Part shown: positions 1-64,000 of the stretch, in pieces
Position numbering within the stretch: position 1 is the first letter of the stretch
Layout of the letters: the number at the start of each line of letters is the position of its first letter
Origin: Demequina sp. NBRC 110056
Lineage (GTDB): Bacteria > Actinomycetota > Actinomycetes > Actinomycetales > Demequinaceae
Length of the DNA: 64,000 bases
Assembly: GCF_002090155.1 (NCBI RefSeq)
Contig: NZ_BBRM01000002.1
Span: 62,001 to 126,000 of the forward strand
Direction: 5' to 3'
The notes under the pieces: model-generated
Seen by the model: only the letters and a program-made list of their open reading frames with translations
What the model was told of the DNA's origin: nothing
Databases searched by the model: none
Made by a program: the position numbers and the translations under genes

Positions 1-1
1 G

Positions 2-2119
2 CCTGTCCGCGGCGCGGTGATCGGCGGCGGACTGCTCGGGCTCGAGGCCGCGGGCGCGCTGCAGGGGCTCGGCGCGACGAGCACCGTCATCCAGTTCGCC
101 GACCGCCTCATGAACCTGCAGGTCGACGAGGGCGGCGGCCACGCCCTGAGCCGTCTCATCGAGAACCTGGGCGTCAGCGTGCGGTGCAACACCGCGACCC
201 AGGCGATCAAGCCCGACAAGTCCGGCCGTGCTGGCCGACTCACCTTCGCCGACGGCGGCGAGATGCTCGTCGACGTGGTCATCTTCGCCACGGGTGTCCG
301 CCCCCGCGACGAGCTGGGCCGCGAGGCGGGCCTCGCGATGGGCGAGCGTGGCGGCGTCGTGGTGGACGACACGTGCCTCACCGACGACCCGGCGATCTCC
401 GCGATCGGCGAGGTCGCATGCATCCAGGGCGCTTGCATCGGCCTCATCGCCCCCGGCAACACGATGGCCGAGATCGCCGTCGACCGGCTGCTCGGCGGGC
501 AGTCGACCTTCCCCGGAGCCGACACCTCGGCCAAGCTCAAGCTCCTCGGCGTCGACGTCGCGAGCTTCGGCGATGCCTTCGCGCAGACGCCCGGCGCCCT
601 CGAGCTGGTCTACGCGGACCCGGTCGCCGGCGTGTACAAGAAGCTGGTGCTCACCGACGACGCGCGCACCCTGCTCGGCGGCATCCTCGTGGGCGACGCG
701 AGCGCGTACGCGTCGCTGCGGCCCATGGTGGGCTCCGACCTGGGCGAGGACCCCGCCGCGTGGCTGCTGCCCGAGGGATCGGGCGAGCGCCCGAGCGTCG
801 AGCTGCCCGACGAGGCCAACGTGTGCTCGTGCAACAACGTGTCCGCCGGCGCGATCCGCTGCGCCGTCACCGATGAGGGCTGCACGGACATCGCCGGGGT
901 GAAGGCCTGCACCAAGGCCGGCACCAGCTGCGGCTCCTGCCTGCCGCTCGTGAAGAAGATCATGGGCACCGAGCTCGAGAAGGCCGGCATCGAGGTCTCC
1001 AACGCGCTGTGCGAGCACTTCGACATGAGCCGCGCGCAGCTCTTCAGCGCGATCCAGGTGTCCGAGCTGCGCACCTTCTCCGAGATCATCGAGCGGTTCG
1101 GCGTCGGACGCGGCTGTGACCTGTGCAAGCCCGCCATCGCGTCGATCCTCGCGTCCCTGTACAACGAGCACGTGCTCGCCCAGGACCGCGCGGCGCTGCA
1201 GGACACCAATGACCGCGTGATGGCGAACATGCAGAAGGACGGCACCTACTCGGTCGTGCCGCGCGTGCCCGGCGGCGAGATCCTGCCCGAGCACCTCATC
1301 CTCATCGGCCAGATCGCCCAGGACTACGGGCTCTACACGAAGATCACCGGCGGCCAGCGCATCGACCTGTTCGGCGCCCGCCTCGAGCAGCTGCCGAGCA
1401 TCTGGAAGCGCCTGGTCGACGCCGGGATGGAGTCCGGACACGCCTACGGCAAGAGCCTGCGCACCGTGAAGTCCTGCGTCGGCTCGACCTGGTGCCGCTA
1501 CGGCGTGCAGGACTCGGTGGGCATGGCGATCGCGCTCGAGCTGCGCTACCGGGGCCTGCGCAGCCCGCACAAGCTCAAGCTCGGCGTCTCGGGCTGTGCG
1601 CGCGAGTGCGCGGAGGCCCGCGGCAAGGACGTGGGCGTCATCGCGACGGACAAGGGCTGGAACATCTACGTGGGCGGCAACGGCGGGTTCACCCCCAAGC
1701 ACGCGCAGCTGCTCGTCGAGGACGTCGACGGCGCGACCGTCTTCCAGGTCATCGACCGCTACCTCATGTACTACATCCGCACCGCCGACCGTCTGCAGCG
1801 CACCGCGCCCTGGCAGGAGGAGCACGAGGGCGGCCTCGAGGCGATCCGCGAGGTCATCATGGAGGACTCGCTGGGCATCTGCGCCGACCTCGACGAGCAC
1901 ATGGCCCGCCACATCGACTCGTACGAGGACGAGTGGAAGGCCGTGCTCAACGACCCCGAGCGCCTCGCGCAGTTCACGAGCTTCGTCAACGCTCCCGACC
2001 AGCCCGACCCGTCGCTCGCCTACGTCGAGCAGCGCGGTCAGCGTCGCCCGGCCACGGCGTCCGAGCGCGAGTCCGGTGCCGTCCTCATCGCCCCGTCCAC
2101 CCTGGAGGTCCGGTCATGA
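2..2119 (+). CDS. nirB: Nitrite reductase large subunit NirB (5' end outside window)
   Basis: This is the C-terminal ~705 residues of assimilatory NAD(P)H-nitrite reductase, which reduces nitrite to ammonium with six electrons in the cytoplasm. The reading frame is open to the window edge. NirB is usually about 830-870 aa, so roughly 150 N-terminal residues (the FAD half) are missing. Seen: the NAD-binding glycine motif GGGLLGLEAA near visible residue 8; a BFD-like [2Fe-2S] cysteine cluster (CSC at ~274, CGSC at ~308); and the siroheme/[4Fe-4S] ligands CVGSTWC (~492-498) and GCARECAEARG (~532-536). It overlaps nirD by 4 nt (ATGA) and heads a run supplying its own siroheme. Confidence 0.97.
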   Translation, partial: PVRGAVIGGGLLGLEAAGALQGLGATSTVIQFADRLMNLQVDEGGGHALSRLIENLGVSVRCNTATQAIKPDKSGRAGRLTFADGGEMLVDVVIFATGVRPRDELGREAGLAMGERGGVVVDDTCLTDDPAISAIGEVACIQGACIGLIAPGNTMAEIAVDRLLGGQSTFPGADTSAKLKLLGVDVASFGDAFAQTPGALELVYADPVAGVYKKLVLTDDARTLLGGILVGDASAYASLRPMVGSDLGEDPAAWLLPEGSGERPSVELPDEANVCSCNNVSAGAIRCAVTDEGCTDIAGVKACTKAGTSCGSCLPLVKKIMGTELEKAGIEVSNALCEHFDMSRAQLFSAIQVSELRTFSEIIERFGVGRGCDLCKPAIASILASLYNEHVLAQDRAALQDTNDRVMANMQKDGTYSVVPRVPGGEILPEHLILIGQIAQDYGLYTKITGGQRIDLFGARLEQLPSIWKRLVDAGMESGHAYGKSLRTVKSCVGSTWCRYGVQDSVGMAIALELRYRGLRSPHKLKLGVSGCARECAEARGKDVGVIATDKGWNIYVGGNGGFTPKHAQLLVEDVDGATVFQVIDRYLMYYIRTADRLQRTAPWQEEHEGGLEAIREVIMEDSLGICADLDEHMARHIDSYEDEWKAVLNDPERLAQFTSFVNAPDQPDPSLAYVEQRGQRRPATASERESGAVLIAPSTLEVRS

Positions 2120-2505
2120 CGACCACCGCATCGGCGCCCACCGATCAGGCCACACGCGTGCTCGTGTGCGCCTACGACCGGCTCACCCCCGACCTGGGGG
2201 TCGCCGCGCTCATCGGAGACACCCAGGTCGCGCTCTTCCGGCTCGCCGACGGCTCCGTCCACGCGGTCCAGAACCTGTGCCCGTTCTCGGGAGCGTCCGT
2301 GCTCTCGCGCGGGATCACGGGTACCAGGGGAGACGTGCCGACGATCGCGTCGCCCATCTACAAGCAGGTGTTCTCGCTGATCGACGGCACGTGCCTGGTG
2401 ACCATGGACAAGGAGCCCCAGGCCGGGATCGCCCCCGACTTGGTCGTCCACCCCGTGACCGTCGACAATGGCCAGGTGTACATCGACCTGGCTGGTGGCC
2501 CTTGA
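2116..2505 (+). CDS. nirD: Nitrite reductase small subunit NirD
   Basis: A 129-aa small subunit of NAD(P)H-nitrite reductase with a Rieske-like fold. The CxH...CxxH ligands of true Rieske proteins are absent: the corresponding region reads CPFSGA and ASPIYKQVFSL. This is normal for NirD, which binds no iron-sulfur cluster and acts as a partner of NirB. Start ATG overlaps the nirB stop (ATGA), so translation is probably coupled. The end overlaps the TTG start of the siroheme synthase gene. Confidence 0.95.
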   Translation: MTTTASAPTDQATRVLVCAYDRLTPDLGVAALIGDTQVALFRLADGSVHAVQNLCPFSGASVLSRGITGTRGDVPTIASPIYKQVFSLIDGTCLVTMDKEPQAGIAPDLVVHPVTVDNGQVYIDLAGGP

Positions 2506-3722
2506 CCGCACTCTTCGGACTTGACCTGCGCGGCAGGTCCGTCCTCGTCGCCGGCGGCGGCGCCGTCGCCGCGCGTCGGGTCCGTCGCTTCGTATCCGAG
2601 GGCGCCCTCGTCACGGTCGTCGCGCCGCAGATGCACGAGGACCTCGAGCGCCACGCGCTGCACGGGGACGTCGTGCTCGAGCGGCGCGGCGTCGCCCCGC
2701 ACGATCTCGACGGCGCGTGGTTCGTGCTCGCCGCCACCGACGATCGCGAGCTCAACGACGCGATCGCGGGCTGGGCGGAGGACCGTCAGGTGTGGTGCAT
2801 CGACGCCTCGGACGCGTCGCAGGGGTCCGCTCGGCAGGCGGCGATGTCCAAGCACGGGGACCTTGCGATCGGCGTGCTGTCGCTGGACGCCCCCGACCCG
2901 GGGCGCATCCGCGCCGTGCGTGACGCCATCGCCGCCCACCTCGACGCGGGCGAGGTCGACCTGCGCCGGCGCCGTCCCGGAGCGGGACGCGTGATCCTCG
3001 TGGGCTCCGGACCCGGCGACCCGGGGCTCATCACGGTGCGGGGCCGCCAGGCGCTGTCGGAGGCCGACGTGGTCGTCACCGACCGGCTGGGCGCCACCGA
3101 GCTGCTCGTCACCGTGCCGTACGACGTCGAGGTCGTCAACGTCGGCAAGTCGCCCGACAACCACCCGGTCCCGCAGCACGAGATCAACCGGATCCTGGTG
3201 GACCGCGCGCTCGCGGGAAAGACCGTCGTCCGGCTCAAGGGCGGCGACCCCTACGTGTTCGGCCGGGGCGGCGAGGAGGTCCACGCGTGCATCGAGGCCG
3301 GCATCGACGTGGAGGTGGTCCCCGGCATCACCTCCGCGCTCGCCGTGCCGGCACGCGCCGGCATCCCCGTGACGCAGCGCGGCGTCGCGACCTCGCTGCT
3401 CGTGACCACCGGGCACGCGGGCGCCGACGCCGCGTCGGTCGCGGCGATGGCGGCCGGCGCGACCGTCGTGATCCTCATGGGGGTGACGGCGCTGCCCGAC
3501 ATCGTCGACGCCGCGCTCGCCGGCGGATGCGACCCTGAGACGCCGGTCGCGATCGTCGAGAACGGCACGACCTCACGGGAGCGGATCACGCGAGGTGCCA
3601 TGACGGACATCGTTCGTATCTGTAGCGAAACAGGGGTGAAACCTCCGGCGATTATCGTCGTCGGTGAGGTCGCGAGGCCGGGGCTCCTCGCTGGTGCCCT
3701 GGCCGCGACCCCGGAGCCATAG
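2502..3722 (+). CDS. cysG: Siroheme synthase (precorrin-2 dehydrogenase/ferrochelatase fused to uroporphyrinogen-III methyltransferase)
   Basis: A CysG-type fusion of about 406 aa. The N-terminal part (~1-150) carries the NAD-binding VAGGGAVAARRV of precorrin-2 dehydrogenase. From ~164 comes the S-adenosylmethionine uroporphyrinogen-III C-methyltransferase with VILVGSGPGDPG and GGDPYVFGRGGEE. Product: siroheme, the cofactor of NirB next door. The likely start is TTG at 2502, overlapping the nirD stop as TTGA; no ATG/GTG lies before the conserved N-terminus in this frame. The chelatase step may be shared with the CbiX-like protein two genes downstream. Confidence 0.93.
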   Translation: MTALFGLDLRGRSVLVAGGGAVAARRVRRFVSEGALVTVVAPQMHEDLERHALHGDVVLERRGVAPHDLDGAWFVLAATDDRELNDAIAGWAEDRQVWCIDASDASQGSARQAAMSKHGDLAIGVLSLDAPDPGRIRAVRDAIAAHLDAGEVDLRRRRPGAGRVILVGSGPGDPGLITVRGRQALSEADVVVTDRLGATELLVTVPYDVEVVNVGKSPDNHPVPQHEINRILVDRALAGKTVVRLKGGDPYVFGRGGEEVHACIEAGIDVEVVPGITSALAVPARAGIPVTQRGVATSLLVTTGHAGADAASVAAMAAGATVVILMGVTALPDIVDAALAGGCDPETPVAIVENGTTSRERITRGAMTDIVRICSETGVKPPAIIVVGEVARPGLLAGALAATPEP

Positions 3723-3732
3723 GAGGACGGAC

Positions 3733-4848
3733 GTGAGCCACGTTGGGGAGCCGCTGGCGGGGTGCGTGATGGTCATCACCGCGGACCGCCGCAAGCGCGA
3801 GCTGGCGTCGGCGCTCGAGCGCCGAGGAGCCCTGGTGCGCTTCGCTCCCGCGCTGTCGACCGTCCCGCACCTCGACGACGAGCAGCTCATCGCCGACACC
3901 CGTGCGCTCATCGCGAACCCGCCGGACATCGTCGTCGCCACCACGGGAATCGGCTTCCGCGGCTGGGTCGAGGCCGCCGACGCGGCGGGGCTTGCCGACG
4001 ACCTCCTCGAGGCGATGGCAGGAGCCCGTCTCATCGCACGCGGTCCGAAGGCCCGCGGCGCGATCCAGCAGAACGGCCTCGAGGCCGACTGGGTGGCGGA
4101 GTCGGAGACCGCGGCGGAGCTGCGCGACTACCTGCTCGCCGAGGGCGTCGAGGGGCTGCGCATCGCGGTCCAGCACCACGGCAACGGCTCGGACGGCCTC
4201 GACGAGGCCTTCATGGACGCCGGCGCGTTCGTCCAGAGCCTCGTGATCTACGGCTGGGGCCCGCCCGCGGATCCGGCCCCGCACCGCGAGTGGATCGACA
4301 ACGCCGCCTGCGGCGGGGTCGACGCCGTGCTCTTCACGTCCGCACCGGGAGCCGAGGCGTGGATCGAGGGCGTGCGCGAGGCAGGTCTGCTCGACGCGAT
4401 CCGGCTGCGGGTCGCGTCCGGCGACCTGGTCCTGGCCTCGGTGGGGCCGGTGACGGCCGCGCCGTTCGCCGCGGTGAACCTGCCGACGTGCTATCCCGAC
4501 AGGTGGCGTCTGGGAGCCCTCGTGAGGGAGCTCGTCAAGCACTACAGCGAGAACCACACCGGGATCCAGACTCCCGATGGTCCGCTCGTCATGCGCGCAT
4601 CGGCCGCAGTCCTCGATGGACGGGTCCTGCCGCTCACACCCACGGGGCTGGAGATCCTCCGGGCCCTCGCGAAGGCCGGAGGCAACGTGCTCACCCGAGA
4701 ACAGCTCAGCGAGCTCCTGCCGGGAGCCCAGGCGGGCCCGCACGCCGTCGAGGCCGCCATCAACCGCCTGCGCGAGAACTCGGGCTCGCGGACCCTCGTG
4801 CGGACCGTCGTGAAGCGCGGATACGCGCTGGCGGTGAGCGTCGCATGA
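3733..4848 (+). CDS. hemD: Uroporphyrinogen-III synthase with C-terminal winged-helix DNA-binding domain
   Basis: A 371-aa fusion protein. Residues ~1-265 look like HemD, which closes hydroxymethylbilane to uroporphyrinogen III, the precursor of siroheme and heme. Residues ~280-371 form an OmpR/PhoB-type winged helix (LTPTGLEILRAL, LTREQLSELLPG, VEAAINRLRE, VRTVVKRGYAL). This HemD-wHTH arrangement is known in Actinomycetota; the role of the DNA-binding half is not well settled, and transcriptional control of the neighbouring nitrite genes is a reasonable inference. GTG start at 3733 follows a perfect AGGAGG at 3721-3726. Overlaps cbiX by ATGA. Confidence 0.9.
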   Translation: MSHVGEPLAGCVMVITADRRKRELASALERRGALVRFAPALSTVPHLDDEQLIADTRALIANPPDIVVATTGIGFRGWVEAADAAGLADDLLEAMAGARLIARGPKARGAIQQNGLEADWVAESETAAELRDYLLAEGVEGLRIAVQHHGNGSDGLDEAFMDAGAFVQSLVIYGWGPPADPAPHREWIDNAACGGVDAVLFTSAPGAEAWIEGVREAGLLDAIRLRVASGDLVLASVGPVTAAPFAAVNLPTCYPDRWRLGALVRELVKHYSENHTGIQTPDGPLVMRASAAVLDGRVLPLTPTGLEILRALAKAGGNVLTREQLSELLPGAQAGPHAVEAAINRLRENSGSRTLVRTVVKRGYALAVSVA

Positions 4849-5534
4849 GCGCGATCCTCGTCGGCTGCGCGCACGGCACCAGGAGCCCCGAGGGGCAGGA
4901 CACCATCCGTGCGCTGCTGGACCAGGTGCGCGAGGCGATGGACATCGAGGTCCGCGAGGCCTACGTCGACGTCCAGGAGCCCACGATCGACGAGATCGTC
5001 GACGGCGTGCCCGCGCGTGACGGCGGCCCCGCGGCCGTGGTGGTGCCGCTGCTGCTCGCCGGCGGCTACCACGTGCATGTGGACATCGCGCGGGCGGTGA
5101 AGGACCGCGTCGACATCCCCTCAGCGCCGGCGCTCGGGCCGGACCCCCGGCTCATCGACATCGTCCTCGACCGCGTCGCTGAGGAGGGCGTGCCCGAGGA
5201 CGCGACGCTCGTGCTCGCGGCAGCAGGCTCGTCCGACCCGCGATCCCAGGCCGACACCGACGCCGCCGCGGAGATGCTGCGGACCCGGTGGGGCGGACCC
5301 GTGCGGGTCGGCTTCGCGGCCGGGCCGACGCCGTCGGTGGCCGATGCGGTCGCGTCGGCGCGCGCGAACGGCGAGGATGGGGTGGTGGCCGTCGCGTCCT
5401 ACCTCCTCGCCCCCGGGCTGTTCCAGCAGCGCCTGCACGAGGCTGGCGCGGACTTCGTGACGGCGCCTCTCGCGCCGCACCCCACGCTGCTGGAGATCAT
5501 CTCGGACCGTTTCCATGACGCGCTCGCTCTCTGA
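4845..5534 (+). CDS. CbiX/SirB-like sirohydrochlorin chelatase
   Basis: A 229-aa two-half CbiX-type protein. The N-terminal histidine motif CAHGTRSPEG and the second-site GGYHVHVDIA fit metal-inserting chelatases that put iron (siroheme) or cobalt into sirohydrochlorin. Its place between hemD and the Mo-cofactor genes, downstream of nirBD, points to the iron/siroheme role. ATG start overlaps the hemD stop. The last 20 nt overlap the start of the ThiF-family gene. Whether it or the CysG N-terminal domain does chelation in vivo cannot be told from sequence. Confidence 0.88.
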   Translation: MSAILVGCAHGTRSPEGQDTIRALLDQVREAMDIEVREAYVDVQEPTIDEIVDGVPARDGGPAAVVVPLLLAGGYHVHVDIARAVKDRVDIPSAPALGPDPRLIDIVLDRVAEEGVPEDATLVLAAAGSSDPRSQADTDAAAEMLRTRWGGPVRVGFAAGPTPSVADAVASARANGEDGVVAVASYLLAPGLFQQRLHEAGADFVTAPLAPHPTLLEIISDRFHDALAL

Positions 5535-6282
5535 CGACGCCGCCGGCGACATCGCGGGGCTCGACCCGTTCGTGCGCCAGCGCGCGCTGACCGGCTTCGG
5601 GGCACGCGGCCAGCGCGCCCTCGCGGGCGCCTCGGTCGCGCTGGTGGGCGTAGGAGGCCTCGGGTGCCCGGCGGCGCAATACCTCGCCGCCGCTGGCGTC
5701 GGACGCCTCACCCTGATCGACGGCGACCACGTCTCCGTGACGAACCTGCACCGCCAGATCCTCTTCGGCCCGGACGCGGTCGGACGGCCCAAGGTCCACG
5801 CGGCCGTGCGTGCGCTGCGCCTCATCGCGCCGGGCGTCGACGTGCGCCCTGTGCTCGCGCGCCTCGACGCCGCGAATGCTCGGGAGCTGCTGGCCGGTCA
5901 CGACGTGATCGTGGACGGCACTGACACCTTTGCGGCGCGGCACGTGATCGCCGACGCGGCCGAGGACCTCGACATCCCCGTCGCCTGGGGTGCGGTGAGC
6001 GGATGGCACGGACAGGTGACGGTGTTCTCGCGCGCGTCCCGCATGCGCGACCTCTTTCCCGACGAGCCGGGCCCCGACCTCGACACGTGCGAGGGAGGGG
6101 CAGTGCTGGGCACCCTGTGCGGGCAGGTGGGTGCCGCGCTCGCCACCGAGGCGCTCAAGATCGTCTCCGGCACGGGCAGCGCGTTGATCGGCACCCTCGC
6201 GGTGGTCGATGCCCGGACGGGCCGCTGGCGCGAGATCGTGCTCGCCCCGGCCGTCGCTGCCGCCGAGGCGACGGGTGCGTGA
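5515..6282 (+). CDS. moeB: ThiF/MoeB-family adenylyltransferase lacking zinc cysteines
   Basis: 255 aa. It should activate the C-terminal glycine of MoaD (encoded at 8807) by adenylation with ATP. Seen: P-loop-like GVGGLGCPAAQYL (~44), IDGDHV, NLHRQILF, GRPKV and DGTDTF. E. coli MoeB holds structural zinc with two CxxC pairs. Here the first pair is replaced (RMRDLFPDE) and the C-terminus has none, so this copy appears zinc-free. ATG at 5515 lies inside the end of cbiX (20-nt overlap). The position among moeA/moaC/moaD supports MoeB rather than ThiF or HesA. Confidence 0.88.
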   Translation: MTRSLSDDAAGDIAGLDPFVRQRALTGFGARGQRALAGASVALVGVGGLGCPAAQYLAAAGVGRLTLIDGDHVSVTNLHRQILFGPDAVGRPKVHAAVRALRLIAPGVDVRPVLARLDAANARELLAGHDVIVDGTDTFAARHVIADAAEDLDIPVAWGAVSGWHGQVTVFSRASRMRDLFPDEPGPDLDTCEGGAVLGTLCGQVGAALATEALKIVSGTGSALIGTLAVVDARTGRWREIVLAPAVAAAEATGA

Positions 6283-7465
6283 TCTCGACGACCACGTCGC
6301 GCACGCGCTGACGCTGGTCGCTCCGCTCGCGCCGCGCACGATGGCGCTCGCCGCCGCGCACGGCGCGGTGACCGCGGCGGACCACGTGGCGCTGAGCGAC
6401 AGTCCGCCCTTCGACAACTCCGCGATGGACGGCTATGCCGTCCGAGCAGCCGATGCGCGCGCTGCCTCCGAGCGACGTCCCGTCGCGCTCACGGTGGCGG
6501 GGGAGACCGCGGCGGGGGCCGCGCCTGCCGTCCTTCCTGAGGGCAGGGCATGGCGAATCATGACCGGAGCCCCGCTGCCCGACGGGGCCGACGCGGTGAT
6601 CCCCGTGGAGCTCACCGATGGCGGCCTCGAACGGGTCGTGGTGCTGCGGGCCGTGGAGCCCGGTCGCCACGTGCGGCGGGCAGGGGAGGACTGCCGCGCC
6701 GGCGACATCGTGGTGCCGGCGGGCGTCGAGCTCACCGCGGCCCGTCTCGCGTCCCTCGCGGCGGCCGGCGTGGGCGAGGTCGCGACGCTCGGGGCTCCGA
6801 CGGTCGCCGTGCTCGCCACCGGCGACGAGCTGGTGGACCCCGGTGCGCCGCTCGGCCCAGGCCAGATCCACGACTCCAACGCGATCCTGCTCACGGGGCT
6901 CGTGCGGGAGGCCGGTGCGGCGCCGGTGGTGCTCGACCGGGTCCCGGACGAGCCGGCGGCGCTGCTCGAGCGCCTCGCGGACGTCGACGCGGATCTCCTC
7001 GTGACCACCGGCGGCGTCTCGGTGGGCGCCTACGACGTGGTGAAGGCGGCGCTCGCGCCCCGCGGCATCGCGTTCGTGAAGGTGGCGATGCAGCCCGGCA
7101 AGCCGCAGGGCCTCGGGATGCTCGACGGCACGCCCATCGCGTGCCTGCCCGGCAACCCCGTGAGCGTGCTCGTGAGCTTCGCGACCATCGTCGCGCCCAT
7201 GATCAGGCGGCTCCGAGGCGTCACCGCCGAGCCCGAGACCGAGACCGCGGTGGTCGCCGCCGGTTGGCGTACGCCGCCCGAACGCCGTCAGCTCATGCCG
7301 GTGCGCTTCGTGAGCCCGGGTCACGTCGAGCCGGCCACCGCGGGAGGCTCGGGCTCTCACCTCGTCGCGAGCCTGGCGTCCGCGGAGGCGCTCGCTGACG
7401 TTCCCGTGGCTGTCGCGGAGGTCCAGGCGGGAGATACGGTGAGCATCGTGAGGTGGAGCCGATGA
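6275..7465 (+). CDS. moeA: Molybdopterin molybdenumtransferase MoeA
   Basis: About 396 aa. MoeA inserts molybdate into adenylylated molybdopterin, the last step making active Mo cofactor. Seen: PPFDNSAMDGYA near residue 45, the MoCF-biosynthesis fold with LATGDELVDPG, TTGGVSVGAYD, MQPGKPQG and CLPGNPVSV, and a C-terminal beta-barrel domain. The start is taken as GTG 6275, which overlaps the moeB end by 8 nt; an upstream in-frame start would sit deep inside moeB. Overlaps moaC by ATGA. Confidence 0.94.
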   Translation: MRDLDDHVAHALTLVAPLAPRTMALAAAHGAVTAADHVALSDSPPFDNSAMDGYAVRAADARAASERRPVALTVAGETAAGAAPAVLPEGRAWRIMTGAPLPDGADAVIPVELTDGGLERVVVLRAVEPGRHVRRAGEDCRAGDIVVPAGVELTAARLASLAAAGVGEVATLGAPTVAVLATGDELVDPGAPLGPGQIHDSNAILLTGLVREAGAAPVVLDRVPDEPAALLERLADVDADLLVTTGGVSVGAYDVVKAALAPRGIAFVKVAMQPGKPQGLGMLDGTPIACLPGNPVSVLVSFATIVAPMIRRLRGVTAEPETETAVVAAGWRTPPERRQLMPVRFVSPGHVEPATAGGSGSHLVASLASAEALADVPVAVAEVQAGDTVSIVRWSR

Positions 7466-7938
7466 GCGAGTTCACGCACCTGGACCAGGCGGGTCACGCC
7501 CGGATGGTCGACGTGACGCACAAGCAGCCCACGGTGAGGGCCGCGGTCGCAGAGGCGTTCGTGGCGTGCGCGCCGCACGTCGTCGAGTCGCTGAGGGACG
7601 GCTCCGTCCCCAAGGGCGACGTCCTCGCCGTCGCACGCATCGCGGGGATCGCGGCGGCGAAGCGCACCCCCGAGCTGCTGCCGCTCGCTCACGTCATCGG
7701 CGTGCACGGCGTCACGGTCGACGCCGTCGTCACGGACGACGGCGTCCGGATCACGACCCGCGCGCAGACGGCCGACCGCACCGGTGTCGAGATGGAGGCG
7801 CTGACCGCGGCCTCCGTCGCGGCGCTCAACGTCGTGGACATGGTCAAGGGCCTGGACAAGGCGACCAGCATCCGCGAGGTACGGCTGCTGTCCAAGGAGG
7901 GCGGCAAGTCCGGCGACTGGACCCGCGACACGCCATGA
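7462..7938 (+). CDS. moaC: Cyclic pyranopterin monophosphate synthase MoaC
   Basis: 158 aa. Works with MoaA (encoded at 12912-13922) to convert GTP to cyclic pyranopterin monophosphate, the first stage of Mo cofactor synthesis. Conserved blocks seen: MVDVTHKQPTVR, KRTPELLPLAH, GVEMEALTA and DMVKGLDK; the last three line the active site in the family. ATG at 7462 is chosen over an in-frame GTG three codons upstream because it gives the 4-nt overlap with moeA seen throughout this operon. Confidence 0.96.
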   Translation: MSEFTHLDQAGHARMVDVTHKQPTVRAAVAEAFVACAPHVVESLRDGSVPKGDVLAVARIAGIAAAKRTPELLPLAHVIGVHGVTVDAVVTDDGVRITTRAQTADRTGVEMEALTAASVAALNVVDMVKGLDKATSIREVRLLSKEGGKSGDWTRDTP

Positions 7939-8498
7939 CGGCCTTCGACGCGATCATCCTCAGCGGCGGCCGCGCCGAGCGGCTCGGTGGCGTCGACAAG
8001 GGCACCATCGAGATCGGCGGCCGGACGTTGCTGTCGTACGCGTTCGACGCCGCGGCCGAGGCGAGGGCGATCGCGGTGGTCGGCCCGCCCGTCGAGCGGT
8101 TCGGCGTGATCTCGACGCGCGAGGATCCGCCCGGCGGCGGTCCCGTCGCGGGGATCGCGGCCGGGCTCAAGGCGCTCGCCGGGGGCGTGAACCGGGTGCT
8201 CGTGCTGGCGGTCGACACGCCTCGCGGCGGGGCGGCGATCCCCGATCTGCTCGCCGCGGTCGAGCCGGCCGAGGCCGCGATCGCTGTCGATGAGGACGGC
8301 CGCGACCAGCCGCTGCTCGGGGTGTACAAGCGTGCGGCTCTCGAGTCCGCGCTGGCCCGCCTGAGCTCTCCGGATGGAGCGTCGATGCGCTCGCTGCTGC
8401 GGCGGCTCACGATCGCGCGTGTGCCCGTGGCGGCCGGGGTGTCGCTCGACGCCGACACGTGGGACGACGTCCGCAGGCTGCGCGAGCAGTGGTCCTGA
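7935..8498 (+). CDS. mobA: Molybdenum cofactor guanylyltransferase MobA
   Basis: 187 aa. Adds GMP from GTP to molybdopterin, giving MGD for the DMSO-reductase family, such as nitrate reductase. The nucleotide-binding LSGGRAERLGGVDKG at the N-terminus and PPGGGPVAGIAAGL fit the family. The usual metal-binding CDxP appears as VDTP. Overlaps moaC by ATGA. The following DUF6457 gene is often found fused to, or beside, mobA in Actinomycetota, which supports the call. Confidence 0.9.
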   Translation: MTAFDAIILSGGRAERLGGVDKGTIEIGGRTLLSYAFDAAAEARAIAVVGPPVERFGVISTREDPPGGGPVAGIAAGLKALAGGVNRVLVLAVDTPRGGAAIPDLLAAVEPAEAAIAVDEDGRDQPLLGVYKRAALESALARLSSPDGASMRSLLRRLTIARVPVAAGVSLDADTWDDVRRLREQWS

Positions 8499-8555
8499 GG
8501 GTGCGGCCGCGCGCGACACACGCCACGATGGACTGGTGACGGGAGAGAGGACGCG

Positions 8556-8807
8556 ATGAGCGACACGACGCAGCTCGAGGCATGGGTGGAGGCGCTCGCC
8601 GGCGAGCTCGGGATCGACACGGCCGACGTGGACGTGGAGGCGCTGCTGGACATCGCCCGCGAGGCCGCGCACTCCGTGGCGCGGCCCGCCGCCCCGGTCA
8701 CGACGTTCCTCGTGGGCTACGCGGTGGCCCAAGGGGCGAGCCTCGAGGACGCGGGGGGCTCCGCCCAGGAGCTCGCGCGGCGCTGGCGCGAGGAGATGCC
8801 CGGCTGA
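8556..8807 (+). CDS. DUF6457 small protein of the Mo-cofactor operon
   Basis: 83 aa, acidic, no membrane segment. The core VDVEALLDIAREAAHSVARP and APVTTFLVGYAVAQG match the DUF6457 pattern that occurs beside or fused to mobA in Actinomycetota. Function unknown; a link to Mo-cofactor guanylylation is inferred only from context. ATG at 8556 has a purine-rich ribosome site (GGGAGAGAGG) just upstream. Its stop overlaps the moaD start (TGATG). Confidence 0.85.
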   Translation: MSDTTQLEAWVEALAGELGIDTADVDVEALLDIAREAAHSVARPAAPVTTFLVGYAVAQGASLEDAGGSAQELARRWREEMPG

Positions 8808-9040
8808 TGGCGACCGTCAGGCTGTTCGCCGCCGCGGCCGAGGCCGCGGGCACCGAGCAGACCACAGTCAAGGCCGGCACCGTCGGCGACCTGCGCGCGG
8901 TGCTCGCCGAGCGTCACGGCGACGAGCTCGCGCGCGTGCTGCGCCAATGCGCGATCGTGGTGTCGGGCCAGCGGGTGAGCGACGAGCACCCCCTCGGCGA
9001 CGAGCTCGTCGACGTGCTGCCGCCCTTCGCCGGAGGGTGA
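8807..9040 (+). CDS. moaD: Molybdopterin synthase small subunit MoaD
   Basis: 77-aa ubiquitin-like sulfur carrier ending in the required Gly-Gly (PPFAGG). After adenylation by MoeB and thiolation it donates sulfur to precursor Z with MoaE (13919-14347). Last gene of the plus-strand run. It ends 7 nt before the convergent modC stop, leaving no room for a separate terminator. Confidence 0.94.
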   Translation: MATVRLFAAAAEAAGTEQTTVKAGTVGDLRAVLAERHGDELARVLRQCAIVVSGQRVSDEHPLGDELVDVLPPFAGG

Positions 9041-9047
9041 GCGGCGC

Positions 9048-10142
9048 TCAGGGTCGGTAGGCGACGAGTCCTTGCGGCACGGTGAAGCGCACGGCGTCGC
9101 CGACGCCGACCGCGAGATCCGCGACGGCGACGTCCGCCGCGAGGAGGCGCCCGCGCACGCGGACGACGTCGCCGCGTGGCTCGAGCGCCGCCACGACGTC
9201 GTGCACCACGCCATCGCCCGCCTTGCCGGTGTCGACCGCTCTGCCAGCCGGCGCCCGGGAGGTGAGCGCCGTGGGCTCGGAGGAGTCCGGTGTGCGCGCG
9301 GTCATGCCCACCGCAGCCGGCGCCACGGCGACCACGGCTTCGGAGCCGTCCGGTACGCCGGAGGAGTCGGCAGGCACGCGCAGGCCGTCGGCGGTGACGA
9401 GAGCGCCGGGTGCCGCGCGCCCGGCCACGAGCACCCTCCCGGCCACGGCGGCGGCGAAGCGCGTGCGCGGGCGGGTGAGCACCTCCGCCGTCACACCTTG
9501 CTCCACGACTCGGCCTGTCTCGAGGACAGCGACCTCGGAGGCGAGCAGGTGCGCGTCGAGCGCGTCGTGGGTCGTGATCACGGTGGTGACGTCCGCGGCA
9601 GCCTCGGCGACGAGCAGGCGCAGCGCGGTCGCAGCCTCGACGTCGACGCCCGCGAAGGGCTCGTCGAGCAACAGCACCCGTGGCTGGCTGGCAAGGGCAC
9701 GCACGATCGCGACGCGCCGCGCCTGACCTCCCGAGAGATCGCGCGGCAGCCGCTCCGCGAGGTCACCGAGCCCCGCCCTCGCGAGCCAGTGCTGGGACTC
9801 GTCCCGCGCATCGGCCCTGCGCACGCCACGTGCGCGCACGCCGAAGGCCACGTTGTCGAGCACCGTGAGCGCGGGGAACAGGTCGTGGCCCTGCGTCACG
9901 AGCGCGATGCCGCGCCGACGTGGCGGCGTCCACGCGGTGCGCCGCGCGTCGAGGTCGTGGAGCGGGAGACCGTCCAGCGCGACGCGGCCCGCGTCGGGCC
10001 GCACCGTGCCCGCGATCGCCGCGAGCACCGTGGACTTCCCGGACCCATTCGGCCCCAGGAGCGCGAGCGTCGAGCCGGCGTCGATCGCGAGGCGCGCGTC
10101 CACGCCGCGCGACGCCACCGTGACCTGCGCCTCGAGGCTCAT
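9048..10142 (-). CDS. modC: Molybdate ABC transporter ATP-binding protein ModC
   Basis: 364 aa. Powers molybdate import through ModB. Walker A GPNGSGKST, Q-loop VTQGHD, signature LSGGQARRVAIVRAL, Walker B VLLLDEPFAGVD and H-loop TTHD are all present in the first ~215 residues. The C-terminal ~70 residues form a Mop/TOBE-like oxyanion-binding domain (VVAALEPRGDVVRVRGRLL). A proline/serine-rich linker (~240-295) joins them. ATG overlaps the modB stop. Confidence 0.95.
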   Translation of the reverse strand: MSLEAQVTVASRGVDARLAIDAGSTLALLGPNGSGKSTVLAAIAGTVRPDAGRVALDGLPLHDLDARRTAWTPPRRRGIALVTQGHDLFPALTVLDNVAFGVRARGVRRADARDESQHWLARAGLGDLAERLPRDLSGGQARRVAIVRALASQPRVLLLDEPFAGVDVEAATALRLLVAEAAADVTTVITTHDALDAHLLASEVAVLETGRVVEQGVTAEVLTRPRTRFAAAVAGRVLVAGRAAPGALVTADGLRVPADSSGVPDGSEAVVAVAPAAVGMTARTPDSSEPTALTSRAPAGRAVDTGKAGDGVVHDVVAALEPRGDVVRVRGRLLAADVAVADLAVGVGDAVRFTVPQGLVAYRP

Positions 10143-10936
10143 CGGCCCGCTCCGGCAGGCGTCCGTGCGGACAGCGGCCGGTACGCGAGCGCGACCACCG
10201 TCACCGCGACCGCGACGAGCAGGACCGCGAGCGCCACCGCGGCATCCGCGTCGGTCTCGCGCTGCAGGTAGATCTCGAGCGGCAGCGTGCGGGTCACGCC
10301 GGGCATGGAGCCCGCGAACGTCAGCGTCGCGCCGAACTCGCCGAGCGCCCGTGCGAACGCCAGCACGGTGCCGGTGATGAGGGCCGGTCGCAGCGCCGGG
10401 AGAGTGACGTGCCACAGAGTCGTCGATCGCGACGCGCCCAGCGTCCCGGCGAGCGCCTCGTGGTGGCCGGCTTGGGCGCCGAGCGCCGACTCCGTCGCGA
10501 GCACCATGAACGGCATCGCGACGAACGTCTGCGCGACCACCACCGCGGCGGTGGTGAAGGCGAGGGACAGGCCGGCGTCCTCGAGCGCACCTCCCAGCAG
10601 ACCTCGGCGCCCGAACGCGTAGAGCAGCGCGAGGCCGCCGACCACGGGCGGCAGCACGAGGGGAGCGAGCACGAGCGCCCGCACGGCGGGCTTGAACCGT
10701 GATCGCCACGTCGCGAGCGCGTACCCGAGCGGAAGTCCCAGCATCAGGCACAGGCACGTGGAGATGGCCGCGGTGGCGAGGCTCAGGCCCAGGGCGTCGA
10801 GCGCCGCGGGAGCGGTGAGCAGCTCGGGCAGCCGCGACCAGTCGAGGCGCGCCACCGTCGCGACGATGGGCAGCAGCACCACGGTCGCGGCGAGCACCGC
10901 GAGGGGCGCCATCCAGCGCGGCATGGTCCCGGTCAC
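10139..10936 (-). CDS. modB: Molybdate ABC transporter permease ModB
   Basis: About 265 aa with five or six hydrophobic segments and the EAA loop EALAGTLGASRSTTLWHVTLP-like stretch that contacts ModC. Forms the inner-membrane channel for molybdate. The start is taken as GTG 10936, which overlaps the modA stop as GTGA; ATG 10924 four codons on is the alternative. Its stop overlaps modC as ATGA, so modA-modB-modC are translationally coupled. Confidence 0.94.
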   Translation of the reverse strand: MTGTMPRWMAPLAVLAATVVLLPIVATVARLDWSRLPELLTAPAALDALGLSLATAAISTCLCLMLGLPLGYALATWRSRFKPAVRALVLAPLVLPPVVGGLALLYAFGRRGLLGGALEDAGLSLAFTTAAVVVAQTFVAMPFMVLATESALGAQAGHHEALAGTLGASRSTTLWHVTLPALRPALITGTVLAFARALGEFGATLTFAGSMPGVTRTLPLEIYLQRETDADAAVALAVLLVAVAVTVVALAYRPLSARTPAGAGR

Positions 10937-11754
10937 GGCGATCCGAATCCGGCCTCGGCGAGGACGCGCTGGCCCGCGTCGCCGAGCACCAGGTCGACGA
11001 AGGAGGCGGCGAGGTCGAGGCTCTCGCCGCCGGACATGGGCGCGATCGGGTAGCTGTTCACCACTGCCGCCGCGCCGTCGATCTCCACCTGCTCGACGCC
11101 GCTCGCCCGGGCGACGTCGGTGACGTAGACGACTCCCGCATCGGCCTGGCCGGCCGCGACCTTGCCGAGCACGTCGGTGACCGAGCTCTCCTGCGAGGAC
11201 GGGGCGAGCGTGGCTCCCTCGGCGGCGGCGAGCTCGAGGGTGGCCGCGCCGCAGGGCACCTGCGGGGCGCACACGACGGACACGACGTCCTCCCGCGCCA
11301 GGTCGTCGAGTCCCGCGAGCCGCAGGGGGTTGCCGTCCTCGACCACGAGCGTGAGGGTGTTGGTCGCGAAGATCGTCGGCGGCGCGGCGGTGAGCTCCTG
11401 GACCGCCTCCATCTGTGCCTCGTTCGCGGACGCGAACACGTCCGCCGGGGCGCCCTCGACGATGGTGGCCGCGAGCTCCGCCGAGCCGCCGTGGACCACC
11501 ACCACGTCGACGTGCGGGTGCTCGGCCTCGTAGGCCTCCTCGAGCTGCGCGAACACGTCCGTGAGCGACGCCGCCGCGTAGACGGTCAGGACCCGGTCGT
11601 CTCCCGCGCTCGCCGTCGAGCATCCGGCGAGGACCAGCGTCATCGCGGCGACCGCCGCCGCGCCAGCCGTCGCGCGACGGGACGAGGTCGCGCGCGCTGG
11701 ACGAGGGGGTGGCGTGTGCGGGCTCCTCCTGAGCAGGGCCGATGCGCTCGTCAC
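10933..11754 (-). CDS. modA: Molybdate-binding lipoprotein ModA
   Basis: 273 aa periplasmic-type binding protein tethered by lipid. It has an arginine-rich N-terminus, a hydrophobic stretch and a lipobox LAGC at ~43-46. The mature part begins TVYAAASLTDVF, with GGSAELAATIVEGAPADVFAS and SNxYPIAP-like blocks typical of molybdate/tungstate-binding proteins. GTG start overlaps the upstream regulator stop (GTGA). Captures molybdate for ModBC. Confidence 0.94.
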   Translation of the reverse strand: MTSASALLRRSPHTPPPRPARATSSRRATAGAAAVAAMTLVLAGCSTASAGDDRVLTVYAAASLTDVFAQLEEAYEAEHPHVDVVVVHGGSAELAATIVEGAPADVFASANEAQMEAVQELTAAPPTIFATNTLTLVVEDGNPLRLAGLDDLAREDVVSVVCAPQVPCGAATLELAAAEGATLAPSSQESSVTDVLGKVAAGQADAGVVYVTDVARASGVEQVEIDGAAAVVNSYPIAPMSGGESLDLAASFVDLVLGDAGQRVLAEAGFGSP

Positions 11755-12152
11755 GAGCGCTCAGCGCGCTCGACGATGACGGTCGTGGCCTTCACGACGG
11801 CGGTGGCGACGGAGCCTGGCACGAGTCCGAGCTCACGCACCGCCTCGGTGCTCATGAGGGAGACCACGCGGTGCGGTCCGCACTGCAGCTCGACCTGGCT
11901 CATCACGGCGTCCGAGGTGACGGCCGTGACGATGCCGACGAACTGGTTGCGAGCGGACCGGGCCACGCCGGACGCGTCCGTCGCGACGCGGGCGCGCTCG
12001 CGCGCCAGGCGTGCGACGTCCTCGCCGTCGATCAGCGTCCGGCCCGCCGAGTCGACCGCCGTGACGAGGCCTTCCGCGTCGACCCAGCGGCGGACCGTGT
12101 CGTCGGAGACGCCGGTCAGGACGGCGGCCTCGGAGATTCGCAGATGCGGCAT
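11751..12152 (-). CDS. MerR-like helix-turn-helix regulator with TOBE (molybdate-binding) domain
   Basis: 133 aa. Residues 1-60 are an excisionase/MerR-type DNA-binding domain (RISEAAVLTGVSDDTVRRWVDAEGL). Residues ~65-130 are a Mop/TOBE fold that binds molybdate in ModE and in Mop proteins. First gene of the mod operon, so a molybdate-sensing repressor of modABC is the natural inference. ATG 12152 is preferred over GTG 12161: a -10-like TACAGT (12160-12165) lies exactly 7 nt upstream, predicting a leaderless mRNA. A palindromic operator covers that -10. Confidence 0.85.
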   Translation of the reverse strand: MPHLRISEAAVLTGVSDDTVRRWVDAEGLVTAVDSAGRTLIDGEDVARLARERARVATDASGVARSARNQFVGIVTAVTSDAVMSQVELQCGPHRVVSLMSTEAVRELGLVPGSVATAVVKATTVIVERAERS

Positions 12153-12179
12153 GAAGGCCACTGTAGTGGCGCATCTGCG
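12139..12179. promoter_or_regulatory. Nested palindromic operator at the mod operon promoter
   Basis: Two nested inverted repeats surround the modE-like start. The inner arms GCCACT/AGTGGC (12157-12162, 12165-12170) are separated by 2 bp and overlap the -10 TACAGT. The outer arms CGCAGATGCG/CGCATCTGCG (12139-12148, 12170-12179) are perfect 10-mers; one falls inside the first codons of the regulator. The position suits autorepression by the adjacent HTH-TOBE protein (inference). Confidence 0.6.
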
Positions 12180-12246
12180 TCAGAACGAGGGCTTCGTCCA
12201 GCAAACTCTCCGCCGCCGCGCAGCCATGCAGGTCCGCCCGATCAGT

Positions 12247-12873
12247 TCACGGCCGCACCCGCGCCCGTCGTGCGAAGGGCGCGACGCAGGCCACGCTGAG
12301 CGTCGCCATGAGCCCCACCACGAGGACGACGAGCCACGCCCCGTCGGGCGTGGTGACGGGCATCTCGGCGATGAGGGCGGGCGTCGCGGCGAAGCCGGCG
12401 AGCGCGAGCGCCCACAGCGCGCCGACGAGCAGCCTCACCCACCGCCGACCGCGAGAGCCCAGGGCGTAGCCGCCGGCGAGGCCCACGAGCACCACCCCGA
12501 TCGCGCCCCCGCCGAGCCCCTGCGTGAGGAGGTCGGCGAGCGCTCCTGGCTCGAGCATCGGCGCGACGGCGAGGACGGCGGGTGCCAGCGCGAACCACGC
12601 GCTGGGCCTGCCGAGTGTCGCCCTCGACCACGCCCAGCCCAGCAGCCCGCCGGCGACCGCGCCGGGAAGGAGGATCGCTCCGAACGTGCCCCACCAGGTG
12701 AAGGTGGACACCGGGCCCGCGAGCTCGATCATGTACGCCCGCAGGGCGGCCGCCCACGTGACGCCGGTCACGGTTCCGACCGCCACCAGCAGTCCAGCGC
12801 GCGGCGCCCGAGCGACGGTCCGCGTCGCGTCGGGTGCGGGGAGCGGCCCTGGCGTGGGCACTCCGACCTCCAT
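12247..12873 (-). CDS. Integral membrane protein of unknown function
   Basis: 208 aa, with about six hydrophobic segments after a short proline/arginine-rich N-terminus. I do not recognise a family. It sits between moaA and the mod operon on the same strand, 38 nt downstream of the moaA stop... in genome order, that is, upstream of moaA in position but transcribed after it. A role in molybdate metabolism is possible only by proximity. Start ATG 12873; the stop is 94 nt before the mod regulator start. Confidence 0.75.
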   Translation of the reverse strand: MEVGVPTPGPLPAPDATRTVARAPRAGLLVAVGTVTGVTWAAALRAYMIELAGPVSTFTWWGTFGAILLPGAVAGGLLGWAWSRATLGRPSAWFALAPAVLAVAPMLEPGALADLLTQGLGGGAIGVVLVGLAGGYALGSRGRRWVRLLVGALWALALAGFAATPALIAEMPVTTPDGAWLVVLVVGLMATLSVACVAPFARRARVRP

Positions 12874-12911
12874 CGCACCAGTGTGCTCCTGGGGTCGCTC
12901 GAGCGCGCGCC

Positions 12912-13922
12912 TCAGCCGCCGATCGCGCTCATCGGCCGGTCGGGCTGCAGGAAGGCGGGGTCGTCGATGTCGTGGCCGGGGCGCTTGAGGCGCAGGCAGG
13001 CGGCGACGGCGTCGGCGAGCTCCTCGTCGGTGGCGCCGCCGCGCAGGAGGCCGCGCAGGTCGGACTCCTCGCGCGCGAACAGGCACGCGCGCAGCTGGCC
13101 GTCGGCGGTGAGGCGCACGCGGTCGCAGGTGCCGCAGAAGGGGGCGGTCACGGACGCGATGACCCCGACCGACGCGGCGGTGCCGGCGATGTCCCACACC
13201 CGGGCGGGAGCCGCGCCGCGGTCCGAGCGTTCGACCAGCGTCCACTCGGCCCGCAGCTGCGCGAGGATCTCCTCGCCGGTGACCATCTGCTGACGGTCCC
13301 AGGTGTGGCCGGCATCGAGCGGCATCTGCTCGATGAAGCGCATCTGGTAGCCGTGGTCGACGCAGAAGCGCGTGAGGTCGACGATCTCGTCGTCGTTCAC
13401 GCCGCGCATGGCCACCGCGTTGATCTTGATGGGCTCCATCCCGGACGCGTCTGCGGCGGTGATCCCGGCGAGCGTCTCGGTGAGCTTGTCGCGCCGGGTG
13501 AGCTCGTGGAAGCGCTCGCGGCGCAGGGTGTCGAGCGAGATGTTGACCCGCACGAGTCCCGCGTCGTGCAGCTGGTCCGCGAGCGCGGGCAGGCGCAGCG
13601 CATTGGTGGTGAGGGAGAGCTCGGGCCGCCCCGCGGGACCCTCGAGCCTCGCCAGACGCGACACCACGTCCACGACGTCGGCGCGCAGCAGCGGCTCGCC
13701 GCCCGTGAGGCGGATCTCGTCGATCCCCATCTCCACGGCGATGCGCGCGATCCGGACGATCTCGTCGGTCGACAGCATGGTGTCGCGTTGCAGCCACGGC
13801 ACGCCGTCGGCGGGCATGCAGTACGTGCAGCGCAGGGAGCAGCGGTCGGTGAGCGAGATGCGCAGGTCGCGGTGCTCGCGGCCGAAGCGGTCCGTGAGCC
13901 CGGGGTGCCGCGGCGCCGTCAC
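12912..13922 (-). CDS. moaA: GTP 3',8-cyclase MoaA (radical SAM)
   Basis: 336 aa. Converts GTP to 3',8-cyclo-GTP, the substrate of MoaC. The radical-SAM cluster CSLRCTYC (Cys28, 32, 35) is intact. The C-terminal second [4Fe-4S] site CGTCDRVRL...ACLF is also intact, as is the C-terminal Gly-Gly (SAIGG) that reaches the active site in this family. GTG 13922 overlaps the moaE stop as GTGA, forming a mogA-moaE-moaA operon. Confidence 0.96.
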   Translation of the reverse strand: MTAPRHPGLTDRFGREHRDLRISLTDRCSLRCTYCMPADGVPWLQRDTMLSTDEIVRIARIAVEMGIDEIRLTGGEPLLRADVVDVVSRLARLEGPAGRPELSLTTNALRLPALADQLHDAGLVRVNISLDTLRRERFHELTRRDKLTETLAGITAADASGMEPIKINAVAMRGVNDDEIVDLTRFCVDHGYQMRFIEQMPLDAGHTWDRQQMVTGEEILAQLRAEWTLVERSDRGAAPARVWDIAGTAASVGVIASVTAPFCGTCDRVRLTADGQLRACLFAREESDLRGLLRGGATDEELADAVAACLRLKRPGHDIDDPAFLQPDRPMSAIGG

Positions 13923-14347
13923 GAGATGCCCACCCACGTGTGCGTGCCGTCGCGCAGGATCTCGCGCTTCCAGATGGGCGCCTCGGCCTTGACGCGCTCG
14001 ACCAGCTCGCGGCACACGTCGAACGCCGCCGCCCGGTGGGCGCTCGCGACGGCGACCACGATCGCCGCGTCGCCGACGGCGAGGAGCCCGACGCGGTGGG
14101 ACACGGCGACCGTGACGTCCTCGGGTGCCGCTGCGCTCACCTCGCTCGCGATGCGCTCGAGGACTGACGCGGCGTCGGGGTGTGCGCTGTAGTCCAGGTG
14201 GGTGACCTCGCCCGCGACCGAAGGGTCGTGATCGCGCACCTGACCCAGGAAGGTGGCGACCGCGCCGTCGCGGGGACCCGAGACGGCGGCGACGTGGGAG
14301 TCCAGGCCGATGCGCGCATCGGCGATCCGTGCGAACGCGACGCTCAT
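13919..14347 (-). CDS. moaE: Molybdopterin synthase catalytic subunit MoaE
   Basis: 142 aa. Dimeric catalytic subunit that uses the MoaD thiocarboxylate to put the dithiolene sulfurs on precursor Z. Conserved blocks: GAVATFLGQVRDHD, LDYSAHP, VAVSHRVGLLAVGD, SAHRAAAFDVCRELVERVK and PIWKREI with the catalytic lysine pair. Overlaps mogA and moaA by 4 nt on either side. Confidence 0.96.
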   Translation of the reverse strand: MSVAFARIADARIGLDSHVAAVSGPRDGAVATFLGQVRDHDPSVAGEVTHLDYSAHPDAASVLERIASEVSAAAPEDVTVAVSHRVGLLAVGDAAIVVAVASAHRAAAFDVCRELVERVKAEAPIWKREILRDGTHTWVGIS

Positions 14348-14841
14348 GCGTGGTCACCGCCCTCGAGCTGGGACAGGGCGTGGGGGAGCACGGTCAGCAG
14401 CGTGGCGACGCCTTCTCGGGCGGCGCGCTCCGAGCCGGGAAGGTTGACGACGATCGCGGGGTGCGGACCAGCGGTGACGCCGGCGCGGCCGCGGCTCAGC
14501 GCTGCCGCTGGCGTCGTCGTCGAGCCCTCGCGACGCAGCAGCTCGGGCACGCCGGGCAGATCGCGGTCGATGACGCCTCTCGTCGCCTCGGGGGTGAGGT
14601 CGCGCGGCCCCACGCCCGTGCCGCCCGTGGTGACCACCAGGCGCGCGCCGTCGGCGAGCGCCGCGTCGAGCGCCGTGCGGACGGAGTCGAGGCCGTCAGG
14701 TACGAGCCATGTCGTGACGACCGCGCCCGCGCTGGCCAGGGAGTGGGCGATCGCGGGACCCGCGGTGTCCTCGGCCTCGCCGGCCGCGCGGCGGTCGGAC
14801 ACCGTGATGACGGCGACGCTGACGCCTGTCAGATCAGCCAC
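14344..14841 (-). CDS. mog: Molybdopterin adenylyltransferase MogA/MoaB
   Basis: 165 aa. Adenylylates molybdopterin before MoeA inserts molybdate. Seen: VAVITVSDRRAAGEAEDTAGP, TTGGTGVGPRDLTPEA (nucleotide-binding) and NLPGSERAAREG. GTG start at 14841 with a GGAGGGAGGAA ribosome site just upstream and a TACACT -10 candidate at 14869-14874. It is the first gene of the operon. Confidence 0.93.
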   Translation of the reverse strand: MADLTGVSVAVITVSDRRAAGEAEDTAGPAIAHSLASAGAVVTTWLVPDGLDSVRTALDAALADGARLVVTTGGTGVGPRDLTPEATRGVIDRDLPGVPELLRREGSTTTPAAALSRGRAGVTAGPHPAIVVNLPGSERAAREGVATLLTVLPHALSQLEGGDHA

Positions 14842-14935
14842 GGTTCCTCCCTCCGGTCGGTCGGGACCAGTGTAGGAAGGCGCGGGTTTCCGAGGTGTTG
14901 CGGCCGGCTCGCGCCGTCCGTGAGGACCGCGTGAG

Positions 14936-15508
14936 TCAGGCGTCGCGACGGTCGTCGGTGCCGCGGTCGTCGTGCGCCTCGGGTGCGGCCGAGTCGCGAC
15001 GATCCGAGCGGGTGTCGTGCGGGTCGTCCCACAGCTCGTTGTAGAGCATCGAGTGGACCTGCTCCACCTCGGGGATGTCGTCGAACTCGAGCGGGTCGTC
15101 CGAGGCGGACTCGATGATCAGCGTCCCGGTGCGGAAGATGCGGTCGATGATGCCGTGGCGGAACTGGATCGACGCGATGCGGGCGATCGGGATGTCGATC
15201 CCTGTACGCGTGATGACCCCGGTGCGGAACAGGATCCTTCGGTTGGTGATCACGAAGTGGGTGGTCGCCCAGCGCACGAGCGGCGCGAGGCTCAGCCAGC
15301 CCAGCAGCGCGACGGCGGCTATCGCCACGGCGCCCGTCGCCACGGTGCCGCCGACGCCCTCGAGGCCGGACGCCCAGATGAAGCCGAACACGGCGGCGAC
15401 GACGATGACGATGAGCCACAGGCTCGCGCCGATCAGCACCTTCCAGTGCTGGTGGCGGTGCAGCAGCAGACGCTCGTTCGGTGCGAGCAGATCCTCGGGG
15501 TAGCCCAT
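14936..15508 (-). CDS. PH-domain (bPH2/YdbS-like) membrane protein
   Basis: 190 aa. Two hydrophobic segments (~25-50 and ~55-78) are followed by a bacterial pleckstrin-homology-like domain (THFVITNRRILFRTGVI, IARIASIQFRHGIIDRIF, GTLIIESAS) and a charged, disordered tail rich in Asp/Arg. Function of the family is unclear; it is membrane-associated. A TAGAGT -10 (15515-15520) lies 6 nt before the ATG, predicting a leaderless transcript. Confidence 0.85.
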   Translation of the reverse strand: MGYPEDLLAPNERLLLHRHQHWKVLIGASLWLIVIVVAAVFGFIWASGLEGVGGTVATGAVAIAAVALLGWLSLAPLVRWATTHFVITNRRILFRTGVITRTGIDIPIARIASIQFRHGIIDRIFRTGTLIIESASDDPLEFDDIPEVEQVHSMLYNELWDDPHDTRSDRRDSAAPEAHDDRGTDDRRDA

Positions 15509-15551
15509 AGCCAGACTCTAGCCCTCGTGGGCCCGCGCCACCCTTCTTCCT

Positions 15552-15622
15552 TTCCGCGAAAGTGGGCCCACTCTCATCGTGAATCGCCTTGTGGCGAGCA
15601 CAGTGGGCCCACTTTCGCGGAA
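15552..15622. repeat. 71-bp cruciform element with 21-bp perfect inverted arms
   Basis: The arms at 15552-15572 and 15602-15622 are perfect inverted copies of 21 bp. Each arm holds the 12-bp palindrome AGTGGGCCCACT, so the two also repeat directly. The 29-bp centre contains a small hairpin (TCGCC/GGCGA at 15584-15588 and 15593-15597). It lies between two divergent leaderless promoters, so it is not a simple terminator. It differs in sequence from the two nested palindromes at 36244 and 51753. Confidence 0.85.
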
Positions 15623-15691
15623 GAGGGGGTGGACACGCGGCGGATGCGCCGTCGAAACGCATCCGCAAAGAACCCCCGTTAACGTGGGCCT

Positions 15692-17332
15692 ATGGCATCG
15701 ACGGATGATCCGACCCCCTGGACCGGCTACACGCCTGTCGCCGCGTGGGACGAGGCGATGGATGTCGAGGGAAGCGTGCGCGATCCCTACGCCCGGGTGT
15801 ACGCGGAGATCGAGCGCATGTCGGGCGACGACCTGTACTCCCGTGCCGAGGCGCTCGCGAACACGTACCTTGCGCAGGGCGTGACGTTCGACCACGCCGG
15901 CGAGGAGCGGCCGTTCCCGCTCGACATCGTGCCGCGGGTCATCGGATCGGACGAGTGGGAGATCATCTCGCCCGGAGTCTCGCAGCGCGTCAAGGCTCTT
16001 GAGGCCTTCCTCGCGGACGTCTACGGCTCGCAGCACTGCGTGCAGGACGGCATCGTGCCGCGCCGGCTCATCGCGACGTCGCAGTACTTCTACCGCTCGG
16101 TCGCCGGCGTCGAGCCCGCGAACGGCGTGCGCGTGCACGTGTCCGGCATCGACCTGGTGCGCGACCAGCACGGCATCTGGCGGGTGCTCGAGGACAACGT
16201 CCGCGTGCCCTCCGGCGTCAGCTACGTGCTGTCGAACCGGCGGGCGATGTCGCAGATGTTCCCGGAGATGTTCGGCGCCATGGGCATCCGCCCGGTGCTC
16301 GAGTACTCCCGCCGCCTGCGCGCCTCGCTCGCCAAGTGCGCGCCCGAGGGCGTCGACGACCCGACCATCGTCGTGCTCACCCCCGGCGTCTACAACTCGG
16401 CGTACTACGAGCACTCGCTGCTCGCGCGCACCATGGGCGTCGAGCTCGTGGAAGGCCGCGACCTCGAGACCGTCAACGGCCGCGTCTACATGCGCACCAC
16501 CGCCGGCCGCCGCCGCGTGGACGTCATCTACCGGCGCGTCGACGACGACTACCTCGACCCCGTGGTGTTCCGCCCCGACAGCTCGCTCGGCGCACCTGGA
16601 CTCGTCAACGCGGCCCGCCTGGGCAACGTCACCATCGCCAACGCGATCGGCAACGGCGTCGCGGACGACAAGCTCATGTACACGTACATGCCCGACCTCA
16701 TCCGTTACTACCTCAACGAGGAGCCGATCCTTCCGAACGTCGACACCTGGCGACTGGAGGAGGCCGATGCGCGCGAGGAGGTGCTCGACCGGCTCGACGA
16801 GCTCGTCGTCAAGCCCGTCGACGGCGCAGGCGGCAAGGGCGTCACCATCGGCCCCAAGGCCTCGCGCGAGGAGCTCGACAAGGTCAAGGCGCAGATCACG
16901 GCGGACCCGCGCGGGTGGATCGCGCAGCCCGTGATCCAGCTGTCGACCGTGCCGACGCTCACGGACGACGGACTCGAGCCTCGCCACGTCGACCTGCGCC
17001 CCTTCGCGATCAACGACGGCGACGACGTGTGGGTGCTGCCCGGCGGCCTCACGCGCGTCGCGCTGCAGCGCGGCCAGCTCATCGTCAACTCGTCGCAGGG
17101 CGGCGGGTCGAAGGACACGTGGGTGCTCGGCGGCGTGCGCCACCGGGCGTCCACGCAGCCTCCGCCCGAGGCGCGTGTGGAGTTCGGCGGGATCGGTTCG
17201 GTGCCGCAGACGGCGCACCCCGAGGACTACGTCGCGGGCCAGCAGCAACAGCAGCAACAGCAGCAGCGCGAGCAGCCAAGCGCGGAACCCGCGACCCATC
17301 CCGACGGCCCGGCCGAGGAGGCGTCATGCTGA
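15692..17332 (+). CDS. Circularly permuted ATP-grasp type 2 protein (DUF404/DUF407)
   Basis: 546 aa. Members of this family are predicted peptide-ligase-like enzymes encoded with alpha-E and transglutaminase partners, exactly as here; the product is unknown. Seen: VSGIDLVRDQHGIWRVLEDN, NNxRVPSGVSYV-like block, TPGVYNSAYYEHSLLAR, VKPVDGAGGKGVTIGP (ATP-binding) and HVDLRPFAIN. A run of nine glutamines encoded by CAG/CAA (17240-17266) lies in the disordered tail. TAACGT (15680-15685) sits 6 nt before the ATG: a likely leaderless start. Confidence 0.92.
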   Translation: MASTDDPTPWTGYTPVAAWDEAMDVEGSVRDPYARVYAEIERMSGDDLYSRAEALANTYLAQGVTFDHAGEERPFPLDIVPRVIGSDEWEIISPGVSQRVKALEAFLADVYGSQHCVQDGIVPRRLIATSQYFYRSVAGVEPANGVRVHVSGIDLVRDQHGIWRVLEDNVRVPSGVSYVLSNRRAMSQMFPEMFGAMGIRPVLEYSRRLRASLAKCAPEGVDDPTIVVLTPGVYNSAYYEHSLLARTMGVELVEGRDLETVNGRVYMRTTAGRRRVDVIYRRVDDDYLDPVVFRPDSSLGAPGLVNAARLGNVTIANAIGNGVADDKLMYTYMPDLIRYYLNEEPILPNVDTWRLEEADAREEVLDRLDELVVKPVDGAGGKGVTIGPKASREELDKVKAQITADPRGWIAQPVIQLSTVPTLTDDGLEPRHVDLRPFAINDGDDVWVLPGGLTRVALQRGQLIVNSSQGGGSKDTWVLGGVRHRASTQPPPEARVEFGGIGSVPQTAHPEDYVAGQQQQQQQQQREQPSAEPATHPDGPAEEASC

Positions 17333-18249
17333 GCCGCATCGCGGAGTCGCTGTTCTGGATCGGACGCTACGTCGAGCGCGCGGACAACACCGCCCGCCTC
17401 CTCGACGTCCACCTCAACGTCCTGCTCGAGGACCCGTGGGTCGACGAGCCGAGCGCCAACGCATCGCTGCTGTCCGTCATGAGCTGCCCGGTGGACGGCC
17501 CCGTGTCGCGCGGCGACGTGCTGCGCCACCTCGCTTTCGAGGACGACTCCGCGACCTCGATCGCCGGCACGCTCGCCGCCGCGCGCGAGAACGCGCGCCG
17601 CGCCCGCGAGGTGATCTCGACCGAGGTGTGGGAGTCGCTGAACACCACCCGCATGGACCTGCGGCGCTGGAGCCGCGCCTCGCGTCCCCACGAGTACTTC
17701 GTCTGGGTGCGCGAACGTGCCGCCGTCGTGTGGGGCCTGTCGAGCGCGACCACCTCGCGCGACGACGCGTGGCACTTCATGGAGCTGGGCCGCTCGCTCG
17801 AGCGGGCCGACATGATCGCCCGCCTGCTCATGACCCGCAGCCTCGAGGGCACGACGGGACCCAACTGGACCACGCTGCTGCGCACCTGCTCGGCGCACGA
17901 GGCCTACCTGCGCACCGTCCGGGCGCTCGTGACCGAGGAGCGCGCCGCGGAGTTCCTGCTCATCGACCGACTGTTCCCGCGCTCGATCGCGTACAACCTC
18001 GACCGCGCGGAATCCATCCTCAGCCAGATCGAGGGCTCGGAGTCCAACCGCGCGCTCGCGGGCCGCGCGCGGCTCGCGCTCGGCCGTGCCCGCACCAACC
18101 TCGAGTACAGCCCCGTGCGCGACATCCTCGACGACCTCGTCACCCAGATGCACGAGGTGCAGCGGGCGTGCGCGACCGCATCGGACCTCATCCGCGACCG
18201 CTACTTCCTGCCCGCGGCGACCGTCACGTGGAACCAGGAGGCGCTGTGA
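17326..18249 (+). CDS. Alpha-E domain protein (DUF403)
   Basis: 307 aa, all-helical. Begins MLSRIAESLFWIGRYVERAD, the hallmark of the alpha-E family, with a second ELGRSLERADMIARLL repeat-like motif. It always travels with the circularly permuted ATP-grasp and transglutaminase genes and is thought to be part of that unknown peptide-modifying system. Overlaps the ATP-grasp gene by 7 nt and the transglutaminase gene by GTGA. Confidence 0.92.
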   Translation: MLSRIAESLFWIGRYVERADNTARLLDVHLNVLLEDPWVDEPSANASLLSVMSCPVDGPVSRGDVLRHLAFEDDSATSIAGTLAAARENARRAREVISTEVWESLNTTRMDLRRWSRASRPHEYFVWVRERAAVVWGLSSATTSRDDAWHFMELGRSLERADMIARLLMTRSLEGTTGPNWTTLLRTCSAHEAYLRTVRALVTEERAAEFLLIDRLFPRSIAYNLDRAESILSQIEGSESNRALAGRARLALGRARTNLEYSPVRDILDDLVTQMHEVQRACATASDLIRDRYFLPAATVTWNQEAL

Positions 18250-19082
18250 CCACGCTCAAGATCGAGCACCGTACCCACTTCCGCTACGACGCGGAGGTCG
18301 TGTCCTCGTACAACGAGGCCCGCCTGATGCCGGCCTGGCTGCCGCGCCAGCGCGTCCTCGACTCGAAGGTGGACGTGTCTCCCATGACGTGGTCGACCAC
18401 GTACCGGGACTACTGGGAGTGCGACGTCATGGCGTTCGAGGTCCTCCAGCCGCACCGCAGCCTCACGGTCGTGGGATCGTCGCTGGTCGAGATCCTCGCG
18501 CAGCCCGCTCGCGCCGAGCGCGCCTCGTGGGACACCTTGCAGGGCCCCAAGTTCCAGGACCTGCTGTGCGAGTACCTCGACAACTCGGCGATGACCGACC
18601 CGCCCGAGGAGCTCGCGGAGTACGCCCGAGAGGCCTCGCACAAGCTGTCACCCGACGCCACGGCACGTGCGCTCTGCGAGCACCTGCACGACCAGATGCG
18701 CTACGTGCCGGGCGCGACCTCCGTCCACACGGCGGCGCGCGAGGCGTGGGAGGCGCGCTCGGGCGTGTGCCAGGACTTCGCCCAGCTCGCCGCGGGCACG
18801 CTGCGTCAGATCGGCATCCCCGCCCGCTACGTGTCCGGCTACCTGCACCCCAAGCGCGACGCGGCCGTCGGCGAGACCGTCAACGGCGAGTCGCACGCGT
18901 GGGTCGAGTGGTGGACGGGGGAGTGGACGGGCTTCGACCCCACGAACGACCGCGAGGTGGGCGACCACCACGTCATCGTGGGACGGGCTCGCGAGTACTC
19001 GGACATCCCGCCGCTGTCGGGTGTCGTGGCCGGGTCCACCGAGGACCTCGACGTCACGGTGTCGGTCACTCAGGTGTCGTGA
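18246..19082 (+). CDS. Transglutaminase-like cysteine protease family protein
   Basis: 278 aa. The N-terminal beta domain (LKIEHRTHFRYDAEV) precedes a transglutaminase-like core with an intact catalytic triad: Cys175 (GVCQDFAQ), His217 (ESHAWVEWW), Asp231 (GFDPTND). Third member of the ATP-grasp/alpha-E operon; likely a peptidase or amidase acting on the unknown product. GTG start overlaps the preceding stop. Its last 17 nt overlap, tail to tail, the convergent secreted protein gene. Confidence 0.93.
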   Translation: MTTLKIEHRTHFRYDAEVVSSYNEARLMPAWLPRQRVLDSKVDVSPMTWSTTYRDYWECDVMAFEVLQPHRSLTVVGSSLVEILAQPARAERASWDTLQGPKFQDLLCEYLDNSAMTDPPEELAEYAREASHKLSPDATARALCEHLHDQMRYVPGATSVHTAAREAWEARSGVCQDFAQLAAGTLRQIGIPARYVSGYLHPKRDAAVGETVNGESHAWVEWWTGEWTGFDPTNDREVGDHHVIVGRAREYSDIPPLSGVVAGSTEDLDVTVSVTQVS

Positions 19083-20622
19083 CCGCCGGGGAGTCGGCGG
19101 GCACCGTCCCGCCGTGCTCGAGGTGCCACGGCTCTGGCTTCGCTCCCCACGGCGACGCCCAGCCCGGGAGCGCCCAGTCGTACGCGGGCCCGTTCGCTAT
19201 CAGCCAGGCGTAGGCGTCTCCCGAGAAGCCGCCGGGCAGCCCGCCCACGTCGAGGTCGATCGCCGCGCCCCACCCGTGCATCGAGGTGCCGGGGGTGGCG
19301 GCCATGCGCCCGTGCGCGGCCTTCGCACGCCACTGTCCGGCGAGGTCTCGATAGGCGTCCGACACGGGGATGTCCGTCGAGAAGAGCTCCTCGAACCCCG
19401 CGTTGAGGGTCTCGAGGTCCGCCGCCGCGGGGCAGTTGAGGCGGAGCTGCGGGGCCCACGACAGCGCGCACAGCGAGCCGTCGGCGACGCGCCCGTTGCT
19501 CTGGCCCTCGAGCGTCGAGGGAGCGTCCGGCACGCCGAGCGCGTCCGCCAGCGATGGCGCGACGTCGAGCACCACACCCGCCTGGATCGCCTCGAACAGC
19601 AGGCTCGCGAGCTCGCCGCGGGACAGCGGTGCGAGCAACGCCTCGTCCTCGGCGCCGTCCGGCAGCGGCACCTCGATCCCGAGCGTCACGAGCCACTCCG
19701 TGGCATCCGCGAACTCTGAGCGCGCCGGCACCTCCTCGAAGCTCAGCCCGGGCGCGAGCACCACCCGAGGCCCGTCCGCGAGGGCATGCAGCGCCACGGC
19801 GGCGTCTCCTGTCGACGCCGGATCGTCGGGTGCGAAGGTAGCGCCGTCGCCAGCAGCGTCCCGCGAGGCCAGCCACGAGATCTCCGTGAGCGCGGGGTGT
19901 TCGAGGGCGACGTCCTCGAACGGCGGCTCCGCCGCCAGGACGTGCACGGGCAGCCCCGCGGCCCTGTAGGCGAAGGCGGCCAGGTCCGCGCGGGTCGCGG
20001 GCGAGTCCGGCTCGAAGCGCGCGGCCTGCTCGGCGAGCCCCCACCCGAGGCCAGCGCCGATCGACGCGAGCCACTCGATCGCCTCGCCCTGGGGCGAGTA
20101 CGCGGCGTCCTCCGGGTCGGAGGAGACGTCGAGGAAGGTGGTCCTCGGGGGCAGTGGTGTCGCCGTGTCCGGGCGAGGGGCCGATGCGCTCGGATCCTCC
20201 TCGCCTTCCGTCGCCGGCTCGGCGGTGGGGCTCGCGACGGGCTCCTGGTCTCCCGGGGCCGGCGCACGCGGTGACGTCGGCTCGGCACGCGGGGTGGCGC
20301 TGGGACGCGTGGGTGCTGGAGGTGTCGGAGCGGGTGTCACCGTCGGTGGAGCTGCTGACGGCGTGGGTGTCGGCGAGGTCGCAGGGCTCGGCGCCTCGTC
20401 CGGCACCGCGGAGGGATCGGGCGCAGGGCTCGGGCTGGGAGCGGGGGAGGTCGCATCCGCGCTCGCGTCGAGGGGCGCCAGCGCACCGGGCGCGGCTTCG
20501 CCGTCAGCGTCGGCGGCCGCATGCGCGGCAGCGGGCGCGGAGAGCATCAGCAGCGCGCACAGGGCACCCGCGGATGCCGTCGCACCCGCTCGGCGCCTCG
20601 CGCCTGGTCGCCCCCACCGCAT
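19066..20622 (-). CDS. Secreted D,D-carboxypeptidase-like (M15B/VanY) protein with degenerate SLH repeats
   Basis: 518 aa, exported. Signal peptide from MRWGRPGARRRAG with cleavage near AAAHA; then a ~130-residue Pro/Ser/Thr/Ala-rich linker, three weak S-layer-homology-like repeats (~180-360), and a C-terminal M15B peptidase domain. The zinc motifs SMHGWGAAIDLD and EPWHLEH are intact. Likely trims peptidoglycan D-Ala-D-Ala at the cell surface. Start is set at ATG 20622 because it places the signal peptide correctly; an earlier start at 20700 would add an arginine-rich tail. Paralogue of the next gene. Confidence 0.88.
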   Translation of the reverse strand: MRWGRPGARRRAGATASAGALCALLMLSAPAAAHAAADADGEAAPGALAPLDASADATSPAPSPSPAPDPSAVPDEAPSPATSPTPTPSAAPPTVTPAPTPPAPTRPSATPRAEPTSPRAPAPGDQEPVASPTAEPATEGEEDPSASAPRPDTATPLPPRTTFLDVSSDPEDAAYSPQGEAIEWLASIGAGLGWGLAEQAARFEPDSPATRADLAAFAYRAAGLPVHVLAAEPPFEDVALEHPALTEISWLASRDAAGDGATFAPDDPASTGDAAVALHALADGPRVVLAPGLSFEEVPARSEFADATEWLVTLGIEVPLPDGAEDEALLAPLSRGELASLLFEAIQAGVVLDVAPSLADALGVPDAPSTLEGQSNGRVADGSLCALSWAPQLRLNCPAAADLETLNAGFEELFSTDIPVSDAYRDLAGQWRAKAAHGRMAATPGTSMHGWGAAIDLDVGGLPGGFSGDAYAWLIANGPAYDWALPGWASPWGAKPEPWHLEHGGTVPADSPAVTTPE

Positions 20623-20675
20623 GAGCCGTTCCCGTCCCGGCGGCGCACGCCGCCGCCGTGCCGCGCGGGCGCTCG

Positions 20676-20696
20676 ATGGCACTCGCGCGGTGCCAT
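20676..20696 (-). terminator. Possible terminator hairpin between the two M15 genes
   Basis: Stem ATGGCAC/GTGCCAT (7 bp, 7-nt loop), 45 nt downstream of the stop of the SLH-SH3-M15 gene. No U-run is visible, so termination is only suggested. A second 12-bp palindrome (20710-20721) lies beside it. Confidence 0.35.
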
Positions 20697-20741
20697 GCAC
20701 TCAGCATCACACGGCGCCGTGCGCTTGTCAGCGCGAGCGGG

Positions 20742-22415
20742 TCAGCCCGTGTACTCGAAGTGCCACGGCTCGGGCTTGGACCCTCCGGGCCGCGCCCAGG
20801 TCGGCAGCTTCCAGTTGTAGCCCGTCAGCTGCTGCAGCAGCCACTGGTACGCGGCGCCGTCGTACCCGCCGGGCAGGGACGCTCCGGCGATGTCGATCGC
20901 CGCCGCCCAGCCGTGGTTCGACGTCCCAGGGATCGCGGCGAGGTTGCCGTGGACCACGCGGGCGGCGACCTGCTCGTCGTAGGTGCGATAGGCGTCGTTG
21001 ATGGGGATGTTGCGCCCGTAGCGGGACTTGAACGTCGAGTTGAGTCGCTCGAGGTCGGCCGCGGCGGAGCACAGCAGCAGCTCGGCCTTGTCCCACGACA
21101 GCGCGCACAGGTGCGAGGTGGGGATCACGCCGTTGGAGTACGTCGCCTTGATCCGGCTCACCGCGGCGCCGTCGCCGCCGGCGAGGTAGTGGCCCGAGGC
21201 CCACACACGCGCGCCGTCCACCACGATCTCGATCCAGCCGCCGGAGGAGACCTTGCCCGTCGGGGTGACCGCGGTGCCTGACGACAGCCGTGTGACCACC
21301 GCGTTGCCGGTCGACGGGCCGGAGCGGACGTTGAGCGTCGAGGCGCCGTACACGTACAGCGTCGAGTGGCGCAGCAGCGGGCCGACGGTGCCCGCGGGGG
21401 AGTAGCCGATGCCCGCGCGGTCCAGGCGGTACAGGAACGCCGCCATGGCCTCCCGGCTGATCGACTCGTCCGGCCGGAACTCCGCGCCGCGGTCGGTGCG
21501 CCAGCCGGTGGACACGCCCGTCTGCGCCAGCCACACGATCTGCTTGTAGAACTGCGACGACGTCGGCACGTCGCGGAAGGGAGAGCGGGAGGGCAGCGTC
21601 ACCTTCGGCGATCCCGCGAAGCGATACAGGAACGCCGCCATCGCCTCGCGGGTGATCGCGCTCTGCGAGCGGTAGTCGTGCCCGCCGCTGACCTTCCAGC
21701 CGGTCGAGATCCCGGACTCCGAGGCCCAGGTGATCTCGCGGTAGAAGGCGGTGCGCGAGGAGATGTCGAGGAACGGCGACCGCGAGGGCGCGTAGTGGGC
21801 GGGCTGGCCGGCGTAGCGGTACAGGAACGCCGCCATCGCGTCGCGCGCGACCGACGCGGTCGGGCGGAACTCGCGCTTGCCGTTGTCGAGCAGCCAGCCG
21901 CGCGTCACGCCCGACTGGGCGAGCCACGCGATCTCCTTGGTGAAGTGGGTGTAGGAGGCGCTTCCCACGCGGCTCGACACGTCCGTGAAGGTGATCGTGG
22001 GCGCGGCGAGGGTGGACAGGGCCGATGCGGTCGCGGGCACGGGCGCGGCCAGCGTCCTGAGGGAGGGGATGGGCTCGTCGAGGGGAGCCTCGACCTCGGG
22101 CGTCGCCTCCGGCTTCGGAGCCACCGTGGGCTCGGGCGTCGGGGCCGGAGTCGGTGTGGCGGTCGGAGTCGAGCTCGGCGTCACGCTCGGCTCGGGCGTC
22201 GCCGAGGGCGTCGGCTCGGTGCTCGGAGCAGTGCTCGGCTCGGTGCTCGGGGAAGCGGTCGGCTCGGAAGACGGCGAGGCGGTCCCGGCGAGCGTGGGCG
22301 AGGGTTCGTCGCCCGGGTCGGCGGCGTGCGCGGGCCCAGCGCCCAGCAGGACGGTCGCGGCGAGCAGGAGCGCGCCTGCCGCGGCGGCCAGGGACTTCGG
22401 GCTGCGAGCGTGGAT
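20742..22415 (-). CDS. Secreted SLH-SH3-M15B D,D-carboxypeptidase-like protein, probable ATC start
   Basis: About 557 aa. Reading back from the clear domains, the frame stays open through a Pro/Thr/Glu-rich linker to a textbook signal peptide (KSLAAAAGALLLAATVLLGA then AHA) but holds no ATG, GTG or TTG there. A stop lies at 22446-22448. ATC at 22413-22415 sits 8 nt after AAGGAG (22424-22429) and would begin xHARSPKSLAAAAG. A GTG at 22184 would give a 480-aa protein without an export signal. Domains: three SLH repeats (FRPTASVARDAMAAFLYRYA type), bacterial SH3 (LNVRSGPSTGNAVVTRL), M15B peptidase (SNHGWAAAIDI, EPWHFEY). Confidence 0.85.
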   Translation of the reverse strand: MHARSPKSLAAAAGALLLAATVLLGAGPAHAADPGDEPSPTLAGTASPSSEPTASPSTEPSTAPSTEPTPSATPEPSVTPSSTPTATPTPAPTPEPTVAPKPEATPEVEAPLDEPIPSLRTLAAPVPATASALSTLAAPTITFTDVSSRVGSASYTHFTKEIAWLAQSGVTRGWLLDNGKREFRPTASVARDAMAAFLYRYAGQPAHYAPSRSPFLDISSRTAFYREITWASESGISTGWKVSGGHDYRSQSAITREAMAAFLYRFAGSPKVTLPSRSPFRDVPTSSQFYKQIVWLAQTGVSTGWRTDRGAEFRPDESISREAMAAFLYRLDRAGIGYSPAGTVGPLLRHSTLYVYGASTLNVRSGPSTGNAVVTRLSSGTAVTPTGKVSSGGWIEIVVDGARVWASGHYLAGGDGAAVSRIKATYSNGVIPTSHLCALSWDKAELLLCSAAADLERLNSTFKSRYGRNIPINDAYRTYDEQVAARVVHGNLAAIPGTSNHGWAAAIDIAGASLPGGYDGAAYQWLLQQLTGYNWKLPTWARPGGSKPEPWHFEYTG

Positions 22416-22660
22416 GGTGCGAACTCCTTCGATGTGCTCCGCCCCTCAGCTGCGGGTGCGTAGGTCACGGGGGGCGTACACCGCGATTATCGGCCGCTCG
22501 GGACCGGCGCTGAAGCCTGTGTGACCGATGACACGACCACCAGGCACGACGGCACGGAAGCCGGCGAGCGCATCGGCCCTTCGGGGTCGTCGCGGCGACG
22601 CGGGCGCGCGCGTCTCCCGCGCGGGGGAGCGCGCGTGCCCAGCGCCGATAGAATCCTCTG

Positions 22661-25165
22661 GTGACTTCCGCGAGCCCCGAGACCGACGAGCACCGCTACG
22701 ACTTCCGCGTGATCGAGGAGCGGTGGCTCCCCGTGTGGCAGGAGACGCAGCCCTTCCGCAGCGGCGACGCCGCAGACGAGCGCCCGACGAAGTACGTGCT
22801 GGACATGTTCCCGTACCCCTCGGGCGACCTGCACATGGGCCACGCGGAGGCGTACGCGCTCGGCGACGTGATCGCGCGGTACTGGATCCAGCGCGGCTAC
22901 AACGTGTTGCACCCCATCGGGTGGGACTCGTTCGGCCTGCCCGCGGAGAACGCCGCCATCCAGCGCGGGCTCGACCCGCGCGGCTGGACCGAGGACAACA
23001 TCGCGCAGCAGCGGACCTCGATGGAGCGCTACGCGTGCTCGTTCGACTGGGACCGCGTGCTCGCCACGCACCGTCCGGACTACTACCGCTGGAACCAGTG
23101 GATCTTCACGCGCCTGCACGAGCGCGGCCTCGCGTACCGCAAGCACTCGAACGTCAACTGGTGCCCCAAGGACCTCACCGTGCTCGCGAACGAGCAGGTC
23201 GTGGGCGGGCTGTGCGAGCGGTGCGACACCCCGGTCACCAAGAAGAAGCTCAACCAGTGGTACTTCAAGGTCACCGACTACGCCGACCGGCTGCTCGACG
23301 ACCTCGACACGCTCGCGGACACGTGGCCCTCGAAGGTCATCGCCATGCAGCGCAACTGGATCGGGCGCTCTACCGGCGCGGACGTGGTGTTCGCCATCGA
23401 AGGCCGCGAGGAGCCCGTCCACGTCTACACGACCCGTCCGGACACGCTGCACGGCGCCACCTTCATGGTGGTCGCCGCGGACTCCGACCTCGCCGCCGAG
23501 CTGGCCGAGGGCGCCGAGGCGTCCGTCCAGGACGAGTTCTCCTCGTACGTCGAGCAGGTCAAGGCCGCGAGCGAGATCGACCGGCTCAGCACCGAACGCC
23601 CCAAGACCGGCGTGTTCCTGCAGCGCTACGCCGTGAACCCGGTGAACGGCGAGCGGCTGCCGATCTGGGCATCCGACTACGTCCTGGCCGACTACGGCCA
23701 CGGCGCGATCATGGCCGTCCCGGCGCACGACCAGCGCGACCTCGACTTCGCTCGCGCGATGTCGCTGCCGGTCCGCCTGGTGCTCGACGTGCGTGGCGAG
23801 GACGGCGAGCCCGTGGAGGACCCGGCGACGTCCGGCGTCGCCGCCGCGGGCGACGGCACGCTGATCAACTCCGGCGACCTCGACGGGCTGTCGAAGGCCG
23901 AGGCGATCGCTGCCGTCGTCGAGCGACTGGCCGGCGACGGCGTGGGCGAGGCGTCGACCAACTACCGCTTGCGCGACTGGCTGATCTCGCGTCAGCGCTA
24001 CTGGGGCACGCCCATCCCGATCGTGCACTGCGAGGCGTGCGGCGAGGTCCCCGTCCCCGACGACCAGCTGCCCGTCGAGCTGCCCCCGGCCGAGGGCCTG
24101 GACCTCAAGCCCAAGGGCACCTCGCCGCTGGGCGCCGCGACCGAGTGGGTCAACACGACCTGCCCGTCGTGCGGCGGCGCCGCGACGCGCGACACGGACA
24201 CGATGGACACGTTCGTCGACTCGTCCTGGTACTTCCTGCGGTTCCTGTCGCCGGGCAAGACCGACGGTCCGTTCGACCTCGACGAGGCGAAGAGGTGGGC
24301 GCCCATCGACCAGTACGTCGGCGGCGTCACCCACGCGATCCTGCACCTGCTGTACGCGCGGTTCTTCACCAAGGCCCTGCACGACATGGGCATGATCGAC
24401 TTCGAGGAGCCCTTCAGCGCGCTGCTCAACCAGGGCATGGTTCAGATGGACGGTTCCGCGATGTCGAAGTCGCGCGGCAACCTGGTGCGCCTGTCGGAGC
24501 AGCTCGATGAGTTCGGCGTCGACGCCGTGCGCCTGACGATGTCCTTCGCCGGTCCCCCCGAGGACGACATCGACTGGGCGGACGTGTCGCCCGCAGGCTC
24601 GGCGAAGTTCCTCGCCCGTGCCTGGCGCCTCGCTCGCGACGTCGACTCCTCGCCTGGCGTCGACCCTGCGACGGGCGACGCCGCGCTGCGTGCCGTCACT
24701 CACCGCACCCTGCACGACTGCGCAGACCTGGTCGAGGGCTTCCGCTTCAACGTGGTCGTGGCGCGCACCATGGAGCTCGTCAACGCCACCCGCAAGGCCA
24801 TCGACTCCGGCGCCGGCCCGGCCGACCCCGCCGTCCGTGAGGCAGCGGAGGCCGTCGCGGTGCTCCTGAGCCTCTTCGCTCCCTACGTCGCCGAGGACAT
24901 GTGGTCGATGCTCGGCCACGAGAACGTCGCGCGCGCGGGCTGGCCGGCCGTGGACGAGTCCCTGCTCGTCGAGGAGACCGTCACGTGCGTCGTGCAGGTC
25001 AAGGGCAAGGTGCGCGACCGCCTCGAGGTGCCTCCGGGCATCGGCGAGGACGAGCTGCGCGAGCTGGCGCTCGCCGCGCCGGGTGTCGTGCGCGCGATGG
25101 ACGGCGCCGCGGTCCGCACCGTCATCGTGCGCGCACCCCGGCTCGTGAACATCGTCACGGTCTGA
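22661..25165 (+). CDS. leuS: Leucyl-tRNA synthetase
   Basis: 834 aa. Class I enzyme charging tRNA-Leu. Signature HMGH at His58 and MSKS at ~600 are intact, with an editing (CP1) domain between and an anticodon-binding C-terminus. GTG 22661 is preceded by TAGAAT (22649-22654) 6 nt upstream and no ribosome site, so the mRNA is probably leaderless. Confidence 0.98.
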
Positions 25166-25200
25166 GGCCGCGCCTCGTCAACGTGAGTAGTGTCGGCCGT

Positions 25201-26064
25201 ATGACCGGTCACGTCGCCGTCGTCACGGACTCCGCCGCGTCGCTGCCCCCAGCGCTCGCGGCGAAGTGGGGCATCCGCGTGGTGCCGCTGCACGTGATCG
25301 TCGAGGGTGAGGCGCGTCTCGAGGGCGAGGAGATCACCTCCGAGGAGGTGCTGCAGGTCCTCTCCTCGGGAGCCGCCGCGACCACGTCGCAGCCGTCGGT
25401 CGCGCAGTTCGAGCAGGCGTTCGGAGATGCCGCACGGGACGGGGCGGACCACGTCGTCGCGATCCTCATCTCGGGGAAGATGTCGGGGACCGTCAACGGT
25501 GCGGAGGCTGCCGCGAGCGCCGTGGACGTGCAGGTGACCGTGATCGACAGCGGCACGCTCGCGATGGGCACGGGCTTCGCCGCCCTCGCCGCAGCGGCCG
25601 TGGCGCGGCGTGGCGGCGCCGTCGACGACGTGGTCGCGGCGGCGCGAGGCGTGTGCGACTCGGCGAGCGTCACCTTCACCGTCGACACCCTCGAGTTCCT
25701 CCGCCGCGGCGGACGGGTGTCTCCCGCGATCGCGGCGGTCGGCAAGGTGCTCGGTGTGCGGCCCGTGCTCGAGATGGACCGCGGCGAGGTGGCGATGATC
25801 GAGCGCGTGCGCTCCACCCACCGGGCACGCGCGGCGGTCCTCGCGCGCGCCGAGAGGGCCGTCGCGAGGATGGCGAACCCGGCGGCGGCCGTCATGGTGC
25901 TCGGCGAGGGAGAGTACGGCGACGAGGCAGCCCGCGCGCTCGAGGCGAGGCATCCGCACCTGGCGATGCTGGTGCGCACCCCAGTGAGCGCGGTGCTGGC
26001 GACGCACACCGGACCCGGGACGCTCGCGGCCGTCGTGGTGGATCTGCCCGAGGGCATCGCCTAG
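25201..26064 (+). CDS. DegV family fatty-acid-binding protein
   Basis: 287 aa. DegV proteins bind a fatty acid; in Firmicutes, FakB members present it to the FakA kinase. Seen: VTDSAASLPP at the N-terminus, TTSQPSVAQFEQAF, ISGKMSGTVNGAEAA and DSGTLAMGTGF. No fakA-like gene is in the window. TAGTGT (25188-25193) lies 7 nt before the ATG, again predicting a leaderless start. Confidence 0.93.
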   Translation: MTGHVAVVTDSAASLPPALAAKWGIRVVPLHVIVEGEARLEGEEITSEEVLQVLSSGAAATTSQPSVAQFEQAFGDAARDGADHVVAILISGKMSGTVNGAEAAASAVDVQVTVIDSGTLAMGTGFAALAAAAVARRGGAVDDVVAAARGVCDSASVTFTVDTLEFLRRGGRVSPAIAAVGKVLGVRPVLEMDRGEVAMIERVRSTHRARAAVLARAERAVARMANPAAAVMVLGEGEYGDEAARALEARHPHLAMLVRTPVSAVLATHTGPGTLAAVVVDLPEGIA

Positions 26065-26174
26065 GAGCGACCCTTCAGGTCTCCGCGTCCCCAGGACGTG
26101 ACACCCCGATCGCCGTCCACGTCCCCGACGGACCCCGCTGACCCGGCGAGCGCATCGTCCCTACCGTCGGGCGC

Positions 26175-26936
26175 ATGAGCGAGACAGCGCGCACCGCGTC
26201 GACGTCGGAGGACGGTCCCGATCGGGAGGGCCCCGCACCGGCGCCGGAGCCCGCCGAGGCAGGGGACGGCGGCGCCCACTGGCGTGAGAGCGCCGCGCGA
26301 GCGGCGGCTCGCGCGTACGAGGCCGCGTACGGCCGCGAGATCCCCGACGCTGCGAGCGGCGCCCGCTTGCTCGTGCGCGGTCGCACCGCGGTCGCGGCGG
26401 CCCTCGCGATCCTGGTGGCTGGGGGCGTCGGGCTGTGGATGACGGAGCGCGTCACCGCGACGGTGCCGGGCGGGCCCGAGGCCGCGCTCCACACCTCGAT
26501 GCCCACGCCGTCGCCGTTCGCTCTGACGGGGACCGACGGGGGAGCGCTGGTGATCCAGGTCAGCGGCGCGGTCGCGAGTCCCGGACTCGTCGAGGTGGGC
26601 GCAGGCGCGCGGGTCGCGGACGCCGTCGAGGCCGCCGGCGGACTGACCGCCGAGGCCGATCTGACGGGCGTGAACCTGGCGCGAGCGGCGGTCGACGGAG
26701 AGCACGTGAGCGTGCCCGCGGTAGGCGAGGAGCCGGCAGGCGGAGGCCTGGTGTCCCTCAACTCCGCGAGCGCCGAGGAGCTCGAGGAGCTGCCCGGCGT
26801 CGGTCCGGTGTTGGCCGGCCGCATCGTCGCCGACCGTGACGCCCAGGGCCCCTTCCAGAGCGTCGAAGACGTGCAGCGCGTCAGCGGCGTCGGTCCCGCG
26901 ATGGTGGCGGGCTGGGAGGGGCTCGTCCAGGTGTGA
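26175..26936 (+). CDS. comEA: Competence DNA-binding protein ComEA
   Basis: 253 aa. Cytoplasmic acidic N-terminus, one membrane segment (~75-92), an SLBB domain (VIQVSGAVASPGLVEV) and a C-terminal double helix-hairpin-helix (LNSASAEELEELPGVGPVLA) that binds incoming DNA at the outer face of the membrane. Overlaps comEC by GTGA. TACCGT (26162-26167) 7 nt before the ATG suggests a leaderless mRNA. Confidence 0.94.
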   Translation: MSETARTASTSEDGPDREGPAPAPEPAEAGDGGAHWRESAARAAARAYEAAYGREIPDAASGARLLVRGRTAVAAALAILVAGGVGLWMTERVTATVPGGPEAALHTSMPTPSPFALTGTDGGALVIQVSGAVASPGLVEVGAGARVADAVEAAGGLTAEADLTGVNLARAAVDGEHVSVPAVGEEPAGGGLVSLNSASAEELEELPGVGPVLAGRIVADRDAQGPFQSVEDVQRVSGVGPAMVAGWEGLVQV

Positions 26937-29329
26937 GCACCCTTCACGATGCGCGCCTCGTCCCCGTGGCCGCGGCGGCATGGTGCGGGGCCGCCGCGGC
27001 CACCCACGGCGCGCCGTGGCTGGCGTGGGCAGTCGCCGCGCTGGCGGTGCTGGCGGGAGTGGCGGCCGGCGCTGTGACCAGCGCGAAGCTGAGCCTCGCC
27101 GGTTCCGCGCCCGTGCGGCACCGGCGGCACGCGTCGGCGCAAGGGCAGCGCGCCGCGGTGCGCCGTGAGAGCGACCGCGGCAGGTCCCGCGTCGTCCGAA
27201 GGGCGGCGCTCTCGGGGCCCACCTGCGCGCTCGTGGCGCTCGTCGTGGCGGCGATCGCAACGGTCTCGACCGCGCGCTCGGGTGTGAGCGAGGCCAGCGC
27301 CGCGGCGATGGCGGGCGCGGAGAGCATCACCGCGACGGTGCGCGTGGACGGCGAGCCCCGACCCCGGGGAGGCGACGCTGGCTGGATGGTCCCCGTGGCG
27401 GTCGTGCGATGGGAAGCCGCCTGCGACGCGGCACCGTGCGCCGCGGGACGCGGCGGCGGGCTCTCCGTCGTCCTCGACCACGCGGCCGTGCGCGGCGCCG
27501 TGTACGAGGTGGGCGGCAGCGTGTCGCGCGCCGACGGCGAGGAGGCCGTCATGTGGCGGCCTCGCGAGGTGCGGCCTGAGGATCCGGACGTGCTCACGGG
27601 CTGGCGGATCTCCTTCGCCGCGGCCACCGAGCACCTCGAGCCGCGCACACGCGGGCTGTTGCGCGGGATCATCGTGGGAGACACGACGTCGATGCCGCCG
27701 TCGCAGGTCGCGGACGTCCGCACCGCCGGGCTCGCGCACCTCACCGCCGTGTCCGGGGCCCACTTCGCCGTCGTGCTGGGCGCGATGGCCGCGGCCCTCG
27801 GCGCCGTGAGGGCGCGCGGCATGGCGCGGGCGGCGGTTTTGCTCGGGGTTGCCCTCGGGCTGGCCGCGATCGTCGGCCACGAGCCCTCCGTGGTGAGGGC
27901 TCTCGCGATGGCGTGCGCCGTGGCGCTCGGCGCTGCGTGGGGAAGACCGGCTCGCGGGCTCGCGGCGCTGTGCGCGGGCATGATCGCGCTGCTGATCCTC
28001 GACCCCACGCTCGCCGCCTCGTATGGCTTCGCGATGTCGGTGAGCGCCGTCGCGGCGATCGTGCTGTGGGCGCCGGTCCTCGCCCGAGCCATGGCGAGGA
28101 AGGTGCCGCCTGGCCTCGCGCGCGTCGCCTCCATCCCTCTCGCCGCATCCCTCGCGGTGCACCCGATCCTCGTCCTGATCGAACCCGTACTGGCGCCCTA
28201 CACCGTGCCCGCCAACGTCGTCGCCGGCGTCGCCGTCCTGCCCGCGATGCTGGTCGGGCTGCTGACGCTCCTGGTCGCTCCCGTCAGCCTCGCAGCGGGT
28301 CAGCTGCTCGCCGACCTGGGTGGGGTCGTGGTCGGGGCGATCGATCTGGTCGCTCGCGTCGCGGCGAGCGCACCCGGTGCGCGCCTGGACTGGCCCGCAG
28401 GTCCCGCGGGAGCGGCACTCGCGGGGCTCGTGCTGGCGGGCGCGATCATGGCGACGATGCAGCTGCCGGGCCCGGCGAGGACCCGTCGGGCGCTGGCGGC
28501 CGTCGCGGCGGTGGTCGCGAGCGCGAGCCTCGTGGCGGGGATCTCCGCCGGCCCGACGGGCGACCCTGTGCTGCCTCGCTGGGACGTGGTCGCGTGCGAC
28601 GTCGGCCAGGGGGACATGCTGCTGCTCCGAGCCGGACCCTCGAGCGCGGTGGTGATCGACACGGGCCCATCGGCGACGGCCGCGCGTGCCTGCCTCGACG
28701 CGCATGGTGTGGTGGCGGTGCCCTTGCTCGTCGTCACGCACCCACACGCCGACCACGACGGGGGTGTCGCTGGCGTCCTCGCCGTCGCACGGGTCGACGA
28801 GGCGTGGGTCGGGGCCGGCTCTCGCGATGCGCGCTCGACCGCTCTGCTGAGTATGGAAGGGGTGGGCGTGAGCACCCCACGTTTCGCCGCGACGGCGACT
28901 CGCGGCACCGTGGCGATCACGGTGGTCAGCCGCCTTCACGCCGACGCGGGGACCGAGGGCAACGACGCGAGCATCGCCGTGCTCGGGACCGCCGCAGGTG
29001 CGACGGTGCTCGCTCTCGGCGACCTCGAGTCGCGGGGCCAGGCGGAGGTCGCCGACGCGTTAGGGGATGGCGTGACGGTCGACGCGGTGAAGGTGGCGCA
29101 CCACGGCTCGGCCGACCAGGACCCGCGCTTGGCGTCGCTCGTGCGGGCGCAGGTGGCGCTCGTGAGCGCCGGCGCCGACAACCGCTACGGCCATCCGTCC
29201 CCGGAGGCGCTCCGCCTCTACGGCGCGGACGCGGTGATCCTCCGCACGGACACGTGCGGCACCGTCGCGGTCGCGCGTGATGCAGGCGAGATCGCGTGGT
29301 CCGAGTGTCCGACCGACGTGGCACGCTAG
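26933..29329 (+). CDS. comEC: Competence channel protein ComEC/Rec2
   Basis: 798 aa. About ten membrane segments form the DNA-uptake channel; the central ComEC competence domain includes LAHLTAVSGAHFAVV. From ~560 a metallo-beta-lactamase-like domain follows, with VTHPHADHDGG (His603 region), likely the nuclease that degrades one strand. Complete and coupled to comEA by GTGA. The presence of both suggests natural transformation or its remnant. Confidence 0.95.
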   Translation: MSTLHDARLVPVAAAAWCGAAAATHGAPWLAWAVAALAVLAGVAAGAVTSAKLSLAGSAPVRHRRHASAQGQRAAVRRESDRGRSRVVRRAALSGPTCALVALVVAAIATVSTARSGVSEASAAAMAGAESITATVRVDGEPRPRGGDAGWMVPVAVVRWEAACDAAPCAAGRGGGLSVVLDHAAVRGAVYEVGGSVSRADGEEAVMWRPREVRPEDPDVLTGWRISFAAATEHLEPRTRGLLRGIIVGDTTSMPPSQVADVRTAGLAHLTAVSGAHFAVVLGAMAAALGAVRARGMARAAVLLGVALGLAAIVGHEPSVVRALAMACAVALGAAWGRPARGLAALCAGMIALLILDPTLAASYGFAMSVSAVAAIVLWAPVLARAMARKVPPGLARVASIPLAASLAVHPILVLIEPVLAPYTVPANVVAGVAVLPAMLVGLLTLLVAPVSLAAGQLLADLGGVVVGAIDLVARVAASAPGARLDWPAGPAGAALAGLVLAGAIMATMQLPGPARTRRALAAVAAVVASASLVAGISAGPTGDPVLPRWDVVACDVGQGDMLLLRAGPSSAVVIDTGPSATAARACLDAHGVVAVPLLVVTHPHADHDGGVAGVLAVARVDEAWVGAGSRDARSTALLSMEGVGVSTPRFAATATRGTVAITVVSRLHADAGTEGNDASIAVLGTAAGATVLALGDLESRGQAEVADALGDGVTVDAVKVAHHGSADQDPRLASLVRAQVALVSAGADNRYGHPSPEALRLYGADAVILRTDTCGTVAVARDAGEIAWSECPTDVAR

Positions 29330-29333
29330 TGCC

Positions 29334-30317
29334 ATGCCGCCACGCTCCCGCGCTCCCGAGGCCACCTGGCACCGCGCCAAGCCCGCCCCGCTGGTCCTCG
29401 TGAGCGGGCCCGAGGCGCTGCTGGCTTCGCGCGCCGTCGAACGCATCCATCACGCGATGGGCGCGGGCATCGCGACCACCACGCTCGACGCCGGCGCCTA
29501 CACGTCTGGCGCGCTGCTCGCGGCGGCGAGCCCGTCGCTGTTCGACGAGCCCGGACTGGTGGTGGTCGAGGGCGCCGAGGCGATGAACGACGCGTTCCTG
29601 TCCGACGCGCTCGCGTACGCGGCGGCGCCGGAGCAGGACGTCGTCGTCGTGATCCGCCACGGCGGAGGGGTGCGCGGCAAGAAGCTGCTGGACACGCTGC
29701 GCAAGGGCGGAGTGCCGGAGTACACCTGCCCGGCGGTCAAGCGCGACGGCGAGTTCGCGGACTTCGCTGCCGCGGAGTTCGAGCGCGCGAAGCGCCCTGT
29801 GCAGGCGGCCGTGGTGCGCCGCCTCGTCGACGCCGTCGGCCCGGACCTGCCCGAGCTCGCCGCCGCCTGTCAGCAGCTGATCGGCGACGTCGAGGGCACG
29901 ATCGACGCGGACGCGGTGACGCGCTACTACGGGACTCGAGTCAACGCCACCGCCTTCTCCGTCGCCGATGCCGCGGTGGCTGGCGACGCCAAGGAGGCGG
30001 TGTCCCTCGTGAGGCACGCCCTCGCCGCCGGCGTCGATCCCGTCCCGCTCAACGCGGCGCTCGCCGCCAAGCTCCGCACGCTGGCCAAGGTGGGAGCCTC
30101 TCGCGGCAGGGGATTGGACCCCACACGCGACCTCGGGGTCCCGCCCTGGCAGGTCGACCGTGCCCGCCGCGAGCTGCGGCGGTGGAACGCCGAGACGCTC
30201 GGCCAGGCGATCGAGGTGGTCGCCCAGGCGGATGCGGAGATCAAGGGTGCGGGCCGGGCGCCGGCCTTCGCCTTGGAGCGAGCCGTGCGCACCATCGCGC
30301 AGCTCGCGAGCGGCTGA
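29334..30317 (+). CDS. holA: DNA polymerase III subunit delta
   Basis: 327 aa. Clamp-loader subunit that opens the beta clamp. Typical order AAA-like fold then helical collar; LVLVSGPEALLASRAVERI, SLFDEPGLVVVEGAE, and a C-terminal AFALERAVRTIAQL helix. ATG 29334 is preferred over an upstream in-frame start inside comEC. Standard comEA-comEC-holA-rpsT synteny. Confidence 0.93.
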   Translation: MPPRSRAPEATWHRAKPAPLVLVSGPEALLASRAVERIHHAMGAGIATTTLDAGAYTSGALLAAASPSLFDEPGLVVVEGAEAMNDAFLSDALAYAAAPEQDVVVVIRHGGGVRGKKLLDTLRKGGVPEYTCPAVKRDGEFADFAAAEFERAKRPVQAAVVRRLVDAVGPDLPELAAACQQLIGDVEGTIDADAVTRYYGTRVNATAFSVADAAVAGDAKEAVSLVRHALAAGVDPVPLNAALAAKLRTLAKVGASRGRGLDPTRDLGVPPWQVDRARRELRRWNAETLGQAIEVVAQADAEIKGAGRAPAFALERAVRTIAQLASG

Positions 30318-30355
30318 CGCAGTCCCGCGCACGCCGCCTCCACCGGGGAAAGCAG

Positions 30356-30389
30356 AAGCCCCGACCACGCCAGCGGCGTGTCGGGGCTT
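30356..30389. terminator. Bidirectional terminator between holA and rpsT
   Basis: Inverted repeat with arms at 30356-30370 and 30376-30389 (one bulged C), GC-rich stem flanked by AAG/CTT. It lies between the convergent holA and rpsT stops and can serve both. Confidence 0.8.
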
Positions 30390-30407
30390 GAGCTGAGCGA
30401 GGCGCGC

Positions 30408-30668
30408 TTAGAGAGCGGCGACCTGCTTCGCGAGGGCCGACTTGCGGTTCGCGGCCTGGTTCTGGTGGATGACACCCTTCGAGACGGCCTTGTCGAGCTT
30501 GACGCTGGCGTTCTTGAGGGCGGTCTCGGCGGCGGACTTGTCGCCGGCGGCGATGGCCTCGCGCACCTTGCGGACGTTCGTCTTGAGCTCGGACTTGACG
30601 GCGACGTTGCGCTGGCGAGCCTTCTCGTTGGTGCCGATGCGCTTGATCTTGGACTTGATGTTAGCCAC
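30408..30668 (-). CDS. rpsT: 30S ribosomal protein S20
   Basis: 86 aa, strongly basic, helical; [20 protein letters not shown] start and [19 protein letters not shown] end are diagnostic. Binds 16S rRNA early in 30S assembly. GTG start with AAGGAT seven bases upstream. Confidence 0.98.
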
Positions 30669-30739
30669 GTGGGATCCTTCTGCGATGGTGAAAGTTGGTC
30701 AGTGGAGCGCGAGCGCGCGCTCACACACGGCTTCCCATC

Positions 30740-31261
30740 CTACCAGTGATGGAGCTCGGAAAGCGAATGGCTGACCTCGTCGAAGCGACGGCGATCCAGC
30801 ACGGCGCCCTCTCGGCGCACGGCGCCGGGGTCGACACGCACGATTCTATCGAGTCTCACCTCTGACGGACGCCGCTGCCGATCCCAGGCGCCCGTACCGA
30901 TGTCCATCCAGTAGCGACCCCACCGCGCCTCCTGGGCGGCGTCGAGATCGTGGTCCTTGCTCGTCAGCTGCAGCGCGAGCAGCCAGTCGCCCTCGCGCCC
31001 GATGAGCAGCACCGGCCGATCCTTGCCGCGGGAGTGGTCCTCCTCGAATGGGACCCATGTCCAGACGATCTCGCCAGGATCGGGCCGGCCGTCGGGGCGC
31101 GGGGCGTAGCGGACGTCGACGCGGCCGGTGAAGTCGCCGGGGTAGTGGTGTTCGGCGCCGGGCCGACGCGCGGGCGCGCGGCGCTTGGCTCGTCGGGTGG
31201 CCCGGGCGGCTGCCAGGCCGACGGCGCCGGCGGCCAGGATGGCGAGTATCAGCGGTTCCAC
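30740..31261 (-). CDS. Membrane-anchored PemK/MazF-like protein without antitoxin
   Basis: 173 aa. N-terminal membrane segment (LILAILAAGAVGLAAA), an arginine-rich stop-transfer, then a PemK/MazF-like SH3 barrel (PGEIVWTWVPFEEDHSRGKDRPVLLIG, LALQLTSK). MazF proteins are mRNA endonucleases. Here no antitoxin-sized gene is adjacent, and the anchor is atypical, so a conventional toxin role is uncertain. GTG start with TAGGGT (31268-31273) 6 nt upstream: leaderless. Confidence 0.8.
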   Translation of the reverse strand: MEPLILAILAAGAVGLAAARATRRAKRRAPARRPGAEHHYPGDFTGRVDVRYAPRPDGRPDPGEIVWTWVPFEEDHSRGKDRPVLLIGREGDWLLALQLTSKDHDLDAAQEARWGRYWMDIGTGAWDRQRRPSEVRLDRIVRVDPGAVRREGAVLDRRRFDEVSHSLSELHHW

Positions 31262-31319
31262 AGCGCGACCCTAGCGCGTGGCGACGCAGCGGCGCGGAGC
31301 CGCGAAGCGGGGCAGGGGA

Positions 31320-33074
31320 TCAGGCGGACGTCGTCGCGCCGCGGTGGCGCAGCGACGTGAGATGCGCGACGCCGGGAGCGGTGAAGGTGATCTCCTCGGG
31401 CGGGAGCGGGTGGCCGAAGAGGTAGCCCTGCCCGAGCGCCCAGCCGTGCTCGCGTGCGCGTCGGTACTGGGCCTCGGTCTCGACGCCCTCGATCACGCCG
31501 TACATGCCGAGGCTGTCCGACAGGTTCGCGATGGCGGTCGAGATGCGGTCGCCGGTGGACCGGTCGCCGAGGCGCAGGGTGAACTCGCGCGCGAGCTTGA
31601 GTCCCGCCACCGGGTTCTGGAGGACGGAGGACAGTGCCGAGTAGCCGGTGCCGAAGTCGTCGAGGATGAGGTCGACGCCCATCGACGCGAGCGCCTCGAG
31701 GTCGCTCGACGCCGCCTGGGTCGCGAGCAGCATGCCCGACTCGGTGATCTCCAGGCCCAGACGCGACGGGTCGACCCCCGTGTCGTCGAGGGCGCCCCGG
31801 ACGACCCGCGTGAGGTCGGCTCCGCCGATCTGACGCGTGGACACGTTCACGAGGACCTTGCCCTCGAAGACCGGGTTCGCGGCGATGAACCGGCACGCCT
31901 CGTGGATCACGAACGCGCCGAGCGGCACCACGAGGTTGGCGTCCTCGCAGATCTCGATGAAGTCCTGGGGCAGCAGCAGGCCGCGGTGGGGGTGCTGCCA
32001 GCGCACGAGCGCCTCGAAGGCCACCGTCTCGCGCGTGGCGAGCTCGACGACGGGCTGGTAGTGCACCACCAGCTCACCCTCGTGGATCGCGGTGCGCAGC
32101 TCCGTCTCGATGGACAGGCGCACGAGCGCGCTGTCGCGCAGACCCGGGTGGAAGGTCGCGACGCGGTTGCGGCCCGAGCGCTTGGCGCTCGACATCGCGA
32201 GGTCCGCGTTGCGGACGAGGGTCTCGGCCGTCATGCCGTCCTCGGCCATGGCCAGTCCGGCGCTGACGGTGGGGGCCATGCGGTGGCCGTCGACCGTGAT
32301 CGGCGCCTGGATGGCCGCCATCACGACCGCGAGCAGACCCTCCGCCGCGCTCTGGCCCGCGATGTTCTCGAGGATCACGACGAACTCGTCGCCGCCGAGC
32401 CGCGACACGGTGTCGACCGGCCGCACGGCGTCGCGGATGCGCTGCGCGAGCGCGACCAGCATGCGGTCGCCGGCGTGGTGGCCGAGCGAGTCGTTGACGA
32501 GCTTGAAGTGATCGAGGTCGAGGAACAGGCACGCCATCGTGGCGTCGGTGGTCTCGTGGCGCGTCAGCGCGTGCTGCGTGCGCTCGAGCAGCAGCGACCG
32601 GTTGGGCAGGCCGGTGAGGTGATCGAACTGCGCGCGGCGCTCGAGCAGGTCCTTCGCCTTGCGCACCTCGGAGACGTCCTCCATCTGCACGAGGCAGCGG
32701 AAGGGGGCACCCGGGTCGCCGATGCGCGTCACGGTCGAGCGCGTCCATACGGTGTCGCCGGACTTGTGCAGCACGCGTGCCTGCAGCTGGAAGTAGGGGA
32801 GGTCGCCGGAGGCGAGACCCTCCCGCAGCTCGGCGTCGCGGCCGGCGTCGTCGGGGTGGATGAGGGACTCGGCGACCGCGCCGGCGACCTCGTGGACCGC
32901 GTAGCCGAGGATCGCGGCGAAGGGTGCGTTGGCCTCGACGATCAGCCCCTGCTCGTCCACGATCGCCATGCCGATCGGGGAGCTGCTGAACGTCTGCCGG
33001 AACAGCTCGTCGTCGTGCGTCACGTCGTACGCCTCCTGAGACCTTGCCTTGCGGCGGGCCATCTCCGCCGTCAC
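31320..33074 (-). CDS. PAS-GGDEF-EAL cyclic-di-GMP protein
   Basis: 584 aa, soluble. PAS domain (~25-125, [18 protein letters not shown]), diguanylate cyclase domain with intact RLGGDEF, then EAL phosphodiesterase domain with [25 protein letters not shown], a lysine in LKLAREF, EGVET and LGQGYLFG. The metal and catalytic residues I know are present, so both activities are possible. Divergent from lepA. GTG 33074 has GATAAA 5 nt upstream; ATG 33062 is an alternative start. Confidence 0.92.
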
Positions 33075-33171
33075 CAGGCTTTATCGGCAGGTTCGGCGCA
33101 CGCATGAGGATGGATGGGGACGTGGGATGATGGAGCCTGCCCTGTCACCCGACCCCGAGGGAACCTCTCCC

Positions 33172-35025
33172 GTGTCTTCCGACCCCCGCATCGAGCCTGC
33201 CGCGACGGCGCCGGACCTCATCCGCAACTTCTGCATCATCGCGCACATCGATCACGGCAAGTCCACCCTTGCCGACCGCATGCTCGGCATCACCGGCGTG
33301 CTCGAGGCGCGCCTGCAGAAGGCGCAGTACCTCGACCGCATGGACATCGAGCGGGAGCGCGGCATCACCATCAAGTCCCAGGCCGTGCGCATGCCGTGGG
33401 CCGTGGACGGCGAGCCTTACGCGCTCAACATGATCGACACCCCCGGCCACGTGGACTTCACCTACGAGGTGTCCCGCTCGCTCGCCGCGTGCGAGGGCGC
33501 GATCCTGCTGGTCGACGCCGCCCAGGGGATCGAGGCGCAGACCCTCGCGAACCTGTACCTCGCCATGGAGAACGACCTGGTGATCATCCCGGTCCTCAAC
33601 AAGATCGACCTGCCCTCGGCTGACCCCGAGCGCTACGCCGCCGAGCTCGCGCAGCTCATCGGCTGCGAGCCTGAGGACGTGCTGCGCGTGTCGGGCAAGA
33701 CCGGTGAGGGCGTCGAGGCGCTGCTCGACCGCGTCGTGCGCGACATCCCCGCTCCCGTCGGCGACGCGTCCGCGCCGACCCGCGCGATGATCTTCGACTC
33801 CGTGTACGACACGTACCGCGGCGTCGTCACGTACGTCCGCGTGGTGGACGGCTCGCTCAAGCCGCGCGAGAAGATCGCCATGATGTCGACGCTCGCGACG
33901 CACGACCTGCTCGAGATCGGCGTCATCAGCCCCGAGCCCAAGCCCACCAAGGGTCTCGGCGTCGGCGAGGTCGGCTACCTCATCACGGGTGTGAAGGACG
34001 TGCGCCTGTCGAAGGTGGGCGACACCGTCACCACGGCCGCGCGCCGCGCCGAGACCTCGCTTGGCGGGTACCGCGACCCCAAGCCGATGGTCTACTCGGG
34101 CCTGTTCCCGCTCGACGGCTCGGACTTCCCGATCCTGCGCGACGCCCTCGACAAGCTCCAGCTGAACGACGCGTCCCTCGTGTACGAGCCCGAGAGCTCG
34201 GTCGCCCTCGGCTTCGGCTTCCGCTGCGGCTACCTGGGCCTGCTGCACCTGGAGATCGTGCGTGACCGCCTCGAGCGGGAGTTCGGCATCGAGCTGATCT
34301 CGACCGCTCCGAACGTGGTCTACGAGGTGGAGATGGAGGACGGCAAGATCGTCACCGTCACGAACCCCTCCGAGTTCCCGGGCGGCAAGATCGCCCAGGT
34401 GCGCGAGCCGGTCGTCAAGGCGTCCATCCTCGTGCCCAGCGAGTTCATCGGCACCGTCATGGAGCTGTGCCAGGAGCGTCGGGGCCAGATGGGCACCATG
34501 AACTACCTGTCCGAGTCGCGCGTCGAGATGCACTACACGCTGCCGCTCGCGGAGGTCGTCTTCGACTTCTTCGACCAGCTCAAGTCGCGCACCCGCGGCT
34601 ACGGCTCGCTCGACTACGAGCCCGCCGGCGACCAGGCTGCGGACCTCGTGAAGGTCGACATCCTGCTGCAGGGCGAGCCCGTCGACGCGTTCAGCGCGGT
34701 GGTGCACAAGGACGCCGCCTACTCGTACGGGTTGTCGATGGTGACCAAGCTGAAGGACCTCATCGACCGACAGCAGTTCGAGGTCCCCATCCAGGCCGCG
34801 ATCGGCGCGCGCGTCATCGCTCGCGAGACCATCCGCGCCATCCGCAAGGACGTCCTGGCCAAGTGCTACGGCGGCGACATCTCCCGTAAGCGCAAGCTGC
34901 TCGAGAAGCAGAAGGCCGGCAAGAAGCGCATGAAGAACATCGGCTCCGTCGAGGTGCCGCCGGAGGCGTTCATCGCCGCGCTGTCCACGTCCGACGACGG
35001 CTCGGACAAGGGCAAGAAGAAGTAG
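33172..35025 (+). CDS. lepA: Elongation factor 4 (LepA)
   Basis: 617 aa from GTG 33172. Ribosome back-translocating GTPase: G1 AHIDHGKST, switch [10 protein letters not shown]3 DTPGH, G4 NKID, and the LepA-specific C-terminal domain ([20 protein letters not shown]). GTG 33172 is chosen for its GAGGGA site 8-9 nt upstream and family length; ATG 33127 or 33130 would add 14-15 residues with less typical codon use. Confidence 0.96.
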
Positions 35026-35027
35026 CG

Positions 35028-36224
35028 GTGACCCGGGCCTCGGCCGTCACCACGCCGATGCGCGACTTCGGCGTGTACATCCACGTCCCGTTCTGCGCGG
35101 TGCGGTGCGGGTACTGCGACTTCAACACGTACGCGCCGGGCGAGGGTGAGTTCTCCTCGCGCGACGACTACGTGGGCGCGGCACTCGCCGAGATGGGCCT
35201 CGCGCGCGAGTCCATGGTGGGTGACGGGCGCCCCGCGCGGACCGTCTTCTTCGGTGGCGGCACGCCGACCATGCTCGACGCGTCTGCGCTCGTCGCGATG
35301 CTCGACGGGGTGCGGGCGACCTGGGGCCTCGCCCCGGATGCCGAGGTGACCACCGAGGCGAATCCCGACTCGGTGACCCGCGAGTCGCTGGCGACGCTCG
35401 CGTCGGCGGGCTTCACGCGGGTCTCGTTCGGAATGCAGTCCGCCGTGCCGCACGTGCTCGCGACGCTCGAGCGCACCCATCGCCCGGAGAACGTCGCCAA
35501 GGCGGTCGCGTGGGCGCGTGAGGCCGGTCTCGCGGTGAGTCTCGACCTCATCTATGGCACGCCGGGAGAGACCCTCGAGGACTGGCACGCGTCGCTGGAC
35601 GCGGCCATCGCGCTCGCGCCCGACCATGTGAGCGCCTACGCCCTCGTCATCGAGCCGGGCACGAGGATGGGCCGCCAGCTGCGCTCCGGCGAGATCGAGC
35701 CTGTGGACCTCGATACCCAGGCGGACATGTACGAGGCGGCCGACGCGCGCCTCGCCGCGGCGGGCTACGCCTGGTACGAGGTGTCCAACTGGGCCAGGGT
35801 GCCCGAGCAGGAGTGCCGCCACAACGTCGCCTACTGGACGAGCCAGGACTGGTGGGGCGTGGGGCCGGGCGCCCACAGCTACCTCGGCCCGCGCATCGGC
35901 GCCGCGGGCGAGGAGGCGCCGGCCGAGCGCTGGTGGAACGTGAAGCTGCCGCGTGCCTACGCGGCGCGGCTGGCAGCGGGGGCGAGCCCGGCTGCGGAGC
36001 GGGAGCCGCTCGACGCGGACGACCTCGCTCTCGAGGCCGTGATGCTGCGGCTGCGCCTGGCGGACGGCATGCCGGTGGCGGACCTGCCCGCGCCGCGCCC
36101 CGAGGCGATCGCCGCGCTGGTCGGCGACGGCGTCCTCGACGGGAGGGCGGCGCTGGCTGGCCAGCTGAGGCTCACGTTGCGAGGCCGGCTCCTGGCCGAC
36201 GCCGCCGTGCGGGCGCTCACCTGA
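35028..36224 (+). CDS. hemW: Heme chaperone HemW (radical SAM)
   Basis: 398 aa. Radical-SAM protein once annotated as oxygen-independent coproporphyrinogen oxidase. The cluster motif is CAVRCGYCDF, without the extra cysteine of true HemN, which fits HemW, a heme-binding chaperone. GGGTPTML and SFGMQS are also present. GTG start lies 2 nt after the lepA stop; lepA-hemW-hrcA-dnaJ order is common in Actinomycetota. Confidence 0.93.
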   Translation: MTRASAVTTPMRDFGVYIHVPFCAVRCGYCDFNTYAPGEGEFSSRDDYVGAALAEMGLARESMVGDGRPARTVFFGGGTPTMLDASALVAMLDGVRATWGLAPDAEVTTEANPDSVTRESLATLASAGFTRVSFGMQSAVPHVLATLERTHRPENVAKAVAWAREAGLAVSLDLIYGTPGETLEDWHASLDAAIALAPDHVSAYALVIEPGTRMGRQLRSGEIEPVDLDTQADMYEAADARLAAAGYAWYEVSNWARVPEQECRHNVAYWTSQDWWGVGPGAHSYLGPRIGAAGEEAPAERWWNVKLPRAYAARLAAGASPAAEREPLDADDLALEAVMLRLRLADGMPVADLPAPRPEAIAALVGDGVLDGRAALAGQLRLTLRGRLLADAAVRALT

Positions 36225-36243
36225 TCGCCACGACCGGTCGCGA

Positions 36244-36391
36244 CTGGGTTCGTGTAGACGTCGCCCATCCTGAGGCCGCGCCGGCGCGCAGCGCGTCGAT
36301 GCGGGTTCTGGTCCGCGTCACCTGACGAACCCGCATCCACACGCAGGAGTCATCGAGCGCCCGCGTGTGGGCGACGTCTACACGAACTCAG
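36244..36391. repeat. Nested palindromic element, copy 1 (~148 bp)
   Basis: Outer arms 36248-36267 and 36368-36387 are perfect 20-bp inverted copies (GTTCGTGTAGACGTCGCCCA type), extendable 4 bp outward with one G-T pair. Inside is an 11-bp hairpin, GATGCGGGTTC/GAACCCGCATC (36298-36308, 36327-36337). A further pair, CCACACGC/GCGTGTGG (36337-36344, 36363-36370), could form an alternative fold. It lies between the convergent hemW and DUF4870 stops. Shares end and inner-hairpin sequences with 51753-51906. Confidence 0.85.
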
Positions 36392-36403
36392 GGGGAAGAG
36401 TCG

Positions 36404-36859
36404 TCAGCGGACGAACGGGATGATGAGCGGCACCTTGTAGTACTGGCCGCCGTGCGCCTTGACGCCCGCGACGATCGAGATGATCAGCGCGTACAGCGCG
36501 TAGAGGCCCCACAGCGGCAGCGTCACGAACAGGCCGACGCCCAGCAGCAGCAGCCCCACGATGAAGGCGGCCGCGCCGGACACGAGCACGGTGATCTGGA
36601 GGTTGAGGTTCTGCTTGCCGTGGAAGTCGACCAGCGCGCTGCGCTCGCGGTAGATGAGCCACAGCACGAGGGGCACGACGAAGCCGAGGAAGCCTGCGCT
36701 CAGCACCATCGCGCCCGCTGCCACGACGTGGATCAGCATGGACCACATGCGGGCCTCGGACTCGAGCATCGGCTGCGGCGCGTACGGCTGCTGGGGGGCG
36801 GGCTGGACCGGCGCGGTCGGCGCGTGCTGCTCGTGCTGCGGGGACGTGTTCTCGCTCAT
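36404..36859 (-). CDS. DUF4870 membrane protein, paralogue 1
   Basis: 151 aa. Gln/Pro-rich soluble N-terminus (~40 aa), then three to four membrane segments with VLWLIYRERSALVDFHGKQNLN, the DUF4870 (Tic20-like) signature, and a conserved C-terminal YKVPLIIPFVR. Function unknown. It is separated from the next paralogue by a terminator and so has its own promoter. Confidence 0.88.
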   Translation of the reverse strand: MSENTSPQHEQHAPTAPVQPAPQQPYAPQPMLESEARMWSMLIHVVAAGAMVLSAGFLGFVVPLVLWLIYRERSALVDFHGKQNLNLQITVLVSGAAAFIVGLLLLGVGLFVTLPLWGLYALYALIISIVAGVKAHGGQYYKVPLIIPFVR

Positions 36860-36883
36860 GGCTCAAGAGTCCCAGACATGCCG

Positions 36884-36921
36884 AGGGCCCGTCATCGGCC
36901 ACACGACCGATGACGGGCCCT
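36884..36921 (-). terminator. Rho-independent-type hairpin between DUF4870 genes
   Basis: Perfect 15-bp inverted arms (36884-36898 and 36907-36921) with an 8-nt loop, 30 nt past the stop of DUF4870 paralogue 2 and upstream of paralogue 1. Confidence 0.85.
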
Positions 36922-36950
36922 GAGCGTCGTCAGGGAAGCGCCTCAGGGGG

Positions 36951-37361
36951 TCACTTCACCAGGCGCAGCGCGAACGGGTAGCGGTAGCGCTGGTGCTTGT
37001 TCGCCGCCATGCCTCCCATGATCTGGAACACGAGGGCGACCACCCACACGAGGAACGGCAGGAAGAACAGGATGCCGAACGTCACGGCCATGAGGATGTA
37101 AGAGACGACGTACGCGATCGCGACCGTGATGTTGAAGTTCAGCGCCTCCTTGCCCTGGTCGTTGAGGAAGTCGGAGCGCTCCTTGTAGATCAGCCAGAAG
37201 ATCAGCGGGCCGAAGAGGCCGATGAGGATCGCGGACAGGTGGGTCAGGAGACCCATCGTGCGCTCGTCGGACTCCGAGACGGGCGCCGGACCGGCTCCCG
37301 CGGGCTGAGGGTTCGACGGCTGCTCGGGAGGAGGCGGGGGCATCGTGCTGTCGTCAGTCAT
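36951..37361 (-). CDS. DUF4870 membrane protein, paralogue 2
   Basis: 136 aa. Proline-rich N-terminus, then LLTHLSAILIGLFGPLIFWLIYKERSD-type DUF4870 core with membrane segments and a C-terminal RYRYPFALRLVK. Same architecture as its neighbours. Its start overlaps the end of paralogue 3 by 8 nt, so the two are co-transcribed. Confidence 0.88.
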   Translation of the reverse strand: MTDDSTMPPPPPEQPSNPQPAGAGPAPVSESDERTMGLLTHLSAILIGLFGPLIFWLIYKERSDFLNDQGKEALNFNITVAIAYVVSYILMAVTFGILFFLPFLVWVVALVFQIMGGMAANKHQRYRYPFALRLVK

Positions 37362-37710
37362 GTTCTCTCACCACTTTGATGTCGTAGGGATATGACGCTG
37401 GCAAGCCACCCCGCACAGCGCGGAAGGCCTGGTAGCACAGGACGACCGCAACAATGAGGACTGCCAACTGTGCCAATGTACCGACAAAGGCCACCAACGG
37501 CACGAACATCCTCACGAGCGAGGCGACCACGAGGATCGCCAGCACGAGCATCCCGAAGTTCACCGCCTTCGCGGACTCCCGTGCGACCCAGGGGTCGTCG
37601 CGGCGGCGCGCGAGCCACACCACGAGAGGGATGATCGGGCCCACGACGGCGCCCAGGTGGGCGATGCCGGCCATGGTCGAGTCGACCTGCTCGTGCGATG
37701 CGTACGTCAT
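37354..37710 (-). CDS. DUF4870 membrane protein, paralogue 3
   Basis: 118 aa, the shortest and most divergent of the three: it lacks the proline-rich N-terminus, and WLARRRDDPWVARESAKAVNF replaces the usual core. Ends SYPYDIKVVREHD. First gene of the pair 3-2. Function unknown. Faces away from the CIRCE-hrcA promoter. Confidence 0.82.
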   Translation of the reverse strand: MTYASHEQVDSTMAGIAHLGAVVGPIIPLVVWLARRRDDPWVARESAKAVNFGMLVLAILVVASLVRMFVPLVAFVGTLAQLAVLIVAVVLCYQAFRAVRGGLPASYPYDIKVVREHD

Positions 37711-37756
37711 CGGACCTCCCGCGGCCCACGCTACCTGTCGGCGGCCCGCGTTAGGA

Positions 37757-37783
37757 TTAGCACTCGGACCCCACGAGTGCCAG
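37757..37783. promoter_or_regulatory. CIRCE operator of hrcA-dnaJ
   Basis: TTAGCACTC, 9-bp spacer, GAGTGCCAG. The left half is the perfect CIRCE consensus and the right half matches 7 of 9. It overlaps a TAGGAT -10 candidate (37752-37757), 28 nt before hrcA, so HrcA very likely represses its own operon. Confidence 0.88.
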
Positions 37784-37810
37784 ATACGAGACCCGGCGGA
37801 AGGAGAGGCC

Positions 37811-38827
37811 GTGAGCGAGGACCGTCGCCGCGCCGTCCTGCGCGCGATCGTCGAGGGCTACGTCGCGACCTCCGAGCCCGTCGGCTCGAAGGCGCTCGCC
37901 GACGCCTCTGCCCTCGGGGTGTCCTCGGCGACCATCCGCAACGACATGGCGGTGCTCGAGGAGGAGGGGCTGATCGCGCAGCCGCACACCAGCGCCGGGC
38001 GGATCCCCACCGACGCCGGCTACCGATCCTTCGTCGACAACCTCGCGGCCACGGCGCTGCAGGACCCCCACAAGCGGGCGATCACGACGTTCCTGTCCGA
38101 CGCGGTCGACCTCAACGACGTGGTCGAGCGCTCGGTGCGCCTCCTGAGCCAGCTCACGCGCCAGGTCGCGGTGGTGCAGTACCCGAGCCTGCGGGAGTCC
38201 GCGGTGCGCCGCGTCGAGCTCGTGCGCATCGGCGCCGACCGCGCCCTCGTGGTGGTGGTGTCGGCCGATGCGCGGGTCGAGCAGTCGACCGTCGCGCTGG
38301 GCGACGCCGTGGGCGACGAGGAGTTCGAGCGGGTCGCCCGCGACCTCAACGAGGCGTCGGTCGGGCGGACGCCGGCGGCCTTGCTGGCGTCGCTGTCCGA
38401 CTGGGCAGCGCGCCCAGGTCAGGTCGCGTGGGCCGCTCCCGTGGCCGAGGCGGTGGTCGCCGCTGCGCGCGGGGGCACGGTCGAGCGCGTGGTCTTCGCT
38501 GGCGCCGCCAACCTGGCGCGCGCGGGCGCGGACTTCGAGTCCGACGCGATCGGATCGGTCCTGGACGCGCTCGAGGAACAAGTGGTGCTGCTCCGGCTGT
38601 TGCATGAGATGGCCGGTGAAGGCCAGGACGTCGCCGTGCGCATCGGCGCGGAGACCCGAACGGATGCGCTCGCCCGCACGTCCGTGATCGCTGCGGGCTA
38701 CGGCCCGGGGGGCGACGCTGTGTCGCTGCTCGGAACCCTGGGCCCCACCCGCATGGACTACCCCGGGACGATGGCCGCCGTGCGCGCCGTCGCCCGCTAC
38801 CTGTCGAGAGTCGTGGAGAACGAGTGA
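37811..38827 (+). CDS. hrcA: Heat-inducible transcription repressor HrcA
   Basis: 338 aa. N-terminal winged helix (VGSKALADASALGVSSATIRND, IAQPHTSAGRIPTDAGYR) and a C-terminal dimer/GAF-like domain. Represses chaperone genes through CIRCE; the element is visible upstream. GTG 37811 has an AAGGAGAG site ~6 nt before it. Overlaps dnaJ by GTGA. Confidence 0.96.
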   Translation: MSEDRRRAVLRAIVEGYVATSEPVGSKALADASALGVSSATIRNDMAVLEEEGLIAQPHTSAGRIPTDAGYRSFVDNLAATALQDPHKRAITTFLSDAVDLNDVVERSVRLLSQLTRQVAVVQYPSLRESAVRRVELVRIGADRALVVVVSADARVEQSTVALGDAVGDEEFERVARDLNEASVGRTPAALLASLSDWAARPGQVAWAAPVAEAVVAAARGGTVERVVFAGAANLARAGADFESDAIGSVLDALEEQVVLLRLLHEMAGEGQDVAVRIGAETRTDALARTSVIAAGYGPGGDAVSLLGTLGPTRMDYPGTMAAVRAVARYLSRVVENE

Positions 38828-39960
38828 AGGACTACTACGCCACCCTGGGCGTCGACCGCAATGCCACCGAGGCCGAGATCAAGAAGGCCTACCGCAAGCT
38901 CGCGCGCGAGCTGCACCCCGATGTCGCCGGGCCCGAGTCCGCGGACCGCTTCAAGGAGGTCGCGGCGGCCTACGAGGTGCTGGGGAACGCCGACAAGCGC
39001 TCGCAGTACGACCGCGGCGTCGACCCGCGCAGCCGCAACGGCGCGCAGGGCGGGGCCCAGGGCTTCGGGTTCGAGGACATCTTCGAGCAGTTCTTCGGCG
39101 GAGGAGCGTCGCCGTTCGGCGGAGGGGCGCAGCGAGGTCCCGCGTCGCGCACGCAGCGCGGCGGCGACACGCTCGTGCAGACCACCGTCAGCCTCGAGGA
39201 GGCCGTCTTCGGCGTCAGTCGCGAGGTGCAGGTCGACCTCGCTGACGTCTGCGCGACCTGCTCCGGGTCGTGCTGCGCGCCCGGCACCTCGCCGCAGCAG
39301 TGCCGCCAGTGCAATGGCTCCGGCGTGATCCAGCGCACCGCGCGCTCGCTGCTCGGCCCGGTCATGACGCAGTCCCCGTGCCCCGGCTGCGGCGGCTACG
39401 GCACCATCATCGCGAGCCCGTGCTCGGACTGCTCCGGCCAGGGCCGGACCCACTCGCGCCACACCATCACCGTCGACATCCCCGCGGGCGTCGAGACCGG
39501 CACCCGCATCCGGCTCGCGAGCGCCGGCGACGCCGGCACCGGCGGCGGCCCCAAGGGCGACCTGTACGTCGAGATCCGCGAGAAGGCGCACCCGACGTTC
39601 GAGCGGCGCGGCGACGACCTGCACTGCAACCTCGAGGTGCCCATGACCGCGGCGGCGCTCGGCGCCGTCATGGCGGTGGAGACGTTCGACGGCGAGCAGA
39701 GCGTCGAGGTGCGGCCGGGCACGCACGCCGGAACCACCGTGAAGCTCAAGGGTCTTGGCGTCGGGCGCCTGCAGCGCTCGGGCCGAGGAGACCTCATGGT
39801 CCACCTCGACGTGCACACCCCCACGGACCTCGACTCCGATCAGGAGGAGCTGCTGCGCAAGCTCGCCGAGCTGCGTGGCGAGGAGAAGCCGGCGGCCAGC
39901 CTCGCGCCCATCGGCGGCGGCGTGTTCTCGCGCCTGCGCGACGCGTTCAAGGCGCGCTGA
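38824..39960 (+). CDS. dnaJ: Chaperone DnaJ
   Basis: 378 aa. J domain with HPD (residues 33-35 region), Gly/Phe-rich linker, four zinc motifs, then substrate-binding C-terminal domains. Co-chaperone of DnaK. The first zinc motif reads CATCSGSC, with Cys in place of the last Gly of CxxCxGxG; the other three (CRQCNGSG, CPGCGGYG, CSDCSGQG) are standard. This is the HrcA-linked DnaJ2-type copy in Actinomycetota. Confidence 0.95.
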   Translation: MKDYYATLGVDRNATEAEIKKAYRKLARELHPDVAGPESADRFKEVAAAYEVLGNADKRSQYDRGVDPRSRNGAQGGAQGFGFEDIFEQFFGGGASPFGGGAQRGPASRTQRGGDTLVQTTVSLEEAVFGVSREVQVDLADVCATCSGSCCAPGTSPQQCRQCNGSGVIQRTARSLLGPVMTQSPCPGCGGYGTIIASPCSDCSGQGRTHSRHTITVDIPAGVETGTRIRLASAGDAGTGGGPKGDLYVEIREKAHPTFERRGDDLHCNLEVPMTAAALGAVMAVETFDGEQSVEVRPGTHAGTTVKLKGLGVGRLQRSGRGDLMVHLDVHTPTDLDSDQEELLRKLAELRGEEKPAASLAPIGGGVFSRLRDAFKAR

Positions 39961-39964
39961 TCGC

Positions 39965-40759
39965 GTGAGCGCGCCCGTCTTCCTGAGCGTCGAGGCGGCC
40001 GATGCGCGTGCCGGCGACGTGCTGACTGTCGCCGGGGACGAGGGTCGCCACGCCGTGACGGTGCAGCGGCGCGGGGTGGGCGAGCGCGTCGACCTGGTGG
40101 ACGGTCTCGGGCGGCGTGCGAGCGGCGTGATCGCCGAGGCGGCGGACGGGGTGATGCGCGTCCGGATCGACGCCGTGCGCAGCGATGACGATCCGGAGGT
40201 CGTGCTCGTGCAGGCCCTCGCCAAGGGCGGACGCGACGAGCAGGCGGTCGAGGCCTCGATCGAGCTCGGCGCCACGCGCATCGTCCCCTGGCAGGCGGGT
40301 CGGTCGATCGTCCAGTGGCGCGGTCCCAAGGCGGCGAAGGCGCGCGAGCGGTGGGCTTCGCTGGTCATCGCCGCGACCAAGCAGTCGCGCCGCGCGCGCG
40401 TCGCTGCCGTCGACGACGTCGTGACGACCCGCGAGCTCGCGGTCGAGGTCGCGCGTGCCGTGGCGGACGGGGCCCGGGTGCTGGTCCTGCACGAGTCCGC
40501 CTCTCGGCCGCTCACCGCGCTCGAGTGGGCCGACGCGCGACAGCCGGTGTGGCTGATCGTCGGACCCGAGGGCGGCATCGCGGACGACGAGGTGGGCGCG
40601 CTCGCAGATGCCGGAGCTGAGGCCGTCGTCCTCGGCCCCCACGTGCTGCGCGCCTCGAGCGCCGGCCCCGCCGCCATCGCGTCGCTCGCCGCCGCGCGCG
40701 GCACCTGGGGCGACGGCGCAGCGGAGGCTGACGGGCCCCGCGGCGGGGGCCTACGCTAG
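39965..40759 (+). CDS. rsmE: 16S rRNA (uracil-1498-N3)-methyltransferase RsmE
   Basis: 264 aa SPOUT methyltransferase. N-terminal PUA-like domain (DEGRHAVTVQRRGVGERVDLVDG) and SAM-binding knot with VGPEGGIADDEV and LGPHVLRASSAGPAA. Standard position after dnaJ. GTG start 5 nt after the dnaJ stop. Residues ~13-18 (ADARAG) are encoded by a 19-mer shared with 57902-57920. Confidence 0.92.
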   Translation: MSAPVFLSVEAADARAGDVLTVAGDEGRHAVTVQRRGVGERVDLVDGLGRRASGVIAEAADGVMRVRIDAVRSDDDPEVVLVQALAKGGRDEQAVEASIELGATRIVPWQAGRSIVQWRGPKAAKARERWASLVIAATKQSRRARVAAVDDVVTTRELAVEVARAVADGARVLVLHESASRPLTALEWADARQPVWLIVGPEGGIADDEVGALADAGAEAVVLGPHVLRASSAGPAAIASLAAARGTWGDGAAEADGPRGGGLR

Positions 40760-40763
40760 CCGT

Positions 40764-41102
40764 ATGAGTGACGACTGCCTGTTCTGCTCGATCGTGGCCG
40801 GGGACATCCCGGCGGAGAGGGTCCTCGAGAACGACCTCGTGGTGGCCTTCCGCGACATCGCGCCCAAGGCCGCGACGCACGTGCTCGTCGTGCCGCGCAC
40901 CCACGCGCCCGACGTCGCGGCGCTCGCCGCATCGGCTCCCGAGCAGCTCGCGGCGATGGCGCTCGCCGCGCAGGAGATCGCCGACGCCGAGTGCGGCGGC
41001 GAGTACAAGTGGATCTTCAACACGGGCGCCGGTGCCGGCCAGACCGTGTTCCACGCGCACGGCCACGTGCTCGGCGGAGACCTCAGCGGGAGCCTGGTGT
41101 GA
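40764..41102 (+). CDS. HIT family nucleotide hydrolase/transferase
   Basis: 112 aa. Begins DDCLFCSIVAGDIPAERVLE and carries the catalytic triad HAHGHV, as in HINT/HinT purine nucleoside phosphoramidases. TACGCT (40752-40757) 6 nt before the ATG suggests a leaderless start just after rsmE. Overlaps phoH by GTGA. Confidence 0.94.
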   Translation: MSDDCLFCSIVAGDIPAERVLENDLVVAFRDIAPKAATHVLVVPRTHAPDVAALAASAPEQLAAMALAAQEIADAECGGEYKWIFNTGAGAGQTVFHAHGHVLGGDLSGSLV

Positions 41103-42214
41103 GCGCGAACCGCGTCGTCGTCATCGAGGACGCCGACCGCATGCCGGAGCTCATGGGCTCCGGCGACGCGGTGATGAAGGAGATCGAGCGTGCGTTCCCG
41201 AAGGTGGACCTGCACGTGCGCGGCAATCGCATCTCGCTCACCGGCGACGAGGTCGAGGTGGCGGCGGCGGCCACCGCGATCGAGGAGCTGCGGTCCGTCA
41301 TGGCCGCCGGCGTCCCGCTCACGCCTGACGTCGCTCGGGAGTCCGTGCGGATGCTCGGCGCCGCCCGCGGCGTGGCCGCCGCTGCGGCCGAGGCGGGGGA
41401 GAACGGCGCGGCGGCGCGCCCCGTCCAGGTCCTGTCGCGCTCGATCCTGTCCACCCGCGGACGGACCATCCGACCCAAGACCCAGGGCCAGGCGGACTAC
41501 GTTGCCGCGATCGAGACGCACACCGTGACGTTCGGGATCGGGCCCGCGGGCACCGGCAAGACGTACCTCGCGATGGCGCAGGCAGTCGCCGCGCTGCAGG
41601 CCAAGAAGGTCAACCGCATCGTCCTGACCCGCCCGGCCGTCGAGGCGGGCGAGCGGCTCGGCTTCCTCCCCGGCAGCCTTAACGAGAAGATCGACCCGTA
41701 CCTGCGACCGCTGTACGACGCGCTGCACGACATGGTCGACCCCGAGTCGATCCCGCGCCTGATGGAGGCCGGCACCATCGAGGTCGCGCCCCTCGCGTAC
41801 ATGCGCGGCCGCACGCTCAACGACGCGTTCGTCATCCTCGATGAGGCCCAGAACACCACGCGTGAGCAGATGAAGATGTTCCTCACGCGCCTGGGCTTCG
41901 GCTCGACCATGGTGGTCACGGGCGACGTGACGCAGGTGGACCTGCCTGGCGGGACCCAGTCGGGCCTGCGCGCGGCGTCGAGCATCCTCGAGGGCGTCGA
42001 CGACATCGCGTTCTGTCGCCTCAGCGCCCAGGACGTCGTGAGGCACCGCCTCGTGAGCGACATCATCACGGCCTACGAGCGCGCGGACGCGTCCCGCGAG
42101 GCGCCCACCGGCCAGCAGCGCCGCTTCGAGCGTCGCGACCGCCACGACAGCCACGGGCGCGAGCGTCGCGACCGGCCCGGGACCGACAAGCCCGCCCAGG
42201 AGGATGCCGAGTGA
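41099..42214 (+). CDS. PhoH-like RNA-associated ATPase
   Basis: 371 aa. N-terminal KH-like RNA-binding part (VDLHVRGNRISLTGDEVEV), then the PhoH ATPase with Walker A GPAGTGKTYL, Walker B VILDEAQNTT and GDVTQVDLP. A charged Arg/Asp/His-rich tail ends the protein. Co-conserved with ybeY, where both act in RNA processing and ribosome quality control. Overlaps both neighbours by GTGA. Confidence 0.95.
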   Translation: MSANRVVVIEDADRMPELMGSGDAVMKEIERAFPKVDLHVRGNRISLTGDEVEVAAAATAIEELRSVMAAGVPLTPDVARESVRMLGAARGVAAAAAEAGENGAAARPVQVLSRSILSTRGRTIRPKTQGQADYVAAIETHTVTFGIGPAGTGKTYLAMAQAVAALQAKKVNRIVLTRPAVEAGERLGFLPGSLNEKIDPYLRPLYDALHDMVDPESIPRLMEAGTIEVAPLAYMRGRTLNDAFVILDEAQNTTREQMKMFLTRLGFGSTMVVTGDVTQVDLPGGTQSGLRAASSILEGVDDIAFCRLSAQDVVRHRLVSDIITAYERADASREAPTGQQRRFERRDRHDSHGRERRDRPGTDKPAQEDAE

Positions 42215-42663
42215 TCGACGTCAACAACGAGACCGACGCCGCGATCGACGAGGTCGAGTTCGCGGAGCTCGCCACCTATGTGCTGAAGGAGATGCACGTC
42301 GCCGATGGCGCCGAGCTCGCGATCCTCTTCGTCGACGAGACCGCGATGGAGCAGCTGCACATCCAGTGGATGGACGAGCCTGGTCCCACGGACGTCCTCA
42401 GCTTCCCCATGGACGAGCTTCGTCCGGGCACCGCCGACGAGCCCACGCCGCCCGGCCTGCTGGGCGACATCGTCGTGTGCCCGAGCGTCGCCGCGCGCCA
42501 GGCCGAGACTGCCGGGCACACGGCCGAGGAGGAGATGCTCCTGCTGACGACGCACGGCATCCTGCACCTGCTGGGCTACGACCACGCGGAGCCCGAGGAG
42601 GAGAAGGAGATGTTCGCGCTGCAGCGCCGCCTGCTGCTCACGTTCCTCGCGGATCGGGCCTAG
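42211..42663 (+). CDS. ybeY: Endoribonuclease YbeY
   Basis: 150 aa. rRNA maturation and quality-control metalloprotein with the zinc motif HGILHLLGYDH near residue 115. Also SFPMDELRPG. GTG start overlaps the phoH stop. Confidence 0.96.
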   Translation: MIDVNNETDAAIDEVEFAELATYVLKEMHVADGAELAILFVDETAMEQLHIQWMDEPGPTDVLSFPMDELRPGTADEPTPPGLLGDIVVCPSVAARQAETAGHTAEEEMLLLTTHGILHLLGYDHAEPEEEKEMFALQRRLLLTFLADRA

Positions 42664-42670
42664 GGGCCCC

Positions 42671-43930
42671 GTGACCGGATCCACGCTGCTCGCGCTCGCG
42701 CTGGTCGGCGCCTTCAGCGTGCTCGGGGCCGCGGTGCTGCATGCCGTGGTCGCCGCGCTGGAGCAGCTGCCGCACGCGGAGGAGCGGGAGGTGGCCGCGC
42801 GCCGTCGCCCCGACGGCAAGCCCACCTCCGCCGCGCGAATCGCCGCGATCCCGTCCCAGACGGACGACGCGGCGTCCGTGGCGTACGCCACCCTCGAGGC
42901 GGTCGGCGTCGTGTGCCTCACGTTCATCGTGGCCGAGCTCGCCGTCGACCTCGACTGGCCGCTGCTCGCGGTCGTGCTGCTCGCGGCGGCGCTCGCGGTC
43001 ATCGCGTCGCTGCTGCTCGTGCGCGCCTTCCCACGCCAGCTGGCACGCGCGCACCCGCTGACGACGCTCGGACTCGTGTCGCCCGTGGCGTGGCTGCTCA
43101 TCCGCCTGACCACGCCCATCCGCGCGATCGTGCCCGCTCTGCAGATGCCGCCGCTCGCCGAGCCCGAGGACCTCGTCGAGCAGGCGCAGGACGCCCTCGA
43201 GGAGGAGGATGCGCTGCTGCTGCGCTCCGTCGTCAGCCTCGGCGACACCCTGACGCGCGAGGTCATGGTGCCGCGCACCGACATGATCACCATCGCCTCC
43301 GGCACCGCCGCCCGCAAGGCGATGGTCCTGTTCATGCGCTCGGGCTTCTCTCGCGTCCCGGTGATCGGCGACGGCGTCGACGACACCGTGGGCGTCGTGT
43401 ACCTCAAGGACGTCGTGAAGCAGACCTGGGACGATGCGGCGGCCCTCGAGCATCCCGTCGACGAGTTCATGCGCGAGCCCGAGTTCGTGCCCGAGTCCGT
43501 CCCCGTGGACGACCTGCTGCGGCGCATGCAGGACGAGGTCTTCCACATGGCGATCGTGGTCGACGAGTACGGCGGCGTCGCCGGCCTGGTGACCATCGAG
43601 GATGCGCTCGAGGAGATCGTGGGCGAGGTGGTCGACGAGCACGACCGTTCTGCGCCCGACGTCGAGGACCTGGGCGACGGTCGCTACCGGGTGCCCGCGC
43701 GCTACCCGCTCGACGAGCTCGGCGAGCTGTTCGACATCGAGATCGACGACGAGGACGTGGAGACCGCCGCGGGCCTGCTGTCGAAGGCGCTCGGCAAGGT
43801 GCCGATCCCCGGCGCACGCGCCTCGGCGCATGGCCTTGGCCTGACGGCTGACCGCGTCGAGGGTCGGCGCCGGCGTCTCACGGCGGTGATCGTCGAGCGC
43901 GAGGATGATGAGGAGGATGAGGATGACTGA
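42671..43930 (+). CDS. CNNM/CorC-family transporter (hemolysin-like) with CBS domains
   Basis: 419 aa. N-terminal DUF21-type membrane domain with about four segments, a CBS pair (REVMVPRTDMITI, HMAIVVDEYGGVAGLVTIEDALEEI) and a C-terminal CorC/HlyC domain. Linked to Mg/Co efflux in this family. Standard position between ybeY and era. GTG start 7 nt after the ybeY stop. Confidence 0.92.
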   Translation: MTGSTLLALALVGAFSVLGAAVLHAVVAALEQLPHAEEREVAARRRPDGKPTSAARIAAIPSQTDDAASVAYATLEAVGVVCLTFIVAELAVDLDWPLLAVVLLAAALAVIASLLLVRAFPRQLARAHPLTTLGLVSPVAWLLIRLTTPIRAIVPALQMPPLAEPEDLVEQAQDALEEEDALLLRSVVSLGDTLTREVMVPRTDMITIASGTAARKAMVLFMRSGFSRVPVIGDGVDDTVGVVYLKDVVKQTWDDAAALEHPVDEFMREPEFVPESVPVDDLLRRMQDEVFHMAIVVDEYGGVAGLVTIEDALEEIVGEVVDEHDRSAPDVEDLGDGRYRVPARYPLDELGELFDIEIDDEDVETAAGLLSKALGKVPIPGARASAHGLGLTADRVEGRRRRLTAVIVEREDDEEDEDD

Positions 43931-44843
43931 GTCGAACGGCAGCGAGCCGACGCACCGCAGCGGCTTCGCGTGCTTCGTGGGCCGGCCCAACGTGGGCAAG
44001 TCGACGTTGATGAACGCGCTGGTCGGGGAGAAGGTCGCGATCATGTCGTCGCGACCCCAGACGACCAGGCGCGCCATCCGCGGCGTGCTGAACCGGGACG
44101 ACGCGCAGCTCGTGATCGTCGACACCCCGGGGCTGCACCGGCCGCGCACCCTGCTCGGCGAGCGCCTCAATGACCTCGTGCGCGAGACCTTCGCAGAGGT
44201 CGACGTGATCGGCTTCTGCCTGCCTGCCGACCAGAAGGTCGGGCCGGGCGATCAGTGGATCGCGCGTGAGCTCGCTGACGCGCGCGCGCCGGTGGTGGCG
44301 ATCGCGACGAAGGTGGACAAGGTCGCGCGCGACAAGGTCGCCGAGCACCTGCTTGCCGTGTCGCAGCTGGGCGAGTGGGCGGACATCGTCCCGGTCAGCT
44401 CCCTGAAGGACATCCAGATCGACACGCTGGTGGACGTCCTGGCGAAGCACTTGCCGGAGGGTCCGCCCCTGTACCCGGAGGGCGCCGTCACCGACGAGCC
44501 TGAGGACGTGCGCGTCGCCGAGCTCATCCGCGAGGCCGCCCTCGAGGGTGTGCGCGACGAGCTGCCGCACTCGATCGCGGTGGTGATCGAGGAGATGGTG
44601 GAGCCCGACGAGGAGACCGCCTCGCGCGACGTGCTCGAGATCCGCGCACAGCTGTTCGTCGAGCGTGAGTCCCAGAAGGGCATCATCATCGGGCGCGCCG
44701 GATCGCGCCTCAAGGAGGTCGGGGCGACCGCGCGCGAGGGGATCGAGCGGCTGCTCGGCCGGCGGGTCTACCTGGACCTGCACGTCAAGGTCGCGAAGGA
44801 CTGGCAGCGCGACCCCAAGCAGCTGGGGCGCCTGGGGTTCTGA
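43923..44843 (+). CDS. era: GTPase Era
   Basis: 306 aa. G1 GRPNVGKST, G3 DTPG, G4 TKVDK and a C-terminal KH domain (IIIGRAGSRLKEVGATAREG). Acts in 30S assembly by binding the 3' end of 16S rRNA. ATG 43923 is chosen among four nearby in-frame ATGs because AGGAGG (43911-43916) lies 6 nt upstream. Overlaps the preceding gene by 8 nt. Confidence 0.95.
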   Translation: MTESNGSEPTHRSGFACFVGRPNVGKSTLMNALVGEKVAIMSSRPQTTRRAIRGVLNRDDAQLVIVDTPGLHRPRTLLGERLNDLVRETFAEVDVIGFCLPADQKVGPGDQWIARELADARAPVVAIATKVDKVARDKVAEHLLAVSQLGEWADIVPVSSLKDIQIDTLVDVLAKHLPEGPPLYPEGAVTDEPEDVRVAELIREAALEGVRDELPHSIAVVIEEMVEPDEETASRDVLEIRAQLFVERESQKGIIIGRAGSRLKEVGATAREGIERLLGRRVYLDLHVKVAKDWQRDPKQLGRLGF

Positions 44844-44844
44844 C

Positions 44845-45312
44845 GTGGGCTACGACTCCCATGACGATGCCCTTGAGGCGCTCGGCGCGCCCCGGGATGA
44901 GACGCGGCGTCTTCGTTGTCAGGTGTGCGGCTTCGCCAACGCAGGCCACGCCGCTCGGTGCGCGAGCTGCCACGCCGACCTCTCTCCCGCGACTCGCACC
45001 GAAGATGCGTTCGCGGGTCGCGCTTCGGAGTACGCGGCGGCGGACTTTCGCGAGCGGGCATGGCGCGCGGGGATCTGGGGACACCACAACCGGTACGTCG
45101 GCTTGCACCGCCGTGCGTCGGCGCAGGCGTGGACGTCTGGCGCAGGGCTGCTTCTGCTCATCTGCGCCCTCGTGGCAGTCGGCGCAGGTGCCGTGGACGC
45201 AGGCACAGCGCTGGGGGTCGTCGGCGGTACGGTGGTGCTCGCGGTGGGACTGTGGGTCTGGGTCGACGTGAGGACCGTCCACGCCGACGGTGAGGGGCGC
45301 GAGCTCCGCTGA
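44845..45312 (+). CDS. Zinc-ribbon membrane protein of unknown function
   Basis: 155 aa. An N-terminal zinc ribbon (CQVCGFANAGHAARCASCHA; two CxxC pairs), an amphipathic middle, then two membrane segments. No family recognised. GTG start 1 nt after the era stop; ends before a strong terminator. Confidence 0.75.
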   Translation: MGYDSHDDALEALGAPRDETRRLRCQVCGFANAGHAARCASCHADLSPATRTEDAFAGRASEYAAADFRERAWRAGIWGHHNRYVGLHRRASAQAWTSGAGLLLLICALVAVGAGAVDAGTALGVVGGTVVLAVGLWVWVDVRTVHADGEGRELR

Positions 45313-45387
45313 CACCTGGAGCACGCCCGGGTCCGTGGCGGCAGGGAGGGCGGCGCATCGGCGGTCAGAGACATCGCCAACAGAAGG

Positions 45388-45421
45388 AAGGCCCCGATCA
45401 CCGCACGGTGATCGGGGCCTT
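45388..45421. terminator. Strong bidirectional terminator after the era run
   Basis: Perfect 16-bp inverted arms (45388-45403, 45406-45421) with a 2-nt loop, flanked by AAGG/CCTT. It lies between the plus-strand zinc-ribbon gene and the stop of the minus-strand 43-aa gene. Confidence 0.88.
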
Positions 45422-45440
45422 CGTCGGTTGTGGGGGAGCG

Positions 45441-45572
45441 TCACGCGCCCGAGAGGATCGCGATGCCCTGCGCGATCATCAGGAACATGCCTCCCGCGCT
45501 GAGCATGAGGATGCCGAGGATGGCCGGGACGGTCCACAGGGGCTGACCCTCGAGCTGGTCGTTCTTCGCCAT
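45441..45572 (-). CDS. 43-aa membrane protein under TetR-type operators
   Basis: A short gene: MAKNDQLEGQPLWTVPA, then a long hydrophobic stretch to the end (AILGILMLSAGGMFLMIAQG), likely one or two membrane helices. Unknown function. Real because it has an AAGGAGAGA ribosome site 3-4 nt before the ATG, a strong TTGACT-16-TAGTGT promoter, two operator palindromes identical to those of the oxidoreductase at 48952-50007, and a terminator after it. Too small to be found by default gene calling. Confidence 0.8.
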   Translation of the reverse strand: MAKNDQLEGQPLWTVPAILGILMLSAGGMFLMIAQGIAILSGA

Positions 45573-45593
45573 GATTCTCTCCTTGATCGTTTC

Positions 45594-45646
45594 GTACTTA
45601 GTACTGGTGACGAGGAAGACACTACCGTACTTAGTACGAAAGTCAA
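45594..45646 (-). promoter_or_regulatory. Promoter with two GTACTTAGTAC operators for the 43-aa gene
   Basis: -35 TTGACT (45641-45646), 16-bp spacer, -10 TAGTGT (45619-45624). One 11-bp palindrome GTACTTAGTAC (45627-45637) fills the spacer; the other (45594-45604) lies downstream of the start point. Centres are 33 bp apart, about three helical turns. 19 bp around the distal copy (45591-45609) are identical to 50022-50040. Confidence 0.85.
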
Positions 45647-45708
45647 GGGGCAGTCGACGGACCAGGGGAGGCGTGACCCGCGCATCGGCCGTCCGCTATG
45701 GTGAACGC

Positions 45709-45753
45709 ATGCGTGCACGCTCGCTGCTCCTTCGCCGCCGCGACGAGGCCTAG
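45709..45753 (+). CDS. leuA leader peptide
   Basis: 14-residue peptide MRARSLLLRRRDEA with three consecutive leucine codons (CTG CTC CTT). TATGGT (45697-45702) is 6 nt before the ATG, so the leader is probably leaderless. The stop lies in the loop of the following hairpin. Leucine leader peptides of this kind upstream of leuA are known in Actinomycetota. Confidence 0.8.
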   Translation: MRARSLLLRRRDEA

Positions 45754-45773
45754 AGGCCGGCTCCTCGTCGCGG
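45738..45773 (+). promoter_or_regulatory. Attenuation hairpin of leuA
   Basis: Perfect 11-bp inverted arms (45738-45748, 45763-45773) begin six bases after the Leu codons, so a ribosome stalled for lack of Leu-tRNA would block the left arm. A weaker stem (45787-45800) follows. I cannot tell by eye which fold is the terminator. Confidence 0.65.
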
Positions 45774-45792
45774 AGGCTGTCGCGCCGGCTGA

Positions 45793-47571
<1,779 letters not shown>

Positions 47572-47578
47572 CGCACGC

Positions 47579-48082
47579 GTGAGCACGGTCGCGGTGCGTC
47601 GCTTCCAGCGCGGCGACACCGAGGCCGTGGTCGCGCTGTGGACCGAGTGCTTCCCCGGCGATCCCGCGCGCAACGAGCCGCGCGGCGTCATCTCGCGCAA
47701 GCTCGACCGCGACCCTGACCTGTTCTGGGTCGCGGTCGGGAGCGCCGATGCGCGCGCCGGGTCCGCGGGCGACGAGGCCGAGTCTCGGGTCGGGTCAGGT
47801 CAGGCGCGCGTGGTGGGGGCGGTGCTCGCAGGCTACGACGGCTACCGCGGCTGGCTCTACCACCTGGCCGTCGCGCCGGGGGCGCGCCGGCACGGAGTCG
47901 CGCGGGCATTGGTGGAGCACGCCGTAGGTGAGCTCCACGCGCTCGGCTGCCGCAAGGTGAACCTGCAGGTGCGGGAGACCAACGCCGAGGTCATCGCCAT
48001 GTACGCATCGCTCGGCTGGTCCGAGGACCGGTCCGTGTCGCTCGGACGCGTGCTGCCCGAGGCGTGGGGCGAGCCGGGCTGA
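47579..48082 (+). CDS. GNAT acetyltransferase (YpeA/RimI-like)
   Basis: 167 aa. Acetyl-CoA-dependent N-acetyltransferase fold: LAVAPGARRHGVARALVEHAV is the CoA-binding motif, followed by VNLQVRETNAEVIAMYASLGW. A ~22-residue Gly/Ser/Asp/Glu insertion (~55-77) contains the ADARAG sequence met elsewhere in the window. GTG start 7 nt after leuA. Substrate unknown. Confidence 0.85.
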   Translation: MSTVAVRRFQRGDTEAVVALWTECFPGDPARNEPRGVISRKLDRDPDLFWVAVGSADARAGSAGDEAESRVGSGQARVVGAVLAGYDGYRGWLYHLAVAPGARRHGVARALVEHAVGELHALGCRKVNLQVRETNAEVIAMYASLGWSEDRSVSLGRVLPEAWGEPG

Positions 48083-48182
48083 GCGGTAGCGGCGGGGCGG
48101 GCCCTGCGGTGGCGACGGCGCCGGAGAAAGCGCTGGGCGCCACCTATCGCGCCTGGCACGCATCCCCCGCGTACGTTCCGGC

Positions 48183-48201
48183 GCGACGGTGACGCCGTCG
48201 C
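48183..48201 (-). terminator. Hairpin downstream of the oxidoreductase operon
   Basis: Stem GCGACGG/CCGTCGC with a 5-nt loop, about 10 nt past the DUF4386 stop. No U-run. The rest of 48083-48211 shows nothing I recognise. Confidence 0.5.
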
Positions 48202-48211
48202 ACTTCACACG

Positions 48212-48955
48212 CTAGCCACGGGCCTGCGCGAGCGGTATCCCCACTTGTGGGGGGTCGAGATGAACATTCGTGCGGCCCGCGACGGTGACGAGCCAGATCG
48301 CCAGCCAGAGCTCGGCCACCATCGACGCCGCGGCGACGGCCACGAGCATCGCCGGCGCGATCGCCTCGTAGTCCGCGAGGCCGAGCTGCGCGAGCGTGTC
48401 CGCCAGGTACAGGGCGCCAGCGACGGCGACCAGCGCGCCGAGTGCGCGCGGCGCGGCGCGGCGTGACGCGAGCACCGCGCCGAGCACGAGCAGGTGCAGC
48501 CCGAACAGCGCGAGGCCCACGAGCCAGATGGCGTCGAACGCGGCGAGGGAGAGGCCGACGAGCCCGTGACGATCGTCGGTGGACAGGCCGCCGAAGGGCT
48601 CCCCGCCCGCGGCGACCATGCCGCCCACGTGGAGGAAGCCGACCGCGACCGTGAGCACGGCGCCGTACGCGACGCGCAGCCAGGCGGCGAGGCGGGACGC
48701 CGCCGCGTGCACCTCGACCAGCACCACGTGCAGGGCCCACGCGATCACGACGTCGAGCGCCGCGATGGCGAGGAACGCGACCGTCGCCAGCCGGAACGCG
48801 CCGTGATCCGCCGCGATGGCCTGGGCGGACTGCGCGGGATCGACCGGGTCGATCAGCCCTTCCATCACGACGAAGTTCGCCACGATCGCGAGGACGAACA
48901 TCGCGAGGTAGGCCACTCCCGCGACGATCGCGGCGCGGCGGCGTGCGCCGTTCAT
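48212..48955 (-). CDS. DUF4386-type integral membrane protein
   Basis: 247 aa with about six membrane segments; ARRRAAIVAGVAYLAMFVLA start and the overall spacing fit DUF4386. Function unknown. ATG overlaps the oxidoreductase stop (ATGA), so it is the second gene of the operator-controlled operon. Confidence 0.82.
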   Translation of the reverse strand: MNGARRRAAIVAGVAYLAMFVLAIVANFVVMEGLIDPVDPAQSAQAIAADHGAFRLATVAFLAIAALDVVIAWALHVVLVEVHAAASRLAAWLRVAYGAVLTVAVGFLHVGGMVAAGGEPFGGLSTDDRHGLVGLSLAAFDAIWLVGLALFGLHLLVLGAVLASRRAAPRALGALVAVAGALYLADTLAQLGLADYEAIAPAMLVAVAAASMVAELWLAIWLVTVAGRTNVHLDPPQVGIPLAQARG

Positions 48956-50007
48956 CGCTGATCCTCGAGCGTCACGACAGCCTTGCCTGCCACGCGGCCT
49001 GCGGCGAGGTCGCTGATCGCGTGCGCCGTGCGCTCGAGCGGGTACGTCGCGGTGACGATGGGACGCAACTGGCCGCGGGCGATCCTGCCAGCGAGCTCGT
49101 CGAGCGTCCGCTCCGTCGTGGTGGACATGACGAACGCGAGGCGCTGGCGCACGACCAGCGACAGCGCGGCCGCCTTGAGCTGACGGCCGAACCCGCCCGT
49201 GACGCCTCCGCCGCCCTCGCCGCCGACGATGACGAGCGTGCCGCGCGGGGCAAGGATGCGCCGCAGCGCGCGCAGCGGCGTGAGTCCGCCGGTGTCGACG
49301 ATGAGGTCGAAGCGCCCGTCGAGCGCGGTGACGTCCACCGTGCGGTAGTCGAGCACGACGGCGGCGCCGGCCTCCGTCGCGACGTGCGCCTTGGCTGACG
49401 AGCACACACCGGTGACGTGGGCGCCGGCGGCGACGGCGAGCTGGACCGCGCTGGATCCCACCCCGCCGGAGGCCCCGAGCACGAGGACGCGCTGGCCCGC
49501 CTCGACCTGGCCGATCTCCATCACGGCTGCCTGCGCGGTAACGCCGGACACGGGCGCGGCGGCGGCGACCTCGAGCGGGACGCCTTCCGGTACCGCGGTG
49601 AGCCGCGAGGCGTCCGCGATGGCGTGCTCCGCGAAGGAGCCGCGCGCGGAGCCCATGACGACGTCTCCGACCTCGAACCGGGTCACCTCCGTGCCCACGG
49701 CGACGACCGTGCCGGCCACATCGGACCCCTGGATGGGCTGCGAGGGCCTGCGCAGCCCGAAGCCCATGGCGCGCATGATGAACGGACGGCCCGTGGCCAT
49801 GTGCCACACGCCCCGGTCGACGCCAGCGGCGGCGACCCGCACGACGACCTCGTGGGGCGCGGGGGAGGGAAGGGGCAGCGTGGCGACCGTGATGGTCTCC
49901 GGCGGGCCGTACTCGCGCTGGACCGCGGCGGCGGTGGTGGCCGGAAGCGCTGCGGCGTCGGCGGTGGAGGCGGCGGGCGAAGGCTTCGCGGGCGGCGTGG
50001 TGGACAT
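48952..50007 (-). CDS. Zinc-independent quinone oxidoreductase / alcohol dehydrogenase family protein
   Basis: 351 aa MDR-family NADPH oxidoreductase. An Ala/Pro-rich N-terminus (~30 aa) precedes the GroES-like domain; the cofactor motif is VLGASGGVGSSAVQLA. Structural and catalytic zinc cysteines are absent, as in quinone oxidoreductases. Its promoter carries two GTACTTAGTAC palindromes and faces the TetR gene, suggesting induction by a toxic small molecule (inference). Confidence 0.9.
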   Translation of the reverse strand: MSTTPPAKPSPAASTADAAALPATTAAAVQREYGPPETITVATLPLPSPAPHEVVVRVAAAGVDRGVWHMATGRPFIMRAMGFGLRRPSQPIQGSDVAGTVVAVGTEVTRFEVGDVVMGSARGSFAEHAIADASRLTAVPEGVPLEVAAAAPVSGVTAQAAVMEIGQVEAGQRVLVLGASGGVGSSAVQLAVAAGAHVTGVCSSAKAHVATEAGAAVVLDYRTVDVTALDGRFDLIVDTGGLTPLRALRRILAPRGTLVIVGGEGGGGVTGGFGRQLKAAALSLVVRQRLAFVMSTTTERTLDELAGRIARGQLRPIVTATYPLERTAHAISDLAAGRVAGKAVVTLEDQR

Positions 50008-50024
50008 GTCTGCTCCTGAGGTTC

Positions 50025-50120
50025 GTACTTAGTACTGGTGGTGGACATGAGACTATTCGTACTTAGTACGTCTCGTCAAGGCCTTTCACTTTGACTTCTC
50101 GTACTAAGTACGTCTACCGT
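50025..50120. promoter_or_regulatory. Divergent promoters with three GTACTWAGTAC operators
   Basis: Palindromes at 50025-50035, 50059-50069 and 50101-50111. Leftward promoter: -35 TTGACG (50074-50079) and -10 AATAGT (50052-50057), with the middle palindrome in the spacer. Rightward promoter: -35 TTGACT (50091-50096) and -10 TACCGT (50115-50120), with the third palindrome in the spacer. A layout expected for a TetR repressor that controls itself and its neighbour. Confidence 0.85.
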
Positions 50121-50297
50121 GAGGTCCCGACCTCGTCCAGAGCGACCGACGGACGCGACGGAGGTGCTCCCTGCTCGCGGGGAGGGGCTCCTCCTCATGC
50201 GGCGCGCGAGATGTGCGCGTCGTCGCAGGGCCCGAGGCGGAGCTGATGCAGAATGACTCGACGCTTCCACGCGGGAGCGCTGCGGGAGAGGAGCACG

Positions 50298-50957
50298 ATG
50301 GCCGGGACCAGGACGCCAGGGCGGCTGTCGCCTGCGCGGATCGTCGACGCCGCACTCGGCCTCGCCGACCGTGACGGCATCGGCGCGCTGACCATCCGGG
50401 CGCTCGCCGAGGAGCTCGGCACCAAGCCGATGTCGATCTACCACCACGTCGCTGGCAAGGACCAGCTGCTCGGCCTCATGGTCGAGTCGGTCTTCGACGA
50501 GATGGGCCTGCCGGACGAGCGACTGGACTGGAAGGACGCGGTGCGCGACCGGTGCCTGAGCGCGCGTGCGGTGCTGGTGCGCCACCCGTGGGCCGTGCCG
50601 CTGCTCGAGTCGGGCACGACCCCGGGGCCCGTGTCGCTGCGTCACCACGAGGCGGTGCTCGCCACGCTCGCGCGCGGCGGCCTGCCGCTGCCGCTCATGG
50701 CGCACGCGTACGCGGTCCTCGACAGCTTCATCTACGGCTTCGCGATCCAGGAGTCCAACCTGCCCGTGCAGGGCGGAGAGGGCAGCGACGAGCTCGCCGC
50801 GGAGATCTCCCAGGCCTTCGACCCGGAGCAGTACCCCATGCTGGTGCGGCTCACGGTCGAGCACGTCATGCAGCCCGGCTACTCGTTCGGGTCCTCGTTC
50901 GAGTACGGCCTCGATCTTCTGCTCGACGGGCTCGAGCGGGCGATCCCGCGCGGCTGA
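50298..50957 (+). CDS. TetR-family repressor (TetR_C_1 type)
   Basis: 219 aa. N-terminal helix-turn-helix ([25 protein letters not shown]) and an all-helical ligand domain like that of the tetracycline repressor class ([28 protein letters not shown]). Start ATG 50298 with GAGAGGAG 5-6 nt upstream; an in-frame ATG at 50253 is less likely. About 170 nt separate it from the predicted start point. Most probably binds the five GTACTWAGTAC sites in this window. Confidence 0.9.
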
Positions 50958-51006
50958 GAGCGGCGAGGCGCGGCAGCCGCGTCCGGTCGCGGGGGACAAT
51001 GGGGCC

Positions 51007-51738
51007 GTGCCCCTGTACCGAGACGATGCGATCGTGCTGCGCACCCACAAGCTGGGTGAGGCGGACCGGATCGTCACGCTGCTGACCAAGCGCCACGGCA
51101 AGGTGCGCGCGGTCGCCAAGGGAGTGCGACGCACTTCGAGCAGGATCGGCTCGCGCGTCGAGCCGTTCATGCTCGTGGATGTGCAGCTCTACGAGGGGCG
51201 CAACCTCGACATCGTGAGCCAGGTCGAGACCAAGGAGCCGTACGCCCGCCGGATCGCCGAGGACTACGCGCTGTTCACCTCGGCGACGGCGATGGTCGAG
51301 ACGGCGGACAAGCTCGTCGACCACGAGAAGGAGCCCGCCTGGGACCAGTTCCGCCTCCTGCATGGCGGCCTCGGCGCGTTGAGCCGCCGCGAGCATGACC
51401 CCGGGCTCGTGCTCGACAGCTTCCTGCTGCGCTCGCTCGCGCTCGCGGGATACGAGCCGAGCTTCGACCTGTGTGCGAGCTGCGGCAGAGAGGGCCCGCA
51501 TCGTGCCTTCGTGGTCGCCGCCGGCGGCGCGGTCTGCGAGAGCTGCCGTCCTCCCGGTGCGGCCGCTCCGGCGCCGGAGACGTTCTCGCTGCTGGAGGCG
51601 CTGCTGTCGGGCGACTGGGCGGGAGCGGAAGGATCCGAGCCGCGCCATCGTCGCGACGCGGCGGGCCTGATCGCCGCCTACGCGCAGTTCCACCTCGAGC
51701 GCAAGGTGCGGTCGCTCTCGCACGTCGACCGCGCGTGA
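51007..51738 (+). CDS. recO: DNA repair protein RecO
   Basis: 243 aa. OB-fold N-terminus ([21 protein letters not shown]) and a C-terminal zinc region ([13 protein letters not shown]). Loads RecA with RecR at single-strand gaps. GACAAT (50995-51000) 6 nt before the GTG predicts a leaderless mRNA. Confidence 0.95.
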
Positions 51739-51752
51739 CCTCGCACTCTGCG

Positions 51753-51906
51753 GGGTTCGTGTAGGTCTCGCCCACATTCGGCCCCCTCGGGCGCCGAGCG
51801 TGTCGATCAGGGTTCGCCGCCTCGTGCCTTCTCCCACGGCGCCGAACCCACACTGACACGCCAGAGGCCAGGCATGCCCGAATGTGGGCGAGACCTACAC
51901 GAACCC
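51753..51906. repeat. Nested palindromic element, copy 2 (154 bp)
   Basis: Perfect 29-bp inverted arms (51753-51781, 51878-51906) start GGGTTCGTGTAGGTCTCGCC. Inside are GGGTTCG/CGAACCC (51810-51816, 51843-51849) and CGTGTC/GACACG (51799-51804, 51855-51860). The ends, the GTCGAT-NN-GGGTTC block and the mirrored layout match the element at 36244-36391. It lies between recO and uppS, which are in tandem. Confidence 0.87.
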
Positions 51907-51946
51907 GGGAGGGGAACGAGGTTCGGCGCGGGATAGGGTGACCAGC

Positions 51947-52705
51947 GTGAGCCATGCCCGACCCTTCCCCCATGCCGGGGGAGCGACGCCGCCAGCCCTG
52001 CCCGCATCGGCCGTGCCGCGGCACGTGGCGGTGGTGATGGACGGCAACGGCCGCTGGGCGAAGGAGCGCGGGCTGCCGCGCACCGCGGGCCACGAGCGTG
52101 GAGAGGCCGCGTTGCTCGACGTGGTGGCCGGCGCCGTCGAGGTGGGCGTCAAGCACGTCAGCGCGTACGCGTTCAGCACCGAGAACTGGAAGCGCAGCCC
52201 CGACGAGGTCAGGTTCCTCATGGGATTCAATCGCGACGTCATCCGGCGCCGCCGCGACCAGATGGGCGAGTGGGGGGTGCGGGTGCGCTGGGCGGGGCGG
52301 CGTCCCCGGCTGTGGAAGTCCGTCATCGACGAGCTCGAACGCGCCGAGCGCATGACCGCCGACAACGACGTGCTCACCCTGACGATGTGCGTCAACTACG
52401 GCGGCCGGGCTGAGATCGCCGATGCTGCACGCGCCATCGCGCTCAAGGCGGCGGCAGGGGAGATCGACCCGGCGCGAGTGTCCGAGAAGACGCTCGCCGC
52501 GCACCTCGACGAGCCCGACATGCCGGACGTGGACCTGTTCTGGCGCTCGAGCGGTGAGCAGCGTAGCTCCAACTTCCTGCCGTGGCAGGCGGCCTACGCG
52601 GAGTACGTGTTCTCCGACGTGCTGTGGCCGGACGTCGACCGCACGCACCTGTGGGCGGCGATCGAGGAGTACGCGCGGCGCAACCGTCGGTTCGGCGCGG
52701 CCTAG
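51947..52705 (+). CDS. uppS: Isoprenyl (undecaprenyl) diphosphate synthase
   Basis: 252 aa cis-prenyltransferase making the lipid carrier of cell-wall synthesis. Catalytic Asp and neighbours in [14 protein letters not shown], then [18 protein letters not shown] and [22 protein letters not shown] 51947 is chosen since TAGGGT (51934-51939) lies 7 nt upstream (leaderless); an upstream frame would run into the palindromic element. Confidence 0.95.
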
Positions 52706-52711
52706 CGGCGG

Positions 52712-53260
52712 TCAGGCCTCGACGACCGGGGCCGATGCGGTCGCTGGCTGGGCCTCGTCCGCCGCCTGGCGACGGCGCCGGCGCACGACGAGCACGGCGA
52801 CCACCGCGCCCACCAGCACCACGCTGCCTGCGAGCACCCACGGCGACGTGGTGAAGGCACGCCACGCGGAGAACCCCACGAGCTCGTACGCGCCGGCCCA
52901 CAGCAGGCAGCCGGGGATCATCGCGAGCGTGTAGCGACCCCAGTGCATGCGCGCGTAGCCAGCGCCGCCGTTGACGAGCGACTGGATCCCGATCGTGAGG
53001 AACGACAACGGGATCGCGATCCACCCCCACCGTTCGGTAAAGGCCTGCGCCTTGGTCATGCCGGGCCCCGAGAACCGGCGCGCGATGCGCGCACGCTTGC
53101 TGTCCTGCTTCTCGGCGCGGTCGGCGACGGCATCCGCGCCGGCGCGCGCCCACCGGGCGAGCCAGTAGGTCGCCTGCGTGCGGACGAACACGATGAGCAC
53201 GAGCGCCAGGAACAGCCACCACCAGGGGCCGTCCATGACGAAGTCGGGGATGCCGGGCAT
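52712..53260 (-). CDS. DedA/VTT-domain-like membrane protein
   Basis: 182 aa with about four membrane segments. RFSGPGMTKAQAFTERWGWIAIPLSF and GRYTLAMIPGCLLWAGAY follow the DedA/VTT pattern (lipid scramblase or transporter superfamily). A basic stop-transfer (VVRRRRRQ) near the C-terminus. Start overlaps the zur stop (TGATG): last gene of the zinc operon. Confidence 0.8.
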   Translation of the reverse strand: MPGIPDFVMDGPWWWLFLALVLIVFVRTQATYWLARWARAGADAVADRAEKQDSKRARIARRFSGPGMTKAQAFTERWGWIAIPLSFLTIGIQSLVNGGAGYARMHWGRYTLAMIPGCLLWAGAYELVGFSAWRAFTTSPWVLAGSVVLVGAVVAVLVVRRRRRQAADEAQPATASAPVVEA

Positions 53261-53679
53261 CAGCCTCGGCCCTCGGCGGCACACGCCTCGCACACGCCGG
53301 TCAGCTCGACGGTGTGGTCGATCCGCGAGTAGCCGTGCTGGCTCGCGATCCGGTCCGCCCACCGCTCGAACTCAGGCATGTCGATGTCCTCGGCACGCCC
53401 GCACAGACGGCATCGCAGGTGGTGGTGGTGCTCCTCGCCGGCCTCGCAGCGCCGGTACAGCGTCTCGCCGGAGTCGGTGACGACCGCGTCGACGTCGCCC
53501 GACTCCGCGAGCGCCTGCAGCGCGCGATAGACGGTGGCGAGGCCCACGGTCGAGCCGTCGTGCCGCAGCCGGTCGTGCCACGCCTGCGCAGACCGGAACT
53601 CGGTGCTCGCCTCGAGCGCCTCGAGCACGGCGGCACGCTGCTTGGTCATGCGCTGCTGAGGCGCGGGGGACGGAGTCAT
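53260..53679 (-). CDS. zur: Fur-family zinc regulator Zur
   Basis: 139 aa. Winged helix (RMTKQRAAVLEALEAS, TVGLATVYRALQALAE) and a dimer domain with HHHHLRCRLCG and CEAC, the paired CxxC structural zinc site. Being inside a znuACB operon with a Zur box makes zinc sensing the clear inference, over Fur or PerR. Overlaps znuB by ATGA. Confidence 0.92.
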   Translation of the reverse strand: MTPSPAPQQRMTKQRAAVLEALEASTEFRSAQAWHDRLRHDGSTVGLATVYRALQALAESGDVDAVVTDSGETLYRRCEAGEEHHHHLRCRLCGRAEDIDMPEFERWADRIASQHGYSRIDHTVELTGVCEACAAEGRG

Positions 53680-54581
53680 CGGTGACTCTCCTCGGTCTCG
53701 TCGTGGGTGATGCGCGCCGGCGTGTGCGGGGGCGTGACGCGGTGACGGCCGCGGGCCCGGAGCATCGCGGCGATCGCTGTCACGACCACGTACAGCACGA
53801 CTCCGAGCACGATGATCAGTGCGCCGGGCTGCAGGTCATGCTCGAGGGTGATGCCCACTCCGGTGACGCACAGGAGGACGCCGGTGATCATCGCGAGCGA
53901 CATGGTGCGCGTGAACGACCGCGTCATGAGCTGTGCGATCGCGACGGGCAGGATCATCAGGCCGGACACGAGCAGCACGCCGACCACGCGCATCGACACC
54001 GTGATCGTGACCGCCGCGAGGATCGCGACGGTCATGTTCAGCGCGCGCACCGGCAGCCCGGTCGAGGACGCGAACTCCTGATCATGCGTGACCGCGAACA
54101 GCGCCGGTCGCAGGCCCAAGCCCACGGCCATGATCACGGCGGAGAGCCCGACGGTGACCCACACGTCGGTCCACGTCACCGTCGAGATCGACCCGAACAG
54201 GTAGCCCATGAGGTTGGCGTTCGAGCCGCCAGCGACCGAGATCAGCAGCACGCCGGTGGCGATGCCGCCGTAGAACATGATCGCCATGACGACGTCCGCG
54301 CTGGCGGTGCCGCGCGAGCGCATGTGCTCGATCACCACGGCGCCCGCGATGGCGAACACGATGGCGCCCGGGATGGCGAGAGCGTCCTGCTTCGCGAGGT
54401 CCGCCACGGAGCCCGCGAGCCAGCCGGCCGCGACACCCGCCAGCGCCACATGGCCGATGCCGTCTCCGAGCAGCGCCATCCGGCGCTGGACGAGGTAGGT
54501 GCCGACGATGGGCGCGCTCGCGCCGACCAGCAGCGCGACCAGCAGCATGCGCTGGACCAGCGGGTCGCTCAGCAGTGCCAT
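53676..54581 (-). CDS. znuB: Zinc ABC transporter permease
   Basis: 301 aa, about eight membrane segments. ABC-3 family: QRRMALLGDGIGHVALAGVA is the loop contacting the ATPase. A short basic tail ends in histidine/arginine. Start ATG 54581 or GTG 54584, both overlapping the ATPase stop. Confidence 0.94.
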   Translation of the reverse strand: MALLSDPLVQRMLLVALLVGASAPIVGTYLVQRRMALLGDGIGHVALAGVAAGWLAGSVADLAKQDALAIPGAIVFAIAGAVVIEHMRSRGTASADVVMAIMFYGGIATGVLLISVAGGSNANLMGYLFGSISTVTWTDVWVTVGLSAVIMAVGLGLRPALFAVTHDQEFASSTGLPVRALNMTVAILAAVTITVSMRVVGVLLVSGLMILPVAIAQLMTRSFTRTMSLAMITGVLLCVTGVGITLEHDLQPGALIIVLGVVLYVVVTAIAAMLRARGRHRVTPPHTPARITHDETEESHR

Positions 54582-55378
54582 CACAGCGAGTCCAATCCGA
54601 GGGTGCTCTGCGCGGGCTCGGGGTCCTCGTGCGCGTGCTCGTGGTCGTGGCCGGGAAGCGCATGGACGCCGAGGTCGGCGGGCGGCCTGCCGGCGTAGGT
54701 GACGCACCCGTGCTCGAGGACCACCGCGGTGTCGATGTGCCGGGCGAGGGCGCCGAGCTCGTGGAGGACGATGACGATCGCCGTACCGTCCTCCTTGAGG
54801 TGGCTCAGCGCGTGCGCGAAGGCGACCTGCGACTCCAGGTCGACCCCCGCCATCGGCTCGTCGAGCACGAGGATGCGAGGCTCTCGGACCAAGGCGCGAG
54901 CGATGAGCACGCGCTGCTGCTGGCCGCCGGACAGCCGGGCGACGTCGCGCCCGGCGAGGTCGGCCACGCCCATCGTGTCGAGCGCCGCGGCGATGCGGGC
55001 CGAGGCCCGGCGCGGCGGACGCAGGTGCGAGCGTCCGAGCAGGCCGGACGCGACCACCTCGGTGACCGTCGCGGAGACGCCGCCGGCGGCGCTGAGGCGC
55101 TGCGGGACGTAGCCCAGCGCCGTGCGGGCGGCCGCGCTCGCGGGAGCCCCGCCGATGCGGATCTCGCCGGCCGCGAGCGGGAGGGCGCCGACGATCGAGC
55201 GCACGAAGGTCGACTTGCCTGAGCCGTTGCCGCCCATGAGCGCCACGACCTCGCCGTCGTGGGCGTCGAGGGACACCCCGTGCAGGATCTCGGTGCCGCC
55301 GAGGGTCACGCGCACGTCCCGCGCCCGCACCGCGGGCGCGGAGACGCGTGAGGTGGCGTGGAGGTCAGGAGCAGCCAA
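54581..55378 (-). CDS. znuC: Zinc ABC transporter ATP-binding protein
   Basis: 265 aa. Walker A GGNGSGKST, signature LSGGQQQRVLIARAL, Walker B ILVLDEPMAGVD, H-loop VLHELG. A histidine/acid-rich tail (HDHEHAHEDPEP) may bind zinc. Probable TTG start at 55378 with AAGGACGG ~5 nt upstream, overlapping znuA by 14 nt. Confidence 0.94.
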   Translation of the reverse strand: MAAPDLHATSRVSAPAVRARDVRVTLGGTEILHGVSLDAHDGEVVALMGGNGSGKSTFVRSIVGALPLAAGEIRIGGAPASAAARTALGYVPQRLSAAGGVSATVTEVVASGLLGRSHLRPPRRASARIAAALDTMGVADLAGRDVARLSGGQQQRVLIARALVREPRILVLDEPMAGVDLESQVAFAHALSHLKEDGTAIVIVLHELGALARHIDTAVVLEHGCVTYAGRPPADLGVHALPGHDHEHAHEDPEPAQSTLGLDSL

Positions 55379-56327
55379 GTCCGTCCTTCAGGGCGTCGAG
55401 GTTGCGGGTCATGACAGCAATGTAGTCGTCGTCGCCGGTGACGCCCTCGACGGGGTCGAGGACGGCGGTCTGGACGCCCGCGTCGGCGGCGAGCGCCTCG
55501 ATCGCGGACGCGTCGACCAGCGACTCCGAGTAGACGGTGGTCGCGCCCGTCTCCGCGACCAGCTCGCGGATCTCGCGGATGCGCGCGGGGGAGGGCTCGG
55601 CCTCGGGGTCGAGGCCCGCGACGCCCTCCTGGTGGAGGTCGTAGCGCTCGGCGAGGTAGCCGAACGCCTCGTGGCTCACGAAGATGTCGTCGCGCTCGCA
55701 CGAGGCGAGGCCCGCCTGGAAGTCCTCGTCGAGCGCGGTGAGCTCCGCGACGAGGGCCTCGGCGTTCGCCGCGTACGTGTCCGCGCCCGCCGGGTCGAGC
55801 TCGGCGAACTCGGCGGCGACGTCCTCGGCGTAGGCCGCGAGCAGCGTCGGGTCGGTCCAGAAGTGGGGGTCCGAGGACCCGTGGTCGTGGCCGTCCTCAT
55901 CCGCGTGGTCCGCCTCGTCCTCGTGAACCTCGTCCTCGTGGCCCTCGTCCTCGTGAGCCGCGGCGTGCTCGTCCACGATGTGGTGGGCGTCGAGCGCGCG
56001 GGCATCCGTGGTCGCGATCGCGTCGTCGACGGCGGGCTGGAACTCGCTGAGGTACAGGACGGTGTCCATGGTCTGCAGGCTCCGCACGACGGCGGGTGAC
56101 AGCTCGGCGTCGTGCGGCTCGACGCCAGGGGGCATGAGCGCCTCGACCGCGACGAGCTCGCCACCCACGTGCTCCGCGACGTACTGCAGCGGGTAGAAGG
56201 CAGCGGCAACGGTGAGCGAGGCGTCGGACTCGGGCGACGCCTCCCCGTCGGCCTCGGCGCCGGAGCAGCCGGCGAGCAGGAGGGTGCCGAGCGAGGCCGC
56301 GGCGATGAGGGGAGTGCGGAGCGTCAT
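55365..56327 (-). CDS. znuA: Zinc-binding lipoprotein ZnuA
   Basis: 320 aa. Lipobox LAGC (~18-21), cluster A-I substrate-binding protein with a His/Asp/Glu-rich loop (~130-170; HEDEGHEDEVHEDEADH) typical of zinc rather than manganese. DPHFWTDPTLL and SHEAFGYLAERYDL carry metal ligands. TAAAGT lies 7 nt before the ATG: leaderless. Promoter is covered by a Zur box. Confidence 0.95.
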   Translation of the reverse strand: MTLRTPLIAAASLGTLLLAGCSGAEADGEASPESDASLTVAAAFYPLQYVAEHVGGELVAVEALMPPGVEPHDAELSPAVVRSLQTMDTVLYLSEFQPAVDDAIATTDARALDAHHIVDEHAAAHEDEGHEDEVHEDEADHADEDGHDHGSSDPHFWTDPTLLAAYAEDVAAEFAELDPAGADTYAANAEALVAELTALDEDFQAGLASCERDDIFVSHEAFGYLAERYDLHQEGVAGLDPEAEPSPARIREIRELVAETGATTVYSESLVDASAIEALAADAGVQTAVLDPVEGVTGDDDYIAVMTRNLDALKDGLGCS

Positions 56328-56348
56328 GACGGCAACTTTAAGTCTTAC

Positions 56349-56363
56349 TGATAATCATTGTCA
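56349..56363. promoter_or_regulatory. Zur box at the znuA promoter
   Basis: TGATAATCATTGTCA, a 7-1-7 inverted repeat with one mismatch, close to the actinobacterial Zur consensus (TGAAAATGATTTTCA type). It overlaps -35 TTGACA (56360-56365) and the spacer; the -10 TAAAGT follows. Zinc-replete Zur should block the operon. Confidence 0.85.
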
Positions 56364-56485
56364 AAACGAGGGTCGGGCGACGGCGAGATCGCCCGAGCGC
56401 GCATCGGCCGTCTGGCGCACCCGCCGCGAGGCGGCGCGCCGCTAGACTGTCCGCGCACCCAGCCCTACCCCCGAGGAGCACCTCA

Positions 56486-57871
<1,386 letters not shown>

Positions 57872-57878
57872 CAGCTCG

Positions 57879-57959
57879 ATGACGGTCGACCGACGCCGCA
57901 GGGCCGATGCGCGTGCCGGCCGGGCGGCGACCGCGGTGGCCCTCGTGGGGGTGAGCTGA
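57879..57959 (+). CDS. Possible 26-aa small protein ahead of the YibE/F gene
   Basis: MTVDRRRRADARAGRAATAV plus six residues; the stop overlaps the next ATG as TGATG. Its middle is made by the GGCCGATGCG-containing 19-mer also found at 39997. May be only a translational coupler, or not translated at all. Confidence 0.3.
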   Translation: MTVDRRRRADARAGRAATAVALVGVS

Positions 57960-59161
57960 TGGGGGCGGGTCACTCGCACGGGCTCGAACGGGCGCCCCAG
58001 GCGTCCGAGCGCACGACGATCATCCTGTCGTCCATCGTCGGCGCGGTGCTGTTCCTCACCGTGCTCGGCGCGATGGCGGTGTGGCCGACGGACTGGTCGT
58101 TCATGCGGTCGGTGCCGACGACGTACGAGGGAGCGACCTGGGTGTCCGTCGAGGTCGTCGACGTCGACCCGACCTCGGAGGCCGCGCAGGTCGTCGTGGA
58201 CGGCCAGGAGGACGCCGGTGCCCAGGAGCTCGCTGCGCCGGCGCTCGGCACCTCGGCGTACGAGGTCGGCGACCACATCCGCGCCCTCCAGCTCGACACC
58301 GGCGAGCTCATCTTCGGCGACTTCGAGCGCGACGGGCCGTTGCTGCTGCTGCTCGTCGTGTACGTGCTGCTGGTCGTCGCGATCGCCTGGTGGCGGGGGA
58401 TCGGCGCCCTGCTGGGCCTCGTCGCCGCCTTCGGGATCATCATCTTCTTCACGGTGCCGGCGCTGTTCGGCGGCGCCGATCCGCTCATCACCGGTCTCGT
58501 CACGGGCTCGGGTGCCCTCGCGGTGCTGCTGTACCTCGCGCATGGCTTCAACGCGCGCACCACGACGGCCTACCTCGGGACGCTCGCCGGCCTCACCATC
58601 ACCGCGCTGCTCGCGTGGTGGGCCGTGGACGCGTCCCGCCTCACGGGGCTGTGGTCCGAGGAGGGCAGCCACCTCGAGCTGTCCGGTCGCTCCGTCGACC
58701 TCCAGGGCCTCGTGCTGTGCGGCATCATCATCGCGGGCCTCGGCGTCCTCAACGACGTCACCGTGACCCAGGCGTCCGCCATCTGGGAGCTGCGAGCGGC
58801 GCGCCCCGAGATCTCCCGCTGGAACCTCTTCCAGCGCGGCATGCGCATCGGCCGCGACCACATCGCGTCGACGGTCTACACGATCGCCTTCGCCTACGTG
58901 GGCGCCGCGTTGCCGACGATCATGCTCATCAGCCTCTACGACGCCTCGTTGGGAACGACGCTCACGGGCGCGGAGATCGCCGAGGAGGTGGTCCGCACGC
59001 TGGTGTCCTCGATCGGCCTCGTGCTCGCGGTGCCGCTGACCACCGGGATCGGTGCGCTGGTGGTGGGCCAGCATGCGATCGCCGAGGAGGACGTCATGGG
59101 CGACGAGCCTCGCGATGAGCCGCGCGACGAGCCTCGCAGCGAGTCGCCGGAACCCGCCTGA
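57959..59161 (+). CDS. YibE/F family membrane protein
   Basis: 400 aa, about eight membrane segments; GIGALLGLVAAFGIIIFF, GLGVLNDVTVTQASAIWEL and GRDHIASTVYTIAFAYVGAALP are the YibE/F core. Function unknown; some members are linked to export. The tail contains a threefold DEPR repeat. Confidence 0.9.
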   Translation: MGAGHSHGLERAPQASERTTIILSSIVGAVLFLTVLGAMAVWPTDWSFMRSVPTTYEGATWVSVEVVDVDPTSEAAQVVVDGQEDAGAQELAAPALGTSAYEVGDHIRALQLDTGELIFGDFERDGPLLLLLVVYVLLVVAIAWWRGIGALLGLVAAFGIIIFFTVPALFGGADPLITGLVTGSGALAVLLYLAHGFNARTTTAYLGTLAGLTITALLAWWAVDASRLTGLWSEEGSHLELSGRSVDLQGLVLCGIIIAGLGVLNDVTVTQASAIWELRAARPEISRWNLFQRGMRIGRDHIASTVYTIAFAYVGAALPTIMLISLYDASLGTTLTGAEIAEEVVRTLVSSIGLVLAVPLTTGIGALVVGQHAIAEEDVMGDEPRDEPRDEPRSESPEPA

Positions 59162-59189
59162 TTGCTAGGGGTTTCGCACCTCCTCTGGG

Positions 59190-59273
59190 TATCATGAACC
59201 CCAAGCGCACGCCTCGGCCGCGGGGGTGCCTGACAACGTCTGTCGATGATCCCCGAGGTCAGGACTCCTGACC
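59190..59273 (+). other. Structured leader of the GH5 gene, type unassigned
   Basis: After a weak TATCAT -10 candidate (59190-59195) the leader can pair CCTCGG/CCGAGG (59212-59217, 59253-59258) or instead form the hairpin GGTCAGG/CCTGACC (59257-59273), which cannot coexist fully. I do not recognise a riboswitch class. It may simply include the terminator of the preceding gene. Confidence 0.3.
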
Positions 59274-59291
59274 GTCCGAGAGGTGATCTGC

Positions 59292-60527
59292 GTGAGCACA
59301 CCACGACCACGCGGCACAGGCCGCTGGCCCACCACCCTCGTGTGGACGGTCGCGTGCGGCATCGGCGGAGCGGCCGTGGGTGTGGCGATCGCGGTGGCGC
59401 CCGCCGAGCGCGCGACCCCGGTCGAGGCGACCTCCGAGGCCTCGCAGGACGGGCACAGCGCCGCTCCCAGCCCGACGCCGTCACCCGACGTCCTCGACGG
59501 CTACGAGCTCGACGAGCTCCAGGAGACCCACGTCGAGGAGCTGCGCGCGTTCATCGGATGGCTCGAGGACAACGAGGCGACGGGGTACGTGGGCGAGGTC
59601 GGCTGGCCCCGCGACGGCGATCCCGCGTGGACCACGCTCGGCGAGGCCTGGTACACGCTTGCCGACAGCGCCGGGCTGTGGACCTCGGCATGGGCCGCCG
59701 GCTCGGCGTGGCCCGACCAGTACCCTCTGGTGACCTACGGCGACTCCGGAAGCGGATCGCTCGACACCGGCAGCGCTCAGGGCGAGGTGATCGAGGCGCT
59801 CGCGTCCGACGGCGGAGCCCGGCACGGCGTGAACCTCGCGGGCCTCGAGTTCGGCACCGGCGGGGCCTTCTCGAACGAGACCCCGGGCGAGCTCGGCGTG
59901 GACTACTTCGCGGAGCCGGTCGCGTCCTACGCGTGGCTCGCGCAGCGCGGCATCGACCTCGTGCGCCTGCCTGTGAGGTGGGAGAGGCTCCAGCCGGCGC
60001 TCGACGGTGAGCTCGATGCCGGCCAGGTGGAGATCGTCACGGCCCAGCTCGACGCCGCCGCAGCCGCCGGGATCGAGGTGATCCTCGATCTCCACAACTA
60101 CGGCGCCTACGTCACCCCTCATGGCGCCGCGCTGCTCGGCTCCGAGTGGCTGACGGAGGACCAGTTCGTCGACGTCTGGCTGCGGCTCGCCGACGCATGG
60201 GGCGACCACCCTGCGGTCGTGGGCTACGGGCTGATGAACGAGCCGCACGACATCGGCGGAGACTCCGCGACCGCCGCCGCCACCTGGGAGAGCGTCTCCC
60301 AGGCGGCGGTCGACGCGCTGAGGGCGGCCGGAGACGAGCGCCTCATCCTGGTGGCCGGCTACGACTGGTCGAGCCTCGCGCGGTGGGCGGGCACCCATCC
60401 GACCGGGTGGATCGACGACCCCGCCGACGCGTTCCGCTACGAGGCGCACCACTACTGGGACCAGCACGGCGCCGGCGAGTACTCGCAGAGCTACGCCGAC
60501 GAGCTCGCCGCGCTGACCGCCTCCTAG
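59292..60527 (+). CDS. Circularly permuted GH5-family glycoside hydrolase, membrane-anchored
   Basis: 411 aa. One membrane anchor (~14-36), then a Ser/Pro linker. Residues ~71-150 look like the C-terminal end of a GH5 barrel: RAFIGWLEDN, GYVGEVGWP with nucleophile candidate Glu102, and LWTSAWAAGSAWPDQYPL. Residues ~178-405 are the N-terminal part: HGVNLAGLEFG, LPVRWERLQP, ILDLHNYGAY, GLMNEPHD with acid/base Glu317, and AHHYWDQHGAGEYSQSYADE, then a stop. So the order is reversed, with no missing piece downstream. GTG 59292 follows GAGAGG; probably acts on beta-glucan at the cell surface. Confidence 0.88.
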   Translation: MSTPRPRGTGRWPTTLVWTVACGIGGAAVGVAIAVAPAERATPVEATSEASQDGHSAAPSPTPSPDVLDGYELDELQETHVEELRAFIGWLEDNEATGYVGEVGWPRDGDPAWTTLGEAWYTLADSAGLWTSAWAAGSAWPDQYPLVTYGDSGSGSLDTGSAQGEVIEALASDGGARHGVNLAGLEFGTGGAFSNETPGELGVDYFAEPVASYAWLAQRGIDLVRLPVRWERLQPALDGELDAGQVEIVTAQLDAAAAAGIEVILDLHNYGAYVTPHGAALLGSEWLTEDQFVDVWLRLADAWGDHPAVVGYGLMNEPHDIGGDSATAAATWESVSQAAVDALRAAGDERLILVAGYDWSSLARWAGTHPTGWIDDPADAFRYEAHHYWDQHGAGEYSQSYADELAALTAS

Positions 60528-61933
60528 GCGATCGCCGTCGCCACCGCCGTCGGGCCCGCCGTGGCCCCCGGGCCATCGGACGCGACCCTGGTCGGATCCG
60601 CCGCGAGCGACTCCTCCATGAGGCGCGCGACCTTGAGCCCGTCGCGCACCGCGTAGTTGGTGCCGCGGTCCTCGGGGAACACCTGCGAGAAGTTCGCGAG
60701 GAAGTATCCGGGAAGCGGCGTCTCCATCGCGGGGATCCGCGACTCGAAGGTCACGTCGACGATGTGCTGGGCGTTGCGGAACCGGAACACGTGCGACTCC
60801 GTGACGAGATCCCGCGAGAACTCGGGCAGCAGGCGCTCGAGGCCGCCGTACCAACGGTCGCGCAGAGCATCCTCATCCATCGTCATGATCTCGTCGTCGT
60901 TCTGGACGTAGTCACCCACGTAGTAGATGTACCGGCCGCCCGTGTTCTCCGCGCCGATCAGCGAGTCGAGGCTGAGGAACACGAGGAACGGGGCGTCGAG
61001 GTCGTGGATCTGGTGCCAATAGGTGTCGGTGATCGGCTCGCTCGTCGTGATCACCATGAGCGCTGCGCCCAGGTAGTCGATGTCCGTGAGCTGCTTCGAG
61101 TACTCGGGTGTCATCGCCGGGTGGCTCTGCGCGGCACGTGCCAGCGCGTTGCTGGGGATCGCACCCAGGACGGCGTCGAAGCGGCGCTCCTCGCCGTCGA
61201 TCACGAGCGCCGGCTTGCCGTCTGCCTCCGTGAAAGCCTGGATGGGGGTGCCCGGCCGCAGCACCGCGCCGCGCGCCTCGAGCTCCTCGATCCACCGGTC
61301 GACCATCACGCGGAAGCCACCCTCGAAGTAGCCGAGCCGCTCGGTCCGCTCGCCCTTGATCTTCGAGGTCTGGCGTACGTGGATGCGCGTCCACAGCCAC
61401 GCCATCGTGATCTTGTCCCAGTAGACGTCGAACTTGCCCACCAGCAGCGGCTTCCAGACGATGTCCGTGGCCCGCTTGCCGTTGACCTTGCACAGCCAGT
61501 CGTAGGCCGTCACGGTGGTCAGCGGCCGCCAGTCCTTGAGGGACAGCGTGCGCAGTCCGGTGAGTCCGGTGCGCACGCGGTCGATGAAGCGCAGCGGCTT
61601 GAACTGGAGCAGCTCGAGGGGCGTCGTGAAGCCGTACTGCTTGCCCTCGTGGAAGGCCTTGATCGAGCTCGGGTAGAAGTCGAGGCGATCGCGGATGCCG
61701 AGCTCCTCGGCCATCCCGATCATCCACTCGTCGGTCGTGTACAGGAAGTGGTAGGCGCGCTCGAGCGGGAAGCCGTCCGACAGCTCGAAGCCTGCGACGA
61801 GGCCTCCGAACGTCGGCGCAGCCTCGTAGACCTCGATGTGGTGGCCCGCCTTGGCGAGCTCGTAGGCGGCCGTGAGACCCGTGAAGCCCCCTCCGACGAT
61901 GGCGATGCGAGCGGGCGTGGTGGTGGCGTTCAT
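60524..61933 (-). CDS. FAD-dependent amine-oxidase-like protein (protoporphyrinogen-oxidase family)
   Basis: 469 aa. FAD motif IVGGGFTGLTAAYELAKAGH and EVYEAAPTFGGLV, C-terminal FAD site (GTNYAVRDGLKVARLM). Related to UDP-galactopyranose-mutase-like and desaturase-like oxidoreductases found in glycan clusters; real substrate unknown. Overlaps GtrA by ATGA and, tail to tail, the GH5 gene by 4 nt. Confidence 0.85.
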   Translation of the reverse strand: MNATTTPARIAIVGGGFTGLTAAYELAKAGHHIEVYEAAPTFGGLVAGFELSDGFPLERAYHFLYTTDEWMIGMAEELGIRDRLDFYPSSIKAFHEGKQYGFTTPLELLQFKPLRFIDRVRTGLTGLRTLSLKDWRPLTTVTAYDWLCKVNGKRATDIVWKPLLVGKFDVYWDKITMAWLWTRIHVRQTSKIKGERTERLGYFEGGFRVMVDRWIEELEARGAVLRPGTPIQAFTEADGKPALVIDGEERRFDAVLGAIPSNALARAAQSHPAMTPEYSKQLTDIDYLGAALMVITTSEPITDTYWHQIHDLDAPFLVFLSLDSLIGAENTGGRYIYYVGDYVQNDDEIMTMDEDALRDRWYGGLERLLPEFSRDLVTESHVFRFRNAQHIVDVTFESRIPAMETPLPGYFLANFSQVFPEDRGTNYAVRDGLKVARLMEESLAADPTRVASDGPGATAGPTAVATAIA

Positions 61934-62379
61934 GCTGCGGTCCTTTCCCTCGGGGTGGCGAACGTGACTCTCTTGTTGAGCGTGAACTGGAGCAGGAGGA
62001 CGACCGGCAGCGTGGCGGCCTTCGCCACGAGCGCGTCGACCCCGAAGCCGTCGATGAGGACGGCGAGCATGAGCGTGCTGACGACGAAGCCCACGCCGCC
62101 GACGAGCATGAAGGACAGGAAGCGGGCGACGATGCGGTCCGTGACCTTGAAGTTGAGGAGGCTGTTGGCGGTGAAGCTGAAGGCCATCCCCAGGAACGTC
62201 GACGTGGTGTTGGCGACGAGCGGGTGCCAGCCTGCGGGCCCGGCGAGCAGGGCGTACAGGCCCACGTCGATCACGACGGCGCCGCCGCCGATCAGGACGT
62301 AGAGGAGGAACCGTCGGTACCGCGAGAGCAGGCCGAGCAGGCCTGCGGGCTCGATCCGTGGGGTGGCCAATGCGTCCAT
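61930..62379 (-). CDS. GtrA-family flippase-like membrane protein
   Basis: 149 aa, four membrane segments; RFLLYVLIGGGAVVIDVGLYAL and ANSLLNFKVTDR are typical. GtrA proteins move lipid-linked sugars across the membrane or assist GT-C transferases, matching the transferase encoded next. Confidence 0.92.
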   Translation of the reverse strand: MDALATPRIEPAGLLGLLSRYRRFLLYVLIGGGAVVIDVGLYALLAGPAGWHPLVANTTSTFLGMAFSFTANSLLNFKVTDRIVARFLSFMLVGGVGFVVSTLMLAVLIDGFGVDALVAKAATLPVVLLLQFTLNKRVTFATPRERTAA

Positions 62380-62402
62380 CGGTGCCTCCTAGGTGGCGTG
62401 GG

Positions 62403-64000
62403 TCAGATCAGGGGAACGGTCATGGAGGCGGGCAGGTCCTCCTGGAAGCGATGCCAGCCGTACAGCCACGCGAAGTCGGCGAGGGTGCCGTCCCACGTGT
62501 GGGTCTCCGGGTCGAGCTCGGAGGCGATGTGCTCGAGGTACAGGTCGATCGGGTCGACGCCGACGTCGTGGACCTGGGCGAGCATCGTGAGCGTCGTCGC
62601 CGACCCGAGGCCGGGTGCATCGTCGGCGTAGGCGATGACGTCCGGGGTGATGGCGTCGAGGACGGCCGATGCGCGCTCCTCGCCGCCGAGCTCGTCGCGC
62701 AGGAGGGTGGGCACCAGGCGCAGCGCGTCCTCGCCGAACGTGTCCGCAGCGTCCCCCGTGAGAGACACGGCGGAGGCGAGCTCGCCGGACTCGGTGTACA
62801 CGACCCAGTTGGGCACCGTCCCGCGCTCGTCCACGAGGCGGGCGAGCAGCGCGTACCCGTCGTCGATGAGCTCGTCCCACGCGAACACCGGCATCTCGTC
62901 CGCGAGGCGCCGGTACAGCACGGGGTCGAAGTAGGACGGGTTCACGAGGCGGTCGTCGATCGAGCCGTCCGCTGACGAGTCCACGAGCGTCATGCCGTCA
63001 TACGTGAAGGTGCACTGCTCCCACCAGTCCACCGCGATCGAGTAGGCCTCGCGACGCAGGCTCTCGTCGTCCCACGCCGTGGCCGCGTCCAGCAGCAGCC
63101 CCATGAGTCGCTGGTCGGCGGCGCACACGGTGTCCGAGCTGCCGAGCTCGCCGCGTCCGAGGTCGTCGACGGCCCAGTGCCACGACGTCAGCCTGTCGCC
63201 GTCACGGTGGCGCAGATGGTCGCTGGTCCACTGCCAGATCCCGTCGAAGAGCACCTCGTCGTCCTGCGCGAGGGCCTGCTCGAGGGCGAGAGCCTGGTCG
63301 AGCGAGGTGGTCGACCCTGGCTGCAGCTCGAGCACCTGGCCGTAGGACACGACCCAGTCGTCGCGGAAGCGCTCCCACGCGTCCTGGAGCACGATCTGGT
63401 TGCGGCTCTTGACCTGCCACACCTGCGCCCAGTCGCCGTTGGTCGAGATGCGCTTGTCGAGGTCGATGAAGCTTGAGGTGCCATCCGTGTAGGACGCGAC
63501 GAGCGTGGAGTGCTCGAGGATGTCGTTCATGCGCGGGACGGTGCCCTGCGAGATCTGCTCGACGACCTCGTGGGTGAGCACCAGGTAGTCGACGTTGCGC
63601 CAGTCGTCGCCGTAGACGTCGCGCAGCTCGGGGTCGTACTCCGCGTTGAAGAAGTACATGGTGTCCGGGTACGGCCCCTCGATGGCGAGCTCCGGGTACG
63701 CGTAGTTGTCGCCCACGATGATCGATCCAGGCTCGACGCGCTGCTCGATCCAGGTGACGGCTGCGTCCTGGTTTCGCGTCTCGTCGACCTCGAGGTGCGC
63801 GCTGGTGCCCCACACGACGTAGGCCCCGCCAATGGTGACGAGCATCGCGGCGGCGGTGGCGGAGCGAAGCGCACCGGGGCGCAGCAGGCCCGTGAGCCGG
63901 GCGCCCAGCATGCCGACGCCGATGGCGAGGAAGGGCAGCAGCGGGGCGATGTAGAGGTCGATCACGATGCCGCCGCGAGCGAGGAACGCCACGTAGCCGA
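62403..64000 (-). CDS. Membrane glycosyltransferase (GT39-like) fused to a degenerate GH8 domain (5' end outside window)
   Basis: C-terminal >530 aa of a larger protein; the frame is open to the right edge. Two or more membrane segments, then the exoplasmic tail of a PMT/GT-C transferase (DAAVTWIEQRVEPGSIIVGDNYAYP). From ~190 comes a GH8-like helical domain (FDGIWQWTSDHL, SSDTVCAADQRLMGLLLDA, NPSYFDPVLYRRLADE). Where active GH8 enzymes have SEGxxYG with the acid Glu, this reads TSLDQALAL, so catalysis is doubtful. Probably extends a surface glycan. Confidence 0.8.
   Translation of the reverse strand, partial: GYVAFLARGGIVIDLYIAPLLPFLAIGVGMLGARLTGLLRPGALRSATAAAMLVTIGGAYVVWGTSAHLEVDETRNQDAAVTWIEQRVEPGSIIVGDNYAYPELAIEGPYPDTMYFFNAEYDPELRDVYGDDWRNVDYLVLTHEVVEQISQGTVPRMNDILEHSTLVASYTDGTSSFIDLDKRISTNGDWAQVWQVKSRNQIVLQDAWERFRDDWVVSYGQVLELQPGSTTSLDQALALEQALAQDDEVLFDGIWQWTSDHLRHRDGDRLTSWHWAVDDLGRGELGSSDTVCAADQRLMGLLLDAATAWDDESLRREAYSIAVDWWEQCTFTYDGMTLVDSSADGSIDDRLVNPSYFDPVLYRRLADEMPVFAWDELIDDGYALLARLVDERGTVPNWVVYTESGELASAVSLTGDAADTFGEDALRLVPTLLRDELGGEERASAVLDAITPDVIAYADDAPGLGSATTLTMLAQVHDVGVDPIDLYLEHIASELDPETHTWDGTLADFAWLYGWHRFQEDLPASMTVPLI

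Follow-up and report, generated by a model that had tools for sequence, protein, structure and literature searches.

The two palindromic boxes at the start of the molybdate uptake genes of Demequina sp. NBRC 110056 are best read as the operator of ModR, a molybdate-responsive autoregulator heading the modABC genes, an assignment that we hold at a probability of roughly 0.78. A small molybdate-sensing protein, widespread among actinobacteria, probably switches off the uptake genes through these nearly identical twin palindromes, which lie about three helix turns apart.

The mod locus and its twin palindromes

The window, i.e., the whole stretch of 64,000 nucleotides analyzed here, is part of a Demequina genome of 2.94 Mb in 10 contigs (G000). 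Its mod genes lie on the minus strand. The gene modR (11751..12152) encodes a protein of 133 aa with an HTH_17/MerR_1 winged HTH (residues 4-53), a linker and a single TOBE domain (66-127), and this protein is closest to those of other Demequina species (83% identity to that of Demequina sp. NBRC 110053). It is followed by modA (10933..11754), encoding a molybdate-binding protein (TIGR01256 over cut-off), whose GTG start overlaps the modR stop, by the permease gene modB (10139..10879; PF00528), whose start is uncertain, and by the ATPase gene modC (9048..10142; PF00005). A domain search recognized no TOBE domain in the modC product. The single TOBE match of the whole genome falls in ModR, which may thus be the only molybdate sensor of this type. 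Genes for moeA, moaC, a mobA-like product, DUF6457 and a moaD-like product are carried by the plus strand and converge on the mod genes, and moaA, moaE and a mog-like gene are found on the opposite side. Two further features of the region were recorded: a predicted protein between moaA and modR (12247-12870, minus strand) with no Pfam or NCBIfam match, and a run of nine glutamines at about 17200-17270 (plus strand), near the end of a large ORF (15692-17332).

Around the modR start, perfect 10-bp inverted arms are present, CGCAGATGCG at 12139-12148 and CGCATCTGCG at 12170-12179. When the window was shuffled 100 times with its dinucleotides preserved, this arm pair never turned up, and a genome-wide search for the relaxed form CGYANNTRCG-N20-22-CGYANNTRCG gave a single occurrence in the 2.94 Mb. 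Each arm is also palindromic in itself (CGCA-NN-TGCG, as CGCA-GA-TGCG and CGCA-TC-TGCG); the outer repeat is therefore better described as two operator boxes than as two half-sites of one. Operator box 1 (ACGCAGATGCGC; 12169..12180, minus strand; core 12170-12179) is located in the predicted -35/-10 spacer and differs from the 12-mer CCGYANNTRCGG at two positions, none of them in the 10-bp core. Operator box 2 (CCGCATCTGCGA; 12138..12149, minus strand; core 12139-12148) covers modR codons 2-5. The centers of the two boxes are 31 bp apart, so that two CCGYANNTRCGG palindromes would be presented on roughly one side of the double helix.

The promoter was read from position and conservation, as an automatic scan of 12060-12300 returned no sigma-70 promoter. 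The putative -10 element TACAGT (12160..12165, minus strand), which is conserved in relatives, ends 7 nt before the modR ATG (12150..12152, minus strand), a fixed distance that makes a leaderless start at this ATG plausible. Over 81 loci (the window and 80 relatives), the -10 columns hold T at -13 in 62, A at -12 in 70 and T at -8 in 64, and C stands at -1 in 64/81. The -35 hexamer was placed by position only (TCGTTC, 12183..12188, minus strand; a poor match). Box 1 falls within the resulting 17-bp spacer, whose length likewise follows from position only, and box 2 would span +4 to +15 of a leaderless transcript. The column profile over the 81 loci gives the same order: box 1, TAnnnT at -13 to -8, the start codon and, across codons 2-5, box 2. 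A plausible layout is thus a leaderless promoter with one box in its spacer and the other just past the start.

Conservation of the pair and of its spacing

Part of the search that yielded the 80 relatives used the peptide pattern MPHLRISE, and relatedness among loci inflates all conservation counts given here. With at most one mismatch, CCGYANNTRCGG starts at -28 from the ATG in 49/81 loci and at +3 in 44/81, each against 0.02 expected per position. Both boxes are present in 67/81 loci, with a spacing of 31 bp in 60, 32 bp in 5 and 30 bp in 2. A motif-free scan for similar palindromes also ranked lag 31 first (40/81 loci; next lag, 3). The coding box is lost (at least four mismatches) in seven of the 81 loci, namely five Sinomonas, a Microbacteriaceae MAG and Microbacterium barkeri, and in each of these seven a further box precedes box 1, by 31 bp in six cases and by 32 bp in the remaining one. 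Among the remaining 74 loci, 14 likewise have an upstream box (at a distance of 31-32 bp in 8), and several loci carry three boxes (e.g., L019 and L034). Judged from these alignments, the spacing is the feature that is kept.

Because fetching by MPHLRISE favors box 2, a second set was collected by protein search alone. Searching 149 genomes of the order, our own included, gave 97 loci with a full-length regulator (L081 is the window), TOBE-only partial matches having been left out. A pair (at most 3/16 mismatches, 30-32 bp) lies upstream in 86/97 loci, compared with a mean of 2.1 and a maximum of 7 in shuffled upstream regions, and the spacing is exactly 31 bp in 69 of the 97. Box 2 is within the codons in 39 loci, both boxes are upstream in 37, and the pair is elsewhere in 10; when both are upstream, box 1 still lies about in the spacer. 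Eight of the 11 loci without an upstream pair belong to one genus (g242), the other three being L271, L281 and L110. In a post hoc look at a longer stretch, confined to this single genus, 7 of the 8 (L293-L299) showed a pair with 0-3 mismatches between modR and modA, spaced 31 bp in six and 32 bp in one; the eighth is L290. In five of these seven loci, modR follows a moaE-like end, as read by eye from the upstream sequences.

These positions also bear on an RNA hairpin or riboswitch of the mod leader, an explanation that the perfect complementarity of the two boxes over 10 bp could suggest and that would have precedent in the Moco riboswitches reported in actinobacteria (PMC2408646). Yet, given the conserved -10 and a C/A start at the ATG, box 1 would lie upstream of the transcript, and both boxes are upstream of the start in about as many loci as have one in the codons. 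Moreover, the box centers (NN) vary, each box is palindromic alone, and no Rfam match was found in 11500-12800. An RNA element is hardly credible on these grounds.

The outer boxes differ in their conservation from the 6-bp arms GCCACT/AGTGGC of the window (12157-12162 and 12165-12170), which the earlier note had taken as the inner part of a nested operator whose arms should be conserved wherever relatives keep the regulator. The outer arms stood up to this comparison, being found as paired elements in 86/97 loci; the nesting did not. The outer and inner repeats are not concentric (centers 12159 and 12163.5), and in the 80 relatives the inner arms pair at chance level, with a mean of 1.83/6 complementary positions against 1.80 expected from column composition and a maximum of 4/6; 6/6 is reached solely in the window. 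The nested-dyad design was rejected in favor of two separate palindromes 31 bp apart, and by this alignment the inner arms (12157..12170) are a chance feature outside the operator.

Since box 2 overlaps codons 2-5, we compared codon choice at these positions with that of the gene body. Ile codon 4 is ATA in 17/29 loci, against 0.5% of gene-body Ile codons; His codon 3 is CAT in 19/36 (15% in the gene body), Phe codon 4 is TTT in 6/10 (2.5%) and Pro codon 2 is CCG in 58/62 (51%). Synonymous resampling, in which the protein was kept and codons were drawn by gene-body usage (1000 draws), gave a mean mismatch to box 2 of 2.80 (sd 0.09), compared with 1.72 observed. At most one mismatch was observed in 44 loci, against a mean of 10.3 and a maximum of 21 among the draws; p-values from this test are too small, because related loci are non-independent. 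As read from codon usage, selection acts on the DNA of box 2 beyond the protein. That box 2 is just a conserved protein start (MPHLRI) and its likeness to box 1 a coding coincidence is hence very hard to maintain: the peptide is indeed conserved, and its pattern helped to fetch the 80 relatives, but rare codons appear at the positions that the palindrome requires, a fit as good as the observed one was not obtained in any of the resampling draws, and the pair stands in non-coding DNA in 37 of the 97 loci of the set collected independently of the pattern, as well as before a solitary modA (L207).

The latter case emerged when the 149 genomes were scanned blindly for the pair in its exact 31-bp form, which occurs at 30 places in 29 genomes, compared with 7 places for a reversed-pattern control. 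The modR gene is adjacent to 24 of these 30 places, among them our own locus and L176, where the pair separates modR from modA. One exact pair is found just before a solitary modA (L200/L207; L207 3145-4021), in a genome (G528) that has modR on another contig. This arrangement is the best single sign, at the level of gene order, that the pair may serve as an operator in trans rather than arising from the modR start. Five exact pairs (L174, L175, L186, L193 and L206) have no modR, modA or modB match beside them, a number not far from the control's 7; L206 matches just the ModC ATPase, and weakly. In L193 (1501-1541), a perfect pair precedes an ORF that on visual inspection resembles TetR, with modR elsewhere in that genome (G506).

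Another transcription factor could bind the pair and control the mod genes, ModR being an operon member or a molybdate buffer. Single CCGYANNTRCGG boxes are not enriched in the Demequina genome (26 sites, against 115 for the reversed control), so a regulon is not readable from them. This lack of enrichment would agree with such a factor, as would the exact pair of L193, which lies between genes without modR, modA or modB matches. We consider it unlikely, however, since 28 of the 29 exact-pair genomes carry modR (G479 being the one without it), 24 of the 30 places adjoin it, and ModR has a winged HTH of its own.

Downstream of modR, modA was found in 75/80 relatives. In two Actinokineospora loci (L012 and L041), box 1 is kept with 1 and 0 mismatches, respectively, and no modA, modB or modC match follows. 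In Clavibacter and Rathayibacter (L040, L060 and L068), the regulator gene was seen directly before modB, without modA. A search across the phylum matched 199/396 genomes, and distant loci were drawn from part of these only (29 loci and 60 stretches); L135 (too little upstream sequence) and the window duplicates L081-L083 were left out of the palindrome-lag set. Among 88 loci from farther off in the phylum, lag 31 still ranks first, if weakly (8/88; next lag, 4). The same boxes are present in L087, L096, L127 and L136, and many distant loci lack the pair. In L149, L161, L164 and L168, a different palindrome, near ACCTAGGT, is paired at 30-32 bp before the regulator, which hints at a changed recognition sequence with a kept spacing.

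The ModR protein and a proposed mechanism

Residues 4-53 of ModR match HTH_17 and MerR_1 (the latter above cut-off), with PF00376 (MerR) below cut-off, and residues 66-127 form one TOBE stretch (PF03459, E 5e-13, above cut-off). The AlphaFold2 monomer model (mean pLDDT 86) shows a winged HTH to residue 53, a poorly predicted or disordered linker and a TOBE barrel from about residue 69; the coiled-coil dimerization helix of classical MerR is absent from this model. With Foldseek, the TOBE part retrieved ModE, ModG, Tub and MopII (best match 1o7l), and the HTH part retrieved RacA, BldC and MtaN. The type-2 oxyanion sites of Tub are formed by Ser4, Arg6, Ser40, Lys60 and Ala61 (PMC11980592), and these residues align to ModR S66, R68, S101, K121 and A122. 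Over 95 sequences, S66, R68 and K121 are found in all 95, position 101 is S in 51 and T in 44, and position 122 is A in 72 and S in 23. The conserved oxyanion-site residues make molybdate sensing by ModR likely; tungstate might also be the ligand.

The earlier note had proposed that an operator spans the leaderless promoter and first codons of the mod operon and that its repressor is a MerR-like HTH-TOBE protein rather than classical ModE. The boxes, the column profile and the domain matches speak for such an operator and for an HTH-TOBE protein of this kind at the head of the operon. TIGR00637 (ModE_repress) is not among the NCBIfam matches of ModR at E <= 0.001, and the genome has no ModE above the family cut-off, its sole TIGR00637 match being another locus below cut-off. 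ModR shares the conserved molybdate-site residues of ModE, and in place of the tandem TOBE (di-Mop) of ModE it has one TOBE. Nor do its boxes follow the head-to-tail direct repeats of about 9 bp typical of BldC, being palindromes at 31 bp. From its predicted domains, ModR is a MerR/BldC/RacA-like winged HTH with one TOBE, a protein that appears to work like ModE and yet falls outside the ModE family.

A MerR-like HTH, together with a palindrome inside the -35/-10 spacer, which is the classical MerR position, might instead indicate activation, with ModR bound at box 1 and bending the promoter under molybdate scarcity. MerR promoter spacers are 19-20 bp, and the putative spacer here is 17 bp; the ModR model lacks the coiled-coil helix, and a protein bound at box 2, past the start, would stand in the way of the polymerase. 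Activation of the MerR type is therefore very unlikely.

Returning to ModR as a repressor, we infer from these data that it is the binder of the pair, that it represses rather than activates, that molybdate is the co-repressor and that it acts as an oligomer. Its TOBE domains would bind molybdate at subunit interfaces, and the molybdate-loaded oligomer would place a winged-HTH pair on each palindrome. Occupancy of both boxes would exclude RNA polymerase, keeping uptake off when molybdate is plentiful, and apo-ModR would release the boxes when it is scarce. ModR would in this way control its own dose together with that of the transporter. More tentatively, and with the odds somewhat against it, ModR could form through its TOBE domains a Mop/Tub-like hexamer, a trimer of dimers with three winged-HTH pairs, bridging two operators three helical turns apart. 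A hexamer footprint would explain why the partner box can lie downstream in the codons, upstream, or on both sides (three boxes) with the distance held. If so, the 31-bp spacing would be the footprint of the hexamer, and a fold known from metal storage would have been recruited as a repressor that bridges DNA.

Relation to known systems

In the full-text literature searched, mostly outside subscription journals, we found no description of an HTH-TOBE regulator before modABC or of its operator; an earlier description of either is possible. The TOBE sensor, the MerR-like HTH and the logic of a mod repressor are each known, and it is their combination with a twin-palindrome operator that was not found in that literature. 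The regulator precedes modABC in a large share of the actinobacteria that were examined, and an operator defined by sequence, spacing and position would allow molybdate control to be predicted in these genomes. It also offers a case of an operator within the first codons that would force rare codons, and the fixed 31-bp spacing gives a handle on how a TOBE oligomer could read DNA.

Among the known systems, the TaoR-like regulators of gut bacteria resemble ModR in joining HTH_17 with TOBE. They differ by an extra PBP-like domain, and the ModE-like gut kind has another HTH; the available portion of PMC11980592, from which these traits are taken, describes no operator for either kind. BldC and RacA, which have a MerR-like winged HTH without the MerR dimer helix, are the nearest HTH folds and sequences to ModR. 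Unlike ModR, they have no TOBE, and BldC binds direct repeats head to tail (PMC5859096), whereas the ModR boxes are palindromic. Mop, ModG and Tub share with ModR the TOBE domain and the type-2 oxyanion-site residues, but they are storage or binding proteins without an HTH. ModE, the modABC repressor of E. coli, differs from ModR, which has an HTH of the HTH_17/MerR_1 type, one TOBE rather than two, and an operator of two 12-bp palindromes 31 bp apart; the ModE operator is one dyad of another sequence. Both proteins nevertheless combine a TOBE molybdate sensor with a winged HTH and are associated with modABC, and it is the logic of ModE that we propose for ModR.

Follow-up and report, generated by a model that had tools for sequence, protein, structure and literature searches.

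In REPIN/RAYT systems (REPtrons), the REP sequences, which are GTAG-tagged short palindromes, occur as dispersed intergenic singlets and inverted doublets, the cognate gene is bracketed by the same repeats, the repeat sequence co-diverges with the enzyme, and no homologue is found in plasmid or phage collections (PMC3116915, PMC8266576). The enzyme, RAYT, is a HUH tyrosine transposase, as are the TIRYT enzymes of the TIRtrons; a TIRYT gene is enclosed by long terminal inverted repeats specific to it, and some of these repeats make up dispersed families (PMC3733652). AbiEi-family proteins have an N-terminal winged helix and bind 23-bp repeats, their sites being inverted repeats 3 bp apart (PMC7319586). 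MITEs are gene-less intergenic elements of about 150 bp with inverted ends and with empty sites. In the IR/DR transposons (Tc1/mariner, e.g. Sleeping Beauty), each inverted end contains two direct-repeat binding sites at a much wider spacing than in the units described below, the transposase is of the DDE type and the target duplication is TA.

The two palindromes described here lie in a 64,000-nucleotide stretch of DNA (the window) and are probably gene-less, REPIN-like doublets of a two-part unit, which would form a system with a cognate nuclease gene on contig C5 (276-277 kb). As in REPIN/RAYT systems, the units are dispersed between genes as singlets and inverted doublets, the same units bracket a cognate gene, their sequence co-diverges with the enzyme, and homologues of the protein were found in none of the collections of plasmids, phages or viral contigs searched. 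In contrast, the protein joins an AbiEi-like region to a PD-(D/E)XK domain, single units are not hairpins and carry boxes in direct repeat 41 bp apart, and the family has 19 copies in this genome. Membership of REPIN/RAYT itself was rejected, as the defining HUH transposase is absent and single units do not form hairpins; the best reading is a REPIN/RAYT-like system with a PD-(D/E)XK protein in place of the HUH transposase, in which the window palindromes are non-autonomous. TIRtrons share the placement of the enzyme gene within long gene-specific inverted repeats, some of them forming dispersed families, and differ in the same way in the enzyme. The two direct-repeat sites in each inverted end recall IR/DR transposons, but neither a DDE transposase, nor a TA duplication, nor wide spacing was seen here. 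All the MITE features listed above are present; unlike MITEs, however, these elements show no visible target duplication, the only gene seen linked to them is not a known transposase, and they occur as solos as commonly as doublets. In four of six proteins the N-terminal region is recognised as AbiEi, whereas the direct repeats 41 bp apart, the fused nuclease, the mirrored sites before and after the gene and the lack of an AbiEii toxin partner between the units at the C5 locus set the system apart from AbiEi antitoxins and autoregulators.

The window palindromes and their 61-bp unit

The initial annotation placed a nested palindrome with 20-bp outer arms at 36244-36391 (copy 1), with ends and centre in common with 51753-51906 (copy 2). 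The coordinates are correct and the palindrome is real, with a strong fold, although its outer arms measure 24 bp, with one G.U pair (fold z -6.8); copy 2 has 29-bp arms (fold z -11.4), and in both cases 0 of 200 shuffles were equal or better. The end motif TTCGTGTAGNNNTCGCCCA has four exact matches in the window, all within these two palindromes, and no shuffle reaches the real match count when up to three mismatches are allowed. Each palindrome consists of two head-to-head copies of a 61-bp unit (61-64 bp as matched), and what had been described as an inner GGGTTC/GAACCC hairpin nested within outer arms is the pairing of box A with box A (outer) and of box B with box B (inner) between two inverted units. 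A unit model built from sequence only matches the left and right units of copy 1 (36246-36308, + strand; 36326-36389, - strand) and of copy 2 (51753-51816, + strand; 51843-51907, - strand), each with E <= 2e-13. The parts of both copies and the neighbours of copy 1, whose gene names were read from the letters alone, are the following:

35028-36224, + strand: hemW-like gene, left neighbour of copy 1, convergent, outside the element
36248-36268, + strand: copy 1, box A of the left unit (GTTCGTGTAGACGTCGCCCAT), by the unit model
36269-36289, + strand: copy 1, variable spacer of the left unit
36290-36308, + strand: copy 1, box B of the left unit, with GGGTTC at its end
36309-36326, no strand: copy 1, inter-unit gap of 18 bp
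36327-36345, - strand: copy 1, box B of the right unit, by the unit model
36346-36366, - strand: copy 1, variable spacer of the right unit
36367-36387, - strand: copy 1, box A of the right unit, by the unit model
36388-36400, no strand: copy 1, purine-rich outer flank (C-rich in unit orientation), common to most units
36404-36859, - strand: DUF4870-like membrane protein gene, right neighbour of copy 1, outside the element
51755-51775, + strand: copy 2, box A of the left unit (GTTCGTGTAGGTCTCGCCCAC), by the unit model
51797-51815, + strand: copy 2, box B of the left unit, by the unit model
51816-51843, no strand: copy 2, inter-unit gap of 28 bp
51844-51862, - strand: copy 2, box B of the right unit, by the unit model
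51884-51904, - strand: copy 2, box A of the right unit, by the unit model

Positions 36404-37710 of the window hold a tandem of three small membrane-protein genes of similar type, all on the minus strand.

The unit reads GTTCGTGTAGacgTCGCCCACat, about 20 variable bases and CTGCGTGTcgatcaGGGTTC. The conserved parts are box A (unit positions 1-23) and box B (37-61), whereas the spacer is variable, mean pairwise identity being 0.85 in the boxes, 0.39 in the spacer and 0.29 in the flanks; spacer length is constant in all units but one. The boxes contain direct repeats exactly 41 bp apart (score 5.2-6.2 vs a median of 2.2-2.3), the only spacing that stands out between 30 and 55. A C-rich stretch precedes most units, and most copies of box A contain a GTAG, with no consistent hairpin after it. 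Inverted pairs have gaps of 18, 28, 8 and 27 bp, plus 17 bp in a relative (window copies, L119, L123, L218); these five values lie near multiples of 9-10 bp, a periodicity that would allow proteins to contact the DNA from one side of the helix.

A search for further copies of the palindrome family had been proposed, and in the genome of the window (G000, 2.94 Mb) it returned 19 units, E values rising abruptly after the last of them, from 2e-9 to a background of 6e-3. Eight of the units are arranged as four tight inverted pairs (window copies 1 and 2, C3:158.6 kb and C5:150.0 kb), nine are solos, and two make up an inverted pair around a gene, with 1.07 kb between them (C5:276180-277255). All of them are intergenic, at most overlapping the last codons of a gene, in convergent, tandem and divergent gene neighbourhoods. 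A regulon was considered and discarded, the genes next to units having no evident common function. All nine solos (contigs C2-C5), and three solos of the related genome G027, lie on the + strand of their contigs; in both genomes GC skew is too weak for assigning leading strands, and a replication-strand preference was not obtained. Conservation is 56.6 bits in doublets vs 52.9 bits in solos (p = 0.14), a difference too slight to establish the better conservation of doublets that is seen in REPINs. Because the boxes are conserved while the spacers are nearly randomised, the present copies are taken to be old and under constraint rather than recent. This is compatible with functional units that move slowly or with binding sites that have a role in the host.

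Two further repeat families were observed in the same genome. One is a dispersed short palindrome, TGGAAGGCACTGAGTGCCG ... CGGCACTCAGTGCCTTCCA, found as singles and close inverted pairs (L031:698-720 and 1743-1795; L280:12349-12367 and 12942-12960; L119:12616-12666), of which one copy adjoins another nuclease gene of the AbiEi-like/PD-(D/E)XK kind. The other, a third unit family, flanks another nuclease gene and has at least one copy on contig C10 (L037:1270-1345, 1370-1445 and 2578-2593; L328:1000-1031).

The initial annotation left open whether the palindromes are a small non-autonomous mobile element or a structured RNA. A structured RNA, or a bidirectional terminator where genes end, would agree with the strong hairpin formed by the doublets and with the position of copy 1 between convergent genes, but single units fold no more stably than their shuffles (mean z about -0.4 to 0.2), nine units are stemless solos, and both window sites are empty in congeners. 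Rfam gave no match for the palindromes, terminator scans found no intrinsic terminator and no U-tract, and the spacers neither pair nor co-vary across the two halves, column covariation being negative. Hairpins in the variable spacer, convincing by eye, failed the shuffle test. Since single units are without fold signal and the spacers without co-variation, the hairpin is interpreted as arising incidentally from two mirrored sites in the DNA and not as an RNA structure, and the RNA explanation is extremely unlikely. The mobile half of the original suggestion is supported by the 19 units, the empty sites and the bracketed gene.

The bracketed nuclease gene and its homologues in the genus

The gene between the C5 units encodes a protein of about 308 residues, in which an AbiEi-like DNA-binding N-terminal region (residues about 30-180, by PADLOC AbiEi models) is fused to a C-terminal Vsr-like PD-(D/E)XK domain, the protein thus having both halves that define this class. 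The AbiEi models match with E values of 1e-5 to 1e-8 in the four of six proteins mentioned above. A domain scan assigns the C-terminus to DUF559/MTES_1575, and MTES_1575_REase has been named as a Vsr-family domain (PMC3710099); the residues E-D-ExD-H-D-R are invariant in the nuclease proteins. Titles and abstracts of open-licence papers did not tie DUF559/MTES_1575 to mobility or dispersed repeats. The C5 gene is the only bracketed gene seen among the 19 units. An associated transposase had been thought worth looking for, and the gene linked to the units belongs instead to the PD-(D/E)XK family, which is not a known transposase family; Y1_Tnp (PF01797), the sole transposase family searched, had 0 matches over the whole genome, with positive controls detected. 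The genes on either side of the block are 53-93 bp apart in G032, G030, G016 and G015, vs 1,153 bp in G000, and therefore the whole unit-gene-unit block (about 1.15 kb) is absent from these four congeners.

The same architecture, with different sequences, surrounds many homologous nuclease genes. Among 40 of them, the best direct-repeat spacing in a flank is 41 or 42 bp in 28, and 41 bp is the only clear spacing peak, with a mean score of 15.4 vs about 8-10 at other spacings. Inverted flanks scoring at least 15 are present in 22 of the 40, each with its own sequence, as compared with 1 of 100 control genes, which show no peak at 41; about half of the nuclease genes are without a strong flanking inverted repeat. 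Flanks of the 41-bp type are exemplified by G022 (L266, 65-bp repeat), G025 (L276), G026 (L278), G016 (L267), G024 (L268), G002 (L247), G021 (L255) and G007 (L248, 42 bp). Proteins that are more alike tend to have flanks that are more alike (Mantel rho 0.38, 0 of 999 permutations), a correlation confounded by orthology and shared ancestry, and the 40 loci are not all independent, orthologous thrB-linked genes being partly inherited in place. A minority of nuclease genes has a second type of end, consisting of nearly perfect inverted flanks of 55-62 bp with their own hairpin and no 41-bp direct repeat (L034:656-714 and 1734-1788 in G000; L321 in G032, on both sides of the nuclease gene).

It could be argued that the units are operators, the AbiEi-like protein being an autoregulator or the regulator of a small regulon, with a nuclease that serves in defence and dispersed units that are regulatory. 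AbiEi proteins do autoregulate through repeats in their own promoter (PMC7319586), the boxes are strongly conserved while the spacers drift, and a constant 41-bp spacing suits cooperative binding. Nevertheless, inverted units stand downstream as well as upstream of nuclease genes, the dispersed units often lie between convergent genes or at the 3' ends of genes that share no common function, and congeners that retain the neighbouring genes have no element at either window locus, so that this explanation is rather unlikely.

The C5 gene occupies a thrB-linked intergenic place at which other congeners carry a homologous gene surrounded by inverted repeats of different sequence. A homologous nuclease gene is present there in G001, G031, G027, G002, G007 and G018 and absent in other species; the place is either a hotspot or the scene of repeated loss. 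Several nuclease genes at one place across species would also be expected of a homing-type gene, whose nuclease cuts unit-bearing or empty alleles and which spreads by gene conversion, the dispersed units being off-target or relic sites. Some homing endonucleases have Vsr-like folds. Homing alone, however, leaves the units and doublets at many non-allelic loci and the mirrored architecture unexplained, and is very improbable.

In G027, of which a sample of 400 kb (about 15% of the genome) was covered, the window architecture is independently repeated with unrelated sequences. The unit of nuclease gene L265 recurs as the three solos already mentioned (L299:19711, L304:12941 and L309:5875), with 17-18 of 20 positions of box A and, at +41, 14-16 of 20 positions of box B, and that of nuclease gene L246 is found again, between convergent genes, as an inverted pair without a gene (L311:8634-8913). 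The outer flanks of L265 and L246 hold long C-rich tandem repeats, with periods of 46 and 48 bp, directly outside the units.

Empty sites and diverged units in relatives

In comparisons with one genome per species, the 150 bp are missing from congeners at both window loci, with the genes on either side in place, which gives the empty sites that a mobile element predicts; they are too diverged for fixing the insertion boundary. Inspected by eye for target duplications, the four doublets showed none that was consistent. A strict unit model found no match in 58 relatives, and the exact left-end pattern gave single, chance-looking matches in the genome collection, which together gave the impression of a family confined to one species. 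This was overturned by a sensitive scan, in which diverged cognate units appeared at other loci as one inverted pair in G061 and five solos in G015. Where counted, these units keep the 44-nt distance from GTAGA to GATC seen in G000, and the boxes co-diverge between species, from CGTGTAGACG/CGTGTCGATC in G000 to TGGGTAGATG/TGGGGAGATC in G015 and G061, a joint change that is expected if one protein reads both boxes. No cognate gene was found beside the G015 and G061 units, and the one G061 nuclease gene examined carries a different unit. Nothing else convincing was found in 396 genomes of the order, where two marginal matches were inspected. Matches to GTAGANNTCGCCCAC in other congeners were not accepted as units, most of them looking like coding sequence.

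MITEs typically have long inverted repeats with two sub-sites at their ends, exist as gene-less derivatives and leave empty sites. The palindromes could be MITEs of this ordinary sort, derived from an insertion sequence whose transposase, DDE or of another known family, is lost or undetected, the nuclease gene being mere cargo. This is distinctly unlikely, given that many species have members of one and the same gene family between their units, with a different unit sequence each time, that no other element with these ends occurs among the 19 units, and that the genome has no Y1 transposase, the only transposase family searched.

A candidate mobilising enzyme

The units are associated with nuclease genes, and we infer that the protein mobilises them by binding the boxes, cutting and driving movement. 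In the proposed mechanism, by analogy with AbiEi proteins on repeats of about 23 bp, the N-terminal AbiEi-like part most likely binds boxes A and B, and the protein would bring two units together. The nuclease domain would then cut DNA at or near the outer unit ends, and the doublets, together with the gene-carrying form, may spread to new intergenic sites through the nuclease and probably host repair, leaving solos as presumed remnants or one-ended products. Counting against this model are the absence of visible target duplication, the age of the present copies, the G015 and G061 units with no cognate gene found beside them, and the nuclease genes, about half, that have no strong flanks. A PD-(D/E)XK nuclease alone is not known to carry out strand transfer, and the way in which such a protein could mobilise DNA becomes a concrete question.

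It can tentatively be proposed that actinobacterial AbiEi-PD-(D/E)XK (DUF559/MTES_1575) proteins are previously unrecognised mobilising enzymes, each of which reads its own pair of direct-repeat boxes, spaced by 41 bp, in the inverted ends. Such an enzyme would move or copy the element that carries its gene and distribute gene-less doublets and solos over the genome, with no DDE, HUH, tyrosine or serine transposase involved. If this is true, a whole family of genes annotated only as 'DUF559' or 'AbiEi family' would be given a biological function open to testing, and such systems could be sought in any genome by a simple rule, the presence of inverted flanks with a 41-bp direct repeat. It would also explain orphan palindromic repeats of high-GC actinobacteria, and would mean that the REPIN/RAYT lifestyle, in which an enzyme kept by the host is accompanied by its own short repeats, has evolved at least twice, with unrelated enzymes.
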